From positions 1 to 64,000 of the forward strand of contig JAGBNC010000021.1 in assembly GCA_017634595.1 (NCBI GenBank): a stretch of 64,000 nt of DNA. Direction: 5' to 3'. A model generated the notes under the pieces. The model had not been told where the DNA came from, did not search any database, and saw only the letters and a list, made by a program, of their open reading frames with translations. The translations under genes and the position numbers were made by a program. Positions 1 through 64,000 of this stretch are shown in pieces (positions within the stretch are counted from its first letter, which is position 1; the number at the start of each line of letters is the position of its first letter). The DNA comes from Bacteroidales bacterium (GTDB taxonomy: Bacteria; Bacteroidota; Bacteroidia; Bacteroidales; UBA932).

Positions 1-36
1 GCGTTCATCCTGAGCCAGGATCAAACTCTTCTTTGT
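1..36 (-). rRNA. rrs: 16S rRNA, 5' end only (partial)
   Basis: Read on the minus strand, bases 30 to 1 contain the universal 16S start (AGAGTTTGATCCTGGCTCAG, the 27F primer site) followed by GATGAACGC. By analogy with E. coli, whose mature end lies six bases before AAGAGTTTGATC, the mature 5' end falls at about position 36. The rest of the rRNA operon lies beyond the left edge, so the window holds only its promoter region and first bases. Confidence 0.95.
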
Positions 37-68
37 ATATTCTATACTTTCGCTGATCCTGACAACTC

Positions 69-86
69 TTGATTCAAAAGAATCAA
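69..86 (-). other. Perfect palindrome in the 16S leader
   Basis: TTGATTC, four bases, GAATCAA forms a perfect 7-bp stem in the rRNA leader about 33 bases before the 16S 5' end. It could be part of the leader that pairs during 16S processing, but the 3' partner is outside the window, so the role is inferred. Confidence 0.4.
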
Positions 87-217
87 CGCTCTCGTTGTTC
101 TCGGTACTTGCTTGTACTTTCTTAAAACAGTCTTTTCAATGAACTCTATTTCAAAAAAGGCGCTAAAAAAAACAGCCTGTTCGGCTGATGGCCTTGCCGT
201 TGTTTCAAACGGGATTG

Positions 218-248
218 CAAAGGTAAACACTTTTTTTGAATCAGCAAA
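218..248 (-). promoter_or_regulatory. rRNA operon promoter P2 (proximal)
   Basis: On the minus strand TTTG (248-245), a 19-nt spacer and TACCTTTG (225-218) match the Bacteroidota housekeeping promoter exactly. Transcription should start near 212. The sequence upstream is very A/T rich, as expected for an UP-like region of a strong rRNA promoter. The first transcribed bases contain a small inverted repeat (CCGTT...AACGG). Confidence 0.85.
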
Positions 249-321
249 CTTTTTTCAAAGTTTTTTTCAAAAAAAATTGTTTTTAAAGAACTTTGCCGTC
301 CGCGTTTCTCGAACGGGGATG

Positions 322-352
322 CAAAGGTAGTATTTAAATTTTAATCCACAAA
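322..352 (-). promoter_or_regulatory. rRNA operon promoter P1 (distal)
   Basis: A second exact Bacteroidota promoter on the minus strand: TTTG (352-349), 19-nt spacer, TACCTTTG (329-322). It lies 104 bp upstream of P2 and has the same spacer length. The first transcribed 30 bases resemble those after P2 (both ATCCC...GTT...AAC...CGGCAA), so the two look like a local duplication. Confidence 0.85.
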
Positions 353-370
353 TTTTTTTTAACTTTTTTT

Positions 371-411
371 TCAAAAAAAAATGCGGCCTGAGCAACGCCC
401 AAGCCGCATTT
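371..411 (-). terminator. Intrinsic terminator of groES-groL
   Basis: On the minus strand AATGCGGC (410-403), a 15-nt loop and GCCGCATT (387-380) are followed at once by a run of T. This is a standard Rho-independent terminator 22 bp after the groL stop. It separates groL from the rRNA promoters downstream. Confidence 0.85.
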
Positions 412-432
412 ATGATTCTAAATCGTTGATTA

Positions 433-2324
<1,892 letters not shown>

Positions 2325-2349
2325 AATATGTGTGAATTAATATCAAACT

Positions 2350-2380
2350 AAAGCGCCCCCGGATCAACCGGAGACGCTTT
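2350..2380 (-). terminator. Hairpin after glyA, probable terminator
   Basis: In the minus-strand RNA AAAGCGUCUCCGG pairs with CCGGGGGCGCUUU across a 5-nt loop (13 pairs, two of them G-U). A modestly T-rich stretch follows. It lies between glyA and groES. Confidence 0.65.
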
Positions 2381-2414
2381 ATATTGAATCAATGTCTGTG
2401 CCAGTGACAAAATG

Positions 2415-3761
2415 TCAATAACGGTTGAGCGGTACGCCGGCCGTCATCTGGTTGACTTTCTTGCGCACGTCGGCAAGCACGGCGGCGTGAGCCTCGAGGG
2501 CTGCCTTCTGGGTGTCGTCAAGCTCCTCCTTGGCCGTAAGTGCATCGACACTGCGGGCGCAGGAAGTCAGCACGGCATCGATGAGACCTACTATATATAC
2601 CATGTCTTTCTCAACGAAACCGCGAGAGGTCACTGCGGGAGTACCGATGCGGACGCCGCTGGTCTGGAAAGGACTGCGTGTGTCGAAGGGGACCATGTTC
2701 TTGTTGATGGTGATGTCCGCCTTGACCAGTTCGCGCTCGGCGATGCGGCCGGTGACGTCGGGGAACTTGCTGCGCAGGTCGATGAGCATGAGGTGATTGT
2801 CGGTACCGCCGCTGACTACCTTGTAGCCGAGGCGTACGAACTCGGCGCTCATAGCCTGGGCGTTGGCGATGACCTGCTTCTGATAGGCGACGTATTCAGG
2901 CTGCTGCGCCTCGAAGAAGGCAACTGCCTTGGCTGCTATCACATGCTCCAGCGGACCGCCCTGGACACCGGGGAATACGTAGGAATCCAGCACCTGGCTC
3001 ATCTTCTTGACCACACCCTTGGGAGTGGTGCGCCCCTGCGGATCGTCAAAGTCCTTGCCCATCAAGATTATGCCTCCGCGAGGACCGCGAAGCGTCTTGT
3101 GGGTGGTGGAAGTAACGATATGGGCGTAAGGAAGTGGATTCTTGAGCAGGCCGGCGGCAATCAGGCCCGCCGTATGCGCCATGTCTATCCAAAGGATTGC
3201 GCCTACCTTGTCAGCTATAGCGCGCATACGTTCATAATCCCACTCACGGGAGTACGCAGATGCGCCGCCGACGATAAGCTTCGGCTTGTGCTCAATAGCA
3301 AGCTGCTCCATACGGTCATAATCGACCCTGCCGGTGGCCGGATCAAGTCCGTACGCCACTACCTTATATAATATACCGGAAGCATTGACAGGAGATCCGT
3401 GAGTAAGATGTCCGCCCTGGCTCAGGTCGAGGCCCATCATGGTATCCCCCGGCTTGAGCACCGCCATAGTCACCGCCATGTTGGCCTGAGCCCCGGAATG
3501 AGGCTGCACATTGGCCCACACAGCTCCGTAGATCTCTTTCAGACGGTCGATAGCCAGCTGCTCAATCTGGTCTACCACCTCGCAACCGCCGTAGTAGCGC
3601 TTGCCCGGGTAGCCCTCGGCATATTTGTTGGTGCATATGGAGCCCATGGCCCTGAGCACATCGTCCGACACGTAGTTTTCGGACGCAATCAATTCCAGCC
3701 CGCTGCGCTGGCGCTCGGACTCTTTCTTGATCAATTCGAACAACTGGATATCCTGTTTCAT
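2415..3761 (-). CDS. glyA: Serine hydroxymethyltransferase
   Basis: GlyA interconverts serine and glycine with tetrahydrofolate and PLP and feeds one-carbon metabolism. The PLP lysine lies in [14 protein letters not shown], and the N-terminal [13 protein letters not shown] and [11 protein letters not shown] segments are typical. The length is 448 residues if translation starts at [11 protein letters not shown] longer reading frame begins 21 bp upstream, but those residues are not family-like, and the -7 box at 3780-3787 lies just beyond, which supports the shorter start. Its promoter faces the divergent methyltransferase gene. Confidence 0.96.
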
Positions 3762-3779
3762 ACAATTAAATTTAATTCT

Positions 3780-3811
3780 CAAATATAAGAAAATTTGTAC
3801 CTTTGTGCAAA
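3780..3811 (-). promoter_or_regulatory. glyA promoter
   Basis: Minus strand: TTTG (3811-3808), 20-nt spacer, TATATTTG (3787-3780), 18 bp before the glyA start. The spacer contains the -7 box of the divergent gene, so the two promoters overlap face to face. Confidence 0.75.
3798..3805 (+). promoter_or_regulatory. -7 box for the TrmH-family gene
   Basis: TACCTTTG lies five bases before the ATG at 3811, so the transcript would begin at or next to the start codon. No good -33 TTTG is seen at the expected distance. Confidence 0.6.
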
Positions 3812-4350
3812 TGCATGACCGTAAACTTCTGAATTACGAGCTCCACCGTGTGGACGCTAAACAGTACCGCGAATTGCCCGAATCGGGTATATCATTGATA
3901 CTCGACAACATACGCAGCGCGCACAATGTCGGCAGCGCTTTCCGTACCGCCGATGCATTCAAAGTTGATAAAATCTGGCTCTGCGGGATTTGCGCATGTC
4001 CGCCATCGGCTGAGATACACAAATCGGCGCTCGGTGCGGAGGACAGCGTGCCCTGGGAGCACAGGGATGGCACAAGTGCCCTGGTAAGTGAACTGAAAGC
4101 CTCCGGATGGACAGTATTGAGCATTGAGCAAACTGAAAATGCTATCGAACTGCAGGACTTCTCCCCTGCCCCTGGCGCAAGATACGCGCTTGTGTTCGGC
4201 AATGAGGTTGAAGGAGTGCAGCAGGAGGTGGTGGATGCTTCGGAAGGGAGTCTGGTGATTCCGCAATTCGGCACCAAGCATTCGCTGAATGTATCAGTAA
4301 GCATAGGGGTTGTGTTATGGCAAATAAGTCACAAGCTCCGGCATCAGTAA
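3811..4350 (+). CDS. SpoU/TrmH-family RNA methyltransferase
   Basis: The product (179 residues) belongs to the SPOUT class that 2'-O-methylates ribose in tRNA or rRNA with S-adenosylmethionine. The three SpoU motifs are visible: [21 protein letters not shown] (motif 1), [10 protein letters not shown] (motif 2) and [21 protein letters not shown] (motif 3, the trefoil-knot SAM site). The frame is open back to 3727, but ATG 3811 follows a TACCTTTG box directly and the extra 28 residues overlap the glyA start. The exact target nucleotide cannot be told from sequence. The stop lies 27 bp before a long hairpin. Confidence 0.85.
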
Positions 4351-4377
4351 CTTGTGGCCATTTGATGCGTTGCTGGC

Positions 4378-4446
4378 TCCGGCGTCAGTGCCCTCCGGAG
4401 CCCATCAATCCCGGGTAAAAGGGCTCCGGAGGGCACTGATGCCGGA
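4378..4446. repeat. Long intergenic hairpin, copy 1
   Basis: Two 26-bp arms (4378-4403 and 4421-4446) are complementary at 25 of 26 positions around a 17-nt loop. Read on the minus strand the loop is TTTTACCCGGGATTGAT. No T-run follows on either strand, so it is not a plain intrinsic terminator. The outer part of the left arm (GCTCCGGCgTCAGT) also occurs at 4335-4348, inside the end of the upstream gene. Three more hairpins of the same build lie at 25165, 29903 and 56644. Confidence 0.85.
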
Positions 4447-4506
4447 CCGCTGAGCCCGCAGTAACAGCTAAGGCCAAAGGAAAGTGAATAAAGTAAAAAA
4501 GATAAC

Positions 4507-5367
4507 ATGAAAAAACTAATCCTCGTAGCAGCGGCACTGCTTACAGCCGCAGGGCTCCAGGCCCAGACCACCGAGCGCCACACCATGCGCTTTCAAGGCA
4601 ACGAACGCGAATACTGGCTATACGTCCCTGACACCCTCTGCGCCCAGAGACCGCTCGTATTCATGCTGCACGGATATGGCGGCAAGGCCGAGGGCTACTT
4701 CCCAGGCATGATAGAATGCGCCCGCAAGCACGGATTCGTACTCTGCTACCCACAGGGCCTGAAGGATCCCGGGAAAGGCAGGACAGGCTGGAACGTCGGC
4801 TACCCCTTCCAGGAAGGCTGGAAAGTTGATGACGTAGCATTCATCCTCGCCCTGCAGCGCAAGCTCCAGAGGGAGTATAAACTCAATAAGGCAAACACCT
4901 GCTTCAGCGGCATGTCCAACGGCGGCGAAATGTGCTACCTGATGGCCCACAAACATCCCGAGAAGTTCGCGGCCATAGTCTCGCTGGCCGGGCTGAACAT
5001 GGAATGGATATACCGCGAGCTCAAGCCACGCGGCCCCGTGCCATTCATCGAAATCCACGGCACGGCCGACATGACCTCAAAATGGGTCGGCGACCCTGAC
5101 AACCACGACGGATGGGGCGAATACATAGCTGTACCGCATGCCGTGGCGCGCATGATAAGCACCAACTGCTGCACACACGAAGTCTGCGATACACTCCCCA
5201 AGTATAAACCCGAGAGCAACACAGTGGTACGCCACCGCTACGTAGAAGGAGTGAACGGCAACGAGGTTCGCCTCTATGAAATCATAGGCGGAAAGCATTC
5301 CCGAGGCGACAAAGATATGGACACTGCCGAAGTACTTTGGGAGTTCTTCAGCGGATATCTTAAATAA
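4507..5367 (+). CDS. Secreted esterase, PHB-depolymerase/feruloyl-esterase-like alpha/beta hydrolase
   Basis: The 286-residue protein has a signal peptide (MKKLILVAAALLTAAGLQAQ) and then a single alpha/beta-hydrolase domain of the LpqC / polyhydroxybutyrate-depolymerase-like type. The oxyanion region is FMLHGYGGKAEGY (about 52-64), the nucleophile is Ser137 in SGMSNGG, and the likely catalytic His is in GGKHSRGD near the C terminus. Such enzymes in gut Bacteroidales often release feruloyl or acetyl esters from plant glycans; the substrate here is not shown. It stands alone, 60 bp after a long hairpin, and is followed by the TPP riboswitch. Confidence 0.8.
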   Translation: MKKLILVAAALLTAAGLQAQTTERHTMRFQGNEREYWLYVPDTLCAQRPLVFMLHGYGGKAEGYFPGMIECARKHGFVLCYPQGLKDPGKGRTGWNVGYPFQEGWKVDDVAFILALQRKLQREYKLNKANTCFSGMSNGGEMCYLMAHKHPEKFAAIVSLAGLNMEWIYRELKPRGPVPFIEIHGTADMTSKWVGDPDNHDGWGEYIAVPHAVARMISTNCCTHEVCDTLPKYKPESNTVVRHRYVEGVNGNEVRLYEIIGGKHSRGDKDMDTAEVLWEFFSGYLK

Positions 5368-5372
5368 TTTTG

Positions 5373-5380
5373 TACATTTG
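5373..5380 (+). promoter_or_regulatory. -7 box upstream of the TPP riboswitch
   Basis: TACATTTG lies just after the esterase stop and 13 bases before the first riboswitch stem. A convincing -33 element was not seen. Confidence 0.5.
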
Positions 5381-5393
5381 CATCCGGCTTGCA

Positions 5394-5482
5394 TCCCCGC
5401 AAGCCAAGGGGTGCTGAAGCCCTGCTAAGGGCCGATGCTGAGATAATACCCTCGAACCTGATCGGGATAATGCCCGCGGAGG
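5394..5482 (+). promoter_or_regulatory. TPP riboswitch (THI element)
   Basis: The core motifs are all present in order: GGGGTGC (5409-5415), GCTGAGA (5437-5443), CCCTCGAACCTGATC (5449-5463) and GGATAATGCC (5465-5474). The terminal stem pairs 5394-5400 with 5475-5482. The aptamer ends only 15 bases before the ATG at 5498, so control of translation initiation is more likely than a separate terminator. It is predicted to shut off the thiamine-uptake genes when thiamine pyrophosphate is plentiful. Confidence 0.93.
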
Positions 5483-5497
5483 AATATATAATGCATT

Positions 5498-7915
5498 ATG
5501 ATACAGAGACTTATTCTTAATCTGTCGGCGGTCTGCACAGCTGCCGTCGTTTCCGTTGTTGCATTTGCGCAAGCACCATCTGACTCACTTGTGGTTGAAC
5601 AGCTGCAAGAAGCCGTAGTCGGAGCGGTACGCGCATCAAGCAGCGCACCTTTTGCCGTATCTACCATCAACAGACAAGCACTGCAGGATTTTTCGGCCAC
5701 AGGAGTCGAGCTGCCGATGCTGATTGCACATACGCCGGGTGTCATCGCCTGGAGCGAAAACGGTGTGGGCACGGGCACCAGCTACATGAGAATCCGCGGT
5801 GCCGGCGGCTCACGCATCAATGTAACTCTTGACGGGGTGCCCCTCAACTCCCCTGAAGACCAGACCGTATTCTGGGCCAACATGAACTCCTACGGCACTT
5901 TGCTTGGCAGCGTCCAGATTCAGCGCGGTGTAGGATCTTCTACCAATGGAGACGGAGCATTCGGAGGCACTATTGCACTTGCATCAAAGGCCCCGTCGCT
6001 TGTGCCTGAGGCTTCATTTTCAGCATCTTACGGCTCATGGAACACCGCCAACTGGGGAGGCAATCTCTCCAGCGGACTGCTGTGGAACCACTTCACTGCC
6101 GATGCAGCATTCCACCAGACCACCACGAACGGATATATTCCCGGCACAGCCGGCAGGTCCGGAAGCTACTATGGAGGCCTGAGCTGGCTGGGGAGCGGCT
6201 GGAAGCTGTCGTACAAGCTTTTCGGCAACTTCGAGACCACCGGACAAGCCTGGAGCGGCATTACGGCAGGCGACAATGACATGTCGCTGATGGACGGAAC
6301 CTACGGCACTCAAACCGGCATCCACACCTACGCCGACATGTACAATGCCGGGCTCGGACTGTACAACTCTTTGTACGAAAGGATCATAATAGACGGTGAC
6401 AAGTACTCTACGGAGAGGTACAAGATGAGGGACGGATCGTTGTGGCCCCGTACCACCGACAATTTCTGGCAGCGCCACCACATTCTCAATTTCTCAACCC
6501 TTGCCGGCGACTTCTGGAAGTTCTCAGTATCGGCACATTACACAAATGGCTACGGATACTACGATGAGTTCCGCTACCAGAACAAGCTCATCAAGTACGG
6601 TATCTCCAATTTCACTGATGCTAAGGGGAATACTGTAGCGCTCAGCGACTTCGTGCGCCGCAAAGGCCTCGATCAGGATACTTACGGGCTCGTGGCCAAT
6701 GCCCATTTCACCAAAGACCGCTGGAGCGCGGTGGGCGGAGTGAGCGTTCAGGAGTTCAAGGCAGACCATTTCGGTTATCTGACATATATAGGCAATGAAG
6801 AGCTGGAAAGTCGTCTGCGCAGCGGCGGCAAAGACTACCAATACTACAGTTCCAACGCTTCGAAGCTGGATGCAAGCGCCTTCGTAAAAGCCACTTACGC
6901 CCTGTCTGAGGCATGGAGCATCTTCGGCGACGTCCAGTTCCGCCATGTCAGCTACAAGACCGGCGGCTACAACGACAAATACATTGACAACGGCGACGGC
7001 ACCGCATCAAAGCACATTCTGAATGTTGACGAAAAGTACAACTTTCTGAACCCAAAAGCCGGTGTCAACTTCAGCCTCGGAGGGCACAGGGCCTTTGCTT
7101 CATTTGCCATGAGCAACAGGGAGCCGGAGCGTAACAACTTCACCGACAACGGCAAATACCCCGCGCCCCGCGCCGAGCGCCTGTTGGACTGGGAAGCTGG
7201 ATACCAATACAATGCACGCAAGTGGCATGCAGGAGTCACTCTCTATTATATGAAATACAAGGACCAACTGGTCCAGACAGGTGAGACGAGCGATATCGGC
7301 GAGCCGCTGACTACCAACATCTCCGATTCTTACCGAATGGGAGCAGAACTCACCGCCGGATGGGATATCTGCCGATGGCTGTCTATCGAAGGTAATGCAG
7401 CCCTGAGCCGCAACCGACTGCTGGATTTCGATGAATACGTCGAAGACTGGGACGACTGGAAGAACAACCCCGATGCCGCTAAATACCACTGCGACGGTGA
7501 CGGCGACGAGCTCCGCCGCTTCCACTATACCGACAAGGCTCTGGCCTTCTCCCCTTCCGCTATCCTCAACGGATTTGCCGACATACACTTCGGCGGGTTC
7601 AAGGCTGTCTGGCACACAGGCTACGTGAGCCGTATGTATCTGGACAACAGCGAGAACGCCGACCGTTCTCTCCCGGCCTACAGCCTCTCGGACTTAAGTC
7701 TAAGCTATAGCCTCAAGCCTCGTAAAATACTGAAGGAGATCAAGTTCGGGCTGGACTTCAAAAATGTATTCTCTGCCAGAGTCGCTCAGAGCGGCTGGGT
7801 GTACAGCGCCATATGCGAGAGCTACGGTCACACGCCCGACAATAGATACTACCAGTTAGGATTCATCCCGGTGGCACCCTTTACCGTACTGGGCCATATA
7901 GTTCTGAATTTCTAG
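5498..7915 (+). CDS. TonB-dependent receptor, predicted thiamine (or precursor) importer
   Basis: This 805-residue outer-membrane receptor has a signal peptide ending near AFAQ, a plug domain (about residues 35-160; MRIRGAGGSRINVTLDGVPLN and SVQIQRGVGSSTNGDGAFGGTI are typical) and a long beta-barrel ending in a hydrophobic C-terminal strand (VLGHIVLNF). There is no carboxypeptidase-like extension and no SusD partner. The TPP riboswitch directly upstream and the PnuT gene 4 bp downstream indicate thiamine or a thiamine precursor as the substrate. Substrate assignment is by context only. The start ATG 5498 is preferred over the out-of-frame ATG 5491. Confidence 0.92.
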   Translation: MIQRLILNLSAVCTAAVVSVVAFAQAPSDSLVVEQLQEAVVGAVRASSSAPFAVSTINRQALQDFSATGVELPMLIAHTPGVIAWSENGVGTGTSYMRIRGAGGSRINVTLDGVPLNSPEDQTVFWANMNSYGTLLGSVQIQRGVGSSTNGDGAFGGTIALASKAPSLVPEASFSASYGSWNTANWGGNLSSGLLWNHFTADAAFHQTTTNGYIPGTAGRSGSYYGGLSWLGSGWKLSYKLFGNFETTGQAWSGITAGDNDMSLMDGTYGTQTGIHTYADMYNAGLGLYNSLYERIIIDGDKYSTERYKMRDGSLWPRTTDNFWQRHHILNFSTLAGDFWKFSVSAHYTNGYGYYDEFRYQNKLIKYGISNFTDAKGNTVALSDFVRRKGLDQDTYGLVANAHFTKDRWSAVGGVSVQEFKADHFGYLTYIGNEELESRLRSGGKDYQYYSSNASKLDASAFVKATYALSEAWSIFGDVQFRHVSYKTGGYNDKYIDNGDGTASKHILNVDEKYNFLNPKAGVNFSLGGHRAFASFAMSNREPERNNFTDNGKYPAPRAERLLDWEAGYQYNARKWHAGVTLYYMKYKDQLVQTGETSDIGEPLTTNISDSYRMGAELTAGWDICRWLSIEGNAALSRNRLLDFDEYVEDWDDWKNNPDAAKYHCDGDGDELRRFHYTDKALAFSPSAILNGFADIHFGGFKAVWHTGYVSRMYLDNSENADRSLPAYSLSDLSLSYSLKPRKILKEIKFGLDFKNVFSARVAQSGWVYSAICESYGHTPDNRYYQLGFIPVAPFTVLGHIVLNF

Positions 7916-7919
7916 CCCA

Positions 7920-8501
7920 ATGGATACACTCCGTTTCCTGGACATACTCGGTTTTGTAGTAGGCCTCGTGTACCTCTTCCTGGAATACAAGGCCAGCATC
8001 TGGCTATGGCTGGCGAGCATAGTCATGCCGGCTATCGACATGGTCCTGTATTTCAAGGCAGGGCTGTACGCCGACTTCGGCATGGCCATATATTACTGCA
8101 TTGCAGGCATTTACGGATACTTGGCATGGAAGTTCTTCGGACGCAGGAAGGGCACTGGCGAGTCAAGGCCAGTGATGCACTACAAGCGCTCTCATATCAT
8201 CCATTCAGTGGCAGCAGGGCTGATCCTCTGGCTGGGAATATGGTGGATACTAACGCATTGGACCGACTCCAGCGTGCCTGTTGCCGACGCATTCACTACT
8301 GCCCTGAGCATCATCGCATTGTGGGCCCTGTCGCAAAAGTACGCCGAGCAGTGGCTTCTGTGGCTGGCAGTCGATATTGTATGCTGCGTGCTATACGTCC
8401 GCAAGGGCATCCCTTTCAAAGCTGCCATCTACGGCATATACACTGTATTCGCCGTGCTTGGGTACCGGAAATGGCTTGGAATGATAAAAGAGGCCCGATG
8501 A
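7920..8501 (+). CDS. pnuT: PnuC-family thiamine transporter PnuT
   Basis: This 193-residue inner-membrane protein of the PnuC family has about seven hydrophobic segments (first at FVVGLVYLFLEYKASIWLWL) and the family features YADFGMAIYYCIAGIYGY and QWLLWLAVD. PnuC proteins take up nicotinamide riboside, but members under TPP riboswitches carry thiamine (PnuT). It starts 4 bp after the TonB receptor, so the two genes form an outer-plus-inner-membrane uptake route under one riboswitch. No thiamine pyrophosphokinase gene follows here, which would usually trap the vitamin inside. Confidence 0.88.
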   Translation: MDTLRFLDILGFVVGLVYLFLEYKASIWLWLASIVMPAIDMVLYFKAGLYADFGMAIYYCIAGIYGYLAWKFFGRRKGTGESRPVMHYKRSHIIHSVAAGLILWLGIWWILTHWTDSSVPVADAFTTALSIIALWALSQKYAEQWLLWLAVDIVCCVLYVRKGIPFKAAIYGIYTVFAVLGYRKWLGMIKEAR

Positions 8502-8519
8502 TAGTTCATCAGGCCTCTT
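8488..8519. terminator. Bidirectional terminator between pnuT and eno
   Basis: AAGAGGCC-GATGA pairs with TCATC-GGCCTCTT around a 4-nt loop with one mismatch. T-rich tracts follow on both strands (TTATTAT on plus, TTTTATCATT on minus). It overlaps the pnuT stop and serves the converging genes. Confidence 0.8.
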
Positions 8520-8541
8520 ATTATCTGTCAGGAAACTCCGA

Positions 8542-9903
<1,362 letters not shown>

Positions 9904-9936
9904 TCAATTTTAATCAATTATGGTAATTTTCGTTAA

Positions 9937-10812
9937 TCAGAATCGCACTCCGGCGCCAAATTCGGCGTTGAAGGCGCCCAAACCCAGCGACGACACGCCT
10001 GCAAGCAGGGAAAACTTACCAAAATTGAATACTAAGCCGGCATCAGCGGCCACTCCGCTGACGGAACGGTCTCCTACCCTGGCCCAACGGGACGACACGT
10101 CCTGCCATAGCAATGCGCGACTGCCATAGCCGGCGCCGGCATAGACAGACAGAAAGTCCCGAAGCGCGAACATCGCCCCGGCCGTTACAGCCCAGCGGGA
10201 GATGCGTTCTCCGCCGGTGGTCCAAATGTAGCCGGTGGGAGTGGTGCCGTCGGAGAAACAGTCGTAGGCGGCGCTGGTGAAGGGGATGCTGGCCGATGCC
10301 TTCAGGAATCCCCCGAAGCGCAGGCCGGAAAGCGTAGCCATAGCCCCGAAAGACAAATCGGGTGCGCCGGCAAGGAGTATCATGCCGACATGAGCGGGTG
10401 GAGATTTATGCTGATGGATTGCGCCAGCCGGCACGAAATCATTACTGCTCAGAGCTTTAACAGTGAAAGGCAGCTCCGGCGCCGGCTCGAGGCTGGAGAT
10501 TCGGGGCATGCTGGACTGGCCGAATACCTCCTCGTAACGAAGACGTATAGACTGAAAACGCAGACGTTGGGCAGGAGTCATCTGGCCTGAAGCACTTTGC
10601 AAGGTCTCCCTTAGGCTCGCCAGACGCGACAGAAGTGTCTGGACTTCAGAAGCGTTGATACTCACCCCGGAGGCAGAGCGTATGCGAAGCATGATGCATT
10701 CGTCGCAGATCCGCTGGTACTGGCCGAGGGCTGCATCCCATTTGAGTTCCTGCGCAATCAGGGCCGCCGGAACGAGGAAAATCATCAGCAATAGTGTTAT
10801 CAGTCGCTTCAC
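9937..10812 (-). CDS. Predicted outer-membrane beta-barrel protein of unknown function
   Basis: The 291-residue product starts with GTG and has a signal peptide (MKRLITLLLMIFLVPAALIAQ). Residues about 25-100 are helical and Arg/Gln rich; from about 130 the chain alternates short beta strands rich in Gly, Ala and aromatic residues and ends in FNAEFGAGVRF, with the terminal Phe of outer-membrane barrels. It resembles the small barrels found beside PorP/SprF-type proteins, but no family can be named. It is transcribed away from a membrane Ser/Thr kinase gene, with 31-37 bp between them, so the two may act together. Confidence 0.7.
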   Translation of the reverse strand: MKRLITLLLMIFLVPAALIAQELKWDAALGQYQRICDECIMLRIRSASGVSINASEVQTLLSRLASLRETLQSASGQMTPAQRLRFQSIRLRYEEVFGQSSMPRISSLEPAPELPFTVKALSSNDFVPAGAIHQHKSPPAHVGMILLAGAPDLSFGAMATLSGLRFGGFLKASASIPFTSAAYDCFSDGTTPTGYIWTTGGERISRWAVTAGAMFALRDFLSVYAGAGYGSRALLWQDVSSRWARVGDRSVSGVAADAGLVFNFGKFSLLAGVSSLGLGAFNAEFGAGVRF

Positions 10813-10818
10813 GGATTA

Positions 10819-10826
10819 CAAATTTA
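10819..10826 (-). promoter_or_regulatory. -7 box of the outer-membrane protein gene
   Basis: TAAATTTG on the minus strand ends six bases before the GTG start at 10812, so the transcript is expected to be leaderless. A clear -33 element was not seen. Confidence 0.55.
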
Positions 10827-10838
10827 GCTAAAAATCAT

Positions 10839-10846
10839 TATCTTTG
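10839..10846 (+). promoter_or_regulatory. -7 box of the Ser/Thr kinase gene
   Basis: TATCTTTG on the plus strand overlaps the TTG at 10844 and lies three bases before the in-frame GTG at 10850, which argues that GTG is the real start. Confidence 0.5.
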
Positions 10847-10849
10847 AAA

Positions 10850-11905
10850 GTGCTTTCGGAAGTAACATCCTCATTTTTCTCAGCCCCAGAGGAGCCCTCG
10901 CAGGAAGGCTCGCCCTTTCTGGAGCCGCTGCACAGTTCAGAATCGGGATACAGCGAGCTCTGGCGTATCAACCGCCTGGGGCGCTTCAGGGTGCTGAAAT
11001 GCCTCAAGCCGCAGTTTCGAGGGAATCCCGTGTACGAGGGCCTGCTCCGCAAAGAATTCCAGATAGGATTCTCGCTTGACCATCAGAACATCTGCCAGTA
11101 CTACTCGTTCCAGGCAGTAGCGGACCTGGGCAACTGCATTGAGATGGAATGGATAGACGGACGCACCCTGGAAGAGCTGATTGCAGGCGAGAGCCATTCC
11201 ACGGAGCTTGAAGACAGCATCATTGACCAGCTGTGCGACGCTCTCTCTTACATGCACTCCAAGCAGGTGCTCCACCGCGACCTCAAGCCGTCCAACATAC
11301 TGGTCACTTTCAAAGGTAATACGGTCAAACTCATCGACTTCGGTTTTTCCGACTCCGACGCCCACTCGGTGCTCAAAGTACCGGCCGGCACCGCCGTGTA
11401 TGCCGCTCCTGAGGTCCTGCGAGGCGGGATTGGCGATGTACGCAGCGATATCTGGTCGCTAGGTTTGGTCATCTCCGCTCTCACACGCAGGCATAGGAAC
11501 GTGGTGAGCAAGTGCTGCGAGAAAAGGCCGCGGCTGCGCTATTCATCCGTCCAGGAAGTACGGAAGGCGCTGCACAGCCGCTGGCCGCTGGTGTCCGGGG
11601 TGCTGTTTATCGTGCTTGTAGCAGCTTTCGCCCTATGGCCAGTCGTAAGCGGCTGGTTTTCAAGCCCGAAGGCACCCAGCCTAGTTGAGCCAGTCTCCGT
11701 GCCGGTTGACACGGCGGTCCTTACTCCCGCCGACAGCGTCTCCATTGATGAGCCGGCTGCATCTTCGGCGCCTGCCAAGCCCAAGCCGGCAAGGGAGCGC
11801 CCCGTCCAGCCAAGCGGCACTACAGACGCTGACGCAGCTGATGCAACCGTCGAAGGAGCCGACATCGACGACCTCTTCCGCCAGGCCACGGAGCTGTTTG
11901 AGTGA
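10850..11905 (+). CDS. Eukaryote-like Ser/Thr protein kinase, single-pass membrane protein
   Basis: Counting from an upstream in-frame TTG (10844), the protein has a kinase domain at about residues 38-245: Lys52 in FRVLKCLKP, catalytic Asp146 in HRDLKPSN, metal Asp165 in IDFGFSD, and AAPE at 187-190. The Gly-rich loop is degenerate. A transmembrane helix at about 248-267 is followed by a roughly 85-residue Pro/Ala/Asp-rich tail, which would be outside the membrane if the kinase faces the cytoplasm. No ATG exists before the kinase core; GTG 10850 fits the promoter better than TTG 10844. The gene diverges from an outer-membrane protein gene. Confidence 0.85.
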   Translation: MLSEVTSSFFSAPEEPSQEGSPFLEPLHSSESGYSELWRINRLGRFRVLKCLKPQFRGNPVYEGLLRKEFQIGFSLDHQNICQYYSFQAVADLGNCIEMEWIDGRTLEELIAGESHSTELEDSIIDQLCDALSYMHSKQVLHRDLKPSNILVTFKGNTVKLIDFGFSDSDAHSVLKVPAGTAVYAAPEVLRGGIGDVRSDIWSLGLVISALTRRHRNVVSKCCEKRPRLRYSSVQEVRKALHSRWPLVSGVLFIVLVAAFALWPVVSGWFSSPKAPSLVEPVSVPVDTAVLTPADSVSIDEPAASSAPAKPKPARERPVQPSGTTDADAADATVEGADIDDLFRQATELFE

Positions 11906-11913
11906 ACCATCTT

Positions 11914-11959
11914 AATAAAGATTCGTCAATATTTATTTTGTTTTTGCCGAATCTTTATT
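11914..11959 (+). promoter_or_regulatory. Perfect 12-bp inverted repeat, predicted operator of the MNT-HepT operon
   Basis: AATAAAGATTCG (11914-11925) and CGAATCTTTATT (11948-11959) are exact inverted copies with 22 bp between them. The right arm ends on the first base of the -7 box and the left arm lies upstream of the -33 element, so a bound dimer would straddle and block the promoter. AbiEi-type antitoxins are known to bind inverted repeats in their own promoters, and the next gene has an AbiEi-like N-terminal domain. Confidence 0.75.
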
Positions 11960-11966
11960 AAATTTG
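11937..11966 (+). promoter_or_regulatory. Promoter of the MNT-HepT operon
   Basis: TTTG (11937-11940), 18-nt spacer, TAAATTTG (11959-11966). The -7 box ends five bases before the ATG at 11972, so the mRNA should have almost no leader. Confidence 0.75.
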
Positions 11967-11971
11967 CGGGT

Positions 11972-12907
11972 ATGAAACGCCCAAAATATGAAAAGGAGGT
12001 TGAATTGTTAATAACCTCAAAAGACGAGATACTCCGCTCAGAATTCGCAGAAGTTTGCAAGGGGATGCCCGCATCTTCGGTTGACGCCAGAATCAGAAGT
12101 CTTATCCTCTCCGGGAAACTGTCAAAAATCGGACGTGGAAAGTACCTGTCAATTCACAAACCGATCCATCCTGTTATTATTTCTCCCTGGATGAAGGATC
12201 TTAATGCCTGGATGATAGACAATTGTGAAGGGATTTCCAGTTGTCTCTATGAAAAAGAAGCCAATCTAATTATAGAGGTTCCTAAAAGAGATATTCCGCA
12301 CGTCGTCAGCAGCCTCAAAAAGAATTGGGCGAAGGTTGTCACCAAAAAAGATGCTGAAAGGTTTCCCGGCAGAATTGAAGGGTATATTCTTGTGGGACAA
12401 TTGACCTCAGACGCGCCGCTTCTGTCAAAGGAAGGATGCACTGTACCATCCTTGGAGAAGGAATTGGTTGACTCGATATGCAATAAAGAAGAATCCGCCT
12501 TTTCCTTCCAAAAAGTGATGGAAGTTTTCCCTATCAACATAAACAGGCTTCGGCGCTATGCAACAAGACGGGGTGTAGAGGCAGAACTGTCGGAACGTCT
12601 GGCCGGTTTGAACCGTGAAAGGATTGCGATGTTCTCGAGTATTCAGAAGTACTTTGCAAAAACGGCAGTCACAAAGGCGTGGGTCTTCGGCTCGTTTGCC
12701 AGAGGCGAGGAGACAGACAGAAGCGACATTGACCTTCTGGTCGACTACGCCCCCGACTCCGGCATATCTTTACTCACGGTAATTCGTTACAAACTAGACC
12801 TTGAACAAATAACGGGACGGGAAGTGGACCTTATTGAGAACGGCAGCCTCAAGCCGTTTGCCGTGGCTTCCGCCGAGCACGATAAATACTTGATATATGA
12901 GAGATAA
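11972..12907 (+). CDS. mntA: AbiEi-like winged-helix / MNT nucleotidyltransferase fusion, predicted antitoxin
   Basis: The 311-residue protein has two parts. Residues 1 to about 190 look like an AbiEi-type winged-helix antitoxin/regulator (SSVDARIRSLILSGKLSKIGRGKY is a wing-like DNA-binding segment). Residues about 215-311 form a minimal nucleotidyltransferase with G240-S241-F242-ARGE, Asp252 and Asp254 in SDIDLL and a third Asp286 in REVDLIE, so all catalytic residues are present. MNT proteins block HepT toxins by adenylylating a tyrosine. The gene overlaps hepT by 11 bp. The DNA-binding part plus the operator upstream suggests that one protein both neutralises the toxin and represses the operon. 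Confidence 0.85.
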   Translation: MKRPKYEKEVELLITSKDEILRSEFAEVCKGMPASSVDARIRSLILSGKLSKIGRGKYLSIHKPIHPVIISPWMKDLNAWMIDNCEGISSCLYEKEANLIIEVPKRDIPHVVSSLKKNWAKVVTKKDAERFPGRIEGYILVGQLTSDAPLLSKEGCTVPSLEKELVDSICNKEESAFSFQKVMEVFPININRLRRYATRRGVEAELSERLAGLNRERIAMFSSIQKYFAKTAVTKAWVFGSFARGEETDRSDIDLLVDYAPDSGISLLTVIRYKLDLEQITGREVDLIENGSLKPFAVASAEHDKYLIYER

Positions 12908-13241
12908 GATTAACGATCCAGCACGGTTGGAATTGATAAAAGAGTCTATATCAACCATCGAAGAATTCTCGTCCGGTATCTCTACAGCCTGTGAATTCAC
13001 ATCAAACAAGATTCTGTGCCACGCCGTCACATACAACCTCCAGTGCGTCGGCGAAGGCGCATACAAACTGTCTAGGGATTTCAAAAATGCTCACCCAAAT
13101 ATTGACTGGCCAGCAATCGAAGGTCTAAGACATGTATTGGTTCACGACTATTATTCCGTAAACTTCAGCCGAGTTTGGGCAATCGTCCAAAATGACGTTC
13201 CTGCCCTCAAGTCTTACCTGCAGCAAATAACGCAGGAATAA
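12897..13241 (+). CDS. hepT: HepT-like toxin (HEPN family)
   Basis: This 114-residue all-helical protein has the HepT active-site motif Arg78-x4-His83-x-Tyr85 (LRHVLVHDYYSV). HepT is a HEPN ribonuclease toxin whose tyrosine is adenylylated by its MNT partner; both the RNase residues and the target tyrosine are intact here. Its start ATG lies 11 bp inside the MNT gene, so translation is coupled. The length fits the family. Right after its stop codon begins a headless HipB-like reading frame, which suggests that the MNT-HepT pair was inserted at the front of a hip operon. Confidence 0.88.
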   Translation: MRDKINDPARLELIKESISTIEEFSSGISTACEFTSNKILCHAVTYNLQCVGEGAYKLSRDFKNAHPNIDWPAIEGLRHVLVHDYYSVNFSRVWAIVQNDVPALKSYLQQITQE

Positions 13242-13249
13242 GATATTAA

Positions 13250-13438
13250 AGCCTCTCCAACCCAAGAAGAAAGCACCTGCGCCTCACACAGGAAGATTTG
13301 GCCCAGATGGCCGGAATCAGCCTGGCGACAGTAAAAGACATCGAACGGGGTGCCGGGAATCCGTCCTGGAGCACTGTCGAGAAGATATGCGAGGTGCTGG
13401 GACTAAGTATCTCATTTCATATCAAGCAAACAGTATGA
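13250..13438 (+). pseudogene. hipB: HipB-like Cro/C1-type HTH without a start codon
   Basis: From 13250 to the TGA at 13436-13438 an open frame encodes about 62 residues with a full XRE helix-turn-helix core (LTQEDLAQMAGISLATVKDIERG) and a HipB-like tail (VEKICEVLGLSISFHIK). The frame is closed by a stop at 13247-13249 and holds no ATG, GTG or TTG before the HTH core, and the hepT stop is only 8 bp upstream. It is therefore truncated at its 5' end or uses an unusual start. Its stop overlaps the next ATG (ATGA), the normal spacing of hipB with its partner. Confidence 0.7.
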
Positions 13439-13761
13439 GAGTAATCGAAGTGTATTGTATGGGGCGTTATGCAGGCCTGCTGGAGGAGAGCGACCATAGG
13501 CATTACATATTCCGCTATTCAGATGAATACTTGGAAGATACTGCCCTTCCTCCGGTATCAGTCAACCTGCCCAAGCACCAACAGGAATACGAAGGAGAAG
13601 CTCTTCTTCCCTATTTTCAAAGCCTGCTTCCAGAAGGACGCAACCGCAAAGTATTCTGCCAGGAAAACAAGGTTGATGAGGACGACTGGTTTGGGATGCT
13701 TGCGGCTCTTTCAGGACGCGATATACCCGGCGCCGTTAAACTAAAGAGCGACTCTCAATGA
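13435..13761 (+). CDS. hipS: HipA N-terminal-subdomain protein (HipS-like)
   Basis: This 108-residue protein corresponds to the separate N-terminal piece of HipA (couple_hipA family), with RYAGLLEE near the start and the family core LLPYFQSLLPEGRNRK, EDDWFGMLAALSGRDIPGAVKLK. In three-gene HipBST systems this small protein (HipS) is the antitoxin against the HipT kinase. It overlaps hipT by 4 bp (ATGA) and the hipB remnant by 4 bp. The frame is open further upstream to 13387, but ATG 13435 is the family start and the coupling point. Confidence 0.85.
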   Translation: MRVIEVYCMGRYAGLLEESDHRHYIFRYSDEYLEDTALPPVSVNLPKHQQEYEGEALLPYFQSLLPEGRNRKVFCQENKVDEDDWFGMLAALSGRDIPGAVKLKSDSQ

Positions 13762-14672
13762 AAAAATCTATCGACACCCATCTGGATTTCAGCTTCGAGA
13801 AAAACCCGGATAAGGAATTCCTGCGCCGCGCCCTTGGGCGTATATCCCTTTCCGGCGTACAGGAAAAGTTTTCGGCCGTAATCGACGGCGGCAAGTTCCG
13901 GCTTGCCCGAGATGGCGAGCAGGGCACGTGGATACTGAAACCGGCGCCCATGGACCTGACGCTTGATGGCCGCAAACACGTACCAGTCAACGAGTACATC
14001 ACGATGACGATAGCCCGACGCCTATATGGAATAGTCACGGCAGAGGTACTGCTCTGCGAGGACAGTTCAGGGCAGAATGTACTTGCAGTAAGACGATTTG
14101 ACGTACAGCCAGATGGTAGAAAACTCCCCCAGGAAGACTTTGCGTCCGTACTTGGCCGCAGCGGGACTGAGCCTGGCGGCATCTTCAAGTACACCGGCGA
14201 TTATGCCGAGATCGCGGCCGCAATACGAAGGTATATCTCTGCCTGGCCCCCTGCCGTTGAAGATTTCTTCCGTCTTGTACTGTTCAATTACATCTACGCC
14301 AACGGAGATGCCCACCTGAAGAATTTTTCGATTCTGCGGCAAGGCCCCGAATACATACTGGCCCCGGCCTACAACCTCCTGAACACGGAACTGCACATAA
14401 AGGGCTGCGACTTTGCGTTGAGTGGAGGTCTGTCGCAGGATCTTGTACTCTCGGACATCTACAGCACTTCCGGCCACCCCTGCCGTGCCGATTTTGAGCA
14501 GTTCGGGGAAATAATAGGCCTGAAGCCACCCCGCATCAAGAAGGTAATCAGTCAGTTTATGGCGCTGCCTGAAGAGGTGGGAATGCTTTTACGTCAATCA
14601 CCATTCCCAGATAAAATGCAACGGTCCTACCTGCGGATAATCAAAGAACGCTTGGCAAGGATCAACAGGTAG
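13758..14672 (+). CDS. hipT: HipT-like Ser/Thr kinase toxin with a substituted metal-binding Asp
   Basis: The 304-residue protein is the HipA kinase core: ISLSGVQEKFS (29-39, autophosphorylation/P-loop region), Lys61 in WILKPAP, and the catalytic loop NGDAHLKN with Asp184. HipA-type toxins phosphorylate aminoacyl-tRNA synthetases or related targets. The DFG-equivalent site, normally a PxYD motif, reads LAPAYNLLNTE here: codon 206 is AAC, so the Mg-binding Asp is Asn. The corresponding Asp-to-neutral change kills activity in studied HipA proteins. With the headless hipB, this suggests a toxin that has lost activity. The rest of the protein, including the QRSYLRIIKERLARINR end, is intact. Confidence 0.85.
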   Translation: MKKSIDTHLDFSFEKNPDKEFLRRALGRISLSGVQEKFSAVIDGGKFRLARDGEQGTWILKPAPMDLTLDGRKHVPVNEYITMTIARRLYGIVTAEVLLCEDSSGQNVLAVRRFDVQPDGRKLPQEDFASVLGRSGTEPGGIFKYTGDYAEIAAAIRRYISAWPPAVEDFFRLVLFNYIYANGDAHLKNFSILRQGPEYILAPAYNLLNTELHIKGCDFALSGGLSQDLVLSDIYSTSGHPCRADFEQFGEIIGLKPPRIKKVISQFMALPEEVGMLLRQSPFPDKMQRSYLRIIKERLARINR

Positions 14673-14683
14673 AACCCTTCTTT

Positions 14684-15259
14684 TTATGCCTTCTCCAGCT
14701 TCGTCAGGCCGCCGTTTTTGCCGGCGATGTAGGAGGGAGTGGCGCTACCATCGGCGCGGGTGATGCAGTCAAGCACCAGCGGGTACCCAAGGAGGAACAG
14801 CGCCGCCTGGAAGTTGTCTCCCGGCTGGAGTTTGGCGTTGGCGCTCTCAAGCACTCGCCAAGTATCGTCCCCGATAAACTCAAGTTTCACAAGGCGATTG
14901 GGCGCCCAACCGATGAACAGTTTATCGCCCGGAGCCATTTCTGAGGCCGAAACAAACGGCGTGGAAAAGAAATCCGAAGAAGTGTCTTTAGAATTCTTCA
15001 GCACATTCCGGTATTCAGCAAATGAAGGATAGCCAATGAAACGGCACAGAAGGTCTAGCGTCGCGACACGCGGCACCGGCTTCAGGTTTACATACCCCCA
15101 CAGCCTCTTGAGCGTTGAAGAAGAGAGGTACTCCCCTATCTCGTGTTCAATCACCACAGACAACGACTCAAAGTCCGTGGAGGTATTCACCTTCCGGCCG
15201 TATTTCTTTTCCACCGCCTCAAGGAGAGAGGTTATTTCGGGGATCTGGATTGCCGACAT
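14684..15259 (-). CDS. Conserved Bacteroidales-type protein of unknown function
   Basis: The product (191 residues) starts MSAIQIPEITSLLEAVEKKYG. The first half is helical and contains STLKRLWGYVNLKPVPRVATLDLLCRFIGY, which reads like a helix-turn-helix core; the second half (DKLFIGWAPNRLVKLEFIGDDTWRVLES) looks like a small beta-barrel. I do not recognise a named family; a DNA-binding regulator is a guess. ATG 15259 is chosen over the longer frame because a TACCTTTG box lies seven bases before it. It stands between hipT and higBA, opposite to hipT. Its promoter carries a 20-bp element also found at 20473-20492. Confidence 0.65.
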   Translation of the reverse strand: MSAIQIPEITSLLEAVEKKYGRKVNTSTDFESLSVVIEHEIGEYLSSSTLKRLWGYVNLKPVPRVATLDLLCRFIGYPSFAEYRNVLKNSKDTSSDFFSTPFVSASEMAPGDKLFIGWAPNRLVKLEFIGDDTWRVLESANAKLQPGDNFQAALFLLGYPLVLDCITRADGSATPSYIAGKNGGLTKLEKA

Positions 15260-15266
15260 TATGGAA

Positions 15267-15312
15267 CAAAGGTATATACTTGCCGAGAGATGGTCAAGTT
15301 CACATTGGTTCA
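15267..15312 (-). promoter_or_regulatory. Promoter with shared 20-bp element (copy A)
   Basis: Minus strand: TGAACCAATGTGAACTTGAC (15312-15293) includes the -33 TTG, followed by a 20-nt spacer and TACCTTTG (15274-15267). A copy with one changed base lies at 20492-20473 at the same distance from its own -7 box. Confidence 0.7.
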
Positions 15313-15324
15313 ATGAGAAGTGCC

Positions 15325-15690
15325 CTATACACCGAGCATCAAGGACGGGGATATATCAAGCTTAGAGCAGAGCAGCCGGGCCACACGCAGCGTTGGCTCT
15401 GCACGCCCGCTGACATAGTCGCTGATTCTGGCCGGACTTATTCCTATCTCGTTTGCCAATTGTTTCTGGGTCATACCCTTTTCCTCGAGAGATAGTTGAA
15501 TAAGATCCGACACGCTTGGCTTTTCCATAGGGAAATGAACATCTTCGTATGCTATGACCACATCTGACATTATGGTCAACTCCAAAAGGGACGGGTCAGT
15601 AAGAGGTGTATCTTCGCTGACAAGAGGCAAAAGCTCTTCGATACGCTGCAAAGCGTATTCATAAGTAAGTTGCTCTAGATTCTCGTTCAT
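15325..15690 (-). CDS. higA: HigA-like antitoxin, XRE HTH
   Basis: The 121-residue protein has a C-terminal Cro/C1 helix-turn-helix (about 68-121; MTQKQLANEIGISPARISDYVSGRAEPTLRVARLLC) and an acidic helical N-terminal half that fits toxin binding. The order toxin then antitoxin and the 4-bp overlap (ATGA at 15687-15690) match HigBA systems. It should neutralise HigB and repress the pair. The short space to the next gene holds the promoter with the 20-bp element. Confidence 0.87.
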   Translation of the reverse strand: MNENLEQLTYEYALQRIEELLPLVSEDTPLTDPSLLELTIMSDVVIAYEDVHFPMEKPSVSDLIQLSLEEKGMTQKQLANEIGISPARISDYVSGRAEPTLRVARLLCSKLDISPSLMLGV

Positions 15691-15986
15691 ATCTGTGATG
15701 CATCTATTTTATCATACTCTCCGTGCGTGCCCACAAAACGGATAAAAAAATAACCAACCAGGAATTTGATAACCACTACAAGTCTGTACTTGTTACCCCT
15801 GATATTGAACACATAATGCTGGTTTCCAACACTATCTACCGAGCCAAAATCCATCCTGACATCTGCAAATGTACGCCAATCAGCAGCTTCTGCTATCTGA
15901 TACCATCGTTCCAAAGCCACTTTGGAATCTTCCCTTCCAGGCCTCTCATAGAACTCCTGAAGCTTCTTGTGTGAGACTATATTCAT
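15687..15986 (-). CDS. higB: HigB-family mRNA interferase toxin
   Basis: The 99-residue protein matches the HigB_toxin family of RelE-like ribosome-dependent mRNA interferases: it starts MNIVSHKKLQEFYERP and has the core VFNIRGNKYRLVVVIKF and the end FIRFVGTHGEYDKID, where the Arg, Lys and His residues are the usual catalytic set. Length is normal. It is the first gene of the higBA operon, with its own promoter 15 bp upstream. Confidence 0.92.
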   Translation of the reverse strand: MNIVSHKKLQEFYERPGREDSKVALERWYQIAEAADWRTFADVRMDFGSVDSVGNQHYVFNIRGNKYRLVVVIKFLVGYFFIRFVGTHGEYDKIDASQI

Positions 15987-16000
15987 TTCCTTTCGCAGTG

Positions 16001-16030
16001 CAAAAATAGTTAATAATTTTGTTTTTCAAA
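16001..16030 (-). promoter_or_regulatory. higBA promoter
   Basis: Minus strand: TTTG (16030-16027), 18-nt spacer, TATTTTTG (16008-16001), 14 bases before the higB ATG. Confidence 0.7.
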
Positions 16031-16106
16031 ATATCAAGCACATAATATCGCGTATTTCAAGTGCCAAACACACAAAGCGAGCTTGGTGCGATACAACCAA
16101 ATATCG

Positions 16107-16312
16107 TTTTCGAAGCGGATGAGTCGCAAGAGCTTTGCGCAATTCGGCAGCATCATTGGACTGAAGCCTTCCCGCATTGACAAGATTATTAAGCAGTTCA
16201 GAGTTCTTCCGCAGAGGTTAAAACAATGATTTCATCCTCCCCGCTGCCTATCAAACTCCAGCGGACCTACATCAGGATAGTCCGGGAACGAATTGCGAGA
16301 TTCAATAGATAA
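16107..16312 (+). pseudogene. Frameshifted remnant of a second hipT (C-terminal end)
   Basis: The first part (codons from 16107) reads KSFAQFGSIIGLKPSRID, then IIKQF, matching EQFGEIIGLKPPRIKKV of the intact hipT. The end (16250-16312) is in a different frame and reads IKLQRTYIRIVRERIARFN, matching MQRSYLRIIKERLARIN, and stops at the same place. One indel around 16205-16245 therefore breaks it, and the N-terminal four fifths are missing. It lies in the same orientation as hipT, 1.4 kb downstream. Confidence 0.8.
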
Positions 16313-16548
16313 CACCAGACTCCTGCAAGTCAGTTTAGAATAGAAATAACCATTTAGAAATGGTATTTACATTTTGCGATCTTATCGGGGTTATTTGCAT
16401 TACACTGAGAATGGTTTGAATCATTCACAGCAAGTTTGTATTATGATTTATCTACCCTACAAACAAAGTGAAGAGTGATAAACAATTGGTCGGCATCGCT
16501 TAGTAAACAATAAAACATCAACCTCAAAAAAAGCCCTCATACGAGATA
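16313..16548. other. Intergenic, no gene seen
   Basis: A/T-rich stretch after the hipT remnant. It contains only a small palindrome (ACCATTT, two bases, AAATGGT near 16350) and no open frame, promoter or repeat I can support. Confidence 0.5.
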
Positions 16549-16583
16549 TTAGAAGCAGCATCTATATGGGATGCTGCTTCTAA
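16549..16583 (-). terminator. Terminator of the Big_2 lipoprotein operon
   Basis: TTAGAAGCAGCATC and GATGCTGCTTCTAA form a perfect 14-bp stem with a 7-nt loop, 14 bp after the stop codon. On the minus strand a T-run (GGGCTTTTTTTG, 16537-16525) follows about 13 bases later. Confidence 0.75.
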
Positions 16584-16597
16584 GTGGTATATATGGA

Positions 16598-19500
16598 TTA
16601 TTCTGTGACTGGGCGGATTAATTGTCCATAATAGCGGTAGCGATAATCTAAATGTATTGAAGCACTAGGCGTTGTAAAAACATAGATATACCAAGCTGAG
16701 GAATTTATTGCAAAGGAAGATGTCCAATAGTACCCGTTCCCGGACCCGGTATCCGGAAAGAAAATTGACTTGTCTGTATAACCCGCCTTATTGCTAGTTA
16801 CAACCACACCCCCAACTCCAGTTCCTTTGTAATTGGATGTTCTAGCCCATTTGCAATTATCAATGAGTTCTTTCAAGTCCACATCCGTTGGCATTCGCCA
16901 ACTGCCACCCCATCTCACATGAGCCACATCATCTTCCAGGTCAAGAACAGTTTTTCTATCAACCGCATTACTGTATTTGGAGTACTGCCCATATTTCGGG
17001 TCCTCTCCACTTTTTCTAAACTTGTAATTATTCCAAGTAAAATCACTCTTCGTTGTGATTTCGCCCCAGGCATATTTTTTCCCGGATTCAGTAGGAAAAG
17101 TAGCACCGACATTGATAGAGGCCCACTTGACGCTCAAGCCCAAGTCAATTGCTAACTCAGGCATTTCCAACACAGTGACCGAACAAGATGCCGTATATCC
17201 ACCATCAACCGTAATAGCCATTATTTTTGTTGAGCCAGGGCTCACAGCCTTGATCTTGCCACTCTGATCGACAGTAGCAATACTCTCGTCGATGCTGGTC
17301 CAAGTAACTCTTTTATCTGTCGCCCCTGAAGGGTAAATTGTTGCTTCTAATGAAGAACTATCTCCCTCATACAACGACAGTTCTGTCCTATTCAAAGATA
17401 CGGACTCCACGAGGCAAATAACAGTTACCGTGCAACTTGCACTCAGATCACTGCCGTCAGTCGTTCTTGCTGTTATGGTCGTATAGCCATTGGCAATGGT
17501 TGTTACCGTCCCATATGAATCTACTGTGGCTACCGAAGCATTTGACGAAGTCCATTCCAAACGCTTATCTGTGAAATCTGAGGGCAAGACTGTTGCTATC
17601 AGTGTTACAGTGTCATCTCCAACAGTCATCTCCATCGTTGTGTGATCCAGAGACAGTGATGTAACATACTGATTAACTGTTACAGCGCATATGGCACTCA
17701 TCGAACCGTCAGCTGCCTTGACTGTTATTTCAGCGTTCCCGACACTGACAGCTGTAACCAGTCCATATTGGTTAACTGTCGCCACAGATTCATCTGAGCT
17801 GGACCACAAAACAGCTTGATTGGCTGTGGATGGGAGCGTTGTAACGGATAAGGCAGAACTCTTTCCCTTATAGATTGTCAATTCTGTCTTGTCCAAGGAA
17901 ATAGATTCAACACGGTCCGCATAAACCTTTACCGTGCAAGTCGCACTTTTATTGCTGCCATCGCGAGCTGTCGCAGTTATGGTAGCGGTTCCTGCTGAAA
18001 CAGCAGTGACTATGCCCTTATCATCAACAGTGGCTACTGATAATTTAGATGATTTCCAATCTAATTGTTTATTTGTATACTCTTCCGGCTGGACTGTTGC
18101 AGTCAACGCAAAGGGCTCAGCCCCAACATATGTCTCAATAGGTGATTTATCAAATGTGATTGACTGTATCGGCTGATTGACATCTACCCGGCATTTTGCC
18201 GACTTGGTGCCGTCGGCTGAATACACCGAAATCGATACTTTTCCTACTGATACTGCGGTTACCTCCCCTTCAGAATCCACCGTTGCCACCGACTCGTCTG
18301 TGCTTGACCATGTCAGATTTTTATATGTAGCGTTATCCGGAAGGATTGTAGCCTTTAATATTGATGACTCAGTTTTACCAATCGTCAGTATGAGTGTCTC
18401 GGGTATTGTTATTTCTGATACAGGAACTACCGCGCCATATACCGGTCGTACGCCAAGGCCAAAGTAACGGTAGCAATTCCCAATCTCTTTGCCTGACTGG
18501 CTGAAATAAGGGGACAGGGCAAAATAAGAGCCATCCTCAGAAATGCTTGACGACCAGTAATTGCCGGCAGCACCCTCTTCAGAGATGTTGTTCCCACTGC
18601 GAATGCCGTTGGCTGGAAGGAAGATGGAGTTGCCGTTATGACCTGTTATCTTATAACCGTTGACTCCGTTCCAAGTTGTCCAAGCCCAGGTGCAGTTGTT
18701 CATCAACTCAGAGACTTCCTCTTTTGATGGCAGACGCCAGTCACCTACCCAGGCTGCAGCGGCAGCATCATCTGTAAGGTCAAGGATGGTTTTGTTGTCA
18801 ATTGTACCGCAGTTTGAGTCAAGAACGTACTTTGAGAAAGGGCCGTTCTTGCTGGTGCCAAACTGATAATTCGCCCACCGATAATCATTTTTCGGCACTT
18901 TTTCGCCCCAAGCAAAGTACCTACCATACTCTTCTGGTTTTGTAGCTCCAACGTTGTATGATGCCCATTTCACGCTCAAACCTAAATCTATAGCCACAGG
19001 AGGAGCTGCGTTAACCCAGTCCTGAGCATTGCCAAGGTCAAGCATTTTTACCGCGCCATTCCCAGATACCGTATTAAGGGCGGTTATTGTCCGCATCGTT
19101 ACAAACAAATCTCCAAGTGAGTTGTAACAGTCCACTTTAATGCCAGAACTGAAGTTTACCGGCAGCATTGCAAAGTAGAAATCGGAGACCTCACCATTGG
19201 TGACGATTGTAATAGAAGTCTGGCCGTTGGAAGCAGATTCGACAGTGAGAGCACCGTTTGATCCAGAAGTGACTTTCAATTCACCGTTGCTGCCGGCACT
19301 GATAATCTCCCCACTATTGCCAGAGAAGACCACCTTGTGAACATCTGCGGCTGATACGAAGTGGACTATGCAGGCAGCATTATGAAAACGTATGTCGGGG
19401 TTCTCAATGTCATTACAGAAAGCCGCGCATACGTGAGCCTCGGTAAATGAGGTATACCGTTGATTATCTTTGACTGGAGAACTTATGTACATGATGTGGT

Positions 19501-19849
19501 CGGTGCTGGTGTCACTCTTGAGTTGCACAGCACCATAGACGGCGTTAATAAACTCATCGGTGCGGCCACGAGGGATACTGATGTAAGCGCCACTGTCATC
19601 GATGTTAACAGCGGTGGTGACGGGAGTAGACTGATTCGACTCAGTGTAATACTTTATCTGGTCGCCATCGGTCCAACTGACACTGCGTTTGTCTCCGCTA
19701 CCGGAGAGATCAGTCTTCGTCTGATCTTCGATTGTGAGATTATATCGGCACAATCCAGCCACTTCCTGGTCAGAACCTATTTCGTTTACGCATGAGGCCG
19801 CCATCATACACAAGACAGCCACGACGAGAATAAGATTAAGCTTTTTCAT
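16598..19849 (-). CDS. Large surface lipoprotein: fimbrillin-like N terminus, five Big_2 domains, two FISUMP-like domains
   Basis: The 1083-residue protein has a lipoprotein signal (lipobox MAASC, Cys20). Residues about 35-270 resemble fimbrillin-type N-terminal domains (TKTDLSG...WTDGDQIKYY). A first FISUMP-like domain starts at about 285 (AIDLGLSVKWASYNVGAT) and a second, with nearly the same opening, at about 897. Between them, residues about 479-895, lie five bacterial Ig-like group 2 domains, each about 83 residues, with W(T/S)S...SVATVD..G.VTAVS repeated. The mirrored FISUMP-Ig-FISUMP layout is unusual. It is likely anchored in the outer membrane and exposed; the ligand is unknown. It is the last gene of an operon with a 44-aa and a 115-aa gene. 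Confidence 0.85.
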   Translation of the reverse strand: MKKLNLILVVAVLCMMAASCVNEIGSDQEVAGLCRYNLTIEDQTKTDLSGSGDKRSVSWTDGDQIKYYTESNQSTPVTTAVNIDDSGAYISIPRGRTDEFINAVYGAVQLKSDTSTDHIMYISSPVKDNQRYTSFTEAHVCAAFCNDIENPDIRFHNAACIVHFVSAADVHKVVFSGNSGEIISAGSNGELKVTSGSNGALTVESASNGQTSITIVTNGEVSDFYFAMLPVNFSSGIKVDCYNSLGDLFVTMRTITALNTVSGNGAVKMLDLGNAQDWVNAAPPVAIDLGLSVKWASYNVGATKPEEYGRYFAWGEKVPKNDYRWANYQFGTSKNGPFSKYVLDSNCGTIDNKTILDLTDDAAAAAWVGDWRLPSKEEVSELMNNCTWAWTTWNGVNGYKITGHNGNSIFLPANGIRSGNNISEEGAAGNYWSSSISEDGSYFALSPYFSQSGKEIGNCYRYFGLGVRPVYGAVVPVSEITIPETLILTIGKTESSILKATILPDNATYKNLTWSSTDESVATVDSEGEVTAVSVGKVSISVYSADGTKSAKCRVDVNQPIQSITFDKSPIETYVGAEPFALTATVQPEEYTNKQLDWKSSKLSVATVDDKGIVTAVSAGTATITATARDGSNKSATCTVKVYADRVESISLDKTELTIYKGKSSALSVTTLPSTANQAVLWSSSDESVATVNQYGLVTAVSVGNAEITVKAADGSMSAICAVTVNQYVTSLSLDHTTMEMTVGDDTVTLIATVLPSDFTDKRLEWTSSNASVATVDSYGTVTTIANGYTTITARTTDGSDLSASCTVTVICLVESVSLNRTELSLYEGDSSSLEATIYPSGATDKRVTWTSIDESIATVDQSGKIKAVSPGSTKIMAITVDGGYTASCSVTVLEMPELAIDLGLSVKWASINVGATFPTESGKKYAWGEITTKSDFTWNNYKFRKSGEDPKYGQYSKYSNAVDRKTVLDLEDDVAHVRWGGSWRMPTDVDLKELIDNCKWARTSNYKGTGVGGVVVTSNKAGYTDKSIFFPDTGSGNGYYWTSSFAINSSAWYIYVFTTPSASIHLDYRYRYYGQLIRPVTE
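17163..18415 (-). repeat. Five tandem Big_2 coding repeats
   Basis: Five units of about 250 bp each encode Ig-like domains with the shared segment SxxESVATVD; nucleotide similarity is moderate, so the repeats are diverged rather than freshly duplicated. Confidence 0.75.
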
Positions 19850-19861
19850 AATGGATAACGG

Positions 19862-19996
19862 TTAAGGGTTCAATAGATCTATCTGCTCGTAATCGAAATC
19901 GTCAATGCCGGAGTTGTAGCTGTCGCAGATAATATCCCCACTCTCAAGCTCACTCCAAAAAGCTTGCGGAGTTAAATAGGTATGTTTTTCTTTCAT
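19862..19996 (-). CDS. 44-residue small protein upstream of the Big_2 lipoprotein
   Basis: An ATG at 19996 opens a 44-codon frame (MKEKHTYLTPQAFWSELESG..., ending in IDLLNP) that ends 12 bp before the lipoprotein start and begins 10 bp after the 115-aa gene. The product is acidic in its second half (ICDSYNSGIDDFDYEQID) and has no signal peptide. Short acidic proteins of this style (MKK.Y..PE....., C.SYN.G...) are often found beside fimbrillin or FISUMP lipoproteins in Bacteroidales; the function is unknown. Tight spacing and the clean start and stop are the main evidence that it is real. Confidence 0.65.
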   Translation of the reverse strand: MKEKHTYLTPQAFWSELESGDIICDSYNSGIDDFDYEQIDLLNP

Positions 19997-20006
19997 ATAC
20001 TCCTTG

Positions 20007-20354
20007 CTAATAATGTTTGTCTACTCGTCCAACCAATCTGTAATCCAAATGGTTCTTTTTAAACGAAACTTTAAACAGAAGGAGCGTTCCACTTTCCCAT
20101 TTCATCTGATGAAGCCATCTGTTAATATCAGCATTGGAAAAACCATTGCCATCGTAAAAGGATTTAATATTCATCTGAATGGGCGCACTTGGATGAACTG
20201 TGCCTTCTCTATCCTTACAAGGCATAGTTAATGTAAGCTGTTTTACGGCGCTGCTTGCTATTTCGTACCGAATTCGCCAATACTGAACCAGGGGCACATG
20301 ATTCAATTGCCCACCTTTTGCGGAAACACTTAAAATAACGTAGTAATCTTTCAT
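20007..20354 (-). CDS. Hypothetical protein, 115 aa
   Basis: I do not recognise this protein. It has no signal peptide or membrane segment and seems to be a small mixed alpha/beta domain (YYVILSVSAKGG at the start, LLLFKVSFKKNHLDYRLVGRV near the end). It is the first gene of the operon with the 44-aa protein and the large Big_2 lipoprotein; all three are separated by 10-12 bp. It is transcribed from the promoter with the shared 20-bp element. Confidence 0.6.
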   Translation of the reverse strand: MKDYYVILSVSAKGGQLNHVPLVQYWRIRYEIASSAVKQLTLTMPCKDREGTVHPSAPIQMNIKSFYDGNGFSNADINRWLHQMKWESGTLLLFKVSFKKNHLDYRLVGRVDKHY

Positions 20355-20446
20355 ATTGTAATATTGTTGAATTCTATTAGACCATTAAAAGAAACTAATA
20401 ATACTATGGCTAAACCCGTAATGTTGTTATTATGAAGATGTTTTTG

Positions 20447-20492
20447 CAAAAATAGAGCTATAACAACCTCCCGTCAAGTTCACGTTGGTTCA
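20447..20492 (-). promoter_or_regulatory. Promoter with shared 20-bp element (copy B)
   Basis: Minus strand: TGAACCAACGTGAACTTGAC (20492-20473) containing the -33 TTG, a 20-nt spacer, then TATTTTTG (20454-20447). The element matches 19 of 20 bases of the one at 15312-15293, and the spacing to the -7 box is identical. The transcript leader to the ATG at 20354 would be about 85 nt. Confidence 0.7.
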
Positions 20493-20634
20493 TTTTGCCG
20501 CGGATTGAGTGATTGAGTACACTGGCGCTTCAACAATCCGAAAAAAACAGCAAAAAGTGACGAAACATCGAGATAGCGTGATGAACCATAGTTGGTTTTT
20601 GCTGATTATTAAAGAGTCCAGCCGCAAATATCTC

Positions 20635-20642
20635 TACCTTTG
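20635..20642 (+). promoter_or_regulatory. -7 box of the Rpn-like gene
   Basis: TACCTTTG lies 20 bases before the ATG at 20663. About 45 bases upstream is a small inverted repeat (AACCAtagTTGGTT, 20584-20597) that may be an operator. Confidence 0.55.
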
Positions 20643-20662
20643 CGCTATAAACACAAACTGCT

Positions 20663-21607
20663 ATGAATGACTTTTTATTCCCCTCGCCGCAGGAGCCGCG
20701 CTACGCCTGCATCCTTTTTGACTCTACTTTCAAGGCTGTTATCTGCACACCTGAGAACGAAGACCTTCTCATCGAGATCATCGAACTTCTCATCCCCGGA
20801 AAGCACATCACTAGCATCACTTTTCTCAACTCGGAAAAGCACGGCTTTGTGGTTTCAGAAAAAAGCGTTACATTTGACTTGTTATGCAAGGATGACGACA
20901 CCGGAGAAGAATTCCTGGTGGAAGTTCAGAGCTCAGACCAGAAGAGTTACCGCGACCGCGTACTGGCCTATGCCACCTACCCAATAAGGGAACAATTGGC
21001 ATCCAAGCTTTCGATCTTGAAAGAGAAAGGGCAACAATTCGGAATGGACTACTCACTGAAGCCCATTTACGTTATAAGCCTTGTGAATTTCAACTTCGCC
21101 CATGAAGATGAAGGAGCATTGGAGAATGGTTACATCAGCCGCTACGAACTGCGCAACGGGCACAATTTAGAGTTGTTGACACCAAATCTAAACTTCGTCT
21201 TTCTGGAACTTGACAGGCTTAAACTCGGTCCGAAAGACTGGCATAAGTGCAACGGACTTCTTGAAAAGTTTGTGTTTTCTATGAAGTATATGCACGAACT
21301 GAATGAAGTACCGTATAATTTCGAGGACTACCTTCTAGGAAGACTCTTTTTTGCCGCCGAACTTGCCAACATGACGATTATTGAACGCGAGAATTACGAA
21401 AAAAGTATGAGAACCGAACTTGACAGAATCGCAGAACTCGACTTTGCCCGCGAAGCCGGCAAAGCCGAGGCAAGGGCAGAAGGCCATGAGGCAGGGCTCG
21501 CCGAAGGGCTGGCGCAGGCTGCGAGGGCAATGTTGGCCGAAAAGTTGCAACCCGCCGTTATCTCAAAGTGTACCGGTATCCCCGAGGAAAAGCTTAAAGA
21601 GCTATAG
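20663..21607 (+). CDS. Rpn-family PD-(D/E)XK nuclease / putative transposase
   Basis: The 314-residue protein belongs to the Rpn/PDDEXK_2 family, whose members cut DNA and promote recombination; many are annotated as transposases but do not clearly move. The catalytic block is FDSTFKAVI at the start, Asp in VTFDLLCKD and the E-x-Q in EEFLVEVQSSDQKSYRDR. The C terminus (about 265-314) has the usual Glu/Ala/Gly-rich repeats (GHEAGLAEGLAQAARAMLAEKL) ending in a small helical motif. No flanking inverted repeats or target-site duplication were found. It is convergent with the LRR gene, with 2 bp between stops. Confidence 0.85.
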   Translation: MNDFLFPSPQEPRYACILFDSTFKAVICTPENEDLLIEIIELLIPGKHITSITFLNSEKHGFVVSEKSVTFDLLCKDDDTGEEFLVEVQSSDQKSYRDRVLAYATYPIREQLASKLSILKEKGQQFGMDYSLKPIYVISLVNFNFAHEDEGALENGYISRYELRNGHNLELLTPNLNFVFLELDRLKLGPKDWHKCNGLLEKFVFSMKYMHELNEVPYNFEDYLLGRLFFAAELANMTIIERENYEKSMRTELDRIAELDFAREAGKAEARAEGHEAGLAEGLAQAARAMLAEKLQPAVISKCTGIPEEKLKEL

Positions 21608-21609
21608 AA

Positions 21610-23499
21610 TCAGAAGCTTATGGTCTTGACAGCTCTGGTGTAGTTGGCGTGGCATTCGTGCCATTCATCAGAGCCGAAGTACCATATGCTACCGTCCCAG
21701 AGGCGTTCGCGGTAATAGTAACCGGCTATCTCGTATGGAGTACAGGACCAGTAGCACTTGTTTTCTTCCGTAAGAGGCGTATATCCGGCGGCTCTCAGCT
21801 TTTCGTTCAGGAAATAGAAATTGGGCTGTATCGCTTTCAACTCATTGATTGTTGGCATCCTCCAGCCCGAGCCGTGGCCTTCGCACCAGTCCCAGGACTC
21901 CTGCCAGGGCCAGTCATGGATCTCGTCAACTGACATTAGAAGTGACTCCCTGCCTTCGTCTGATACAGCAACCACAATACCCGGCGCGTCTGATTCAACT
22001 ATATCCCCCAAAGAATAAGGAGCGAGTTCCACAATCTCCGTTTCTGCCGGAATGTGGGAAGCGTCCCTGTCGGCAGTCACATACGGAATCAATTGCCCCT
22101 CAGCGACATACAAGGTTTCAAGGTAGTTGACGCCAATACCGTCGGTACGCTGCACGCACCAAAGGCCGCTTGAAGGCCCATTGCCAAGATGTATATTATG
22201 AGATACATCAAGAGTATGTAGCTCATTGTCACTGCAATCAAGATGTACAAGTATTGGATTGTGCGAAACATCTAGTTCCGTAATTCTGTTTGCACGGCAC
22301 CGAAGGTCACACAACACTGGATTGCCGGACAAATCCAAGGACTGCAACCCGGTATTATCACATTCCAGCACCTCCAGAAGAGGCTTGTCGGACAAATCTA
22401 AAGGAGTAGCAAGAATAGCATCGTCTATCCGCAAAAGCCTGAGTTTGTCTGAAGGAGGCAAGGCAAGAAGATTATGAATGTTGTAATTCGCGCTAAGTTC
22501 CTGCAACTCTTTCATCATTGACAAATCTAGGTCTGGACGCAAGTCAGGACTGTTGATGTCCTGAGGATAATCTATAGACAAGACTTTAAGCCGCTCCAAG
22601 CACGACAAATCCGCCAAAACACCGCGCAAATGGCTAAGGTAAAGGCATCTCAGCTCTTTATTAACAGAAACATCCGGATAGCTCAACCAAGTAAAACTGA
22701 GGTCAAGTTCCTCAAGAGACAGATTGTTTGAAACGTCAAATGAATCCATCGTCACCCCGAGGGCACTATTATTGTTGATACGCAGTTTACGTAATTTAAT
22801 GTTTTTGCTTACATCAACATTCCTCAACGTCCCGATTGGTCCCCATATATTTCCCAGACGGTTAGAATATGGGCCGACATAATAGTATGGCCGGTCAATT
22901 CCGGATGACTTATCACCAGTGTAATACCATTCCCCTGAGCAGTCAAGGCTCTCCAGATTTGGCATATACTCAATGCCTTGCAAAGACTGAAGGTTATAAG
23001 CATTCGAAGGCACTATTGTGATTTCGCGCACCGATTCAGCCTCAGAATAACTGATTGCGCCATCGCGGTTTGCATCAAAATGATCCACCAGCCAGGACTT
23101 GAATGCCGGATCTTCAATCGGAATAGGATCGGCATCGGAGGTCAGGCGAAAAGTCCCCTCCCGCGAACGCAATTCTGAACCTCCGGCGCAGTAGTAAGCG
23201 CACCAAGTATAAACCACTCCCTGCGAAACGTCAGAAAGCTTGACTTCGAATGATTTACCAGGCTGTGCGCATTCCTCCCGATGGTCCAGTTTACCTATCC
23301 CATACATGACGCCGCAGGCCTCAACCCTCGAATCCGACAGTTCGCAATGAAGCACCACAGCTTCCCGCCCTTCATTCTCGGAACTTACGGAGACCACCGA
23401 CGGCGGCGCAAACTGTCCGCTCTCCTGAGTGAGACAGGAAAAGACTGTAAGCGCGGTGGCGGCCAATGCGCTGATTACAAGAAGCTTCCGGCAAGACAT
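21610..23499 (-). CDS. Surface lipoprotein with EF-hand, leucine-rich repeats and a C-terminal FISUMP-like domain
   Basis: The 629-residue protein has a lipoprotein-type signal ending near TVFSC. After a fibronectin-like region comes an EF-hand (DANRDGAISYSEAE, about 150-165) and then leucine-rich repeats of the internalin/Bacteroides type (L..LDCS.N.L..LDVS.N, about 165-470). The last 120 residues (SGWRMPTINELKAI...YWSCTPYE) resemble FISUMP/DUF1566 domains. It starts 2 bp after the sulfatase gene and is probably co-transcribed. A role in binding or adhesion is inferred from the LRR only. Confidence 0.82.
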   Translation of the reverse strand: MSCRKLLVISALAATALTVFSCLTQESGQFAPPSVVSVSSENEGREAVVLHCELSDSRVEACGVMYGIGKLDHREECAQPGKSFEVKLSDVSQGVVYTWCAYYCAGGSELRSREGTFRLTSDADPIPIEDPAFKSWLVDHFDANRDGAISYSEAESVREITIVPSNAYNLQSLQGIEYMPNLESLDCSGEWYYTGDKSSGIDRPYYYVGPYSNRLGNIWGPIGTLRNVDVSKNIKLRKLRINNNSALGVTMDSFDVSNNLSLEELDLSFTWLSYPDVSVNKELRCLYLSHLRGVLADLSCLERLKVLSIDYPQDINSPDLRPDLDLSMMKELQELSANYNIHNLLALPPSDKLRLLRIDDAILATPLDLSDKPLLEVLECDNTGLQSLDLSGNPVLCDLRCRANRITELDVSHNPILVHLDCSDNELHTLDVSHNIHLGNGPSSGLWCVQRTDGIGVNYLETLYVAEGQLIPYVTADRDASHIPAETEIVELAPYSLGDIVESDAPGIVVAVSDEGRESLLMSVDEIHDWPWQESWDWCEGHGSGWRMPTINELKAIQPNFYFLNEKLRAAGYTPLTEENKCYWSCTPYEIAGYYYRERLWDGSIWYFGSDEWHECHANYTRAVKTISF

Positions 23500-23501
23500 A
23501 A

Positions 23502-25139
23502 CTACAGTTCGTCGGGCAGCGGAGCGGGCTTACCGGTGGATACCACAATGGGCATTGTGGCGTTCCAGCCGCGGAGTTTGTCGGAGAGAGTCTTGGCCAG
23601 GCGCTGAGTTATATCAGGATGCTCGGCGGCCACATTGTGCTCCTCTCCTATGTCCTCACGGAGATTGTAAAGCTCCAGGGCCTTGGCGCGGGCGGTATTA
23701 CGGGTATCGGGGTACAGCCTTTCGTTGCAGGCGACGACTCCCTCCTTGATGCGGTACACCAGCTTCCAGTCCCCGACGCGTACGGCGCTCAGGAAGTCAA
23801 TGTCTTCAAGGTCATAGGGTTTCCACTTGTGAGGGTAGTGGAATACCAGCGGACGCTCGGGCGAAGGCCCGTCACCGACACCGGTCACCAGCGGCAGAAT
23901 GGACTGCCCGTCCACATCCTGCACTGCCGTCCAGCTGCGCACTCCTGCCATATCAAGGATGGTCGGGAACATATCCTCGCAAATCACAGGCACGCCGCAC
24001 CTGCCAACTTGAGTCTTACCGGGATAACAGATCATAAGAGGAACACGAATTCCGCCCTCGTAGTTTGACCCCTTGCCCTCACGGAGAGGCTTGTTCTGGG
24101 TGTGAGGGACGCCGCCCTTCTGAGCATTCTCCGAATTACCACCGTTGTCGGTCATGAAGATAATAATAGTATTGTCAGCTATCCCCTTCTCATCAAGGAA
24201 GTCAAGGAGCCTTCCGAGGCTCGCGTCAACTCCCTCTACCAGAGATGCATAGGCGGCCTGTCCCTCGTCCATGCCGGCGTCGCGGTACTTTTGGGCGAAG
24301 CGCTCGTCAGGCTGGATGGGGGTATGGGTGGCATAGCTCGCCATATATAAATAGAAAGGCTGATTATGCCTGATTGGGTAATCAAGAGCCTTAAGGGCCT
24401 CGCTGGTCAGTGCGTCGGTCAGGTGTGTATCGGTGCCATAGTATTCAACAAGGTTCTGCACAGCAAAGTCGTTCCAACGTTCCTTGGTATTACCATAGTT
24501 CTTCAGGCCACTGTAGTCGCGCGGCATACCTGCCATGGTCCCGGCGATATTGACGCAGAAGCCGTGGTTATAGGCATTTACCCCGGGCGTGCCGGCAGAT
24601 GCCCAGTGAGCCTTGCCCACATGGATGGTAAAGTATCCTGCATCCTTGAGATACTGCACAAGAGAATTGGCGTACTGAGTGTAAGGGACTCCAGGCACCG
24701 GGCTGATGCCGTTCATGTTCCATTCGGGACGCGAGAGCACATCGCCCTCCGCTGCATCGCCGCTGCCCTTGTGCTCAGCCATCCAGAATCCGCCTCCGGT
24801 TGCATCGGACGGGGTATCGCGCACTGCGGAAGTCCAGTTGGTAATGCGGGTGTGGGCAGCATTCATACCCGTCATAATGCTGGTGCGGGTGGGTGTGGAC
24901 ACAGCGCAGGCGTAGGCATTGCCAAACACGGTGCTGCGCTCGCTCAGACGCTGCATGTTGGGCGTATTGAAGCGAAGATTGTAGGGATAGAGTTCCTCCC
25001 CATACTGGACACTGCTGTCCACCCAGCCGAAGTCGTCGACCAAAAAGAAAACTATGTTGGGCTGCTGTTGTACGGCCTTATTGGAACACGCCGCAAGAGG
25101 GAGAAGCGCCGCAGCGCCTGCAAGGTGTTTGATTTTCAT
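23502..25139 (-). CDS. S-type arylsulfatase-like sulfatase, lipoprotein
   Basis: The 545-residue protein is a family S1-type sulfatase with a lipoprotein signal (LLPLAACSN, Cys18). Metal ligands Asp35-Asp36 are in LVDDFGW. The residue converted to formylglycine is Ser81 in STPTRTSIMTG, so this is a Ser-type enzyme needing an anaerobic maturase (anSME), which is not in the window. Such enzymes remove sulfate from host mucin or glycosaminoglycans, or algal glycans; the substrate is unknown. The true start is MKIKHLAG; a longer frame to 25235 runs through a long hairpin. It heads an operon with the LRR lipoprotein. Confidence 0.9.
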   Translation of the reverse strand: MKIKHLAGAAALLPLAACSNKAVQQQPNIVFFLVDDFGWVDSSVQYGEELYPYNLRFNTPNMQRLSERSTVFGNAYACAVSTPTRTSIMTGMNAAHTRITNWTSAVRDTPSDATGGGFWMAEHKGSGDAAEGDVLSRPEWNMNGISPVPGVPYTQYANSLVQYLKDAGYFTIHVGKAHWASAGTPGVNAYNHGFCVNIAGTMAGMPRDYSGLKNYGNTKERWNDFAVQNLVEYYGTDTHLTDALTSEALKALDYPIRHNQPFYLYMASYATHTPIQPDERFAQKYRDAGMDEGQAAYASLVEGVDASLGRLLDFLDEKGIADNTIIIFMTDNGGNSENAQKGGVPHTQNKPLREGKGSNYEGGIRVPLMICYPGKTQVGRCGVPVICEDMFPTILDMAGVRSWTAVQDVDGQSILPLVTGVGDGPSPERPLVFHYPHKWKPYDLEDIDFLSAVRVGDWKLVYRIKEGVVACNERLYPDTRNTARAKALELYNLREDIGEEHNVAAEHPDITQRLAKTLSDKLRGWNATMPIVVSTGKPAPLPDEL

Positions 25140-25164
25140 ATAGCAAAAAAATGGAGCTTTGATT

Positions 25165-25227
25165 AGCCCGGTCCCTATCCGGGGGCCTTTTAACTTAAAC
25201 TGATGGCCCCCGGATAGGGACCGGGCT
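25165..25227. repeat. Long intergenic hairpin, copy 2
   Basis: Two perfectly complementary 23-bp arms (25165-25187, 25205-25227) around the 17-nt loop TTTTAACTTAAACTGAT. It lies between the divergent sulfatase and menG genes, just upstream of the menG promoter. No T-run follows on either strand. Confidence 0.9.
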
Positions 25228-25251
25228 GATATCATCCAAAGATATTAATTA

Positions 25252-25283
25252 TTTGCGAGAAAGTCAAATCCGAACTATCTTTG
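25252..25283 (+). promoter_or_regulatory. menG promoter
   Basis: TTTG (25252-25255), 20-nt spacer, TATCTTTG (25276-25283). The box ends six bases before ATG 25290, giving a nearly leaderless mRNA, and excludes the in-frame TTG at 25281 as a start. Confidence 0.8.
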
Positions 25284-25289
25284 CACAAT

Positions 25290-25997
25290 ATGGAAGGACC
25301 AAGAACACAGGAAGTCGGGCAGATGTTCAACTCCATTGCTGACGACTACGACAGACTCAACCATATTCTGTCATTAGGTATAGACCGAAGCTGGCGCAGG
25401 CGGGCGCTGAAACAGATAGTCACTCCGGCGGCGCCACAGAAGATCTTGGACGTAGCGTGCGGGACAGGCGATTTCAGCATCGCCATAGCTAAGGCCGCCC
25501 ACATACACTCACGCATCACAGGAGCCGATCTCTCTGACGGCATGCTGGAAGTAATGCAAGGAAAAGTAGCACGGGAAGGTCTGCAGAAGCAGATTTCAAC
25601 CATGCAATGCAATTGCGAGGACATGCCTTTCGAGGACGGCGCCTTCGACCGGGTGACAATAGCGTTCGGAATCAGGAACTTCGAGCACAGGGAAGCGGCA
25701 CTAAGAGAGTTTGCAAGAGTGCTGAAGCCAGGCGGCAGACTCGTCATCCTGGAGTTATCAATTCCTTCCCAACCTTTTCTGCGCAAGGTTTACAACTTCT
25801 ATTTTACCAAAATATTACCGCTCATTGGAGGCCTGGTGTCGGGCAATAAAGGGGCCTATCGATATCTCCCCGCGTCTGTGCTGCGCTTCCCGGGGCCGGA
25901 AGAATGGATGTCCACGATGAACGCCTGCGGCTTCTCCTCCGTCACTCATAAAGCATTCACCTTCGGCATCTGCCGCATGTATACCGGGACAAAATGA
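25290..25997 (+). CDS. menG: Demethylmenaquinone methyltransferase (UbiE/MenG)
   Basis: MenG uses S-adenosylmethionine to methylate demethylmenaquinone, the last step of menaquinone synthesis. The SAM-binding motif ILDVACGTGDFSIA, the UbiE signatures YDRLNHILSLGIDRSWRR and RVLKPGGRLVILE, and the segment FGIRNFEHREAAL are clear. Length is 235 residues from ATG 25290. It overlaps menA by 4 bp (ATGA), so the two final menaquinone steps are coupled. Menaquinone is the only respiratory quinone expected in this group. Confidence 0.94.
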   Translation: MEGPRTQEVGQMFNSIADDYDRLNHILSLGIDRSWRRRALKQIVTPAAPQKILDVACGTGDFSIAIAKAAHIHSRITGADLSDGMLEVMQGKVAREGLQKQISTMQCNCEDMPFEDGAFDRVTIAFGIRNFEHREAALREFARVLKPGGRLVILELSIPSQPFLRKVYNFYFTKILPLIGGLVSGNKGAYRYLPASVLRFPGPEEWMSTMNACGFSSVTHKAFTFGICRMYTGTK

Positions 25998-26917
25998 ATG
26001 TCAAATCATGTCTAAAGTCAATGCGCCTGCGCACGCTGCCCCTTTCGCTTTCGGGCACAGTCATGGGCGTATGCATAGCCGGAACCATAGTCCCCAGCCT
26101 TTCACACGGCACCTGGCTGATTTTCCTTACCACCGCTCTGCTGCAAGTACTTTCCAATCTCAGCAATGAGTTGGGCGATACTCTGCATGGTACCGACACT
26201 CAAGACCGTCAGGGCATTCATTATTCTATTCAGGACGGAGAGATGACCATAAAGGAGATGAAGTACCTGATAGCCGCAACAGCCCTGCTGTGCTGCATCA
26301 GCGGACTTGCCATGATATGGTCATCGTTCGGCACCGTCGTGGCGGTAGAGCCGCTGCTGCTCCTGTTACTTGGCGCAGCAGCAATTTGGGCAGCCATGCA
26401 CTACACCCTTGGTAAGAATCCCTACGGCTACCGGGGGCTGGGCGATTTGTTCGTTTTCATATTTTTCGGGATAGTATCCTGCTGCGGAGCGTGCTATCTG
26501 TGCGCCCATCAGGCCGGCCTCGGGACTGTGCTCAAAGCCTCGATCATGCCTGCTTGCAGCATAGGGCTGTTCAGTATTGGAGTACTGAATGTCAATAATA
26601 TAAGGGATGCAGCAACTGATGTGGCCACACGTGTCACAACGGCCATCCGGCTCGGAGGACGTGGCGCCCGTATATATCATACATTCCTGATAGGGACCGG
26701 ATGGGCGCTGATGATTATTTATTCATTAATCAACATTCCCGGAGCAAGCGGCCTTCGCTGGATCTATGCTATCACATTGCCGCTGTACCTGCTGCACCTG
26801 AAAGGAGTATGGAAGCTGGAAGGACGCGCCCTCGACCCTATGCTGCCCATGCTCGTGATGAGCACTTTTGCGTTCAGCATCTTAGGCGGGCTTGGACTCC
26901 TCCTTCACTTTTTCTAG
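25994..26917 (+). CDS. menA: 1,4-dihydroxy-2-naphthoate polyprenyltransferase (MenA)
   Basis: This 307-residue integral membrane protein of the UbiA family has about eight hydrophobic segments. It attaches the polyprenyl chain to dihydroxynaphthoate. The first Asp-rich motif is NLSNELGDTLHGTDTQDR; the second is NNIRDAATDVAT, both in the positions that bind Mg-diphosphate. It follows menG with a 4-bp overlap. Its last 36 bp overlap the 3' end of a UpxY-like gene on the other strand. Confidence 0.9.
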   Translation: MNVKSCLKSMRLRTLPLSLSGTVMGVCIAGTIVPSLSHGTWLIFLTTALLQVLSNLSNELGDTLHGTDTQDRQGIHYSIQDGEMTIKEMKYLIAATALLCCISGLAMIWSSFGTVVAVEPLLLLLLGAAAIWAAMHYTLGKNPYGYRGLGDLFVFIFFGIVSCCGACYLCAHQAGLGTVLKASIMPACSIGLFSIGVLNVNNIRDAATDVATRVTTAIRLGGRGARIYHTFLIGTGWALMIIYSLINIPGASGLRWIYAITLPLYLLHLKGVWKLEGRALDPMLPMLVMSTFAFSILGGLGLLLHFF

Positions 26918-27370
26918 CAGTTCCAAGGGGATATAAGCAGTGGCGATAGCAGCCACGCCCGAGATGGTAATGATCAGGCGCCGGTCCTTGCGGATACGCT
27001 TTACATAACCTTCCGCGCCCTTGAACGGGCCGTCCGTCACCCGCACAAGGTCACCTTTCTGATAGACGGAAGGATCGTCTCCCAGGAATTCAAAGCCTCC
27101 TTCTCCGGCAGATGTCATGATTTTGAAAATATCAATCTCCCTTTGCGGAATAGCCAGAGGGATGCGTGTAGCACGATCCACATAGACATAAAAACGATTG
27201 TATTCCGTCAAGCGAAGCAGTTCGATCTGCTTCAAGGTAGTATGAAGGAAAATGTATGAAGGCATTATTTTCTGGGCATAGTATTCTATGCCGCGCTCGT
27301 CAAGCATATTCTTCACCGCCTCGGTCCTGTTCCAGAAGACTCTAATTGCGTACCAATGCTCCTCCGCCAT
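26882..27370 (-). CDS. UpxY-like transcription antiterminator (NusG paralogue)
   Basis: The 162-residue protein has an NGN domain (HWYAIRVFWNRTEAVKNMLDERGIEYYAQ) and a C-terminal KOW motif (KGDLVRVTDGPFKGAEGYVKRIRKDRRLIITI), the pattern of NusG paralogues of the UpxY/LoaP class. In Bacteroides UpxY proteins sit at the front of capsule operons and let RNA polymerase read through early terminators. Here no polysaccharide gene follows: downstream on the same strand is only the antisense of menA. It is thus an orphan acting elsewhere, or the remnant of a lost locus. TATATTTG about 25 bases upstream may be its -7 box. Confidence 0.85.
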   Translation of the reverse strand: MAEEHWYAIRVFWNRTEAVKNMLDERGIEYYAQKIMPSYIFLHTTLKQIELLRLTEYNRFYVYVDRATRIPLAIPQREIDIFKIMTSAGEGGFEFLGDDPSVYQKGDLVRVTDGPFKGAEGYVKRIRKDRRLIITISGVAAIATAYIPLELLEKVKEESKPA

Positions 27371-27427
27371 GTTAATTGAATTTTCAGCTTACGGACAAAT
27401 ATAACAATAATACTGAAAATAATACAC

Positions 27428-27458
27428 TTTGGTTTTTCGCGGATTATTCATAGATTTG
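27428..27458 (+). promoter_or_regulatory. Promoter of the 402-aa lipoprotein gene
   Basis: TTTG (27428-27431), exactly 19-nt spacer, TAGATTTG (27451-27458), 19 bases before the ATG at 27478. Confidence 0.8.
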
Positions 27459-27477
27459 TAGATAAATCGATTATTAT

Positions 27478-28686
27478 ATGAAAAGACTATTTGAATCCGC
27501 CCTGGCAGCCATGACAATTTTCGTTGCGGCTTCTGCGCTCGCCGTCTCCTGCACTGGTGAATCCGAAGCTCCCGGGAAAGCTTTCGATGAGCTTCCAGTT
27601 CTTCAGGAAGATGAGCTGTGGGCTGTCTTCTACGCCCTTCCCGATTCGGTTATGCCGGAAGAGATTAAGCCGGCCGCAGCACGCGAGGCATTCAAAGCCA
27701 AGTTTACAGACATGCAGGATGGCGTTTTGGGGGACGGTGAAGGCTTTTTCGATAAGTGGTCTGATACCAACAATTCTATTTACTGGATAGATTATTTCAG
27801 CAAGCCCGAAGACTACGTGTGGTCAGATGAAGAAGAGCAAGTGGCCCATCAATACATCAATCTGCATGTTTACGCCGGCGCTGATACCAACAGGCTTTTC
27901 GCTGTTGTGCAGAAGGGCGCGTTTCTCGACGGCAATGACAATGCGGAAGCTGATGCATGCTATTGGTTTGACAAGAGCAGCAAGAAGATGAGCGCGGCAA
28001 GCCTTCAGCTCGACACTCCTTATACTGAAGACCAGATCACCGAGGATGCTCTGCTCCTGTACGGCAGCGAAAATCTGTACTATGCGATTAAGAACAAGAA
28101 GTATTCTCCGAATTACGTCGATCGCGGCTTCAAAATATATATCGATGATGTCGGAGAGTGCGGAATACATTATGAATGGGACGGAACCAGGTTCGTACGC
28201 AATACTAAAGATGGTACCGTATGCCTATACAACTACGGCTTCGGCAACAACATCATCATCGGGAAAAGCGTGCCTTTCTCCGTGCCCGGATACAAGACCG
28301 AAGAAGCCGGCAGGAAAGGAGAGCTTGAGATCATTTACAATCTGATAAAGGAGGGAGAAGACGATCCCGCATTGATTATCCACGCCGATAACAATATCAA
28401 TATCACTGAAATAGAGGTATGCTCCGGACGTTATTCAAATATTTATAACATCCACCCCGGCATGAAAGTCAGCGAACTAATGAGCATACTTGCAGAACTC
28501 TCTTCCGGGCTTGAAGATCCTGTCTATACATCCATCTTAGAAGACGAAAACGGATTCGTGGTGATATACCATGGCTTCGATGAGGACTTTGCTTATAAAG
28601 TCAAGAAGGAAGATTATCTGGGCAACGAGCAGTTCAAGCCTGAAGCTACTATAGCAAGGGTAACGCTCACAAATGCAGTAGGTTAA
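27478..28686 (+). CDS. Lipoprotein of unknown function
   Basis: The 402-residue protein has a lipoprotein signal (ASALAVSC, Cys at about 25) and then an acidic, Tyr- and Asp-rich chain without a domain I can name. Segments such as YINLHVYAGADTNRLFAVVQKGAFLDG suggest a beta-rich fold. Its last base is shared with the first base of sstT (TAATG), so the two are translationally coupled and may be functionally linked; that pairing is odd for a surface lipoprotein. Base composition is more A/T rich than in sstT. Confidence 0.7.
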   Translation: MKRLFESALAAMTIFVAASALAVSCTGESEAPGKAFDELPVLQEDELWAVFYALPDSVMPEEIKPAAAREAFKAKFTDMQDGVLGDGEGFFDKWSDTNNSIYWIDYFSKPEDYVWSDEEEQVAHQYINLHVYAGADTNRLFAVVQKGAFLDGNDNAEADACYWFDKSSKKMSAASLQLDTPYTEDQITEDALLLYGSENLYYAIKNKKYSPNYVDRGFKIYIDDVGECGIHYEWDGTRFVRNTKDGTVCLYNYGFGNNIIIGKSVPFSVPGYKTEEAGRKGELEIIYNLIKEGEDDPALIIHADNNINITEIEVCSGRYSNIYNIHPGMKVSELMSILAELSSGLEDPVYTSILEDENGFVVIYHGFDEDFAYKVKKEDYLGNEQFKPEATIARVTLTNAVG

Positions 28687-29891
28687 TGGCATCTGTGCTG
28701 AAGTGGTGGACCGGCAGCAGCCTGGTGTTGCGCATACTCTGCGGTCTGGTCATTGGCGCAAGCCTCGGGCTTGCAGCACCGGGCTGGACGGGTATCGGGA
28801 TATTAGGGCATATTTTCGTCAATGCTCTTAAGGCTATTGCGCCGGTATTGGTAGCATTCCTGGTAACTTCTTCTATCGCAAAGGCAGGAGGCGGGCTGGG
28901 CCCCAAGTTCCGTACAGTTATCGTTCTTTACCTGGTGGCGACACTTGTGGCTGCTGCAGTGGCTGTAGCGGGAAGTTTCCTGTTCCCCGTCAACCTCAAC
29001 CTTGGTCAGGCAGCCGAAGGAAGTGCTCCCGGCAGCCTTACCGATGTATTCAAGAATCTGCTGAGCAAGATGGTGATGAATCCCCTCCAGTCAATCGCCG
29101 AAGCAAATTATATCGGCATCCTGTTTTGGGCTGTCATCATTGGCCTGGGGTTGAAAATTGCTGCCAGCGAATCCACCATCAAGGTATTCAGCGAGATCTC
29201 CGATGTAATCACCCTGGCTGTCAAGTGGATTATCCAGTTCGCACCTTTCGGTATCCTTGGATTGGTCTTTACCGCTGTATCAGAAAGCGGCCTGGAGATA
29301 TTCACCGTTTACGGCAAGCTTTTGCTCCTGCTGGTAGGCTGTATGCTTACAAGCGTATTGGTTTTCAACCCTCTTATATCTTTCATTGCCACTGGCAAGA
29401 ATCCCTACCCCTTGCTGTTTACATGCCTGAAAGAAAGCGGCATCAACGCCTTTTTTACCCGTTCGTCGGCAGCCAATATTCCAATCAACATGGAGTTGTG
29501 CAACAAACTCGGCATTGAGGAGGATTTCTATTCGGTGAGCATTCCGCTGGGAGCCACAGTAAATATGAACGGTGCCGCCGTCACCATCACCGTGATGACC
29601 CTGGCAGTAGCCCACACGCTTGGTATTGAGGTGAGTTTCGCCTCGTCGCTTTTCTTGAGCGTCATTGCCACGCTCGGAGCATGCGGCGCATCGGGAGTAG
29701 CCGGAGGGTCACTGCTGCTCATTCCTATGGCCTGTTCTTTCTTCGGTATCAGCAACGACGTAGCTATGCAGGCCGTGGCCATAGGATTCATAATAGGTGT
29801 TATCCAGGACTCCGTGGAGACTGCGGTAAACTCCAGCGGTGACGTATTCTTCACCGCCACCGCCGAACTACGAGCTACAAAGAAGAAGTAG
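28686..29891 (+). CDS. sstT: Serine/threonine:Na+ symporter SstT
   Basis: This 401-residue protein of the dicarboxylate/amino-acid:cation symporter family (DAACS) has about eight membrane helices and two re-entrant loops. The hallmarks FTRSSAANIPINMELCNKLG (Ser-rich HP1) and SIPLGATVNMNGAAVTITVMTLAVAHTLG (substrate and Na site) match SstT rather than glutamate carriers. It imports serine and threonine with sodium. serB, the phosphoserine phosphatase, lies just beyond on the other strand, and glyA is elsewhere in the window, so serine handling is concentrated here. Confidence 0.93.
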   Translation: MASVLKWWTGSSLVLRILCGLVIGASLGLAAPGWTGIGILGHIFVNALKAIAPVLVAFLVTSSIAKAGGGLGPKFRTVIVLYLVATLVAAAVAVAGSFLFPVNLNLGQAAEGSAPGSLTDVFKNLLSKMVMNPLQSIAEANYIGILFWAVIIGLGLKIAASESTIKVFSEISDVITLAVKWIIQFAPFGILGLVFTAVSESGLEIFTVYGKLLLLLVGCMLTSVLVFNPLISFIATGKNPYPLLFTCLKESGINAFFTRSSAANIPINMELCNKLGIEEDFYSVSIPLGATVNMNGAAVTITVMTLAVAHTLGIEVSFASSLFLSVIATLGACGASGVAGGSLLLIPMACSFFGISNDVAMQAVAIGFIIGVIQDSVETAVNSSGDVFFTATAELRATKKK

Positions 29892-29902
29892 TAGTAGCAC
29901 CA

Positions 29903-29976
29903 ATAGTTCAGCAGATATATCCCCCCGGAACCCTTTTCCCATGTTTTATGGGTTCCGGGGGGACATATCTGCTGAA
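29903..29976. repeat. Long intergenic hairpin, copy 3
   Basis: Two 29-bp arms (29903-29931 and 29948-29976), complementary at 28 of 29 positions, around the 16-nt loop TTTTCCCATGTTTTAT. It lies between the converging sstT and serB genes. The one mismatch is A-C in plus RNA but G-U in minus RNA. No T-run follows. Confidence 0.9.
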
Positions 29977-29999
29977 CTTCAACCTACATTGCGGATAAC

Positions 30000-31208
30000 T
30001 TACGGGTCGATCTGAGAATCCTTCAGGCCTAAGAAGTAAAGAATTCCGTCAAGGCCAATCGTCGAAAGATTCTGGTCGGCAGTGGCCTTGACCTTCGGTT
30101 TGGCATGATAGGCTATGCCAAGGCCGGCCAGGCCAAGCATCGGGAGATCATTGGCTCCGTCTCCCACAGCCACCGCCTGCTCCAGATGAATACCTTCCAT
30201 CTGGCACAAGAACTTCAGTAACTCGGCTTTGCGGGTACCGTCCACTATCTCTCCTACATAGCGCCCTGTAAGTTTGCCGTCCTCAATCTCCAACTCATTG
30301 GCGTACACATAGTCAAATCCGAACTTGAGTTTGAGATAATTGCCGAAGTAAGTAAAGCCTCCGGACAAAATAGCGGTCTTGTAACCCACCATCTTGAGGA
30401 TGCGCATCATCCTCTCAAGGCCCTCGTTGTAAGGCAGGTTGCGGGCTATGTCCTCCATGACACTCTCGTCGAGCCCTTCCAGCAGCGCTACGCGGCGGCG
30501 GAAACTCTCCTTGAAATCGATTTCTCCACGCATGGCGGAAGCGGTGATGGCCTTTACCTGCTCCCCCACGCCGTGCCTGTCGGCAAGTTCGTCAATGCAC
30601 TCCGTCCCTATCAATGTAGAGTCCATATCGAAACAAATCAGACGACGTGACCTACGGTAGATGTCATCTTTCTGGAAAGAAATGTCAAGCCCCGATCCGG
30701 ATCGTGACAAGAGCTCCTTCTGGAAGGCCAGCCTTTCATCCTGACGAAGTTGGCCACGTATCGAAAGCTCAATACATGACTTCCCTACCGGATTGTCCAG
30801 GGGCATGCGCCCGGTAAGGCGCTTGATTGCATCGATATTCAGGCCGTATTCCGTGATGACAGACGACACCTCGGCAATTTCGCTGGCAGTGACCTCACGT
30901 CCGAGCAAAGTCACGATATAGCGGTTGCGTCCCTGACGGGCCACCCAGGCATCATACTGCTCCCTTTCAATAGGAGTAAAGCGTATCTGAACGCCAAGCC
31001 TTGAAGCCTCGAACAGCAGGTCCTTCATAATGAAGCCCGACTGTTCCGTGGTGGTCCTGAACAATATGCCAAGCACCAGAGACTTATGGATATTGGACTG
31101 GCCGATGTCCAGCACGAAGGCATTGTACCGGGCCAGTACGGTCATCAAGGCCGCAGTCAAGCCCGGTTTGTCCTCGCCCGAGATATTAACCTGAATAATC
31201 TCAATCAT
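30000..31208 (-). CDS. serB: Phosphoserine phosphatase SerB with N-terminal ACT domains
   Basis: SerB releases serine from phosphoserine, the last step of serine synthesis. Of 402 residues, about 1-175 form two ACT-like regulatory domains (VNISGEDKPGLTAALMTVLARYN at the start) and the rest is a HAD phosphatase with the nucleophile in CFDMDSTLIGTECIDELADR and the motif VGDGANDLPML. The long N-terminal part is common in Bacteroidota and actinobacteria and may sense serine. It is the last gene of the 38069-30000 operon, 4 bp after the fumarase. Confidence 0.95.
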   Translation of the reverse strand: MIEIIQVNISGEDKPGLTAALMTVLARYNAFVLDIGQSNIHKSLVLGILFRTTTEQSGFIMKDLLFEASRLGVQIRFTPIEREQYDAWVARQGRNRYIVTLLGREVTASEIAEVSSVITEYGLNIDAIKRLTGRMPLDNPVGKSCIELSIRGQLRQDERLAFQKELLSRSGSGLDISFQKDDIYRRSRRLICFDMDSTLIGTECIDELADRHGVGEQVKAITASAMRGEIDFKESFRRRVALLEGLDESVMEDIARNLPYNEGLERMMRILKMVGYKTAILSGGFTYFGNYLKLKFGFDYVYANELEIEDGKLTGRYVGEIVDGTRKAELLKFLCQMEGIHLEQAVAVGDGANDLPMLGLAGLGIAYHAKPKVKATADQNLSTIGLDGILYFLGLKDSQIDP

Positions 31209-31212
31209 GCTT

Positions 31213-32838
31213 CTACAGACCTATGGTCTTGAAAAAGTCATTACCCTTGTCGTCAACAAGAATGAAGGCAGGGAAATTCTCGACGCGAATCTTCCAAATA
31301 GCCTCCATGCCAAGCTCAGGATACTCCACGCACTCTATGCTCTTGATATTCTCCTGTGCGAGTATTGCAGCAGGGCCGCCGATGCTTCCCAGATAGAAGC
31401 CGCCGTGCTTCTTACATGCGTCAGTAACACATTGGGCACGGTTGCCCTTGGCGAGCATGATGAGCGAACCGCCATGATCCTGGAACTCATCTACGTAAGG
31501 ATCCATACGTCCTGCAGTCGTGGGGCCCATGGAGCCGCAAGGCATTCCTGCAGGGGTCTTCGCCGGGCCGGCATAATAGATAGGATGATTTTTAAGATAG
31601 TCGGGCATAGGCTCTCCCGCATCAAGGCGGGCCTTGATCTTGGCGTGAGCTATGTCGCGACCTACTATGATGGTGCCGTTCAGGCTCAAACGGGTGCTGA
31701 CAGGATACTTGGAGAGTTCTTTAAGCACTTCCGGCATAGGACGGTCAAGGTCGATGCGTACGACTTCGCCCTCGCCAGCCTTGCGATATTCCTCAGGGAT
31801 AAGCTCATAGGGCTTGTCGTCAAGCTTCTCGATCCAGATTCCGTCTGCATCGATACGGGTCTTGATGTTACGGTCGGCCGAGCAGCTCACGCCCAGGCCG
31901 ATGGGACAGCTGGCCCCGTGGCGCGGCAGACGGATAACACGAACGTCGTGTGCCATATATTTGCCGCCAAACTGTGCGCCAAGGCCGATCTTGTGGGCTT
32001 CTTCAAGCAGCTGAGCTTCAAGGGCGGTATCGCGGAAGGCGCGCCCTGTCTCATCGCCGGTAGTAGGCAGAGAATCGTAATAATGAGTGCTTGCCAACTT
32101 GACGGTAAGAAGGTTCTTTTCTGCTGATGTGCCGCCGATTACGAAAGCCAGATGGTAAGGAGGACAGGCAGCGGTGCCAAGAGTCTTCATCTTGGACACC
32201 AAGAAGGGGATGAGCGTCCCGGGGTTCTGGATCCGGGCCTTGGTCTCTTGATAGAGATAGGTCTTGTTGGCGGAACCACCACCCTTGGTAACGCAGAGGA
32301 AACGGTATTCTGCGCCCTCAGTGGCCTCAATATCTATCTGGGCAGGCAGGTTGCACTTGGTATTTACCTCATTGTACATATCCAGGGGAGCATTCTGGGA
32401 GTAGCGCAGGTTCTCCTCTGTATAAGTTTTGAATACGCCGCGGCTGAGCGCTTCCTCGTCACAGAATCCCGTCCAGACCTGCTGGCCTTTCTCGCCGTGG
32501 ATGATGGCGGTACCTGTATCCTGGCAGAGGGGCAGCTTGCCTTTGCAAGCCACTTCAGCATTGCGCAGGAAGGTAAGCGCCACGTACTTGTCGTTCTCGC
32601 TGGCCTCGGGATCGCGGAGTATCTTGGCCACCTGCTCGTTGTGAGAACGCCGCAGGAGGAAACTCACATCGCGGAAAGCGGTATTGGACATGAGAGTCAG
32701 AGCCTCAGGGCTGACTTTAAGGATCTTATGGCCCTCGAACTCAGCGGTGGACACCAGTTTCTCGGAACCAGGGATTTTGTAATACTCAGTGTTGTCGGCG
32801 CCAAGCTGGAACATGGGCGCATACTTGAATTCTGCCAT
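31213..32838 (-). CDS. fumB: Class I fumarate hydratase
   Basis: This 541-residue enzyme is a class I, iron-sulfur fumarase of the FumA/FumB type that interconverts fumarate and malate; in anaerobic Bacteroidales it runs toward fumarate for fumarate respiration. The family segments [19 protein letters not shown] (N-terminal domain, with a cluster Cys), [14 protein letters not shown] and [19 protein letters not shown] (C-terminal domain) are present. Single-chain fusion of the two class I domains is usual for this type. It sits between prfB and serB with 3-4 bp gaps. Confidence 0.94.
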
Positions 32839-32841
32839 ATC

Positions 32842-33909
32842 TTATTGATTCATTAAAAATTCTTTCATAAAAGCATTCAGGTCTCCGTCGAGCACTCCCT
32901 GGGTATCGGCGGTCTCATAGCCTGTGCGCAGGTCCTTGACCATACGGTACGGGTGCAGGACGTAGGATCGTATCTGACTACCCCACTCAATCTTCTTCTT
33001 CTGACCTTCGAGCTCCGCCTGCTTCTCCTGACGCTTCTTGAGCTCGATGTCGTACAGGCGGGATTTCAAGATGAGCAGGGCCCTCTGGCGGTTGTCCTGC
33101 TGGGAGCGGGTCTCAGTGTTTTCGACTGTAATGCCGGTAGGTATATGGCGCACACGTACGCCTGTCTCAACCTTATTCACATTCTGTCCGCCGTGACCGC
33201 CGCTGCGGAAGGTATCCCACTCGATATCGGAAGGATTGATCTCTATATTGATGCTGTCGTCAACCAGCGGGTACACAAAGACACTGCTGAAGGTCGTCTG
33301 ACGCTTGCCCTGGGCATTGAAAGGAGAAATCCGCACCAGCCTGTGCACGCCGGATTCCGACTTGAGGTAGCCGTAGGCAAAATCGCCTTCGAACTGAATG
33401 GTGCAGGACTTGATGCCTGCCTCATCGCCCTCTATCAGCTCCGTGGTAGTCATTTTGTAGCCGTTTCGCTCGCCCCAGCGTATGTACATGCGCATGAGCA
33501 TGGCACTCCAGTCGTTGGCTTCGGTACCGCCGGCGCCTGAATTGATGGTGAGTACGGCACCGAGATTGTCGCCCTCGGCACCGAGCATGTTCTTAAGTTC
33601 CAAGTCTTCAACGCCGGAGAGCACAGAGGCATAGGCGGCGTCGGTATCCTCCCCTTCCGGGTCAAGCTCCATGAGCACGCCCAGATCGTCAAGTTCAGCA
33701 CGAAGCTTGTCGTAAGCTGTAACCCAGGACTTTACGGAATTCATACCTTTGAGGAACAGCTCCGCCTCCTTAGGATCATCCCAGAAACCGGCCTCCTGGC
33801 TGTGCGCTTCCTTCTCCGCCACTTCACTGCGTCTGGATTCTATTTTCAGATACTTGTAAAGCGCGTCCACTCGGAGCTCGAGTTCTTTTACCTGTTCCTG
33901 GTTTATCAT
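32842..33909 (-). CDS. prfB: Peptide chain release factor 2, without programmed frameshift
   Basis: RF2 ends translation at UGA and UAA. The 355-residue protein has the SPF codon-recognition tripeptide (VRISPFNAQGKR) and GGQ in SGGHGGQNVNKVETGVR. In many bacteria prfB needs a +1 frameshift at an in-frame UGA after about codon 25; here the matching place (LYKYLKIESRR) reads straight through without a stop, so the autoregulatory frameshift is absent. TATATTTG 22 bases upstream (33939-33932) may be an internal promoter within the long operon. Confidence 0.95.
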   Translation of the reverse strand: MINQEQVKELELRVDALYKYLKIESRRSEVAEKEAHSQEAGFWDDPKEAELFLKGMNSVKSWVTAYDKLRAELDDLGVLMELDPEGEDTDAAYASVLSGVEDLELKNMLGAEGDNLGAVLTINSGAGGTEANDWSAMLMRMYIRWGERNGYKMTTTELIEGDEAGIKSCTIQFEGDFAYGYLKSESGVHRLVRISPFNAQGKRQTTFSSVFVYPLVDDSINIEINPSDIEWDTFRSGGHGGQNVNKVETGVRVRHIPTGITVENTETRSQQDNRQRALLILKSRLYDIELKKRQEKQAELEGQKKKIEWGSQIRSYVLHPYRMVKDLRTGYETADTQGVLDGDLNAFMKEFLMNQ

Positions 33910-33947
33910 TTCTCAGAAGTATTAAATCTTACAAATATAGTGAAAAA

Positions 33948-34562
33948 TCAGATACGCCCTGCCGCTTGGCCGAAGCGTATTATAAAGTCCGCGGTGCCGT
34001 CTATCCCGAGAACAGAAGAATCGATACAGAGGTCATAGTTGGAAGCCACGCCCCAATTATCTCCCATAGTGATAAGGTCATAATAATCTTTACGGCGCTT
34101 ATCCTTCTTGAGTATCAGCTCCTCAGCCTCCTGACGGCTTATGCCCTCACGCCCGGCGACGGCATCGACCCTCACTTCAAGCGGTGAGTTAAGGAACACA
34201 TCGAGAGAGTCGATATCCCTAAGTACATAATCGGATGCCCTGCCTACGAAAATGGCGCTGCCCTGCGAAGCGATTTCTCGTATAGTCTCGCTTTGGATGC
34301 GAAATAATTCGCTTTCGTTCAGGACATTACGACCGAAGTCCCCATAGCGCGGCGCCCCGAATATGTTGCCGAGATGCAAGAAGCTGCGGCGTTCATCGGA
34401 CTGCTTGAAAAAAGACTCGCTGAGGCCGCTCTTTTGTGCCGCCCTGGTGATAAGTTCGTTGTCGTACACAGGGATGCCGAGACGCTCGCCAAGTGCCGTG
34501 GCGACTCTTTTGCCACCGCTCCCGGTCTGCCTTCCGATAGTTATCAATATGCGCTTCAACAT
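33948..34562 (-). CDS. Cytidylate kinase-like P-loop kinase
   Basis: The product (204 residues) is a member of the cytidylate-kinase-like family common in Bacteroidota and Firmicutes, separate from the true Cmk. The P-loop reads ITIGRQTGSGGKRVATALGERLG, a degenerate Walker A, followed by YDNELI and the nucleoside-binding segment GSAIFVGRASDYVL. The lid-like region KKDKRRKDYYDLITMGDNWG matches other members. Substrate is unproven. It lies 3 bp after the MATE gene and 38 bp before prfB. Confidence 0.85.
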   Translation of the reverse strand: MLKRILITIGRQTGSGGKRVATALGERLGIPVYDNELITRAAQKSGLSESFFKQSDERRSFLHLGNIFGAPRYGDFGRNVLNESELFRIQSETIREIASQGSAIFVGRASDYVLRDIDSLDVFLNSPLEVRVDAVAGREGISRQEAEELILKKDKRRKDYYDLITMGDNWGVASNYDLCIDSSVLGIDGTADFIIRFGQAAGRI

Positions 34563-34565
34563 AGG

Positions 34566-35960
34566 CTAAACTGTTCCGCCCAACGAGGAAGCATCATCGC
34601 CGTCCTGCAGGCGGTTAAATTTACGGAAAAGACTAACTATGAAAAATGCCGACACGATGATATTCAATATGTCGGAGATAGGGAAACTCATCCATACTCC
34701 TGTCTCCTTGAACCACAGGGGGAGAGTGTAAATAAGCGGAAGCAGGAAAATCAGCTGCCGCGACAGTGAGAGGAAAATAGATTTCTTCACCATCCCGAGG
34801 CATTGGAACAGGTTCGACGATACCATGCCGAAGCCCACCAGAGCGAAGCCGCAGTTCATGACTCTCAATCCCTTGGAAGACAAGGCAATGAGTTCTGGGT
34901 CGTTGGTAAACAGACGCACCGCCACCTCCGGGATGAGCTCAGAGATCAAGAAGCAGACCGTTGTCACCAGCACCTCCCACCTGGCCGTCAGCAAAAAAAT
35001 CTGCTTGACCCTATGATACTGGCGCGCGCCATAATTGTATCCGGCAATTGGCTGAAGCCCCTGGTTGAAGCCCATGCAGACCATGGCGAAAAGCATGGTA
35101 ATACGATTCACGATACCGTAAGCTCCTATGGCCAGGTCACCTCCATACTTACGCAGCTGCTGGTTAACGAACAGAGCCACAAGGCTGGCTGCACAGTTCA
35201 TGAGGAACGGGCCCACACCGATGGCCAGGGACTGCCTGGCGATCCTCCCGTCCAGACGGAAGAGCGGCTTGGAGAAGTGCAGGAAGCGCTTTTTGTCAGA
35301 TAGGAACTTCAATGTGTACACCAGAGCAAGCAGCTGGCATATTACTGTAGCAAGAGCCGCCCCGCTTATCCCCATACCCAGGCCGAATATCAAGATCGGA
35401 TCGAGTATCGCATTGGAAATAACAGTAAAGAGAGTAAGGCCCATTGCCGTCTTGGGATGCCCGGAGCAACGGATAATCCCGTTGAAACCGTGCATCAGGT
35501 GAGCGAAGGTATTGCCAAGGATAATGATGGTCATATAATCCCTCGCAAAAGGAATGGTCTTGTCGCTGGCCCCGAAGAAATACAGAATAGGATCCAGGAA
35601 TATCATCGCAACGATGGTAAACAGGATGCCGATTCCGGTATTGAGAGTAAGCGTATTGGACAGGACCTTGTTGGCGGCCTCGTAGTTCTTCTGCCCCAGC
35701 AGAATGGAAATCAGGGTCATAGCTCCGACTCCTACCAGAGTACCCAGAGCTATGCTGATATTCATTAAGGGGAAGGTCACGGCAAGGCCGGAGATGGCAT
35801 AAGATCCTACATCGGGAATGTGCCCGATATAGATACTGTCCACCATATTGTAAAGCGACGCCGCCGTCTGGGCTATGATGCCCGGGACGGCGTACTTTCG
35901 AAGCAATGTACCAATTTTCTCGGTACCAAGCTCAAGCGGAGCGGCTGATGCGTCCGCCAT
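34566..35960 (-). CDS. MATE-family multidrug efflux transporter
   Basis: This 464-residue inner-membrane protein has 12 predicted helices in two similar halves, of the DinF/NorM-type MATE family; typical segments are GIIAQTAASLYNMVDSIYIGH at the start and MGFNQGLQPIAGYNYGARQY in the second half. MATE pumps export cationic drugs or metabolites with Na+ or H+. Substrate unknown. It is within the long minus operon, 1 bp after the FKBP gene and 3 bp before the Cmk-like gene. Confidence 0.92.
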   Translation of the reverse strand: MADASAAPLELGTEKIGTLLRKYAVPGIIAQTAASLYNMVDSIYIGHIPDVGSYAISGLAVTFPLMNISIALGTLVGVGAMTLISILLGQKNYEAANKVLSNTLTLNTGIGILFTIVAMIFLDPILYFFGASDKTIPFARDYMTIIILGNTFAHLMHGFNGIIRCSGHPKTAMGLTLFTVISNAILDPILIFGLGMGISGAALATVICQLLALVYTLKFLSDKKRFLHFSKPLFRLDGRIARQSLAIGVGPFLMNCAASLVALFVNQQLRKYGGDLAIGAYGIVNRITMLFAMVCMGFNQGLQPIAGYNYGARQYHRVKQIFLLTARWEVLVTTVCFLISELIPEVAVRLFTNDPELIALSSKGLRVMNCGFALVGFGMVSSNLFQCLGMVKKSIFLSLSRQLIFLLPLIYTLPLWFKETGVWMSFPISDILNIIVSAFFIVSLFRKFNRLQDGDDASSLGGTV

Positions 35961-35961
35961 A

Positions 35962-37014
35962 TCAATTCGGTTTTGCTACTATTTCGATATCGAAGCGCAG
36001 CGGCGAATAGGCCGGAATCTTGCTACCGGAGCCTCTGTAGCCGTAGCCTATCACGGAGTAGAAAATGCCGGTGCCTTTCTCGAAAGGTTTCATGTTCCAA
36101 AGCGTACGGGAGAAGCCTCTGATAATGCTTTCGCCGCCCAGCTTGGTATTCGACCAGCTGCTGCCGAATTCTACTGACATTGGTTCGTAAGTCCGGCTCT
36201 CGCTGAAAACGCCGTGAAAAATGGCGGTATCACGTATGTTAGTATCGAAGACGGTGCCATCGAGCAAGCGTCCGATATAATTGATATACACGGTAGTATC
36301 CCTCAGTTCGACATCTGCCGACGGCGCCTTGGTACTGATATAATAGAATCCGTGGGCGCCGGACGAGTCGGCCTTGGCCTTGACAGGATCGGTACCGTAT
36401 TTTGAAGCGTAATTATGCGCCAGATAGCGGCCAATGGAATCCACCTCCCACTCGTTGACATAATTGAAATACTCCACCAGCTCCAACTCATATATACCGG
36501 AATCCCCGTTCTTCGACTGGTCCGCGCTCAAATAGCCATCGAGATTGTCGAAACGGTTGAAGTTCATGAGCCACGAAGGTATCATCGCCTTGCGCTTTCC
36601 GCCCGGCTTCATGCCTTTGAGCACGTCCTCCAGCCCTGCATACAGTCCCTTGCCATACCAGACCACGGGACCGTAGTAACTGGTCTCGTCGTAAGTACCT
36701 ACCTGCTGGGCTACATGTTCATACGTAGTGCCCGAGATAGTGCCTGCGAGGGTGGTGTAGGTATAATTCACACGCACATAGAAAGAATCCGGGAACTCAC
36801 CGACAGGGTCGCCGGTGCCGGGAGTGTCTTCAAGCAGCCAGGCCCCGAGACCGGTCTGGGTCCACAGGTATTCGGGATGTTTCTGTTTCTGAACATGCAC
36901 CCACGCCTCAATATAACGACGCGTAGCATCGGTATCCAGAGATGAAGGTTTACGAGCACAGCCGGCAAAGCAGAGAGCAGCGACGGCCACAATAAGTATA
37001 ATGTTTTTCTTCAT
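35962..37014 (-). CDS. FKBP-type peptidyl-prolyl isomerase, lipoprotein, two domains
   Basis: The 350-residue protein has a lipoprotein signal (LCFAGCARK) and two FKBP-like domains: about 60-200 (GTYDETSYYGPVVWYGKGLYAGLEDVLKGMKPGGKRKAMIPSWL) and about 225-350 (GRLLDGTVFDTN...GFSRTLWNMKPFEKGTGIFYSVIGYGYRGSGSKIPAYSPLRFDIEI). It should catalyse proline isomerisation of exported proteins in the periplasm, as GldI-type lipoproteins do. The start is MKKNIILIV at 37014, which follows the DHH gene stop by 2 bp; the longer frame begins inside that gene. Confidence 0.88.
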   Translation of the reverse strand: MKKNIILIVAVAALCFAGCARKPSSLDTDATRRYIEAWVHVQKQKHPEYLWTQTGLGAWLLEDTPGTGDPVGEFPDSFYVRVNYTYTTLAGTISGTTYEHVAQQVGTYDETSYYGPVVWYGKGLYAGLEDVLKGMKPGGKRKAMIPSWLMNFNRFDNLDGYLSADQSKNGDSGIYELELVEYFNYVNEWEVDSIGRYLAHNYASKYGTDPVKAKADSSGAHGFYYISTKAPSADVELRDTTVYINYIGRLLDGTVFDTNIRDTAIFHGVFSESRTYEPMSVEFGSSWSNTKLGGESIIRGFSRTLWNMKPFEKGTGIFYSVIGYGYRGSGSKIPAYSPLRFDIEIVAKPN

Positions 37015-37016
37015 TT

Positions 37017-38069
37017 TCAATTGTTGCAATAGTTTTCCTGCATGAACCGTGCCGCCACATCTTCAACGTAGTGCCGGACCAGATCAGCAGACTGCACGTC
37101 TGCCGGGATAATAATCTTGCCGCCGGACGCCTGTTCATGCCCGCCGCCGTGGAAACGCTCAGCAGCGAGGAGACGCGCCGACACGCCGGCCTTGGAACGA
37201 AGCGAAACCCTGAAGCGGCCGTCTTCCTCCTCCTTTGCCAGAATACTGAGCCGGACATCCTTGACAGCAAGAGGCATGTTGACAAAGCCCTCGGTCTCAC
37301 CGTCCAGCAAAGCATGGCGCTTATAAAAATCATTGCGCAGCACGGTCACGGCAGCCCCGCATGGGAGTATGTGCATAAGCTCCGAGAGCATCTCTCCCTG
37401 AGCGGCCAGCCTGTTGGGGCGCTCGCAGAAATACAGACGATCTATTATGGCCTCCCTGTCCACCCCTGCGGCCAGAAGTTCCGAGGCCATGCGCAGGGTA
37501 CCCGGGAAAACCGAATTGGCGAAATTGTTCGTATCCGTGGTCATCCCTGTCATCAGAGCTGCTGCGGCTGCAGCCGGAAGCCTGGTGGCATCCGATTGAA
37601 TATCAGGCATCAGCATCAGGACCGAATACAAAAGCTCGCAGGCCGACGACACGCTGACAGAGCTGAAGCTCAGGTCAAAATCCTGAAGCGCCGGAGACTG
37701 ATGATGATCTATAAGCACTTTGCGTCCAGGGCAAGAGCGCAAAGCCTGTTCGAGTCCCTCAGCCCTGGACATCGTGTTGAAGTCCAAGCAAATGAGCAAA
37801 TCGGTGCGGCCGAGGCGGGCCTGCGCGCGGGCTAAGTCCGCATCCGCTACAACATGATCAGCATGCCCCATGACAAAGTCAAGTGACGCAGGAGCGCTGT
37901 CGGGAAACAGCGCCAAGGCATCTTTGGAGCGACACTGCCTAAGGTATGAGGTCATGGCCGCGCAACTGCCTACAGCATCCCCGTCGGGACGTGCATGGCA
38001 GACGCATGTAATGCACTCTGCTTCATCTATCCAGCCACTTAAAAGCCGGGCCTTTTCGCTTATATTCAC
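37017..38069 (-). CDS. nrnA: DHH-family phosphoesterase (NrnA-like)
   Basis: The 350-residue cytoplasmic protein has the DHH domain (ITCVCHARPDGDAVGSC with metal ligands, and LIDHHQSP) and the C-terminal DHHA1 domain (LRSKAGVSARLLAAERFHGGGHEQASGG). NrnA-type enzymes degrade very short RNA (nanoRNA) and 3'-phosphoadenosine 5'-phosphate, or cyclic dinucleotide products. Which one applies is not shown. The start is a GTG only four bases after a TAAATTTG box (38081-38074, minus), so its mRNA is expected to be leaderless. It is the first gene of the long operon. Confidence 0.9.
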   Translation of the reverse strand: MNISEKARLLSGWIDEAECITCVCHARPDGDAVGSCAAMTSYLRQCRSKDALALFPDSAPASLDFVMGHADHVVADADLARAQARLGRTDLLICLDFNTMSRAEGLEQALRSCPGRKVLIDHHQSPALQDFDLSFSSVSVSSACELLYSVLMLMPDIQSDATRLPAAAAAALMTGMTTDTNNFANSVFPGTLRMASELLAAGVDREAIIDRLYFCERPNRLAAQGEMLSELMHILPCGAAVTVLRNDFYKRHALLDGETEGFVNMPLAVKDVRLSILAKEEEDGRFRVSLRSKAGVSARLLAAERFHGGGHEQASGGKIIIPADVQSADLVRHYVEDVAARFMQENYCNN

Positions 38070-38073
38070 GATG

Positions 38074-38081
38074 CAAATTTA
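38074..38081 (-). promoter_or_regulatory. -7 box of the 38069-30000 operon
   Basis: TAAATTTG on the minus strand, four bases before the GTG start at 38069. No good -33 element is seen at the right distance. Confidence 0.55.
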
Positions 38082-38090
38082 ACAATAATA

Positions 38091-38121
38091 TTGCATTTCA
38101 TAAATCATTTTTATAACTTTG
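38091..38121 (+). promoter_or_regulatory. Promoter of the 230-aa membrane protein gene
   Basis: TTG (38091-38093), 20-nt spacer, TAACTTTG (38114-38121), 32 bases before the ATG at 38154. Confidence 0.7.
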
Positions 38122-38153
38122 TCCGACTTTGCAAATAAATAAGAATACATAAA

Positions 38154-38846
38154 ATGAACAAAGCATTAAAGATCATTCTTGAGGTCATCCTCTTCATCGG
38201 AATCGTTGGCCTGGTGTATGCTATCTACAGCAGTATCATGAAGCCTGTTAACTTCAACAAGCAGAAAGAAAAACGCGAGGCCGTGGCCATCCAGCGCCTG
38301 AAAGACATCCGTACCCTTCAGGTAGCGTACAAGAGTGTGAACGGCAAGTTCGTCTCCACAATCGACTCACTCAAGAATTTCTACGAGAACGGAAAAATGT
38401 CCGTCGTCATGCAGATCGGTTCGGCCGATGACTCCATCGCATGGGCCCACACTGAGAAAATCAAGAAGGCAAACCGCAAAATCACCCCTGAGAAGCTCCT
38501 TGAGATGTACAATACAGGAGACAAGAATCTGGTGTTCTCCGTAGCCACACAGATCCCCGTCAAAGATACTCTCTTCCTCCGCAGGGATAATTTCTGCATC
38601 GACTCTCTTGCCACTATTCCCTTCTCCGGCGGCGCTCCGGTAGAGATGACGGCTGAGACCCACATGGTGTCCGGCGTTCCCGTGCCTCTGTTCGAGGCCA
38701 AGATGCCATATAAGCTTCTCCTCAAGGGCATGGACAACCAGCTCAGGATCAACCTCGACGCCGAGCGCAAAGACCAGAACAAGTACGAAGGTCTGCAGGT
38801 TGGAAGCGTGACCGCTCCTAATAACAACGCAGGTAACTGGGAGTAG
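38154..38846 (+). CDS. Conserved membrane-anchored protein of unknown function
   Basis: The 230-residue protein has one N-terminal membrane helix (ILEVILFIGIVGLVYAIYSSI) and a soluble part with a short helical stretch followed by a beta-rich domain (about 130-215). The layout recalls pilin-like or GldM-like N-terminal regions (RLKDIRTLQVAYKSVNGKFVSTIDSLKNFY), but I do not recognise a family. It is the first gene of an operon with DUF3822, rsmD and a UDG-like gene; DUF3822 follows after 4 bp. Confidence 0.72.
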   Translation: MNKALKIILEVILFIGIVGLVYAIYSSIMKPVNFNKQKEKREAVAIQRLKDIRTLQVAYKSVNGKFVSTIDSLKNFYENGKMSVVMQIGSADDSIAWAHTEKIKKANRKITPEKLLEMYNTGDKNLVFSVATQIPVKDTLFLRRDNFCIDSLATIPFSGGAPVEMTAETHMVSGVPVPLFEAKMPYKLLLKGMDNQLRINLDAERKDQNKYEGLQVGSVTAPNNNAGNWE

Positions 38847-38850
38847 CATA

Positions 38851-39312
38851 GTGTTTACCCTGGTTCCCGTCAATTTTTTCAATCCGGCAGCTGCACGCGA
38901 CGCTCTGTCCGAGGTAATGCAGGTAAAAGACGGCGACAAGGTAGATTACAAAGAAATCCCCCAATACGGTGCGGAACTGATATATATTTCCGACGGGACA
39001 TTACTCCCGCCGGAAATATTTTTTATTCTTGAAGAGCTTCCCCGATGTCCTGAGTACAACAAGCTCCTGTGCAGTTGGAAAGACGGGATACTGTGGCTTG
39101 CCGTGGCCCAGGGGAAGAGTCTTTTACTGGCCAATTGCTATCCGGCCCAGGACTTTACCACGGCTCAGTATTATATATTTCTGGCGCTGAAATCGCTGCA
39201 ACTCAACCCGGAAGTTACCACAATCCATTTCCGGCATTCCCTGCCGGAAGATGCCCAGTTGTCGCTCTACCGCTACTTCAAATCGGTAGAATGCCTGACC
39301 GCAGTTTCATAG
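38851..39312 (+). CDS. DUF3822-family protein, apparently short form
   Basis: The product (153 residues, GTG start) has the DUF3822 core FTLVPVNFFNPAAARDALSEVM and ends with LKSLQLNPEVTTIHFRHSLPEDAQL. DUF3822 proteins of Bacteroidota have an actin-like (ASKHA) fold, are usually about 100 residues longer at the N terminus, and lie next to rsmD, as here. The function is unknown. The usual N-terminal part is missing or replaced by the preceding gene. It is 4 bp after the membrane protein gene. Confidence 0.72.
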   Translation: MFTLVPVNFFNPAAARDALSEVMQVKDGDKVDYKEIPQYGAELIYISDGTLLPPEIFFILEELPRCPEYNKLLCSWKDGILWLAVAQGKSLLLANCYPAQDFTTAQYYIFLALKSLQLNPEVTTIHFRHSLPEDAQLSLYRYFKSVECLTAVS

Positions 39313-39394
39313 CATAACTCTTTAGCCACCGCAATGTCCGGCCGACCTTCTTATGGTCCGTGGGATAAGGCAGCGGCCGGAAGCAACAGCAATC

Positions 39395-39958
39395 ATGAGA
39401 ATAATTGGAGGCAAATTGAAAGGCAAGACTATCCTGCCGCCTATGGGCTATAAAGCCCGCCCCACCACCGACTTTGCCCGGGAGGGGCTCTTCAATATAT
39501 TGGACAACGAGTATGAATTCGAAGACCTTAAGGTGCTTGACCTTTTCGGAGGTACCGGAGTGGTTTCATTTGAGTTTGCATCCAGAGGTGCCGGACATGT
39601 CTGGTGCGTTGAAATGTCCAAAGAGAATGCAGCCTTTATAAAGCGCGAGGCCGCCCGGCTCGGGCTCGGCAACGTAACTGCCGTCCACACCAACGTCTTC
39701 GACTTCCTCCCCATTTGCCGGGAAAAATTCGACATAATATTCGCAGATCCGCCTTACGCCCTGGAGGGACTGGACACCATTCCCGACAAAGTGCTTTCGC
39801 GTGACATTCTGCACCCCGGCGGCTATTTTATCCTTGAGCATGGAGGTGAGTATTCGTTCAACGACCACCCGCGTTTCGTTAAGGAACGCAACTACGGCCG
39901 AGTGCACTTCACTTTCTTCACCTCTCCTTCTCCTTCCAGTTCCGACGGCGAGGCATGA
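39395..39958 (+). CDS. rsmD: 16S rRNA (guanine966-N2)-methyltransferase RsmD
   Basis: RsmD methylates G966 of 16S rRNA in the small subunit. The 187-residue protein starts MRIIGGKLKGKTI, has the SAM motif VLDLFGGTGVVSFEFASRG and the N6/N2-methyltransferase motif IIFADPPYAL. A longer frame begins at 39353 but is not family-like. It overlaps the next gene by 4 bp (ATGA). Confidence 0.94.
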   Translation: MRIIGGKLKGKTILPPMGYKARPTTDFAREGLFNILDNEYEFEDLKVLDLFGGTGVVSFEFASRGAGHVWCVEMSKENAAFIKREAARLGLGNVTAVHTNVFDFLPICREKFDIIFADPPYALEGLDTIPDKVLSRDILHPGGYFILEHGGEYSFNDHPRFVKERNYGRVHFTFFTSPSPSSSDGEA

Positions 39959-40533
39959 TTACAGATATTGAATACCATCCATTCGAGCCGTTCCTGCCCG
40001 ATAATGCCAAGGTGCTGTTCCTGGGCAGTTTCCCTCCCGGGAGCAAACGCTGGAGCATGGACTTCTATTACCCGAATTTCATAAACGATTTTTGGAGAAT
40101 CATGGGTATGATTTACTTCGGGCAAAGAGATTATTTCGTTCGAAGCGGCCACAAATCATTTGATAAAGAGCACATTATCCGTTTCTGCAAAGACCAGGGT
40201 TTTGCTCTGTACGATACTGCATATGCTATCAAGCGCTTGAAAGATAATGCTTCAGACAAGTTCTTGGAAGTGATTGAAAGCGTCAATGTCGCATCATTGC
40301 TGGACCAAATACCCAACTGCAAGATTATTGCAGCCACAGGGCAAAAAGCTGCTGAAATTGTGGCGGAACAGTTTCATGTTCCGGCACCAGCCGTAGGCAG
40401 TAGCTGCAAGATTAAAGGCTCCGGAGGCGACATTCTGTTCTGGAGAATGCCATCCACATCCAGAGCCTACCCTCTATCAATTGACAAGAAAGCCGGAATA
40501 TACCGGACAATGCTGGACAGCGTTACCGTTTGA
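39955..40533 (+). CDS. Uracil-DNA-glycosylase-superfamily protein
   Basis: The 192-residue protein has the UDG-fold motifs VLFLGSFPPGSKRWSMDFYYPNFINDFW (motif near the uracil-binding loop; GSFPPG) and LFWRMPSTSRAYP (the His/Ser loop). It fits the MUG-like or hypoxanthine/uracil glycosylase group often annotated as DNA-deoxyinosine glycosylase. It probably acts in base-excision repair. It is translated with rsmD and converges with mazG, 14 bp between stops. Confidence 0.8.
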   Translation: MITDIEYHPFEPFLPDNAKVLFLGSFPPGSKRWSMDFYYPNFINDFWRIMGMIYFGQRDYFVRSGHKSFDKEHIIRFCKDQGFALYDTAYAIKRLKDNASDKFLEVIESVNVASLLDQIPNCKIIAATGQKAAEIVAEQFHVPAPAVGSSCKIKGSGGDILFWRMPSTSRAYPLSIDKKAGIYRTMLDSVTV

Positions 40534-40547
40534 ACCTCTGAACTGTA

Positions 40548-41339
40548 TCAAAGCCCTTGGGCCTTGGCCTCGTCCCATATGGCGTCCATCTCGGCGAGGG
40601 ACATGTCGGAGAACTTACGTCCCCTCTTGAGCGTGTGCTCTTCCAGATATGTAAAACGCCTCTTGAACTTGCTGCAGCTGGCGCCCAAGGCGGCCTCAGC
40701 ATCTACACCGTACAGTCTGGCCGCATTCAGAACGGCAAACAGCAAATCGCCGAATTCCTCCTGCATATGGCTGGCGGAGCCCTCCGAGCAAGCCCCACGG
40801 GCCTCACCCAGTTCTTCTCTAACCTTATCCCATACATCTTCAGGCTTCTCCCAGTCGAAGCCGCAGCCACGTGCCTTCTCCTGCATGGCAAGGGCTTTCA
40901 GCAGGGCCGGCATCGCATCGGGGATCCCTTCCATGACTGTCTTGTTGCCGCCCTTTTCCTTTGCTTTCACCAACTCCCATGTATCGGCAATCTCCTTGGC
41001 CGAAGTGGCTTCACCCTTCTTGTCTCCAAAAACATGCGGGTGCCGGAAAATCATCTTCTCGCATACTTTGTCAATGCAGTCGGCAATGTCGAAACTCCCC
41101 TGCTCCTGGGCTATGCGCGCATAGAACACCATGTGATAGAGCAAGTCGCCAATCTCCTTGGCCACGGCTGAAGGCTCGCCTTTCAGAATGGCGTCACTGA
41201 GCTCGTAAACTTCTTCCTCAGTAAGCCGCCGTATGCTCTCCATCGTTTGCTCGGCATTCCAGGGGCACTGCTCCCTGAGCGCGTCCATAATATCAAGAAG
41301 CCGCCCGAAGGCGGCCATTTTTTGTTCTCTGCTATGCAT
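40548..41339 (-). CDS. mazG: Nucleoside triphosphate pyrophosphohydrolase MazG
   Basis: MazG hydrolyses nucleoside triphosphates to monophosphates, and cleans up abnormal nucleotides or lowers ppGpp. The 263-residue, two-domain protein matches the E. coli size; the N-terminal motif is ALREQCPWNAEQTMESIRRLTEEEVYELSDAI with the EExxE metal ligands, and the second domain has EEFGDLLFAVLNAARL. It is the last gene of the ackA-ptb-mazG run, 8 bp after ptb. Confidence 0.94.
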   Translation of the reverse strand: MHSREQKMAAFGRLLDIMDALREQCPWNAEQTMESIRRLTEEEVYELSDAILKGEPSAVAKEIGDLLYHMVFYARIAQEQGSFDIADCIDKVCEKMIFRHPHVFGDKKGEATSAKEIADTWELVKAKEKGGNKTVMEGIPDAMPALLKALAMQEKARGCGFDWEKPEDVWDKVREELGEARGACSEGSASHMQEEFGDLLFAVLNAARLYGVDAEAALGASCSKFKRRFTYLEEHTLKRGRKFSDMSLAEMDAIWDEAKAQGL

Positions 41340-41347
41340 GTACCCTG

Positions 41348-42259
41348 CTATTTACTAACGAACATCACTGCCTCGGCGATGGAGTTCAGCTTGGTATCCA
41401 CGCTGTCAGCACGGCTGGCAAGGATACAAGGAGCTGTAGTTCCAACAAGCATACCTGCCTGACGGACACCGGGGCACAACTTGCTGTTGGCCTTCCAGAA
41501 CACATTGGCAGACTCAATATTGGGGAACAGGAGACAGTCGGCGTCGCCGGCGACCTCACTGCGAAGCTTCTTGATTTCTACAGATTCCTTGTCTATGCAC
41601 ACGTCAAGGGCCAGAGGGCCGTCTCCGATACATCCGGGGATCTGTCCGCGCTCGCACATCTTGGCAAGCATAGCTCCCTCAATGCATGCCGGCATGGAAT
41701 CCAGCATCTGCTCTGAAGCGGCAACGAAAGCGATTTTAGGGGTGGCGATGCCGAAGGACTTGGCCACGCCGAGCAGGAAATTAGAGATCTTAACTTTCTG
41801 ACGGAAGTCAGGGAGGGGAACGACCGCCATGTCGCTGAAGAAGATAAGCTTATGATAATTAGGGTTCTCCACTACGCTGACATGGCTGAGCAAGCCCTTG
41901 GGTGGAAGAAGCCCGGTCTCTTTATTGAGGATGGCGCGGAGGAACTTGTCGGTAGAGCAGAGGCCTTTCATCAACACATCAGCCTCGCCGTCATGGACCA
42001 TCTGCACCGCCTGGGCGACAGCCTTGAGTTCGACAGGGTTGTCAACAATGGTAAATTTGCTGATATCCAAGCCGTTATCAGTGCAGACCTGAGCTATTTT
42101 GGCAGCGTCGCCAACCAGGGTAACCGTAACAAAACCCTTCTCGACCGCCTTGTATGCGGCCTCTATAGAGTGCTCGTCAACGCCCCAGGCGACAACCATT
42201 CTTTTGCAGATTCCCTTAGCCTTGAGGGTCTCGAAAACATCGTTGAAATTCTTAATCAT
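41348..42259 (-). CDS. ptb: Phosphate butyryltransferase-type phosphotransacylase
   Basis: The 303-residue enzyme moves acyl groups between CoA and phosphate. It matches the Ptb family (short form, about 300 residues) rather than Pta: VDEHSIEAAYKAVEKGFVTVTLVGD, DVLMKGLCSTDKFLRAILNKETGLLP and AGMLVGTTAPCILASRADS are typical. It is coupled (5-bp gap) with an acetate kinase instead of the usual butyrate kinase, so it may serve acetyl-CoA, or butyryl- or other short acyl-CoAs, in fermentation. Confidence 0.88.
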   Translation of the reverse strand: MIKNFNDVFETLKAKGICKRMVVAWGVDEHSIEAAYKAVEKGFVTVTLVGDAAKIAQVCTDNGLDISKFTIVDNPVELKAVAQAVQMVHDGEADVLMKGLCSTDKFLRAILNKETGLLPPKGLLSHVSVVENPNYHKLIFFSDMAVVPLPDFRQKVKISNFLLGVAKSFGIATPKIAFVAASEQMLDSMPACIEGAMLAKMCERGQIPGCIGDGPLALDVCIDKESVEIKKLRSEVAGDADCLLFPNIESANVFWKANSKLCPGVRQAGMLVGTTAPCILASRADSVDTKLNSIAEAVMFVSK

Positions 42260-42264
42260 AGACT

Positions 42265-43479
42265 TTATTCTTCAATTGTTGATACTATCTTCATTGTATC
42301 CCTTGCAATGACAAGCTCCTCGTCAGTAGGGATAAGAGCCACCTTGACGGTGGAATCGGGGGCTGAGATGATGGTCTCTGTATGGGCACTCTCATTGACC
42401 TCGGAATCAATCTTGACGCCCATATAGCCCAACTGCTCGCAGATGCGGCGGCGCAGGCGTGGATTGTGCTCGCCGATACCGGCAGTGAACACTATAAGGT
42501 CCACTCCGTTCAATTCCGCAATGTAGCCGCCTACGAGCTTAACTATATCGAAGGTAAGCTTCTTCAGCACTATCTTGGCCTTAGGGTCTCCCTGCAAGGC
42601 AAGGGAGTTCATATCGCGGGCGTCCGAGCTCACGCCACTAAGCCCGAGGAATCCACTCTTCTTATTCATTATCTCGGTCATCTGGTCCGGAGTCAGATTC
42701 TCCTTCTTCATGATGTAAGGGATAATGTTGGCGTCTATAATACCGCAACGGGTTCCCATTATCATACCCTCAAGCGGGGTGAAACCCATGGATGTATCGA
42801 TGCACTTTCCATCTTTGATGGCGGTCACGGAGCTGCCGTTGCCTATATGGCAGGTGATGATCTTGGAGTGTTCCAGATCTATCCCGGCGAGCTTGGCGCC
42901 TCTCTGGGACACATATTGATGGCTGGTTCCGTGGGCGCCGTAACGACGCACATGATACTTCTCGTAGTATTCCCAAGGCAATGCGTACATATATGCGTAC
43001 GGTTCCATGGTCTGATGGAATGCAGTATCAAAAGTCACTACCTGAGGCACATCCGGAAGTACTGCGCTGACGGCATGGATACCAAGCAAGTGAGCAGGAT
43101 TGTGAAGCGGAGCGAAGTCGCAGCATATCTCGATCTTCTTGAGCACGTCATCATCGACCAGGGCACTTCCGCTGAAGAAATCAGCACCCTGAACTATACG
43201 GTGGCCGACTGCTTCAATATCATCGAAAGAGGACAGCACGCCGAAAACTGGATCCACCAATGCATCCATGACGAGCTTCATGCCAACTTTATGATCGGGG
43301 ATAGGAAGATTGCGCACAAAACCTTCTTTGTTTGTGGGCTTGTGTGTTATAGTACCTTCAGGAAGACCGATTTTCTCAACGAGACCTTTGGCCAAGATGT
43401 CATAGACATCGTCGCTCTTCATATCCAGAAGCTGGTATTTCACAGAAGAGCTGCCGCAATTGATTACTAGTATTATCAT
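42265..43479 (-). CDS. ackA: Acetate kinase
   Basis: AckA makes ATP and acetate from acetyl phosphate in fermentation. The 404-residue protein has signature 1 (VINCGSSSVKYQLL), FDTAFHQTM, GAHGTSHQYVSQRGAKLAG and HIGNGSSVTAIKDGKCIDTSMGFTP, all characteristic of acetate kinase and distinct from butyrate kinase. It is first in the ackA-ptb-mazG run. A TAAATTTG box lies eight bases before its ATG (43495-43488). Confidence 0.96.
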   Translation of the reverse strand: MIILVINCGSSSVKYQLLDMKSDDVYDILAKGLVEKIGLPEGTITHKPTNKEGFVRNLPIPDHKVGMKLVMDALVDPVFGVLSSFDDIEAVGHRIVQGADFFSGSALVDDDVLKKIEICCDFAPLHNPAHLLGIHAVSAVLPDVPQVVTFDTAFHQTMEPYAYMYALPWEYYEKYHVRRYGAHGTSHQYVSQRGAKLAGIDLEHSKIITCHIGNGSSVTAIKDGKCIDTSMGFTPLEGMIMGTRCGIIDANIIPYIMKKENLTPDQMTEIMNKKSGFLGLSGVSSDARDMNSLALQGDPKAKIVLKKLTFDIVKLVGGYIAELNGVDLIVFTAGIGEHNPRLRRRICEQLGYMGVKIDSEVNESAHTETIISAPDSTVKVALIPTDEELVIARDTMKIVSTIEE

Positions 43480-43532
43480 AATGGGTACAAATTTAATAAA
43501 TTATGTCTAAATTGCAGCGTAAAAACTAAACT

Positions 43533-44588
43533 ATGGAGAACAAAAGCGGAATATCTTTCGTATCCCTTCCGTTCGCGGCCGGGGTGGCTTCAGGAGCCAT
43601 TGCCGGAGCGCCGTTTGAAGGAGCAATCGCAAGCAGTCTGGCATCCGTATGCTGCATCTACATAAGTATAGCCAAAGGCAGCCGCAGGCCCGCCGCCATG
43701 GCGGCCTTGTATTTCTGCCTTGGGGTAATGTGCTGGTGCACACGCGCTTTGTGTCCGGCCCCGACACCACCTCATGATTCAACGGCTCTGAATAAACTAG
43801 CCTGCATGATAGAAGATGCAGGATTCCCCGGAGAGCACAGCGCATCAATCTTGCAGGCGCTCCTGACAGGACGGCGGAATCTGCTCGCCCCGGCCACGAA
43901 AGCTGCCTTCAGGAAAAGCGGCGCATCGCATATACTGGCCCTCTCCGGACTGCACCTTGGGGTCTTATACGTTTTCGTCAAGCGGCTGCTTTCTCCGCTC
44001 GGCAACTCAAGATGCGCGCAGGTAATCAAAAGTATCATCACTATTGCTCTCAGCAGCTTCTATGCTTCTGCCACCGGAGCGTCGCCGTCGATAGTAAGGG
44101 CACTGCTATTTATCATCATATCCGAGGCCGGACGTCTGTTCACCCACAGAGACCGCACGCCCCTGGGCACCTACTGCACTGCCCTCACCATACAGCTATG
44201 CATCAGGCCGGACTTCATAGCTACGGCAGGGTTCCAGCTGTCGTATCTTGCCATGCTGGGCATCACCGTCCTGTACCCAAGGCTGGAGAGCTGGTTCCCT
44301 CCGACCCGGCTGCCGCTTGCTTCAAGATATATCTGGAAATGCGCGGCTCTTTCCATATCGTGCCAGCTGTTCACCGCTCCGGTGGTGTGGCTGCACTTCC
44401 GCACTTTCCCAACGTATTTCCTGATTACCAACCTCATAGCCATGCCGTTGACAGAACTGATCATCACGACGGCGGTCACTGTGCTACTGCTGAATGCAGC
44501 AGGTATCTGCCCGCAGTTTTTGGTGACTGCCGCGGGAGAAATGGTTAAAGTGCTGGAATTCTGTCTGAATGCTATTGCATCTATATGA
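43533..44588 (+). CDS. ComEC/Rec2-like competence protein, short form
   Basis: The 351-residue membrane protein carries the ComEC core (Competence domain): LTGRRNLLAPATKAAFRKSGASHILALSGLHLGVLYV and SPSIVRALLFIIISEAGRLFTHRDRTPL. ComEC forms the DNA-uptake channel of the inner membrane. Typical ComEC proteins are 600-750 residues with an N-terminal OB-like domain and a C-terminal metallo-beta-lactamase domain; both are absent, but many Bacteroidota have such short versions. It overlaps the SpoT-like gene tail-to-tail by 8 bp. Confidence 0.85.
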   Translation: MENKSGISFVSLPFAAGVASGAIAGAPFEGAIASSLASVCCIYISIAKGSRRPAAMAALYFCLGVMCWCTRALCPAPTPPHDSTALNKLACMIEDAGFPGEHSASILQALLTGRRNLLAPATKAAFRKSGASHILALSGLHLGVLYVFVKRLLSPLGNSRCAQVIKSIITIALSSFYASATGASPSIVRALLFIIISEAGRLFTHRDRTPLGTYCTALTIQLCIRPDFIATAGFQLSYLAMLGITVLYPRLESWFPPTRLPLASRYIWKCAALSISCQLFTAPVVWLHFRTFPTYFLITNLIAMPLTELIITTAVTVLLLNAAGICPQFLVTAAGEMVKVLEFCLNAIASI

Positions 44589-46446
44589 TGCGTTGGACCT
44601 CGTCCACGCCGTCGATCGCCGCAATGCTCTCCATAGTCAGGTGCAGTTCATCAACAGAATGCACAGGGAAATCAATCACGCACTCCACTATCTCGTCTTC
44701 GGTGTGTGTAAGCAGCTTATTCATAGAAAGGTGCTGACGCTCAACGAAGCAGTCGATAATGTCACGCAGCAGGTGGTAGCGGTCGATTGCCACTATACGG
44801 ATGCTTACGGGATACAGACGCGAAGGGTCGGGATCGAAAGCCACAGACACAAGGCTGTTGCCGTTTTCCGATGCCAGTTTGATGGCCTCCGGGCAATGAC
44901 GGCTGTGCACTGTCACCACTCCGTCGGGATCCTTGAAACCGATGACCTCCTCGCCCGGCAGCGGATTGCATTTGTCGCAGATCTTGTATGAGGGAGCGGC
45001 GGCGTTGCGAAGCAGGTCATGAAGGCGCCTGCGGGCCTTGTAAGTCTTGGCATAATCAAGCCACTCAGGCTTGGGAACCACGTCTTCTGAAGTGCCGATC
45101 TCCACACAGTCGCCGCGATGAAGCTCGGTCTTGATGGGGCTGAGTGCTCCGTTGATACGGGCATACTTGGCATGCTCGCCAATCTCGGAGTGCACTTCGA
45201 AGGCGAAATCAAGCGCCGTGGCGCCCTTGGGAAGTATGATACCCTTGCCCTTGGGAGTAAAAGCAAGAATGTCTTCGTTGTAGAGCGAAGAACTCACACC
45301 CTCCATGAAGATGTAGCCGTCGCCGCTTTCCGCTATGTTCTGAAGGACGGTCTTGAAGCGCTCCAGCCAGCTCTCGCCGCGTTCAACAATACAGCCAAGC
45401 TTGGAGTTGCGGTGCATACGCTCGGAGGCGATATGCAGTTCCTCCCAGGCACCGGCACGGTTCAGCATCTGCACATGGAAACTCTGGTAGCCGTTGTCCT
45501 TGGGATTGTCGATATAGCTGACAACGCTCCCGGGACGCTCCTTGAAATGGCTTGACAGACAAGAGTATATGAAAAGAGTGGTGTCCTTCTCAGGATCCTG
45601 GGAACGGGACCACTCAGTGATTGGCGTATAAATTATGCGCACGAAATGCTTGAAATCGACATGAGAGAAATCACAACCGACTTCGCGCATGGTGCGCCAA
45701 ATGCTATAGGGCTTACGATAGCGTATCTGAGTACGGGCAGGGATTCCTACCGTCTTGAAGATGTCATTGATCTCGTCCGTGAACTCCTGAAGTGCCGGCT
45801 GGGTACGCAGGCGGTCTTCATCAAGCTGCCGCTGAATCACCTCGTACTCACGGGGGCAGCGGAAACGGAAGGAAAGGTTCTCAAGCTCGGTCTTGACATG
45901 ATAGAGCCCAAGGCGTCCTGCCAGAGGAGCATAGAAGAAATCCGTCTCCCCGGCAATTTTCATCTGCTTATCGGGGCGCATACTGTCAAGGGTACGCATA
46001 TTATGCAGACGGTCAGATAGCTTGACCAGCAATGCTCGGACATCATAATGTACCGACTCCAGTATCTGCCTGTAGTTATCTACCTGCTTGGTATATTCGT
46101 AGTTATGCTTCTTGCGCTTGGTGACCACATCGACCAGGAAGGCCACATCGTCGCCGAACCTCGCCCGTATATCCTCGACGGTGTATTCAGTATCTTCGGC
46201 CACATCGTGAAGGAAAGCTGCAATGACCGTATTGGCATCGAGCTCAAGCTCTTCGGCTGCGATAGTTGCAACAGCAATAGGATGTACAATGTACGGCTCA
46301 CCGGTGTTACGCTTTTGTCCCTTATGGGCCTCAGAAGCCATTGCAAACGCATCTTTAATGCGCTGCAGGTCCTCCGGGCTCACTCGTCCCGCCATCACTT
46401 CGAATACGTGATCTGCCGACTGTTGTATCCTGTCTGTTTCTTCCAT
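44581..46446 (-). CDS. RelA/SpoT homologue with intact hydrolase and unusual synthetase domain
   Basis: From MEETDRIQQ the protein has 621 residues: HD hydrolase (His55, HD 80-81, ED 84-85, LSDRLHNMRTL), a synthetase region (about 240-345), TGS (about 385-450), a Cys-rich zinc-finger-like segment (CDKCN) and a C-terminal ACT domain. The hydrolase set is complete. The synthetase motifs are off consensus: the usual D-L-x-A-x-R reads VDFKHFVRIIY with F five residues before Arg270, and E-x-Q-I-R-T reads EELHIASER. It may mainly break down (p)ppGpp. The stop of the FISUMP gene at 46448 fixes this start. Confidence 0.85.
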   Translation of the reverse strand: MEETDRIQQSADHVFEVMAGRVSPEDLQRIKDAFAMASEAHKGQKRNTGEPYIVHPIAVATIAAEELELDANTVIAAFLHDVAEDTEYTVEDIRARFGDDVAFLVDVVTKRKKHNYEYTKQVDNYRQILESVHYDVRALLVKLSDRLHNMRTLDSMRPDKQMKIAGETDFFYAPLAGRLGLYHVKTELENLSFRFRCPREYEVIQRQLDEDRLRTQPALQEFTDEINDIFKTVGIPARTQIRYRKPYSIWRTMREVGCDFSHVDFKHFVRIIYTPITEWSRSQDPEKDTTLFIYSCLSSHFKERPGSVVSYIDNPKDNGYQSFHVQMLNRAGAWEELHIASERMHRNSKLGCIVERGESWLERFKTVLQNIAESGDGYIFMEGVSSSLYNEDILAFTPKGKGIILPKGATALDFAFEVHSEIGEHAKYARINGALSPIKTELHRGDCVEIGTSEDVVPKPEWLDYAKTYKARRRLHDLLRNAAAPSYKICDKCNPLPGEEVIGFKDPDGVVTVHSRHCPEAIKLASENGNSLVSVAFDPDPSRLYPVSIRIVAIDRYHLLRDIIDCFVERQHLSMNKLLTHTEDEIVECVIDFPVHSVDELHLTMESIAAIDGVDEVQRII

Positions 46447-46447
46447 A

Positions 46448-47467
46448 TCAACGCACGCATCGCACGCTGGCCGCAAAATAATCCTTGTCGGCAGCGCCTA
46501 CATATACATTGTCGTTTTCTTTGTAAATATAACGGTACACGCCCTTCCCGTCAAACTCGTCGGAGGTCCAGAAAGCGGCGTAAGATTGATATCCTATATA
46601 CACCCAGCCATCTTCCAGAGCGGCATAGCCGACCGGGATCACGCTGATAGACTTGTCAGTAATCTTCACGTCCCTGTAATACAGCCACATAAGATTTCCG
46701 TTGAACTTTGCCTTCACCATGAGCTGTCCCGCTCCGGATGGAGAGTTTTCAAACGGCTTAAGGTCGGAAGGAGCGCCGGAAGCCTTCAAGAGGGCCACCC
46801 ACTCTGATTCACTTGGCAGGTGCCAGCCTTCTGGACAAGCCTTCTGTGCCTCTTTCCAAGTATAGAACGCTCCGAAAATATTCTGCATGGCCCGGCTCCC
46901 TGCATAGGAACGCCCGAAGGTCTCTTTTCCGGAAGCATCACGCTCTACGTAAGACAGATTTGCGCGTATCCAATCGCGCCCGCCCACAGAAGTAATGCTG
47001 TAGTCGCGTCCATGGAGCTTCTCCACCATATCATCCTCATGTGCAGGAAGGTCCGTGATAGATCCATTGACAGGATCGTCCTTGACCACGGTAAAATAGA
47101 TAAAAGCATTGGATACAAAATACTTGTCGGACGATTTAACAGGAAATGCCGCGACTGTCAGAGTGAAATTGCCGAGAGTGTCAGGAATCTCGTAATAATA
47201 AGTAACAGAGGAGTTTAAAATGGTATCTCTGTGGTCTTTTCTGGCAGAAGACGCAAAGTAATAGCCAACATCTGTCCCGTCAGGAGCGGAAATACCGCTG
47301 GCCTTTATCTCGTACTTTTCACCGGGAGTGACATAGTTCGGTATCTCGCACTGGATACTCAGCTTTCCGTTCATATACACTTTTGAAGTCTCCTGCTTTT
47401 TACAGGAAGACAGGGCAAGTACAAAGAACGAAGCCAGTATTACGCAATATGATTTAAATTTCATCAT
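46448..47467 (-). CDS. FISUMP-domain lipoprotein
   Basis: The 339-residue protein has a lipoprotein signal (VLALSSCKKQ) and a C-terminal FISUMP (Fibrobacter succinogenes major paralogous) domain at about 160-339: GRDWIRANLSYVE, AQKACPEGWHLPSESEWVALL, FWTSDEF, AASVRCVR. The N-terminal part resembles an Ig-like fold. Such lipoproteins are outer-membrane, surface-exposed, often repeated in Bacteroidales genomes, and of unknown role. Its stop lies 1 bp before the SpoT-like start, so the two may share a transcript. It diverges from apbE. Confidence 0.85.
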   Translation of the reverse strand: MMKFKSYCVILASFFVLALSSCKKQETSKVYMNGKLSIQCEIPNYVTPGEKYEIKASGISAPDGTDVGYYFASSARKDHRDTILNSSVTYYYEIPDTLGNFTLTVAAFPVKSSDKYFVSNAFIYFTVVKDDPVNGSITDLPAHEDDMVEKLHGRDYSITSVGGRDWIRANLSYVERDASGKETFGRSYAGSRAMQNIFGAFYTWKEAQKACPEGWHLPSESEWVALLKASGAPSDLKPFENSPSGAGQLMVKAKFNGNLMWLYYRDVKITDKSISVIPVGYAALEDGWVYIGYQSYAAFWTSDEFDGKGVYRYIYKENDNVYVGAADKDYFAASVRCVR

Positions 47468-47515
47468 CTTCTAGTTATGAATTGCAAATATGGTCAATTT
47501 TACGGGAATTTCCGC

Positions 47516-47523
47516 TACCTTTG
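47516..47523 (+). promoter_or_regulatory. -7 box of apbE
   Basis: TACCTTTG, 19 bases before the ATG at 47543. It sits inside a longer in-frame extension (47477), which supports the downstream start. No clear -33 element. Confidence 0.6.
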
Positions 47524-47542
47524 TGCAAATAGTTTGCCGAAA

Positions 47543-48472
47543 ATGAATCTTAAAACAATAGTTTGCGCCCTTTCAGCCCTTGTGCTGTGCTCTTGTGCGG
47601 GCAAGTACGAGGTCGTGAGCGGATACGCACAGGGCGGCATATACAGTGTCAAGTACAACAGTTCGGGGGTAAAAGTCAGCCGGGCACAGATACAGACCGC
47701 GGTGGACGGCATACTTGAGCAGATTGATACAAGTTTGTCGGGGTACAACAAAAAATCAATACTCAGCCGCCGGAATGCAGGAGAAGATGTAGAACTCAAC
47801 GACATGTTCCTGGAGGTACAGGCCCTTGCGGAGCATTACAAGGAAATAACCGGAGGTGCATTCGATGCAGCGGCGGGCCCGCTGTTCGATATATGGGGAT
47901 TCGGTTTTACCTCGGACAGCCTTCCTTCGGAAGAGGCAATTGCAGCAGCAAAAGAGCGCTGCGCCAGAAAGGAAGTGCTCAATTTCAACGCTATAGCCCA
48001 AGGCTACAGTTGTGACAAAGTGGCGGATTACCTGCATTCCATAGGAGTTAAGGACATGCTGGTCGATATAGGGGAGATTTACTGCGAGGGCCTTAATCCA
48101 GACGGACGCGGCTGGTCCATTGCGATAGATACTCCTTCAGACGGCAACAATACTCCCGGAGCGTTGATTTCAGAAATCTGGCGCTCCGACGGCGGGGCTT
48201 ACGGAGTGGTGACCTCGGGCAACTACCGCAAATTCTACGTCAAGGACGGGAAGAAATACGCCCACACAATAGACCCTCGCACCGGGCGTCCCGTCGAGCA
48301 TAACCTATTAAGTGCTACGGTAATAGCCCATACGGCAACTGAGGCGGACGCTCTGGCCACTTACTTCATGGTAATTGGCTTTGATGATGCCCGTGCCTGG
48401 GTGGAAGCCCACGACGGAATAGAAGCCTGCTTGATAACGGACAGTCAGACCTGGACTTCCGAGAATTTCTGA
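47543..48472 (+). CDS. apbE: FAD:protein FMN transferase (ApbE), lipoprotein
   Basis: ApbE attaches FMN covalently to threonine in proteins such as the Na+-pumping NQR/RNF complexes. The 309-residue protein has a lipoprotein signal (ALVLCSCAGK), then the ApbE core with GGAFDAAAGPLFDIWGFG, NFNAIAQGYSCDKVADYL and the C-terminal KKYAHTIDPRTGRPVEHNLLSATVIAHTATEADALAT motif. It acts at the periplasmic face. The start is MNLKTIVCALSALVL. It converges with the ABC gene (17 bp between stops). Confidence 0.94.
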   Translation: MNLKTIVCALSALVLCSCAGKYEVVSGYAQGGIYSVKYNSSGVKVSRAQIQTAVDGILEQIDTSLSGYNKKSILSRRNAGEDVELNDMFLEVQALAEHYKEITGGAFDAAAGPLFDIWGFGFTSDSLPSEEAIAAAKERCARKEVLNFNAIAQGYSCDKVADYLHSIGVKDMLVDIGEIYCEGLNPDGRGWSIAIDTPSDGNNTPGALISEIWRSDGGAYGVVTSGNYRKFYVKDGKKYAHTIDPRTGRPVEHNLLSATVIAHTATEADALATYFMVIGFDDARAWVEAHDGIEACLITDSQTWTSENF

Positions 48473-48489
48473 ACAGGCCTTGCGCCCGT

Positions 48490-50124
48490 CTATAGTTTCA
48501 GAACTTTGTCGGCGTAACTTGTAGCGGCAGGGCGGTGTGTAATGCACAGAATCGTCTTGCTGCCGCGGTAGCGGGCACCAAGTCTCTCCAGAAGTTCCAG
48601 TTCCGTGTCTGCGTCAAGTGCAGAAGTAGCCTCGTCAAGCACCAGAATACCGCCGGGACGCAAAAGGGCACGTGCGATAGCGATACGCTGGGCCTGCCCC
48701 TCGCTAAGCCCCTCACCGATCTCGGCGCACACCGTCTCAAGTCCATCCTGCAGATTGTACACGAAATCAGCTGCCGCCAGATGCAGGACCTCGCGCAATT
48801 CATCGTCAGAAGCATCAGGCTTTGCGAGCAGGAGATTATCACGTATAGTCCCGCTCATCAGTGAATTACCCTGGGGGACATACATAAAGTTGCAGCGCGT
48901 GCGCACTCCTGACTCCACTTCGGTACCGGCCTTGTCGTACAGGACGACGGAGCCGCTATCGGGAGGGAGAAGGGCCATGATAACCCTCACCAGAGTTGAC
49001 TTTCCGGCCCCGGTAGAGCCAATGATGGCAGTCATAGAGCCGGGGGCGAAATCGAAGTCCAGATCCTTCACCACAGGGTTGTTCACGCCTTCGTAGGTGA
49101 ATGCAAGATGCTCCACACGCACTCCAGGTGCGCCTTGAAGCACAATATCATCTCCTTCTTCTTCCTGCGGCGCCTCTATAATGTCCAGAAGCCTGTCTTC
49201 GGAAGAAAGGGCACGGATGAAGGCAGGGATCTGCAACGCAATACCTGCTACAGGCCTCTGCACCTGTCCCACAAGCTGCAGGAACGCGACCATAGTACCA
49301 TAACCCAGGCTGCCGTCCCTCAGGCCGAACACACCCCACAGAAACACAAGAGCATATCCAGCTGCAAAACCCAGCTGCATAAACCCACGTGACACTGCGT
49401 TGTAATTCAAACGGACAAGCGTCCTGTCATAGACATATTCCTGATAGCCGCCCAGCTTTTCCATCACCTTGCCGGCAGCTCCGAGCATACGCACGAGCAC
49501 ACGCCTCTGAGTGTTTTCTTGAATATGCCCCTGGACCTTGGCGTCTCCAGCCCTGATCTCCCCGGTAAGTGCCCTCAACTTTTTGAAAAAGAGCCTGCTG
49601 CACAGCACTGCAACGGGCATTATCAGCAGCAATATCCAGGCAAGATTGGGAGAGAGCACAAAAATATAGGCTGATGCTCCGATAAGTTGGATGATGGTTA
49701 TCAGCAGATCAGGTACAGTAACGCAGATGAAATCCACTACCACCCTTATATCCTCTTCCAGACGGCTGACGGTATCACCGCTGTGCAGGCGGTCCTTCCC
49801 GTTCCAGGTACTGAATAGAACCTTGCGGAAGGCCGATTCACGAAGGGCGTTCTGAGCCTTGACCACTATCAGACCTTCCCAATAGCGCGCACCTACACGG
49901 CAAATCAGCTGCACAAGCATGATGCCGAGCATCAGGTACACAAAGGTCATAAGGTCGCCCCGTGCAGCACCTGTTGCAACATCAACGACCTTCTTAGACA
50001 CCCACACGAATCCCAGGGAAGAAGCCACACCCAGCAAGCCGATAAGCACGCTCAGCAGCACACGGGCTCCATGCGGACGCAACATCCGCATCAGTCCCCT
50101 GAAACACTCGTGGAAAGGTCTCAT
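48490..50124 (-). CDS. ABC exporter of the RiPP-like cassette (fused membrane and ATPase domains)
   Basis: The 544-residue half-transporter has a six-helix membrane domain (about 1-310) and an ATPase with Walker A GSTGAGKST, signature LSEGQAQR and Walker B ILVLDEATSALD. There is no C39 peptidase at the N terminus, so leader removal would need the S26 peptidase two genes upstream. It is the last gene of the tightly overlapping operon HPrK-like, S26, PqqD, ABC, and probably exports the modified peptide. The overlap with PqqD is one base. Confidence 0.88.
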   Translation of the reverse strand: MRPFHECFRGLMRMLRPHGARVLLSVLIGLLGVASSLGFVWVSKKVVDVATGAARGDLMTFVYLMLGIMLVQLICRVGARYWEGLIVVKAQNALRESAFRKVLFSTWNGKDRLHSGDTVSRLEEDIRVVVDFICVTVPDLLITIIQLIGASAYIFVLSPNLAWILLLIMPVAVLCSRLFFKKLRALTGEIRAGDAKVQGHIQENTQRRVLVRMLGAAGKVMEKLGGYQEYVYDRTLVRLNYNAVSRGFMQLGFAAGYALVFLWGVFGLRDGSLGYGTMVAFLQLVGQVQRPVAGIALQIPAFIRALSSEDRLLDIIEAPQEEEGDDIVLQGAPGVRVEHLAFTYEGVNNPVVKDLDFDFAPGSMTAIIGSTGAGKSTLVRVIMALLPPDSGSVVLYDKAGTEVESGVRTRCNFMYVPQGNSLMSGTIRDNLLLAKPDASDDELREVLHLAAADFVYNLQDGLETVCAEIGEGLSEGQAQRIAIARALLRPGGILVLDEATSALDADTELELLERLGARYRGSKTILCITHRPAATSYADKVLKL

Positions 50125-50393
50125 TATTCAGTAGCTATACCTGCCTCAATCCATTTGGCGGCAATCGCCTCGGAGTCCTTAAGAGCAGTCTCGCGGTCGA
50201 CTTCGTAGCGGCCTACCAGGAGGTCGGCCAGGTCTTCGGCCGTAAACTCTTTACCGTCAACGGATTTCCACAAAAAAGCTGCAGACTCGTTGAGCGATAT
50301 CATTTTGTTGAAATTAATCTTCTGAATGCTCTCGGCGGTGATGATAAATTCTTTGCCAAGAGGACGAAGAGTAAAGCCTTCTACAGTTTTCAT
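50124..50393 (-). CDS. PqqD-family RiPP recognition element
   Basis: The 89-residue protein matches the PqqD family (LRPLGKEFIITAES..., NESAAFLWKSVDGKEFTAEDLADLLVGRYEVDRETALKDSEAIAAKW), a winged-helix-like fold that binds leader peptides of ribosomally made, modified peptides (RRE). It overlaps the S26 gene by 4 bp and the ABC gene by 1 bp. Its presence is the main reason to regard the operon as peptide-modifying. No precursor peptide or radical SAM enzyme is seen beside it. Confidence 0.87.
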   Translation of the reverse strand: MKTVEGFTLRPLGKEFIITAESIQKINFNKMISLNESAAFLWKSVDGKEFTAEDLADLLVGRYEVDRETALKDSEAIAAKWIEAGIATE

Positions 50394-50848
50394 AATATCT
50401 TAATTCTTCTATAAATTCCTAAAACACAACGTCTTACTAAACGAGGAGCGTTCACCCAGCGACGGCTCCTCCGTTCAAAGCCGGGGGTCCCGCAGTCTAT
50501 CCGCTTGTCGCCGTTCCTGAGAATAGCAGTAACCGTGCCGCACACATCTGCCAGAGTGCAATGCTCAGTACCGTCAAGATTGCCGTCCCCCTTGAGACGC
50601 AGATTCTCACCGTTTATAGCGTTGACCCTATGCAGTACATAATGCCCTGGAGTAAGCTGGCAAAGCACTATGTCCCCGATATTTACCGACGTCTTCTTAA
50701 TGAGCTCGACGCTGTCCCGCTCGCCCCTGATAAAGGGTGACATGCTGGAGCCCTTGGTGGCGATTATCACGGATTTCCCTTCCGCAAGGAAGCGGGAAAC
50801 CTCCCCCAGCATCACAGCATTGGGCAATATGACCTTGGACGTTTTCAT
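50390..50848 (-). CDS. S24/S26-type (Sec11/SipW-like) signal peptidase-like protein
   Basis: The 152-residue protein has the nucleophile Ser35 in KGSSMSPFIRGERD, and His73 in YVLHRVNAI where bacterial leader peptidases have Lys, followed by LRLKGDGN. That Ser/His layout is that of SipW/Sec11-type peptidases. The end (RRCVLGIYRRI) is basic, with no strong membrane helix. In this operon it probably cuts the leader of a PqqD-bound peptide. It overlaps the genes on both sides by 4 bp. Confidence 0.83.
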   Translation of the reverse strand: MKTSKVILPNAVMLGEVSRFLAEGKSVIIATKGSSMSPFIRGERDSVELIKKTSVNIGDIVLCQLTPGHYVLHRVNAINGENLRLKGDGNLDGTEHCTLADVCGTVTAILRNGDKRIDCGTPGFERRSRRWVNAPRLVRRCVLGIYRRIKIL

Positions 50849-51732
50849 TTCAGTACTTCAGCTGCGCACACCCTTGCCGCTTCTTCGTCGGGACGACAGT
50901 CCAGCACGTAGCAGGCAGTAGTGGTAACAATCTTTTCCAATGCCGCATGCAGTCCGTCGGCAATGGTCTTGTCGGCCTTGAAACCCGAACTCGAGGAATA
51001 AAGCAAAGCGTAGGACTCCAGCAGGCCGAGAAGAGTAATCTTGTTCTCGGAGCAACGGCGGATACGCACAAAAGCCCCCACAGGCGCCTCTACATTGCGG
51101 TAGCAGGGAGTCTTGCCGCTCCAGGGAGAGCCATATGCTATGATACGGCCGTCGGGCCATACGCGCACTATCGGGTTATCGTCGTTCATAAGCTCGGTGC
51201 CGGGGATATGTTTCAGCCAAAGGCTGCTGTGCGTACTTTTGCCAGTACCGCTACGAGCCAGGAACAGGAATGCCTTGCCTGAATTGCCCACCATGGAGGC
51301 ATGCATTTCAAGGGTACCGAGAGGCGCCGTGCGGAAAGCGAAAAGGAGCATCAGCGAATTATTGATTCCGAACAAAGCATCGGACACTTTCCTTGTATCC
51401 AGCATGAGCCTTCCCCTGGAAAAGTCGGCATTGCTGCGCATGTGGGAATGGCACGGAATCCTCTTGTCCGGCGACATGTCGAAATCCCAGCTATCCTTGT
51501 TACGCCATAGCTTGATCACAGTCTCTCCGTCTTCGGTAGGCACGTCATATACCAGCTCCCCGCCTTCCAGCGGCGCATATTCATCACGCACCAGCTCCAG
51601 CTCGAACAAAGGTTCCGCGTCAGGAGAATCAATCTCAAAGGGCTCATACTGAGTAAGCCTGGGCCAGATAGTGCATGATTCCGGAAGGGAAAGGGAAAAA
51701 ACGTGTCCGGCGACTTTATAGTATTTGGTCAT
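50845..51732 (-). CDS. HPr kinase-like P-loop kinase of the RiPP-like cassette
   Basis: The 295-residue protein starts MTKYYKVAGHVFSLSLP. It has an HprK-like fold: His144 in LEMHASMVG, the P-loop ARSGTGKSTHSSLW (161-167), Asp184-Asp185 in LMNDDNPIV and GSPWSGKT (201-208). Similar kinases occur in lasso-peptide and other RiPP clusters, where some phosphorylate the peptide; others have unknown targets. A longer frame to 51804 is excluded by the promoter box at 51756-51763. It is the first gene of the four-gene operon. Confidence 0.82.
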   Translation of the reverse strand: MTKYYKVAGHVFSLSLPESCTIWPRLTQYEPFEIDSPDAEPLFELELVRDEYAPLEGGELVYDVPTEDGETVIKLWRNKDSWDFDMSPDKRIPCHSHMRSNADFSRGRLMLDTRKVSDALFGINNSLMLLFAFRTAPLGTLEMHASMVGNSGKAFLFLARSGTGKSTHSSLWLKHIPGTELMNDDNPIVRVWPDGRIIAYGSPWSGKTPCYRNVEAPVGAFVRIRRCSENKITLLGLLESYALLYSSSSGFKADKTIADGLHAALEKIVTTTACYVLDCRPDEEAARVCAAEVLK

Positions 51733-51755
51733 AGTCTCATATCTATTTGAGCTTA

Positions 51756-51763
51756 CAAAGATA
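51756..51763 (-). promoter_or_regulatory. -7 box of the RiPP-like operon
   Basis: TATCTTTG on the minus strand, 23 bases before the kinase ATG at 51732. It lies 11 bp from the -7 box of the divergent gene at 51775. Confidence 0.55.
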
Positions 51764-51774
51764 AAAAAAAGTAT

Positions 51775-51782
51775 TATATTTG
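51775..51782 (+). promoter_or_regulatory. -7 box of the DUF4290-ftsK operon
   Basis: TATATTTG, 24 bases before the ATG at 51807. Confidence 0.55.
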
Positions 51783-51806
51783 CTATCTGACAATAATTGT
51801 ACATAT

Positions 51807-52475
51807 ATGGAACAAACTCAAAATAACATCGGGCTGGATTACAATACGGAGCGGGAGAAGCTCGATATGCCGGAATATGGAAGGAACGTGCTGAAAATGG
51901 TCGAGTTGATGAAATCCATTCCGGACCGCGAAAAACGCACCCAGCAGGCCAGGGCCATTATCAAAGTGATGGAACTGCTGAACCCTCAAGTACGCACATT
52001 GGACAATTTCGACCATAAGCTCTGGGACCACCTGTACATGATCGCAGGTTACGATCTGGATGTAGATTCTCCTTACCCTGCTCCCGAAGAGGCCGAGATG
52101 AAGACCAGGCCTGTGCCCATCCCCATGAAGGGAGAGAAGATCAAAGCCACCCACTACGGACGCAACATCGAGAAAATCATTGGTTTGCTGTGCGCAGAGC
52201 CCGAAAGCGAGGTCAAGACAGAAATGATACGAGCGCTTGCCATCTATATGCGGCAGCAGTATCTGATATGGAACAAAGACAGCGTGTCGGACGAGACGAT
52301 ATTCAAAGACATCGAGAAGCTCTCCGACCACAAGCTGAAGGTCCCTGAAGGTCTAAAACTCAATCAAATTAGCCAGGATACACAGTTTAACCGTCCCGGG
52401 CTCAACATCAATGTCGGCCAGGGAGGCGGAAAGAATCGTAATTATCGTAAAAACAACAAAGGAAAGAGAAAATAA
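51807..52475 (+). CDS. DUF4290-family protein
   Basis: The 222-residue protein belongs to DUF4290, found across Bacteroidota; the core is LDMPEYGRNVLKMVELMKSIPDREKRTQQARAIIKVMELLNPQ and THYGRNIEKIIGLL. The C terminus is Gly/Asn/Lys rich (VGQGGGKNRNYRKNNKGKRK). The function is unknown; a nucleic-acid-binding tail is only a guess. The start is MEQTQNN; a longer frame to 51780 overlaps the promoter. Its stop shares one base with the ftsK start (TAATG). Confidence 0.88.
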   Translation: MEQTQNNIGLDYNTEREKLDMPEYGRNVLKMVELMKSIPDREKRTQQARAIIKVMELLNPQVRTLDNFDHKLWDHLYMIAGYDLDVDSPYPAPEEAEMKTRPVPIPMKGEKIKATHYGRNIEKIIGLLCAEPESEVKTEMIRALAIYMRQQYLIWNKDSVSDETIFKDIEKLSDHKLKVPEGLKLNQISQDTQFNRPGLNINVGQGGGKNRNYRKNNKGKRK

Positions 52476-54829
52476 TGAAGGCTCCCTCTTTCATACGCAA
52501 CTGGGACGAGAACCAACGCGCATCCGCTGTTAAAATACTGGGGCTCTGCGTTGCGGCTCTCGCACTGTTCATATTCATCTCCACTCTTTCATATCTCATC
52601 CACTGGAAGCAAGATATGAGCTATGTACCGGGAGAGGCCGTGGCCAATGCCGCCGGCACTCTGGGTTACAAGACAGGCAAGTTTTTCGTCTGCGACTTTC
52701 TGGGGCTCGGCAGTTTCGCCCTGCTGGTCATCCTCGTCGTCATTGCCGTCAAGCTGCTTACTGGCAAGTGGATAGCATCTTTCCTCAAGACTCTGTTCCT
52801 CACCCTCACGGGGGCTTTTGTGGCTTCGCTGTTCCTGGCTTTCATCGGCAATCTTGCCGGACTTGGCAATGCATTCGGAGGCGGTCTGGGAGGAGCATGC
52901 GGCACTTCAATAGTGGAAAGCTCGATACGGATTCTTGGTCCATATATCACCGCCATCGTCATCCTCCTACTGATTGCACTCTGGCTGTTTTTCTTCTCAA
53001 GCCGCTTCAACGGCTGGCTGGCCGGCCTCGGAAAGAGGAAGCGCGTGCGGGAACCGGAACCCGAACCGGAACCGGAACCGGAGCCCGAACCAGAGCCCAT
53101 CTATGAGCCGGAACCGGAGCCTCAACCCGAACCACGGCCCGAGCCCCGGCCCGCAGTTGATATCCAAACCGGCATAAAACAGGAGCCGGATCCCAACGAT
53201 CCCATCAAAGCCGACTACGGCGAAGGCCTTGACACCGATATCAAGAAAGAGCTCAAGCCTATCGACAACCGTCTGGACCCGCCAGACGGGCTGCCCAAGT
53301 TTGATTTCCCGCCATCGCTGGAACTGCTCGAAGCCCACGACAGCAACCGCCACGAGGTCTCTACAGAGGAACTCGTACGCAACCGCAACAAGATACGTGC
53401 TGCTCTCGCCAACTACAAGATACAAGTCAACGACGTGACGGCCATCGTAGGTCCGACGGTCACGTTGTACAAAGTCTATCCCGCCCCTGGAGTCAAGATC
53501 TCCGACATCAAGAAGCTCCAGGAAGATATTGCCATGTCGCTGAGGGCCAAGGGAGTACGCGTGGTGACACTGGAAGATTCCGTCGGTATTGAAGTTGCCA
53601 ATGACTTTGCTTCGATAGTACCGCTCAAGGCCCTTCTCAATGATGAAGCCTTCCGCAAGAGCAAGGCGGAACTGCCTGTCGCCATCGGTTATACTATCAC
53701 TCAGAAGGTCAAGGTATTCGACCTGGCCGACGCGCCCCACCTCCTCGTGGCCGGCGCTACAAAGCAAGGCAAGTCTGTGGGCCTCAACGTAATAGTGAGT
53801 TCGCTGCTGTACAGCAGACATCCTTCGGAGCTTAAGTTCGTATTCATCGACCCTAAGATGGTGGAATTCTCGGCCTACGCCAAACTTCTGCACCACTATT
53901 TGGCTGTCATGCCCGATGCGGCATCCGAAGAAGATGAAATGAACGCCGCCATCGTCAAGAAGCCTAAGGATGCTGAAAAGATTCTGCGTTCCGTGTGCAT
54001 TGAGATGGACGATCGTTACGAACTGCTGTCCAAGGCCGGAGTCAACAAGATCACCTTGTACAACGAGAAATTCCGTCAGCATCACCTTCGCAGTGACCAG
54101 GGACATCGCTTCCTGCCTTATCTGGTAGTAGTTGTGGATGAGTATGCCGACCTTACCATGACGAGCGGCGGCGGTCCTGAAGCCAAGGCCGCCGGACGCA
54201 GCATTACCGGTTCTATCGTACGTCTGGCGCAGAAAGGACGTGCTGCCGGCATCCACGTCATTCTGGCCACCCAAAGGCCTTCCGTGGACGTGATTTCGGG
54301 TCTCATAAAGAGTAACTTCCCTATGCGTATTGCCTTCAGGGTCGCATCCAGGGTGGATTCCACCACAATTCTCGATGCTCCCGGCGCCGAGAAGCTCATA
54401 GGTAAAGGAGACATGCTGTTCTCCGCCGGTATCGACACCGAACGAATCCAGTGCGGCTTCGTGAGCGGCGACGAGATTGAAGCTATCACTTCAAGCATCA
54501 GTTCCCAGCAGGGATACGCCAAGAGTTACAACACCCCTTATTATCTGCCCAGCGCCGAGGATGCCGAGGGCGAAGGCGGCACTGCAACCGACATGGGCGA
54601 TGTGGACGAGCGCTTCAAGGAAGCGGCCGAGCTGGTGGTCACAACTCAAAAAGCATCGACTTCATACCTGCAAACCCGTCTCGGTATGGGATTTGCGAAA
54701 GCAGCAAGAGTAATGGGACAACTGGAAGCGGCAGGAATCGTCGGACCGCAGGATGGAGCGAAGCCCCGCCAGGTCCTAATTCCCGACCTTAACAGCCTCC
54801 AGAGCCTGCTTGACGCTTTTGTAAAATGA
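52475..54829 (+). CDS. ftsK: DNA translocase FtsK
   Basis: FtsK pumps chromosomal DNA at the division septum and helps resolve chromosome dimers. The 784-residue protein has four membrane segments (about 22-180), a Pro-Glu linker (193-227), a motor with Walker A GATKQGKSVGLN and Walker B VVVVDEYADL, and the C-terminal gamma winged helix (TSYLQTRLGMGFAKAARVMGQLEAAGIVG). The size is typical of the short-linker forms in Bacteroidota. It lies in an operon with DUF4290, a LolA-like gene and mnmA, overlapping by 1 and 4 bp. Confidence 0.97.
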   Translation: MKAPSFIRNWDENQRASAVKILGLCVAALALFIFISTLSYLIHWKQDMSYVPGEAVANAAGTLGYKTGKFFVCDFLGLGSFALLVILVVIAVKLLTGKWIASFLKTLFLTLTGAFVASLFLAFIGNLAGLGNAFGGGLGGACGTSIVESSIRILGPYITAIVILLLIALWLFFFSSRFNGWLAGLGKRKRVREPEPEPEPEPEPEPEPIYEPEPEPQPEPRPEPRPAVDIQTGIKQEPDPNDPIKADYGEGLDTDIKKELKPIDNRLDPPDGLPKFDFPPSLELLEAHDSNRHEVSTEELVRNRNKIRAALANYKIQVNDVTAIVGPTVTLYKVYPAPGVKISDIKKLQEDIAMSLRAKGVRVVTLEDSVGIEVANDFASIVPLKALLNDEAFRKSKAELPVAIGYTITQKVKVFDLADAPHLLVAGATKQGKSVGLNVIVSSLLYSRHPSELKFVFIDPKMVEFSAYAKLLHHYLAVMPDAASEEDEMNAAIVKKPKDAEKILRSVCIEMDDRYELLSKAGVNKITLYNEKFRQHHLRSDQGHRFLPYLVVVVDEYADLTMTSGGGPEAKAAGRSITGSIVRLAQKGRAAGIHVILATQRPSVDVISGLIKSNFPMRIAFRVASRVDSTTILDAPGAEKLIGKGDMLFSAGIDTERIQCGFVSGDEIEAITSSISSQQGYAKSYNTPYYLPSAEDAEGEGGTATDMGDVDERFKEAAELVVTTQKASTSYLQTRLGMGFAKAARVMGQLEAAGIVGPQDGAKPRQVLIPDLNSLQSLLDAFVK
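53051..53155 (+). repeat. Glu-Pro repeat coding tract in ftsK
   Basis: About 35 codons of alternating GAA/GAG and CCG/CCC encode a PE-rich linker (EPEPEPEP..., broken once by IYEPE) between membrane and motor domains. The tract is repetitive and may vary in length among strains. Confidence 0.8.
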
Positions 54830-55335
54830 AAAGGTTTCTGTTAATACTTGCTTTATGCGCAGCCACGCTGACGGCGGCTGCCCAAAGCGGCGCACAAGCC
54901 CTTCTGAAAAGGATTGAGGGCAAGAGGGTATCGTTTGACTACAGCCTCACCACCGCCGAGAAAGTACCTGTGAAGCACAGCGGGAGCGCCGTCATTGAAG
55001 GCAACTGCTATCGCATCGACGATAACGGCATGGAGATTTGGTGCAACGGCAAGACACGCTGGACCGTGGACAACGTAGCCCGCGAAGTGTACATTGAAGC
55101 ACCTGGGAGCGAGGCAGAGCTGCTGATTTCTCCCGAAAAGCTGCTTGGCAATGTCAAGAATCTGGTGGCAGGGGGCACAAGCGCAAGCGGCCAATATACA
55201 GGCGAAGGCCCTGGCAAAGACGCCACCTTCGTGCTAACATCTATCAAAACCAGCGAGCCTAAAGGAGACAGGGCGGAATTCACTTTCAGCACATCTTCCC
55301 TCAAGGCTCCCTGGGTAATTACCGACTTAAGATGA
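54826..55335 (+). CDS. LolA-like outer-membrane lipoprotein carrier
   Basis: The 169-residue secreted protein (signal MKRFLLILALCAATLTAAAQ) has a LolA-like fold: IEGKRVSFDYSLTT, HSGSAVIEGNCYRIDDNGMEIWCNGKTRWTVDNVAREVYIE, with the aromatic-rich beta strands that bind lipid anchors. LolA-like proteins carry lipoproteins from the inner to the outer membrane. Bacteroidota carry several such proteins and the exact client is not known. It overlaps ftsK and mnmA by 4 bp each. Confidence 0.82.
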   Translation: MKRFLLILALCAATLTAAAQSGAQALLKRIEGKRVSFDYSLTTAEKVPVKHSGSAVIEGNCYRIDDNGMEIWCNGKTRWTVDNVAREVYIEAPGSEAELLISPEKLLGNVKNLVAGGTSASGQYTGEGPGKDATFVLTSIKTSEPKGDRAEFTFSTSSLKAPWVITDLR

Positions 55336-56636
55336 AAATCTGCGTAGGACTGTCCGGAGGCGTAGATTCCAGCGTTGCCGCCTTGTTGCTGAAGCAGCAG
55401 GGCTACGACGTATTTGCTATGTTCATGCAGAACTGGCACGACACAGAAGGCACCCTCCACGGTGATTGTGAGTGGGAAGAAGACAAATTCGTGGCGGAGC
55501 TGGTGGCCCGCAAGCTGGGCATCCCCTTCTACTTTGTAGATCTGTCGGATGTGTATCGGCAGAGGGTGGTGGATTACATGTTCGACGAGTACTCTAAAGG
55601 ACGCACACCCAATCCCGACGTTCTGTGCAACAGGGAAATAAAATTCGACGCTTTCCTCCGGAAAGCCGAAGCTCTGGGCGCGGATATGGTCGCCACCGGT
55701 CACTATTGCCGCAAGGAACAGGCCCCTGACGGGAGCTGGAAGCTGCTGGAAGGCATAGACCCAGGTAAAGACCAGAGCTATTTCCTCTGCCAGATCAACC
55801 AGGAGCAGTTGTCCAAAGCCTTGTTCCCGATAGGCGGACTGCTCAAATCGGAAGTCCGGGCTCTGGCAGCTGCCGCCGACCTTCCTTCGGCAGACAAAAA
55901 GGACTCGCAGGGCATATGTTTCGTGGGCAAGGTAGATCTTCCGGTATTCCTGCAGCAGAAGCTCAAAAGCGTAGAGGGTGACGTGGTGGAAGTGTACGAC
56001 GCATGGTATAGTGATTCGGGAAAATACAAGCACGACAATTCCATCCTCAGTACATCAGACCCTGAAAGTCTTAGCGATGAAGAGCTTCTCGAGCTGTCGG
56101 AGCCGCTTGACTACTCCGGAATACAGTTTGCCACTGAGACTTACCGTTCCGGCAAGCATCACATCAAAAAGACCCGCTATAAAGACAATCCCTACGGAAA
56201 GATTGTCGGACGCCATGAGGGGGCGCAGTTCTACACCATAGGCCAGCGGAAAGGGCTTGCCATTGGAGGACATGCCAACCCTCTGTTCGTTATATCCACA
56301 GATATAGAAGCCAACCGCATATATGTAGGAGAAGGTGAGAGCCATAAAGGGCTGTGGCGCAAGGTCTTGCGTATTACGCCCGATGAGATTCACTGGATGC
56401 GGCCAGGGCTCGGACTCACCGTGGGCGGGAGTCTGCGCTGCCGGGTGAGGATTCGTTACAGGCAGGAGCTGCAGGATGCTGTGCTGCTGATGCGCCGGAA
56501 TGGACTATTCGTAGTGTTCGACAAGGCCCAGAGGAGCATCACGCCAGGGCAGTTTGCCGCTTTCTATGCTCTGCCTGACCCTGACGATCCTTACGATGCC
56601 CCCGAGCTACTAGGCAGCGGAGTTATACAAGAATGA
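55332..56636 (+). CDS. mnmA: tRNA-specific 2-thiouridylase MnmA with an internal insertion
   Basis: MnmA adds sulfur to U34 of Glu, Gln and Lys tRNAs. The P-loop GLSGGVDSSVA, the catalytic Cys in NPDVLCNREIKFDAF and the second Cys in DSQGICFVGK are present. The protein has 434 residues, about 70 more than usual: an acidic insertion (VYDAWYSDSGKYKHDN...ELLELSEPLDYSGIQF..., about residues 219-290) replaces a short loop between VEGDVVEV and GRHEGAQFYTIGQRKGL. The C-terminal beta-barrel is intact. A long hairpin follows the stop. Confidence 0.93.
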   Translation: MKICVGLSGGVDSSVAALLLKQQGYDVFAMFMQNWHDTEGTLHGDCEWEEDKFVAELVARKLGIPFYFVDLSDVYRQRVVDYMFDEYSKGRTPNPDVLCNREIKFDAFLRKAEALGADMVATGHYCRKEQAPDGSWKLLEGIDPGKDQSYFLCQINQEQLSKALFPIGGLLKSEVRALAAAADLPSADKKDSQGICFVGKVDLPVFLQQKLKSVEGDVVEVYDAWYSDSGKYKHDNSILSTSDPESLSDEELLELSEPLDYSGIQFATETYRSGKHHIKKTRYKDNPYGKIVGRHEGAQFYTIGQRKGLAIGGHANPLFVISTDIEANRIYVGEGESHKGLWRKVLRITPDEIHWMRPGLGLTVGGSLRCRVRIRYRQELQDAVLLMRRNGLFVVFDKAQRSITPGQFAAFYALPDPDDPYDAPELLGSGVIQE

Positions 56637-56643
56637 TCCATCG

Positions 56644-56702
56644 GGCGGTATCGGCTCTGCCGCCCTTTTACAGGTTTTATGGGCGGCAGAGCCAATACCG
56701 CC
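56644..56702. repeat. Long intergenic hairpin, copy 4
   Basis: Two 22-bp arms (56644-56665, 56681-56702), complementary at 21 of 22 positions, around the 15-nt loop TTTTACAGGTTTTAT. The one mismatch is C-A in plus RNA and G-U in minus RNA. It lies between mnmA and the lytic transglycosylase gene, ending 13 bp before the latter's ATG. No T-run follows. Confidence 0.9.
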
Positions 56703-56715
56703 ACGCATTTGATAC

Positions 56716-57609
56716 ATGAACAAGTTTTTGCTATATCTGGCAGCTACAGGCTTGATGCTGGTATCAGCTTCAGTATCGGGCCAAGGCATATATACACCAC
56801 CGGCAGAAGGACGCCACCCCACTCCGCCCCCGGTACCGACATACTCAGTGTTCTGCGGCGACACTATACGCTTCGACACCGAAGAAAAATACGAGCGCAT
56901 GGACAGGGAACTCATGAATTTCACATTCATGCACACCACCTCATCGCTCATGCTGAAACGCTCCGGGAAGTATTTCCCCCTGATCGAGCGGGTGCTTAAA
57001 GAGAAGGGAGTCCCCGACGACTTCAAGTATCTGATGGTCATTGAAAGCAATCTCGACCCCAAAGCCCTCTCGTCGGCTGGGGCCGCCGGCCTGTGGCAGT
57101 TCACAAAGGCGACTGCCCGTGAATACGGCATGATGGTCAACACCGAAGTGGACGAGCGCTACAATATTGCCAAGGAAACAGAAGCCGCCTGCCAGTACAT
57201 ACTCAAAGCTTATTCACAGTTCAAAGACTGGTTCAATGTGGCGGCAAGCTACAATTGTGGCATGGGAGGCATGAGCAGACGTCTAGCCGAACAGAAGCAG
57301 GAGTCTTTTTCAGATCTTTGGATGCCGGAAGAGACTTCCCGCTATGTGTACCGCATACTCGCCGCCAAGATGCTCTTTGCCGATCCAGCAGCCTTCGGCT
57401 TCGAAGTCAAGGAGAAATATCCCTTTACCGAGCCTCTGCATACGGTTACCATATCCGGCAGCATCAACGACCTCGTGGAATTCGCCCAGGGCTACGGATT
57501 GACTTATGCAGAGCTGAAGCGGGCCAATCTATGGCTCAGGGACAGCAAGCTTGTCAACAAAGAGCAGCGTACCTACTCAATCACAATTCCTCGTCCCGGG
57601 ACGATGTGA
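56716..57609 (+). CDS. Periplasmic lytic transglycosylase (SLT domain)
   Basis: The 297-residue secreted protein (signal ending near SVSGQ) has an SLT domain at about 95-225: VIESNLDPKALSSAGAAGLWQFTKATAREYG with the catalytic Glu in VIES, then NVAASYNCGMGGM. It cleaves the glycan chain of peptidoglycan, MltD-like. The C-terminal part (YPFTEPLHTVTISGSINDLVEFAQGYGLTYAELKRAN) resembles a LysM-like peptidoglycan-binding module. Its last 29 bp overlap the FAD dehydrogenase gene on the other strand. Confidence 0.9.
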   Translation: MNKFLLYLAATGLMLVSASVSGQGIYTPPAEGRHPTPPPVPTYSVFCGDTIRFDTEEKYERMDRELMNFTFMHTTSSLMLKRSGKYFPLIERVLKEKGVPDDFKYLMVIESNLDPKALSSAGAAGLWQFTKATAREYGMMVNTEVDERYNIAKETEAACQYILKAYSQFKDWFNVAASYNCGMGGMSRRLAEQKQESFSDLWMPEETSRYVYRILAAKMLFADPAAFGFEVKEKYPFTEPLHTVTISGSINDLVEFAQGYGLTYAELKRANLWLRDSKLVNKEQRTYSITIPRPGTM

Positions 57610-59137
57610 CGGCCGCGGCGGCAGCCTCTGCACAGCGGATGCCGTCGATAGCACTTGACACAATACCGCCGGAATAGCCAGCTCCCTCCCCACAAGGATA
57701 AATCATTGGATCGGAAACATATTGTAGAGTATCGGGAACCCTCGGTACCCTCACCGGCGACGAAGTTCTGGACTCCACTCCCAGCAGAAGCGCGGCATTG
57801 GTATAATATCCTTTCATTTTCACCCTCGGAAACGCCTTCTGAAGCCTCTGCGCCACGATAGGAGGCAGAAGTTCGTGAAGCGGGGCGCTTATCACTCCGG
57901 GGAAGTATGAGGTAGGCGGCATCTTCTTGCTTAACTTACCCAAGCAGAAATCTTCCATACGCTGGGCCGGCGCCGCCATGGGATTCTGCGGGATATCCTT
58001 CGCGCCGGAGCAGCGCTGCTCCTCGCACCAGTCAAACATGCGTCGCTCCACCGACTGCTGGAAGTCCATAAGACGGAACGGGCCCTCGCCCGGCACGTCT
58101 TCAGGCTCTATCTGCACCACCACTCCGGCATTGGCAAATTTTCCGCTGCGGCCGGAGTTGGACATTCCGTTCAGCACCACCGTACGTGCTTCTGTGGAAG
58201 AAGGCACCAGGATACCTCCAGGACACATACAGAAGGAAAACACTCCCCTGCCGTCAACCTGTTCCACGAAGGAGTATTCCGCCGCCGGAACCCCCGGTTT
58301 CCATTGCCCATGATACTGATGGAAATTGATCTTCTCCTGCGGATGCTCAACCCGCACACCAAGAGCGAAGCCTTTCGCTTCAAGCTCACCGCCGCGGGAC
58401 TGGAGCATCTCGTACACGTCACGCGCTGAATGGCCTGAAGCGAGTATAAGGCGCCTGCCGCTGAAGCGGCGCCCGTCGGAGCACTCAGCAGTCACCCCAT
58501 CTTCGGAAGATTCAATGCCGCATACTCTTGCACCGAAATGATATTCCCCTCCGTGCGAAACCACGCAATTGCGTATATTCTCCACAATCACAGGCAGTTT
58601 GTCAGAACCTATGTGCGGATGGGCGTCAATAAGGATATCCTTGGATGCGCCGAAGGAGACAAGCTGCTGAAGAACCTCGCGAATATCGCCACGCTTGGAA
58701 GACCGTGTGTATAGTTTACCGTCGGAGAAAGCACCGGCTCCTCCCTCTCCATAGCAATAATTAGAATCAGGGTCCACCGCGCCCTCGCGAGACAAGCGGG
58801 CCATGTCGAATTTGCGTTCGTGCACGTTCTTGCCACGCTCCAGCACTACAGGTTTCAGGCCCAGCGTAAGCAATTTGAGAGCAGCGAACATGCCAGCCGG
58901 GCCGGCTCCCACAATAAGCACCGCCGGGGAGTTCTTCACATCCAGATATGGCTTCTGCTCATAGGTATCGGGCTCTTCACCAGGGCCGTAGGCTTCATAC
59001 TGGTAGCGCCATACAGGCTCCTTGCGGGCATCTATCGAACGCTTCTTGAGCACCCACTTGAGTCCCGCCGCCTTGGCCTCTATTTCCTTGAGCCGCGGCT
59101 CACGCGTGAGCGGGCAAGTTATCTCAAATTCTTTCAT
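57581..59137 (-). CDS. FAD-dependent dehydrogenase of the uncharacterised Bacteroidota type
   Basis: The 518-residue protein has the dinucleotide motif VLIVGAGPAGMFAALKLLTLGLKPVVLERG (about 75-105), GEGGAGAFSDGKLYTR and a C-terminal Gly-rich FAD motif PCGEGAGYSGGIVSSAIDGIRCAEA. It matches the widespread family of NAD(P)/FAD-dependent oxidoreductases with an N-terminal extension (RLKEIEAKAAGLKWVLKKRSIDARKEPVWRY). The substrate is unknown. It starts 11 bp after the helicase-nuclease gene and overlaps the transglycosylase gene tail-to-tail. Confidence 0.85.
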   Translation of the reverse strand: MKEFEITCPLTREPRLKEIEAKAAGLKWVLKKRSIDARKEPVWRYQYEAYGPGEEPDTYEQKPYLDVKNSPAVLIVGAGPAGMFAALKLLTLGLKPVVLERGKNVHERKFDMARLSREGAVDPDSNYCYGEGGAGAFSDGKLYTRSSKRGDIREVLQQLVSFGASKDILIDAHPHIGSDKLPVIVENIRNCVVSHGGEYHFGARVCGIESSEDGVTAECSDGRRFSGRRLILASGHSARDVYEMLQSRGGELEAKGFALGVRVEHPQEKINFHQYHGQWKPGVPAAEYSFVEQVDGRGVFSFCMCPGGILVPSSTEARTVVLNGMSNSGRSGKFANAGVVVQIEPEDVPGEGPFRLMDFQQSVERRMFDWCEEQRCSGAKDIPQNPMAAPAQRMEDFCLGKLSKKMPPTSYFPGVISAPLHELLPPIVAQRLQKAFPRVKMKGYYTNAALLLGVESRTSSPVRVPRVPDTLQYVSDPMIYPCGEGAGYSGGIVSSAIDGIRCAEAAAAAVTSSRDEEL

Positions 59138-59148
59138 ATTGCGCTAAA

Positions 59149-61899
59149 TTATACTTCAACCACCTTGTCTTCAGGCACATACCACACATAGCCGCGGACC
59201 GCCGGACGGCCCAGGCCGCGGTACAGATCCATATAGCGGCGCACCTGCTTCAGGTACGACGGGCGCTCGGCTCCGAACTTATAATCTATGATACTGACAT
59301 TCCCGGCTTTGTCTTCCACCACTCTGTCAGGCCTGTTCATGGAGCCGTCGCTGCCATAAACCGACACTTCGTTGCGGGAACGGCACTCGGCGCCGAACCA
59401 CTCCGGGTGGGATTCTATGCGCGAACGCAACAGGGTGGCCGAATCACTGTCCAGGTCTGCAGGAATATCATCGGCAGTGCTGACGGACGAAAGGATGGCA
59501 TGCAGTTGGATGCCCCGGAGACGCCCCGAAGCATCAGGCCCGGTGTGCCCGTCCTCTCCGAAGAAATCGGCAGCATCTTCCGAAGCCTTCAGGCGGTCGC
59601 CCAAAGGTATGGACGGATATGATGCATCCAGTCCCTTGCCGGAGGCTTCTTCCTTTCGTTTCATCTTGCTGAAATCGTAAGGCTGGCCAGCCCTCCATTC
59701 TTCGCTGCAGCCGCACCAGGCGTAAAGGATCTCAGAGAAATTGGACCACTCAATGGACTTGCCGGCCTTCAGGGCTTTCACCTTTGCGTCTGCCGGATTC
59801 TTTGCGATGACATGGAGACTCTTGGAAGCACGCGTCATGGCCACATAGAAGATATTGAGATTGTCAACTATCTGAAGCTTATGTTCCTCCTCATAGGCCC
59901 CGGCGAACAGGGTACGCCTTGAGGTCCCGCTAAGTTCGACAGGATAAATGCCGTCGGCAGCATGCCCAAGGGCGGTACCGCCGCCGTCGAGCACGCACCA
60001 GCGATTGGTATGCTTGAAGAGAGACACTTTGTCGGCATAAGGGAAAATGACGTGCGGAAACTCCAGCCCCTTGGACTTGTGCACGGTCATGATGCGCACG
60101 GCGTCGGAATTGGCAGGAGAGCCAATGTAGCACTCTTTCTTGTCGTTCCAATCCTTGATGAAGGCCTTAAGATTGTTGCCTCCGGTCTGCGTCCAGTCCT
60201 GCAGCATGTCCATAAAAGCAGCGATAAACAGGGTCTCGGCCTCAAAGGTGGCAGGATCGAACCGCTGCAACTCCCTGAGCAGGGCTTCGCAGAAATCGAC
60301 GAGTGAGTGGTAAGTCACGGGATACTCGATGTTCATCGACTGAGCCAGGAAACTGCCCACTGTATTGTTGGGGTCTTCATAGAAACTCAGCAGCGACACT
60401 AGCCTCCTGACCGACACGGCAGCCTTAAGGTCAAGAGTATCATCGGAGATGAAGCTCACTCCGGCGGCACGTAAAGTATCGGCAAGGGCCGCCCCTTCAG
60501 ACTTGCCGCGCACCAGAACAGCTATATCTCCAAACTTTGCTCCGCGAGAGCGCACATCCGCTATGGAGTCCAGCACCGCCTGCGGCTGATCATCGGTGAA
60601 GCTCACGCGGACGCAGCCCTCCTGAGGCTCGTCGGCGCTGGCTATCTGGCTGACATTAGAGTACATCTCTCCAAAACCGACCGCTTTTGAAGCGTACTCG
60701 AAGAACTTCCCGTTGCAATCGACAATAACACGAGCGCTGCGCCAGTTGCTTTTAAGATTCTTCACCTTGGCTCCGGGGAAAGCTTTCTGGACCTCCTCTC
60801 CCAGGAGACGCCAGTCAGAGTCGCGCCAGCGATAGATGCTCTGTTTGACGTCGCCCACAATCAAATTGTCCCCGGAAGCATCCGCATCCCTCAGAAGCGG
60901 GAGAAAATTATCCCACTGCAGACGGGACGTATCCTGGAATTCATCCAGCATGTAGTGTGCGTAGCGGGTGCCGGTTTTCTCATATACGAAAGGAGCGTCG
61001 GAGCCGTCTATAATCTTCTTGAGCAGCGAATTAGACTCATCGAGGGGCATAACGTTCTTCTCTTTCAGCAGAGCCTCGAATTCGGTCTCGAACTCCCTTG
61101 CCACGCCAAGGGCATAGAGCTGACGCTCGACTATTAATGCCGTAGCATATACGGGATACTTCTTTTCGAAGAGATCCGCCACCAGAGGATCTGAGAGCGC
61201 TTTTTTGGTTGTAGGGAACTTAATATGCTCTCCTTTTTTGGTCTGCAGGCCAAGTGCTGCCGCATCTTTTTCAAAGTCTGAAATCAAGCTTGCGCACAGT
61301 TTACGTATCGCCGAAAGCCTGTCCTTTGAGAAGTCCTTGTGCGGATCGATACCCATCTTGTCCTTCAGCTGTCGGTATTCCTCACTTTTAAGGCGTCTTC
61401 CCATATCTGTGAGGCCCTCATCCAGGCTGAAGTAACCATTCTCGCGTATCTGGTCCATAGCGCTGTTCCTGAGCCACTTGACCAGCTCCGCCTTGTCCTC
61501 CGACACTCCGTCCAGCACTCTGTCCATAGCTTCCGAGATCAGGGAGTCCGTGTCAAGCTCTACCTGATATGACGAGAACTGTCCCAGTTCACGGGCAAAA
61601 GAGCGCAGTGTCTGCTGGAAGAAACGGTCGATAGTACTTACCCCGAAGGCGCTGTAGTCATGCAGTATACTCACCAGATAGTGCCTGGCTTTGTCAGCTT
61701 CGGGGCCTCCGCCAGCAGCGGCCGCAGCAAGGTCTTTAAGAATACGCTCCTTCATCTCGGCCGTGGCTTTATTGGTAAAAGTCACTGCCATCAGATGCCT
61801 GTAAGCCTTCGGATCGCCGGACTTAAGCAGGTAGTCCATGTATGTGTGCGACAGGGTATAGGTCTTGCCCGAACCCGCGCTTGCCTTGATTATCTTCAT
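59149..61899 (-). CDS. addA: AddA/RecB-like helicase-nuclease (UvrD family)
   Basis: The 916-residue protein has SF1 helicase motifs: KASAGSGKTYTLS (Walker A), YMLDEFQDTSRLQW (motif II), VGDVKQSIYRWRDSD (motif III) and TVHKSKGLEFPHVIFPYAD (motif V). The C terminus has a PD-(D/E)XK nuclease block with NVSIIDYKFG. With the next gene it should form an AddAB-type complex that resects double-strand breaks for RecA. It overlaps that gene by 4 bp. The total length is short for AddA but usual in Bacteroidota. Confidence 0.88.
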   Translation of the reverse strand: MKIIKASAGSGKTYTLSHTYMDYLLKSGDPKAYRHLMAVTFTNKATAEMKERILKDLAAAAAGGGPEADKARHYLVSILHDYSAFGVSTIDRFFQQTLRSFARELGQFSSYQVELDTDSLISEAMDRVLDGVSEDKAELVKWLRNSAMDQIRENGYFSLDEGLTDMGRRLKSEEYRQLKDKMGIDPHKDFSKDRLSAIRKLCASLISDFEKDAAALGLQTKKGEHIKFPTTKKALSDPLVADLFEKKYPVYATALIVERQLYALGVAREFETEFEALLKEKNVMPLDESNSLLKKIIDGSDAPFVYEKTGTRYAHYMLDEFQDTSRLQWDNFLPLLRDADASGDNLIVGDVKQSIYRWRDSDWRLLGEEVQKAFPGAKVKNLKSNWRSARVIVDCNGKFFEYASKAVGFGEMYSNVSQIASADEPQEGCVRVSFTDDQPQAVLDSIADVRSRGAKFGDIAVLVRGKSEGAALADTLRAAGVSFISDDTLDLKAAVSVRRLVSLLSFYEDPNNTVGSFLAQSMNIEYPVTYHSLVDFCEALLRELQRFDPATFEAETLFIAAFMDMLQDWTQTGGNNLKAFIKDWNDKKECYIGSPANSDAVRIMTVHKSKGLEFPHVIFPYADKVSLFKHTNRWCVLDGGGTALGHAADGIYPVELSGTSRRTLFAGAYEEEHKLQIVDNLNIFYVAMTRASKSLHVIAKNPADAKVKALKAGKSIEWSNFSEILYAWCGCSEEWRAGQPYDFSKMKRKEEASGKGLDASYPSIPLGDRLKASEDAADFFGEDGHTGPDASGRLRGIQLHAILSSVSTADDIPADLDSDSATLLRSRIESHPEWFGAECRSRNEVSVYGSDGSMNRPDRVVEDKAGNVSIIDYKFGAERPSYLKQVRRYMDLYRGLGRPAVRGYVWYVPEDKVVEV

Positions 61900-64000
61900 C
61901 GTCCGCAGATAGCTCTAAAGTCACAATAAGCACATTTGTCAAGTTTCTCCCGCCTGCTCCATGGCACGGAAAGGTCGGAGATCTCATCGAGGACCTGATT
62001 CAGGGCCGCCTCCATCTTGGAGCAATACTCTTCGTTAAGTTCAAGGGCATAGACTCCCGATCCGCTGATAAGCGCTGCGGGCTGGTAGATTGCACCGGTT
62101 ATGGCAGCCCTCGGGACGTCGGGTGTGAGCAGGCGCTTGTACAGCCAGAGCTGAAGCCCGATCTGGGGTACATCATCCTTCTTGGGATCGAATACCAGAT
62201 CTGCAGGTTCGACCCTTCCCGTCTTGTAATCGACCACTCTCAAAGAGCCTTCGGACAAGCTGTCAAGCCTGTCTATATAACCTACGAAGCTGTAGCCCCT
62301 GATGTCTTGCCGCACAAACTTCTCAGTGCCTTTTATGCTCAAGGCCCCTCCCGGCGGCAGGCACGACAGGTCGGCAGACAAGATAGCCTCCACATAACTG
62401 CATATAACATCGGCAAAAATCAAGTTGCGCCCGCTGACCTCAAAGGTCTTGAGCTCCGAGCAGATATACTTTTCCACCGTGCTCCTTATACGCTTCTTGT
62501 CTTTGAGCAGAGCGCCGATAAAAGCAGCGCCGGCAACGGTCCCCCGGGGATAAAGTTCCTGCATTGTCTTATGCAGCACATTGCCCAGCATGCCTGCGTC
62601 CAGCGACTCGCTGACTTCCTTCTCCGCCTCCAGTCCTTTAACTTTTGAATAATAGAACTTGGCAGGGCAGACAAGGTAGTTCCTTATCGAACTGGCAGAC
62701 AGGTTGCAAGCGTGAAGCTTCTCCAGGTCCGCTTCCGTCTTAGGTATCTGCTCCTCGTCAGCACCCCGTCCCAGCCCTGTTCTGGCCTCGAAATGAGAGA
62801 ATTTAATGCCAAAGTGCATTTCAAGCTGCCGGAGATAGCGGCTGGGCTCCCCTCCCCTCAGGCCCTCGGTCCGCGAATCATACACCATCCACACGCGTGA
62901 GCAGCGCTGTATCATTCGATAGAAATAGTATGCCCACACAGCATCCTGATACTCGTAAGTCGGCAGGCCGAAGCCTTTGCGCAGCTCGGGAGGGATGAAA
63001 GAAGCACTTACAGAGCGGCGCGGGAACACGCCCTCGTTGCAGCTGAGGATTATTAGGTTGTCGAAGTCCATGGCGCGCAATTCCAGCGGCCCCATGATCT
63101 GCATACCCTCGAGAGGCTCCCCTTGGAAGGGCACCGTAGATGCACCGAGCACCTGGCCAAGCAGGCGGAAGAAGGACGAGGGCATAAGATTAAAATCGTA
63201 GCGTGAGAGCTTCTGCAACGCCTCGAAGCATACTTTAGCAAAGTCCAGTTCCAGCTGAAGCTCCGGCTTGTCTTTCAACTTAGGAGCCACCGTGCCAAGC
63301 ACCTCCATAAGCCAGGAGCACAGAGAGCGTATCTGGGCAGGGTCGGCAGCGTTGCTCTTGGCCACAGGCCTGAAGAGGACACCCAGCACCGGGAATTCTG
63401 ACATAGTCCCCTCGGGAATATAGTACAAACGCTGTTTTCTCAGACTCTCAAGAGCTTCCTTTTCCTCATCGGCGATCACATTCTTGACTATCGAATTTGA
63501 CACCACCGCCCAAAGCTGACGATGGTAGAAGTGCCATTCGTCCCCTTTCTGGCGCAGATGCAGCTGAAGCGTGCACAAGTCAGTCACAAGCGACCACATC
63601 TGGCTTCCGCCAATGGGATAGCCCATGGTCACGTTCAGCTTGGTTATATGCTCCGGGATAGAATTAAGGACAGGTATGAGCAAATTCTCATCAGGAAGCA
63701 CCACAGCCGTCTCTATACCCGGCTCAGGGGTACAGCGGGACAGGATTTCAGGCAGCTGCTTGGCCTGAGCTATGCCGCCGGGAACGCTCAGAGCGTTGAA
63801 TTCGGTGTGCGGAAGGCCCTCGGGGTCGGGCTCGAACGCAGACGGGAACTCCAGCACGAAATCCCTTAGGAAGAATGACGACTTATTGTCGGGATTGCGA
63901 ATTGCTTCGGAACGGAAGTCCCAGCAGAACTCTGCCAGTTTGGCGCGGTGCATGCGCCTCAGAAGCACTTTCTCACATTCGTTCAAAGCATTCAGGCCCA
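61896..64000 (-). CDS. addB: AddB-like nuclease subunit (partial, continues past the right edge)
   Basis: The window holds the last about 700 residues; the frame is open to base 64000 and a TTG at 63986 is not a convincing start. The C-terminal nuclease domain has the catalytic block SLRVVDYKTGRVEPADLV, and the cysteines in LVCPAKFYYSK and DKCAYCDFRAICGR fit the AddB iron-sulfur cluster. The N-terminal part is a degraded helicase-like region (LEGMQIMGPLELRAMDFDNLIILSCNEGVFP). It works with the preceding-strand partner addA, which it overlaps by 4 bp. Confidence 0.87.
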   Translation of the reverse strand, partial: GLNALNECEKVLLRRMHRAKLAEFCWDFRSEAIRNPDNKSSFFLRDFVLEFPSAFEPDPEGLPHTEFNALSVPGGIAQAKQLPEILSRCTPEPGIETAVVLPDENLLIPVLNSIPEHITKLNVTMGYPIGGSQMWSLVTDLCTLQLHLRQKGDEWHFYHRQLWAVVSNSIVKNVIADEEKEALESLRKQRLYYIPEGTMSEFPVLGVLFRPVAKSNAADPAQIRSLCSWLMEVLGTVAPKLKDKPELQLELDFAKVCFEALQKLSRYDFNLMPSSFFRLLGQVLGASTVPFQGEPLEGMQIMGPLELRAMDFDNLIILSCNEGVFPRRSVSASFIPPELRKGFGLPTYEYQDAVWAYYFYRMIQRCSRVWMVYDSRTEGLRGGEPSRYLRQLEMHFGIKFSHFEARTGLGRGADEEQIPKTEADLEKLHACNLSASSIRNYLVCPAKFYYSKVKGLEAEKEVSESLDAGMLGNVLHKTMQELYPRGTVAGAAFIGALLKDKKRIRSTVEKYICSELKTFEVSGRNLIFADVICSYVEAILSADLSCLPPGGALSIKGTEKFVRQDIRGYSFVGYIDRLDSLSEGSLRVVDYKTGRVEPADLVFDPKKDDVPQIGLQLWLYKRLLTPDVPRAAITGAIYQPAALISGSGVYALELNEEYCSKMEAALNQVLDEISDLSVPWSRREKLDKCAYCDFRAICGR

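Follow-up and report, generated by a model that had tools for sequence, protein, structure and literature searches.

Four gaps between genes of this Bacteroidales contig hold long hairpins whose stems look unrelated and whose loops look alike. What kind of element keeps a loop and a fold whilst leaving much of its stem sequence free, and does it act as DNA or as RNA? The answer that we favour, at a probability of about 60%, is that the hairpins belong to a mobile palindromic element, seen to date in a single genus, which acts as DNA and in which template switching equalises the arms and flips the loop.

The four hairpins and the anatomy of their family

In the window, by which is meant the whole 64-kb stretch analysed, all four of the hairpins described in the earlier note are present, with arms of 22–29 bp, no or one mismatch and loops of 15–17 nt (Table 1); three lie exactly where it had put them, and the third, given there as 29903–29976, lies two bases further on. 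They are the top inverted repeats of the window, scoring 25, 23, 22 and 18, with the next distinct repeat at 14 and a best hairpin score of 12 across three base shuffles of the same DNA. Two covariance models were used throughout, R1 built from seven copies and R2 from 76; R2 recovers the four and gives no fifth family place in the window at E ≤ 0.01.

Table 1. Position, arms and loops of the four family hairpins in the 64-kb window
Hairpin	Position	Strand	Arms	R2 score (bits)	Loop	Loop length (nt)
Copy 1	4378-4446	minus	26 bp, 1 mismatch	61.5	TTTTACCCGGGATTGAT (4404-4420, minus-strand reading)	17
Copy 2	25165-25227	+	23 bp, perfect	54.8	TTTTAACTTAAACTGAT	17
Copy 3	29905-29978	+	29 bp, 1 mismatch	70.3	TTTTCCCATGTTTTAT	16
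Copy 4	56644-56702	+	22 bp, 1 mismatch	57	TTTTACAGGTTTTAT	15

The settings of the four differ. Copy 1 has a plus-strand ORF 27 nt before it and the next 60 nt on, and copy 2, whose loop is the most divergent of the four, lies upstream of a plus-strand gene starting at about 25292 in what appears to be a divergent pair, the start of the minus-strand ORF being uncertain. Copy 3, with the consensus loop of the family, is flanked by convergent genes for a dicarboxylate symporter (28686–29891, plus) and an ACT/HAD protein (30000–31208, minus), and copy 4 begins 7 nt past the stop of a tRNA_Me_trans (MnmA-like) gene (55332–56636, plus), with an SLT-domain gene next (56716, plus). As the earlier note had observed, none is followed by a T-run. 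No Rfam family reaches its gathering threshold in the window; a TPP riboswitch-like match at about 5397–5501 on the plus strand (L008 2497–2601; 48.7 bits, gathering score 54.3) ends where a long plus-strand ORF, 5498–7915, begins.

For the family as a whole, our own scan gave 98 non-identical hairpins, of which 11 were removed by hand as unlike the family loop and 87 were kept, 44 of them from the host genome. The element measures about 60–85 bp, with a stem of mostly 22–33 near-perfect pairs and a loop of 15–17 nt with the consensus TTTTCCC(C)A[T/A]GTTTTAT. When the 87 copies are aligned at the loop, the loop-proximal stem positions 1–13 are informative, with a consensus of roughly CTCCGGGGCCC before the loop, and positions 14–25 hold at most 0.16 bits each (at most 0.03 bits at 15–18). 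The description of the stems as unrelated thus holds for the outer half and fails for the inner. Similarly, the rule that loops run from TTTT to AT on one strand describes all four window copies, with departures elsewhere (e.g. ...TTTAC), and arms ending in CCC or GCC give way to other terminal bases in some copies outside the window. The central proposition, a conserved loop on an outer stem that is free in sequence yet paired, is borne out by the 87 copies.

Pairing is found in 89–98% of copies across positions 14–25 (about 97% at 14–20 and 90% at 23–25, falling to 59% at position 29), although copies were gathered by pairing and a structured model, which favours intact ones, so that decayed copies will be underrepresented and the way of collecting accounts for part of the high pairing. 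One decayed copy does exist in DnaG of the host (E 0.04). In an alignment of the 76 best model matches (A6), 98.6% of 1518 cells are paired and 571 cells have two-sided changes, with a covariation score equalled in 0 of 500 shuffles of an alignment that had itself been fitted to the structure. Among the 44 host copies, outer stems are near-random with respect to one another, with the exception of a subfamily of about ten, counted by eye; 29 pairs of outer stems share at least 7 of 12 bases, where about 11 are expected, and the excess comes mainly from that subfamily.

Distribution, shared sites and signs of movement

In the host genome (G000, 2.59 Mb), R1 finds 46 family places (53 rows less seven opposite-strand repeats of listed places), of which 44 reach E ≤ 3e-4 and the other two are weaker, at E 0.04 and 0.07. 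Within the genus, R2 matched 26 of 400 genomes at E ≤ 1e-5 and R1 14 of 200 at E ≤ 1e-3, both of which are lower bounds because filters were stricter and candidates per genome few; at least six R2 matches were found in each of G000, G023, G071, G072, G218, G287 and G299. Across the order, the host alone matched among 393 genomes, with at least five others of its family among those listed. On an objection anticipated in the earlier note, that long-stem hairpins might simply carry random loops, the host genome gives this result: all 11 matches to a strict loop pattern (CCYTTTT-N5-10-TTATRGG) sit inside long hairpins of the scan list, as do 12 of 14 matches to a looser one (CCCTTTT-N6-14-ATGGG) inside long hairpins. 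In a named sequence collection, 32 stretches contain the exact loop pattern. Bins titled Bacteroidales or Bacteroidia account for 29 of these: seven in buffalo or yak omasum bins, 11 in RUG bins, which we take to be rumen, and 11 in one bin with no source in its title. The stretches L169, L190 and L191, outside such bins, are stemless and were taken as chance matches.

Related hairpins extend beyond what the models retrieve. In a 440-kb sample of G354 (22 stretches, two of which were picked for containing matches), 11 of 16 hairpins were judged by eye to be of the family kind, with stems that end in GGC and loops such as TTTTCCCAAGTATTC, and related loops appear in single matches of G021, G014 and G260 (L307, L309, L310); the family kind is therefore wider in the genus than R2 shows. 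Lineages of the genus have their own subfamilies, that of G354 being an example. Long hairpins in stretches of other genomes mostly have other loops. Carriage by phage was considered and rejected, as viral contigs gave three stretches with the loop pattern and none with a long stem; for plasmids, one copy was queried and gave no match. At the loci read, the genes between neighbouring hairpins are ordinary-looking and different from place to place. Some contigs (L055, L121, L143, L163 and others) end at hairpins or fold back through them, the fold-back arms measuring 128 bp in L055 and 171 bp in L121; the elements therefore seem to interrupt assembly, and copy counts may be too low. At 19260–19530 of L340, also from G354, tandem repeats of about 100 bp hold one hairpin arm each and a full hairpin only in the last.

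Comparison of orthologous places shows how copies change. After BLAST of the flanks, 18 site groups were aligned, of which 15 had comparable copies in at least two genomes; the count excludes site M (two hairpins per site) and sites Q and R (no comparable pair), and also the decayed copy in DnaG of G000 and the copy in AtpG of G071. The flanks at shared sites are about 70–99% identical between genomes. The loop is inverted in at least one genome pair at 10 of the 15 sites. In 12 pairs of copies with at least 60% of stem pairs identical, 48 differences are compensated on the opposite arm vs 16 that are one-sided. Site A has 14 identical and 13 compensated stem pairs and none one-sided; the AtpG copies of G023 and G287 have identical but inverted loops with 16 identical, five compensated and no one-sided pairs; and one pair at site F runs the other way, with five compensated vs seven one-sided. 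At sites C and H the stems are nearly unlike, so that replacement and compensation are indistinguishable there. A comparison of one hand-chosen pair per site shows the loop better conserved than the stem pairs at 12 of the 15, the exceptions being D, G and K.

Copy 4 of the window illustrates the pattern, as its ortholog in L164 keeps 20 of 22 stem pairs and has the loop inverted. At site K, G023 and a 5.2-kb contig of G128 have flanks 99% identical, an identical stem and an inverted loop. This contig may be contamination by a closely related strain, in which case either inversion takes place within a species or an assembler chose between two forms.

Movement is suggested by places that are occupied in one genome and empty in another, and by copies with unrelated flanks, as is expected of mobile elements. 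The site of copy 3 is empty in G218, G319 and G287, with flanks 77–82% identical, and G319 has a 10-bp hairpin in place of the family copy. At the site of copy 2, a single G319 match spans the joined flanks, and G023 lacks a copy at site J. Two copies in G354, separated by 2 kb, share 62 of 68 bp; their similarity stops at the end of the stem, and the flanks are unrelated. No other close non-orthologous pair of this kind was seen in 20 further stretches. With outer stems near random and one near-duplicate pair, the copying step itself is therefore barely observed. No target duplication or direct repeat was recognised, in flanks too diverged for one to be excluded.

DNA or RNA, and what might move the hairpins

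Template switching at inverted repeats is described as equalising the arms and inverting the spacer (PMC8604942), and has been proposed to both create and maintain hairpins (PMC8794818). The signature is the one seen here, where arms are kept complementary by paired changes and the spacer turns round at most shared sites. We infer that single-stranded DNA at the replication fork would fold into a hairpin or cruciform, and that a polymerase switching template from one arm to the other would copy changes between arms and leave the loop inverted. Such long palindromes would be expected to persist where the hairpin nuclease SbcCD is lacking; SbcCD is described as removing these structures in E. 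coli (PMC3733652). Our search covered SbcD (TIGR00619, E ≤ 1e-10), which was found in one of 22 genomes of the genus (G013). Of 14 control genomes, 12 have it (8 over the cut-off), and one of these is a Bacteroides. Its absence should help long palindromes to survive without separating carriers from others; as most genomes that have few copies or none likewise gave no SbcD match, the absence is at most permissive. A putative factor that recognised the loop by its sequence and any paired stem by its shape would then spread the element, and for that reason loop sequence and pairing would be kept and the sequence of the outer stem would not. A bolder form of the proposal, which we put forward tentatively as having the odds against it, is a new class of bacterial mobile DNA consisting of a hairpin and nothing else, in which an enzyme would recognise a 16-nt single-stranded loop on any stem of about 28 bp and copy the folded strand to new sites, leaving the loop heritable and the stem rewritable. 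An enzyme of this sort, if there is one, would represent mobile-DNA machinery of a new kind.

The first alternative is that the hairpins work as RNA at the 3' ends of genes, as terminators without a T-run or as stabilisers of mRNA, perhaps cut by RNase III. Its strongest point is position: with genes taken as the longest open frames, 24 of 28 copies between tandem genes begin no more than 30 nt past a stop codon, where even placement in the gaps predicts 15.1, and 25 of the 28 are closer to that stop than to the next start. Convergent copies also lie within 30 nt of a stop (16 of 20, in gaps that have two stops each and for which there is no chance level). This crowding may reflect tolerance, targeting or a role at 3' ends. 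All 13 copies that were folded as RNA were stable, but the loop points along the gene in 12 of 28 tandem copies, and the 87 copies include 11 between divergent ORFs and 17 that overlap ORFs of at least 100 aa, some of these surely spurious. Five or more T in the eight bases after the stem occur in one of 28 tandem and two of 20 convergent copies, and intrinsic terminators were rejected as a class on this ground. An RNA stem is expected to tolerate G-U more than A-C, but the 101 mismatches among 2440 stem pairs in the 87 copies comprise 32 G.T/T.G, 32 A.C/C.A and 37 others; read on the gene strand, tandem copies have a G-U to A-C ratio of 12:17 and those overlapping ORFs one of 4:12 (2:3 in convergent and 7:2 in divergent copies, where the choice of strand is arbitrary). 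Rfam searches of 12 loci at E ≤ 1 returned a sub-threshold TPP match off the hairpin and a MIR2630 match over the hairpin of L012, at 38.8 bits vs a cut-off of 144. With no Rfam match at threshold and no wobble preference, an RNA regulatory element was set aside too, and the target for an RNA-binding protein envisaged in the earlier note finds no favour in a loop that is inverted between genomes and a stem that does not prefer G-U. The RNA reading is weak, and we consider it unlikely.

Two DNA-based alternatives seem to us more improbable still. If the hairpins were REP-like repeats that a Y1 (RAYT/IS200-type) transposase mobilises in their single-stranded, folded form, their architecture, dispersal, location near gene ends and lineage-limited subfamilies would all be as expected, and 15 of 20 tested genomes do have Y1 (PF01797) matches, mostly weak ones of 26–36 bits. 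These include the carriers G023, G071, G072 and G287, but Y1 occurs in genomes with and without copies, among them 11 of the 13 other tested genomes. At E ≤ 1e-5 it gave no match in G000, which is 97% complete and has the highest copy count, or in G218 and G299, which also have several copies. A RAYT/IS200 transposase was accordingly rejected as the mover in the host. GTAG and CGTC tags stand by the stem in four and one of 81 fully flanked copies, against four and seven for reversed-tag controls, and stems are about three times as long as those of GTAG REPs; a strict form of the REP/RAYT-like element floated in the earlier note is not supported. A fixed chromosomal DNA-structure site, such as a cruciform bound by a protein, for example in chromosome organisation, selected place by place and not mobile, would account for copies that persist at the same sites between flanks about 70–99% identical, for loops better kept than stems at most sites, and for the fact that none of the strict loop matches in the host genome is stemless. 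It sits badly with sporadic presence within the genus, and movement is indicated by the empty sites, by the near-duplicate pair of G354 and by the copies that lie in frame within conserved genes. The two readings can be compatible.

The mobile palindrome that we prefer is a naturally occurring example of a long palindrome that stays paired with much of its sequence free, and its mismatches bear no sign of selection as RNA. Arm conversion and loop inversion by template switching become measurable in bacterial genomes, in lineages seemingly without SbcD.

Known palindromic repeats and copies inside genes

Among the closest known systems are the LIMP and HyLIMP elements of mitochondria of the alga Lobosphaera incisa, described as dispersed palindromes with an invariant loop in both orientations, of which HyLIMPs #1, 2 and 4 have a conserved inner stem and loop and stem variation that is usually complementary, as here (PMC4524435). 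In the same account they are mitochondrial, confined to one species and built of tandem-pentanucleotide stems around a 7-nt loop, whereas the present family lies on a bacterial chromosome, has non-repetitive stems of mostly 22–33 bp around a 15–17 nt loop and has copies in conserved genes. Rickettsia palindromic elements (RPE) are described as occupying both intergenic places and in-frame positions within unrelated genes, as here, but as being about 150 bp long and encoding a conserved peptide (PMC10969869); our elements are shorter, with a free outer stem, and in AtpG the loop is found in either direction, which sets them apart by description.

REPs associated with RAYTs are likewise short palindromes in many copies, some intragenic, with subfamilies differing by complementary changes (PMC3733652), and REPINs (PMC3116915) were grouped with them as a comparison system. 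GTAG REP stems are typically given as 6–9 bp (PMC3733652); here stems are long and near-perfect, the loop is long, GTAG/CGTC tags are not enriched and Y1 went undetected in G000. The GC clusters of yeast mitochondria are ultra-short mobile palindromes without genes of their own, as are the double-hairpin elements and the family here; the GC clusters studied have terminal short direct repeats and conserved stems (PMC4478555), whereas in this family the outer stems vary and terminal direct repeats were not recognised.

Integron attC sites have imperfect stems with extrahelical bases and are further marked by R boxes at the stem foot and by an integrase. The stems here are unlike theirs, as mismatches are few and many stems perfect. 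No conserved stem foot is visible in the positional information of the 87 copies. No published account of this family was recognised in the literature covered, which included few subscription papers. The family works like LIMP/HyLIMP, RPE, REP and GC-cluster elements, is neither REP nor RPE proper by the features tested, and is a new variety of the known palindromic repeats.

Copies in frame within AtpG, DnaG and TruA, which are conserved housekeeping genes unrelated to one another, extend to a lineage outside Rickettsia what is known of palindromic elements inside genes. Such copies were recognised as model matches located within gene matches. In AtpG of the host (PF00231, E 4e-78), the hairpin lies in frame before an SSNSSMCG motif, and AtpG genes of G000, G023, G071, G072 and G287 all hold matches with differing stems; DnaG holds matches in G023, G071, G072 and G218, and weakly in the host, and TruA of G023 holds one copy. 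No family hairpin was found in the AtpG linker of G218, itself a carrier, nor in AtpG of the relatives G176 and G319. The AtpG linker was recovered at 16 of 28 loci and that of DnaG at five of 26, and the comparison with copy-free genomes is therefore thin, above all for DnaG. Linkers of AtpG and DnaG look like landing places for palindromic repeats in this genus. Other insertions occupy the AtpG linker in G134 and G027 (L244, L245) and the DnaG linker in G183 (L279), reading ...SERSESKN... and ...AGTE..ATSVLA..., and apparently come from different palindromic repeats. In AtpG of G287 (L266), part of the 3' half of the hairpin and the bases downstream of it are tandemly repeated about three times, in frame.
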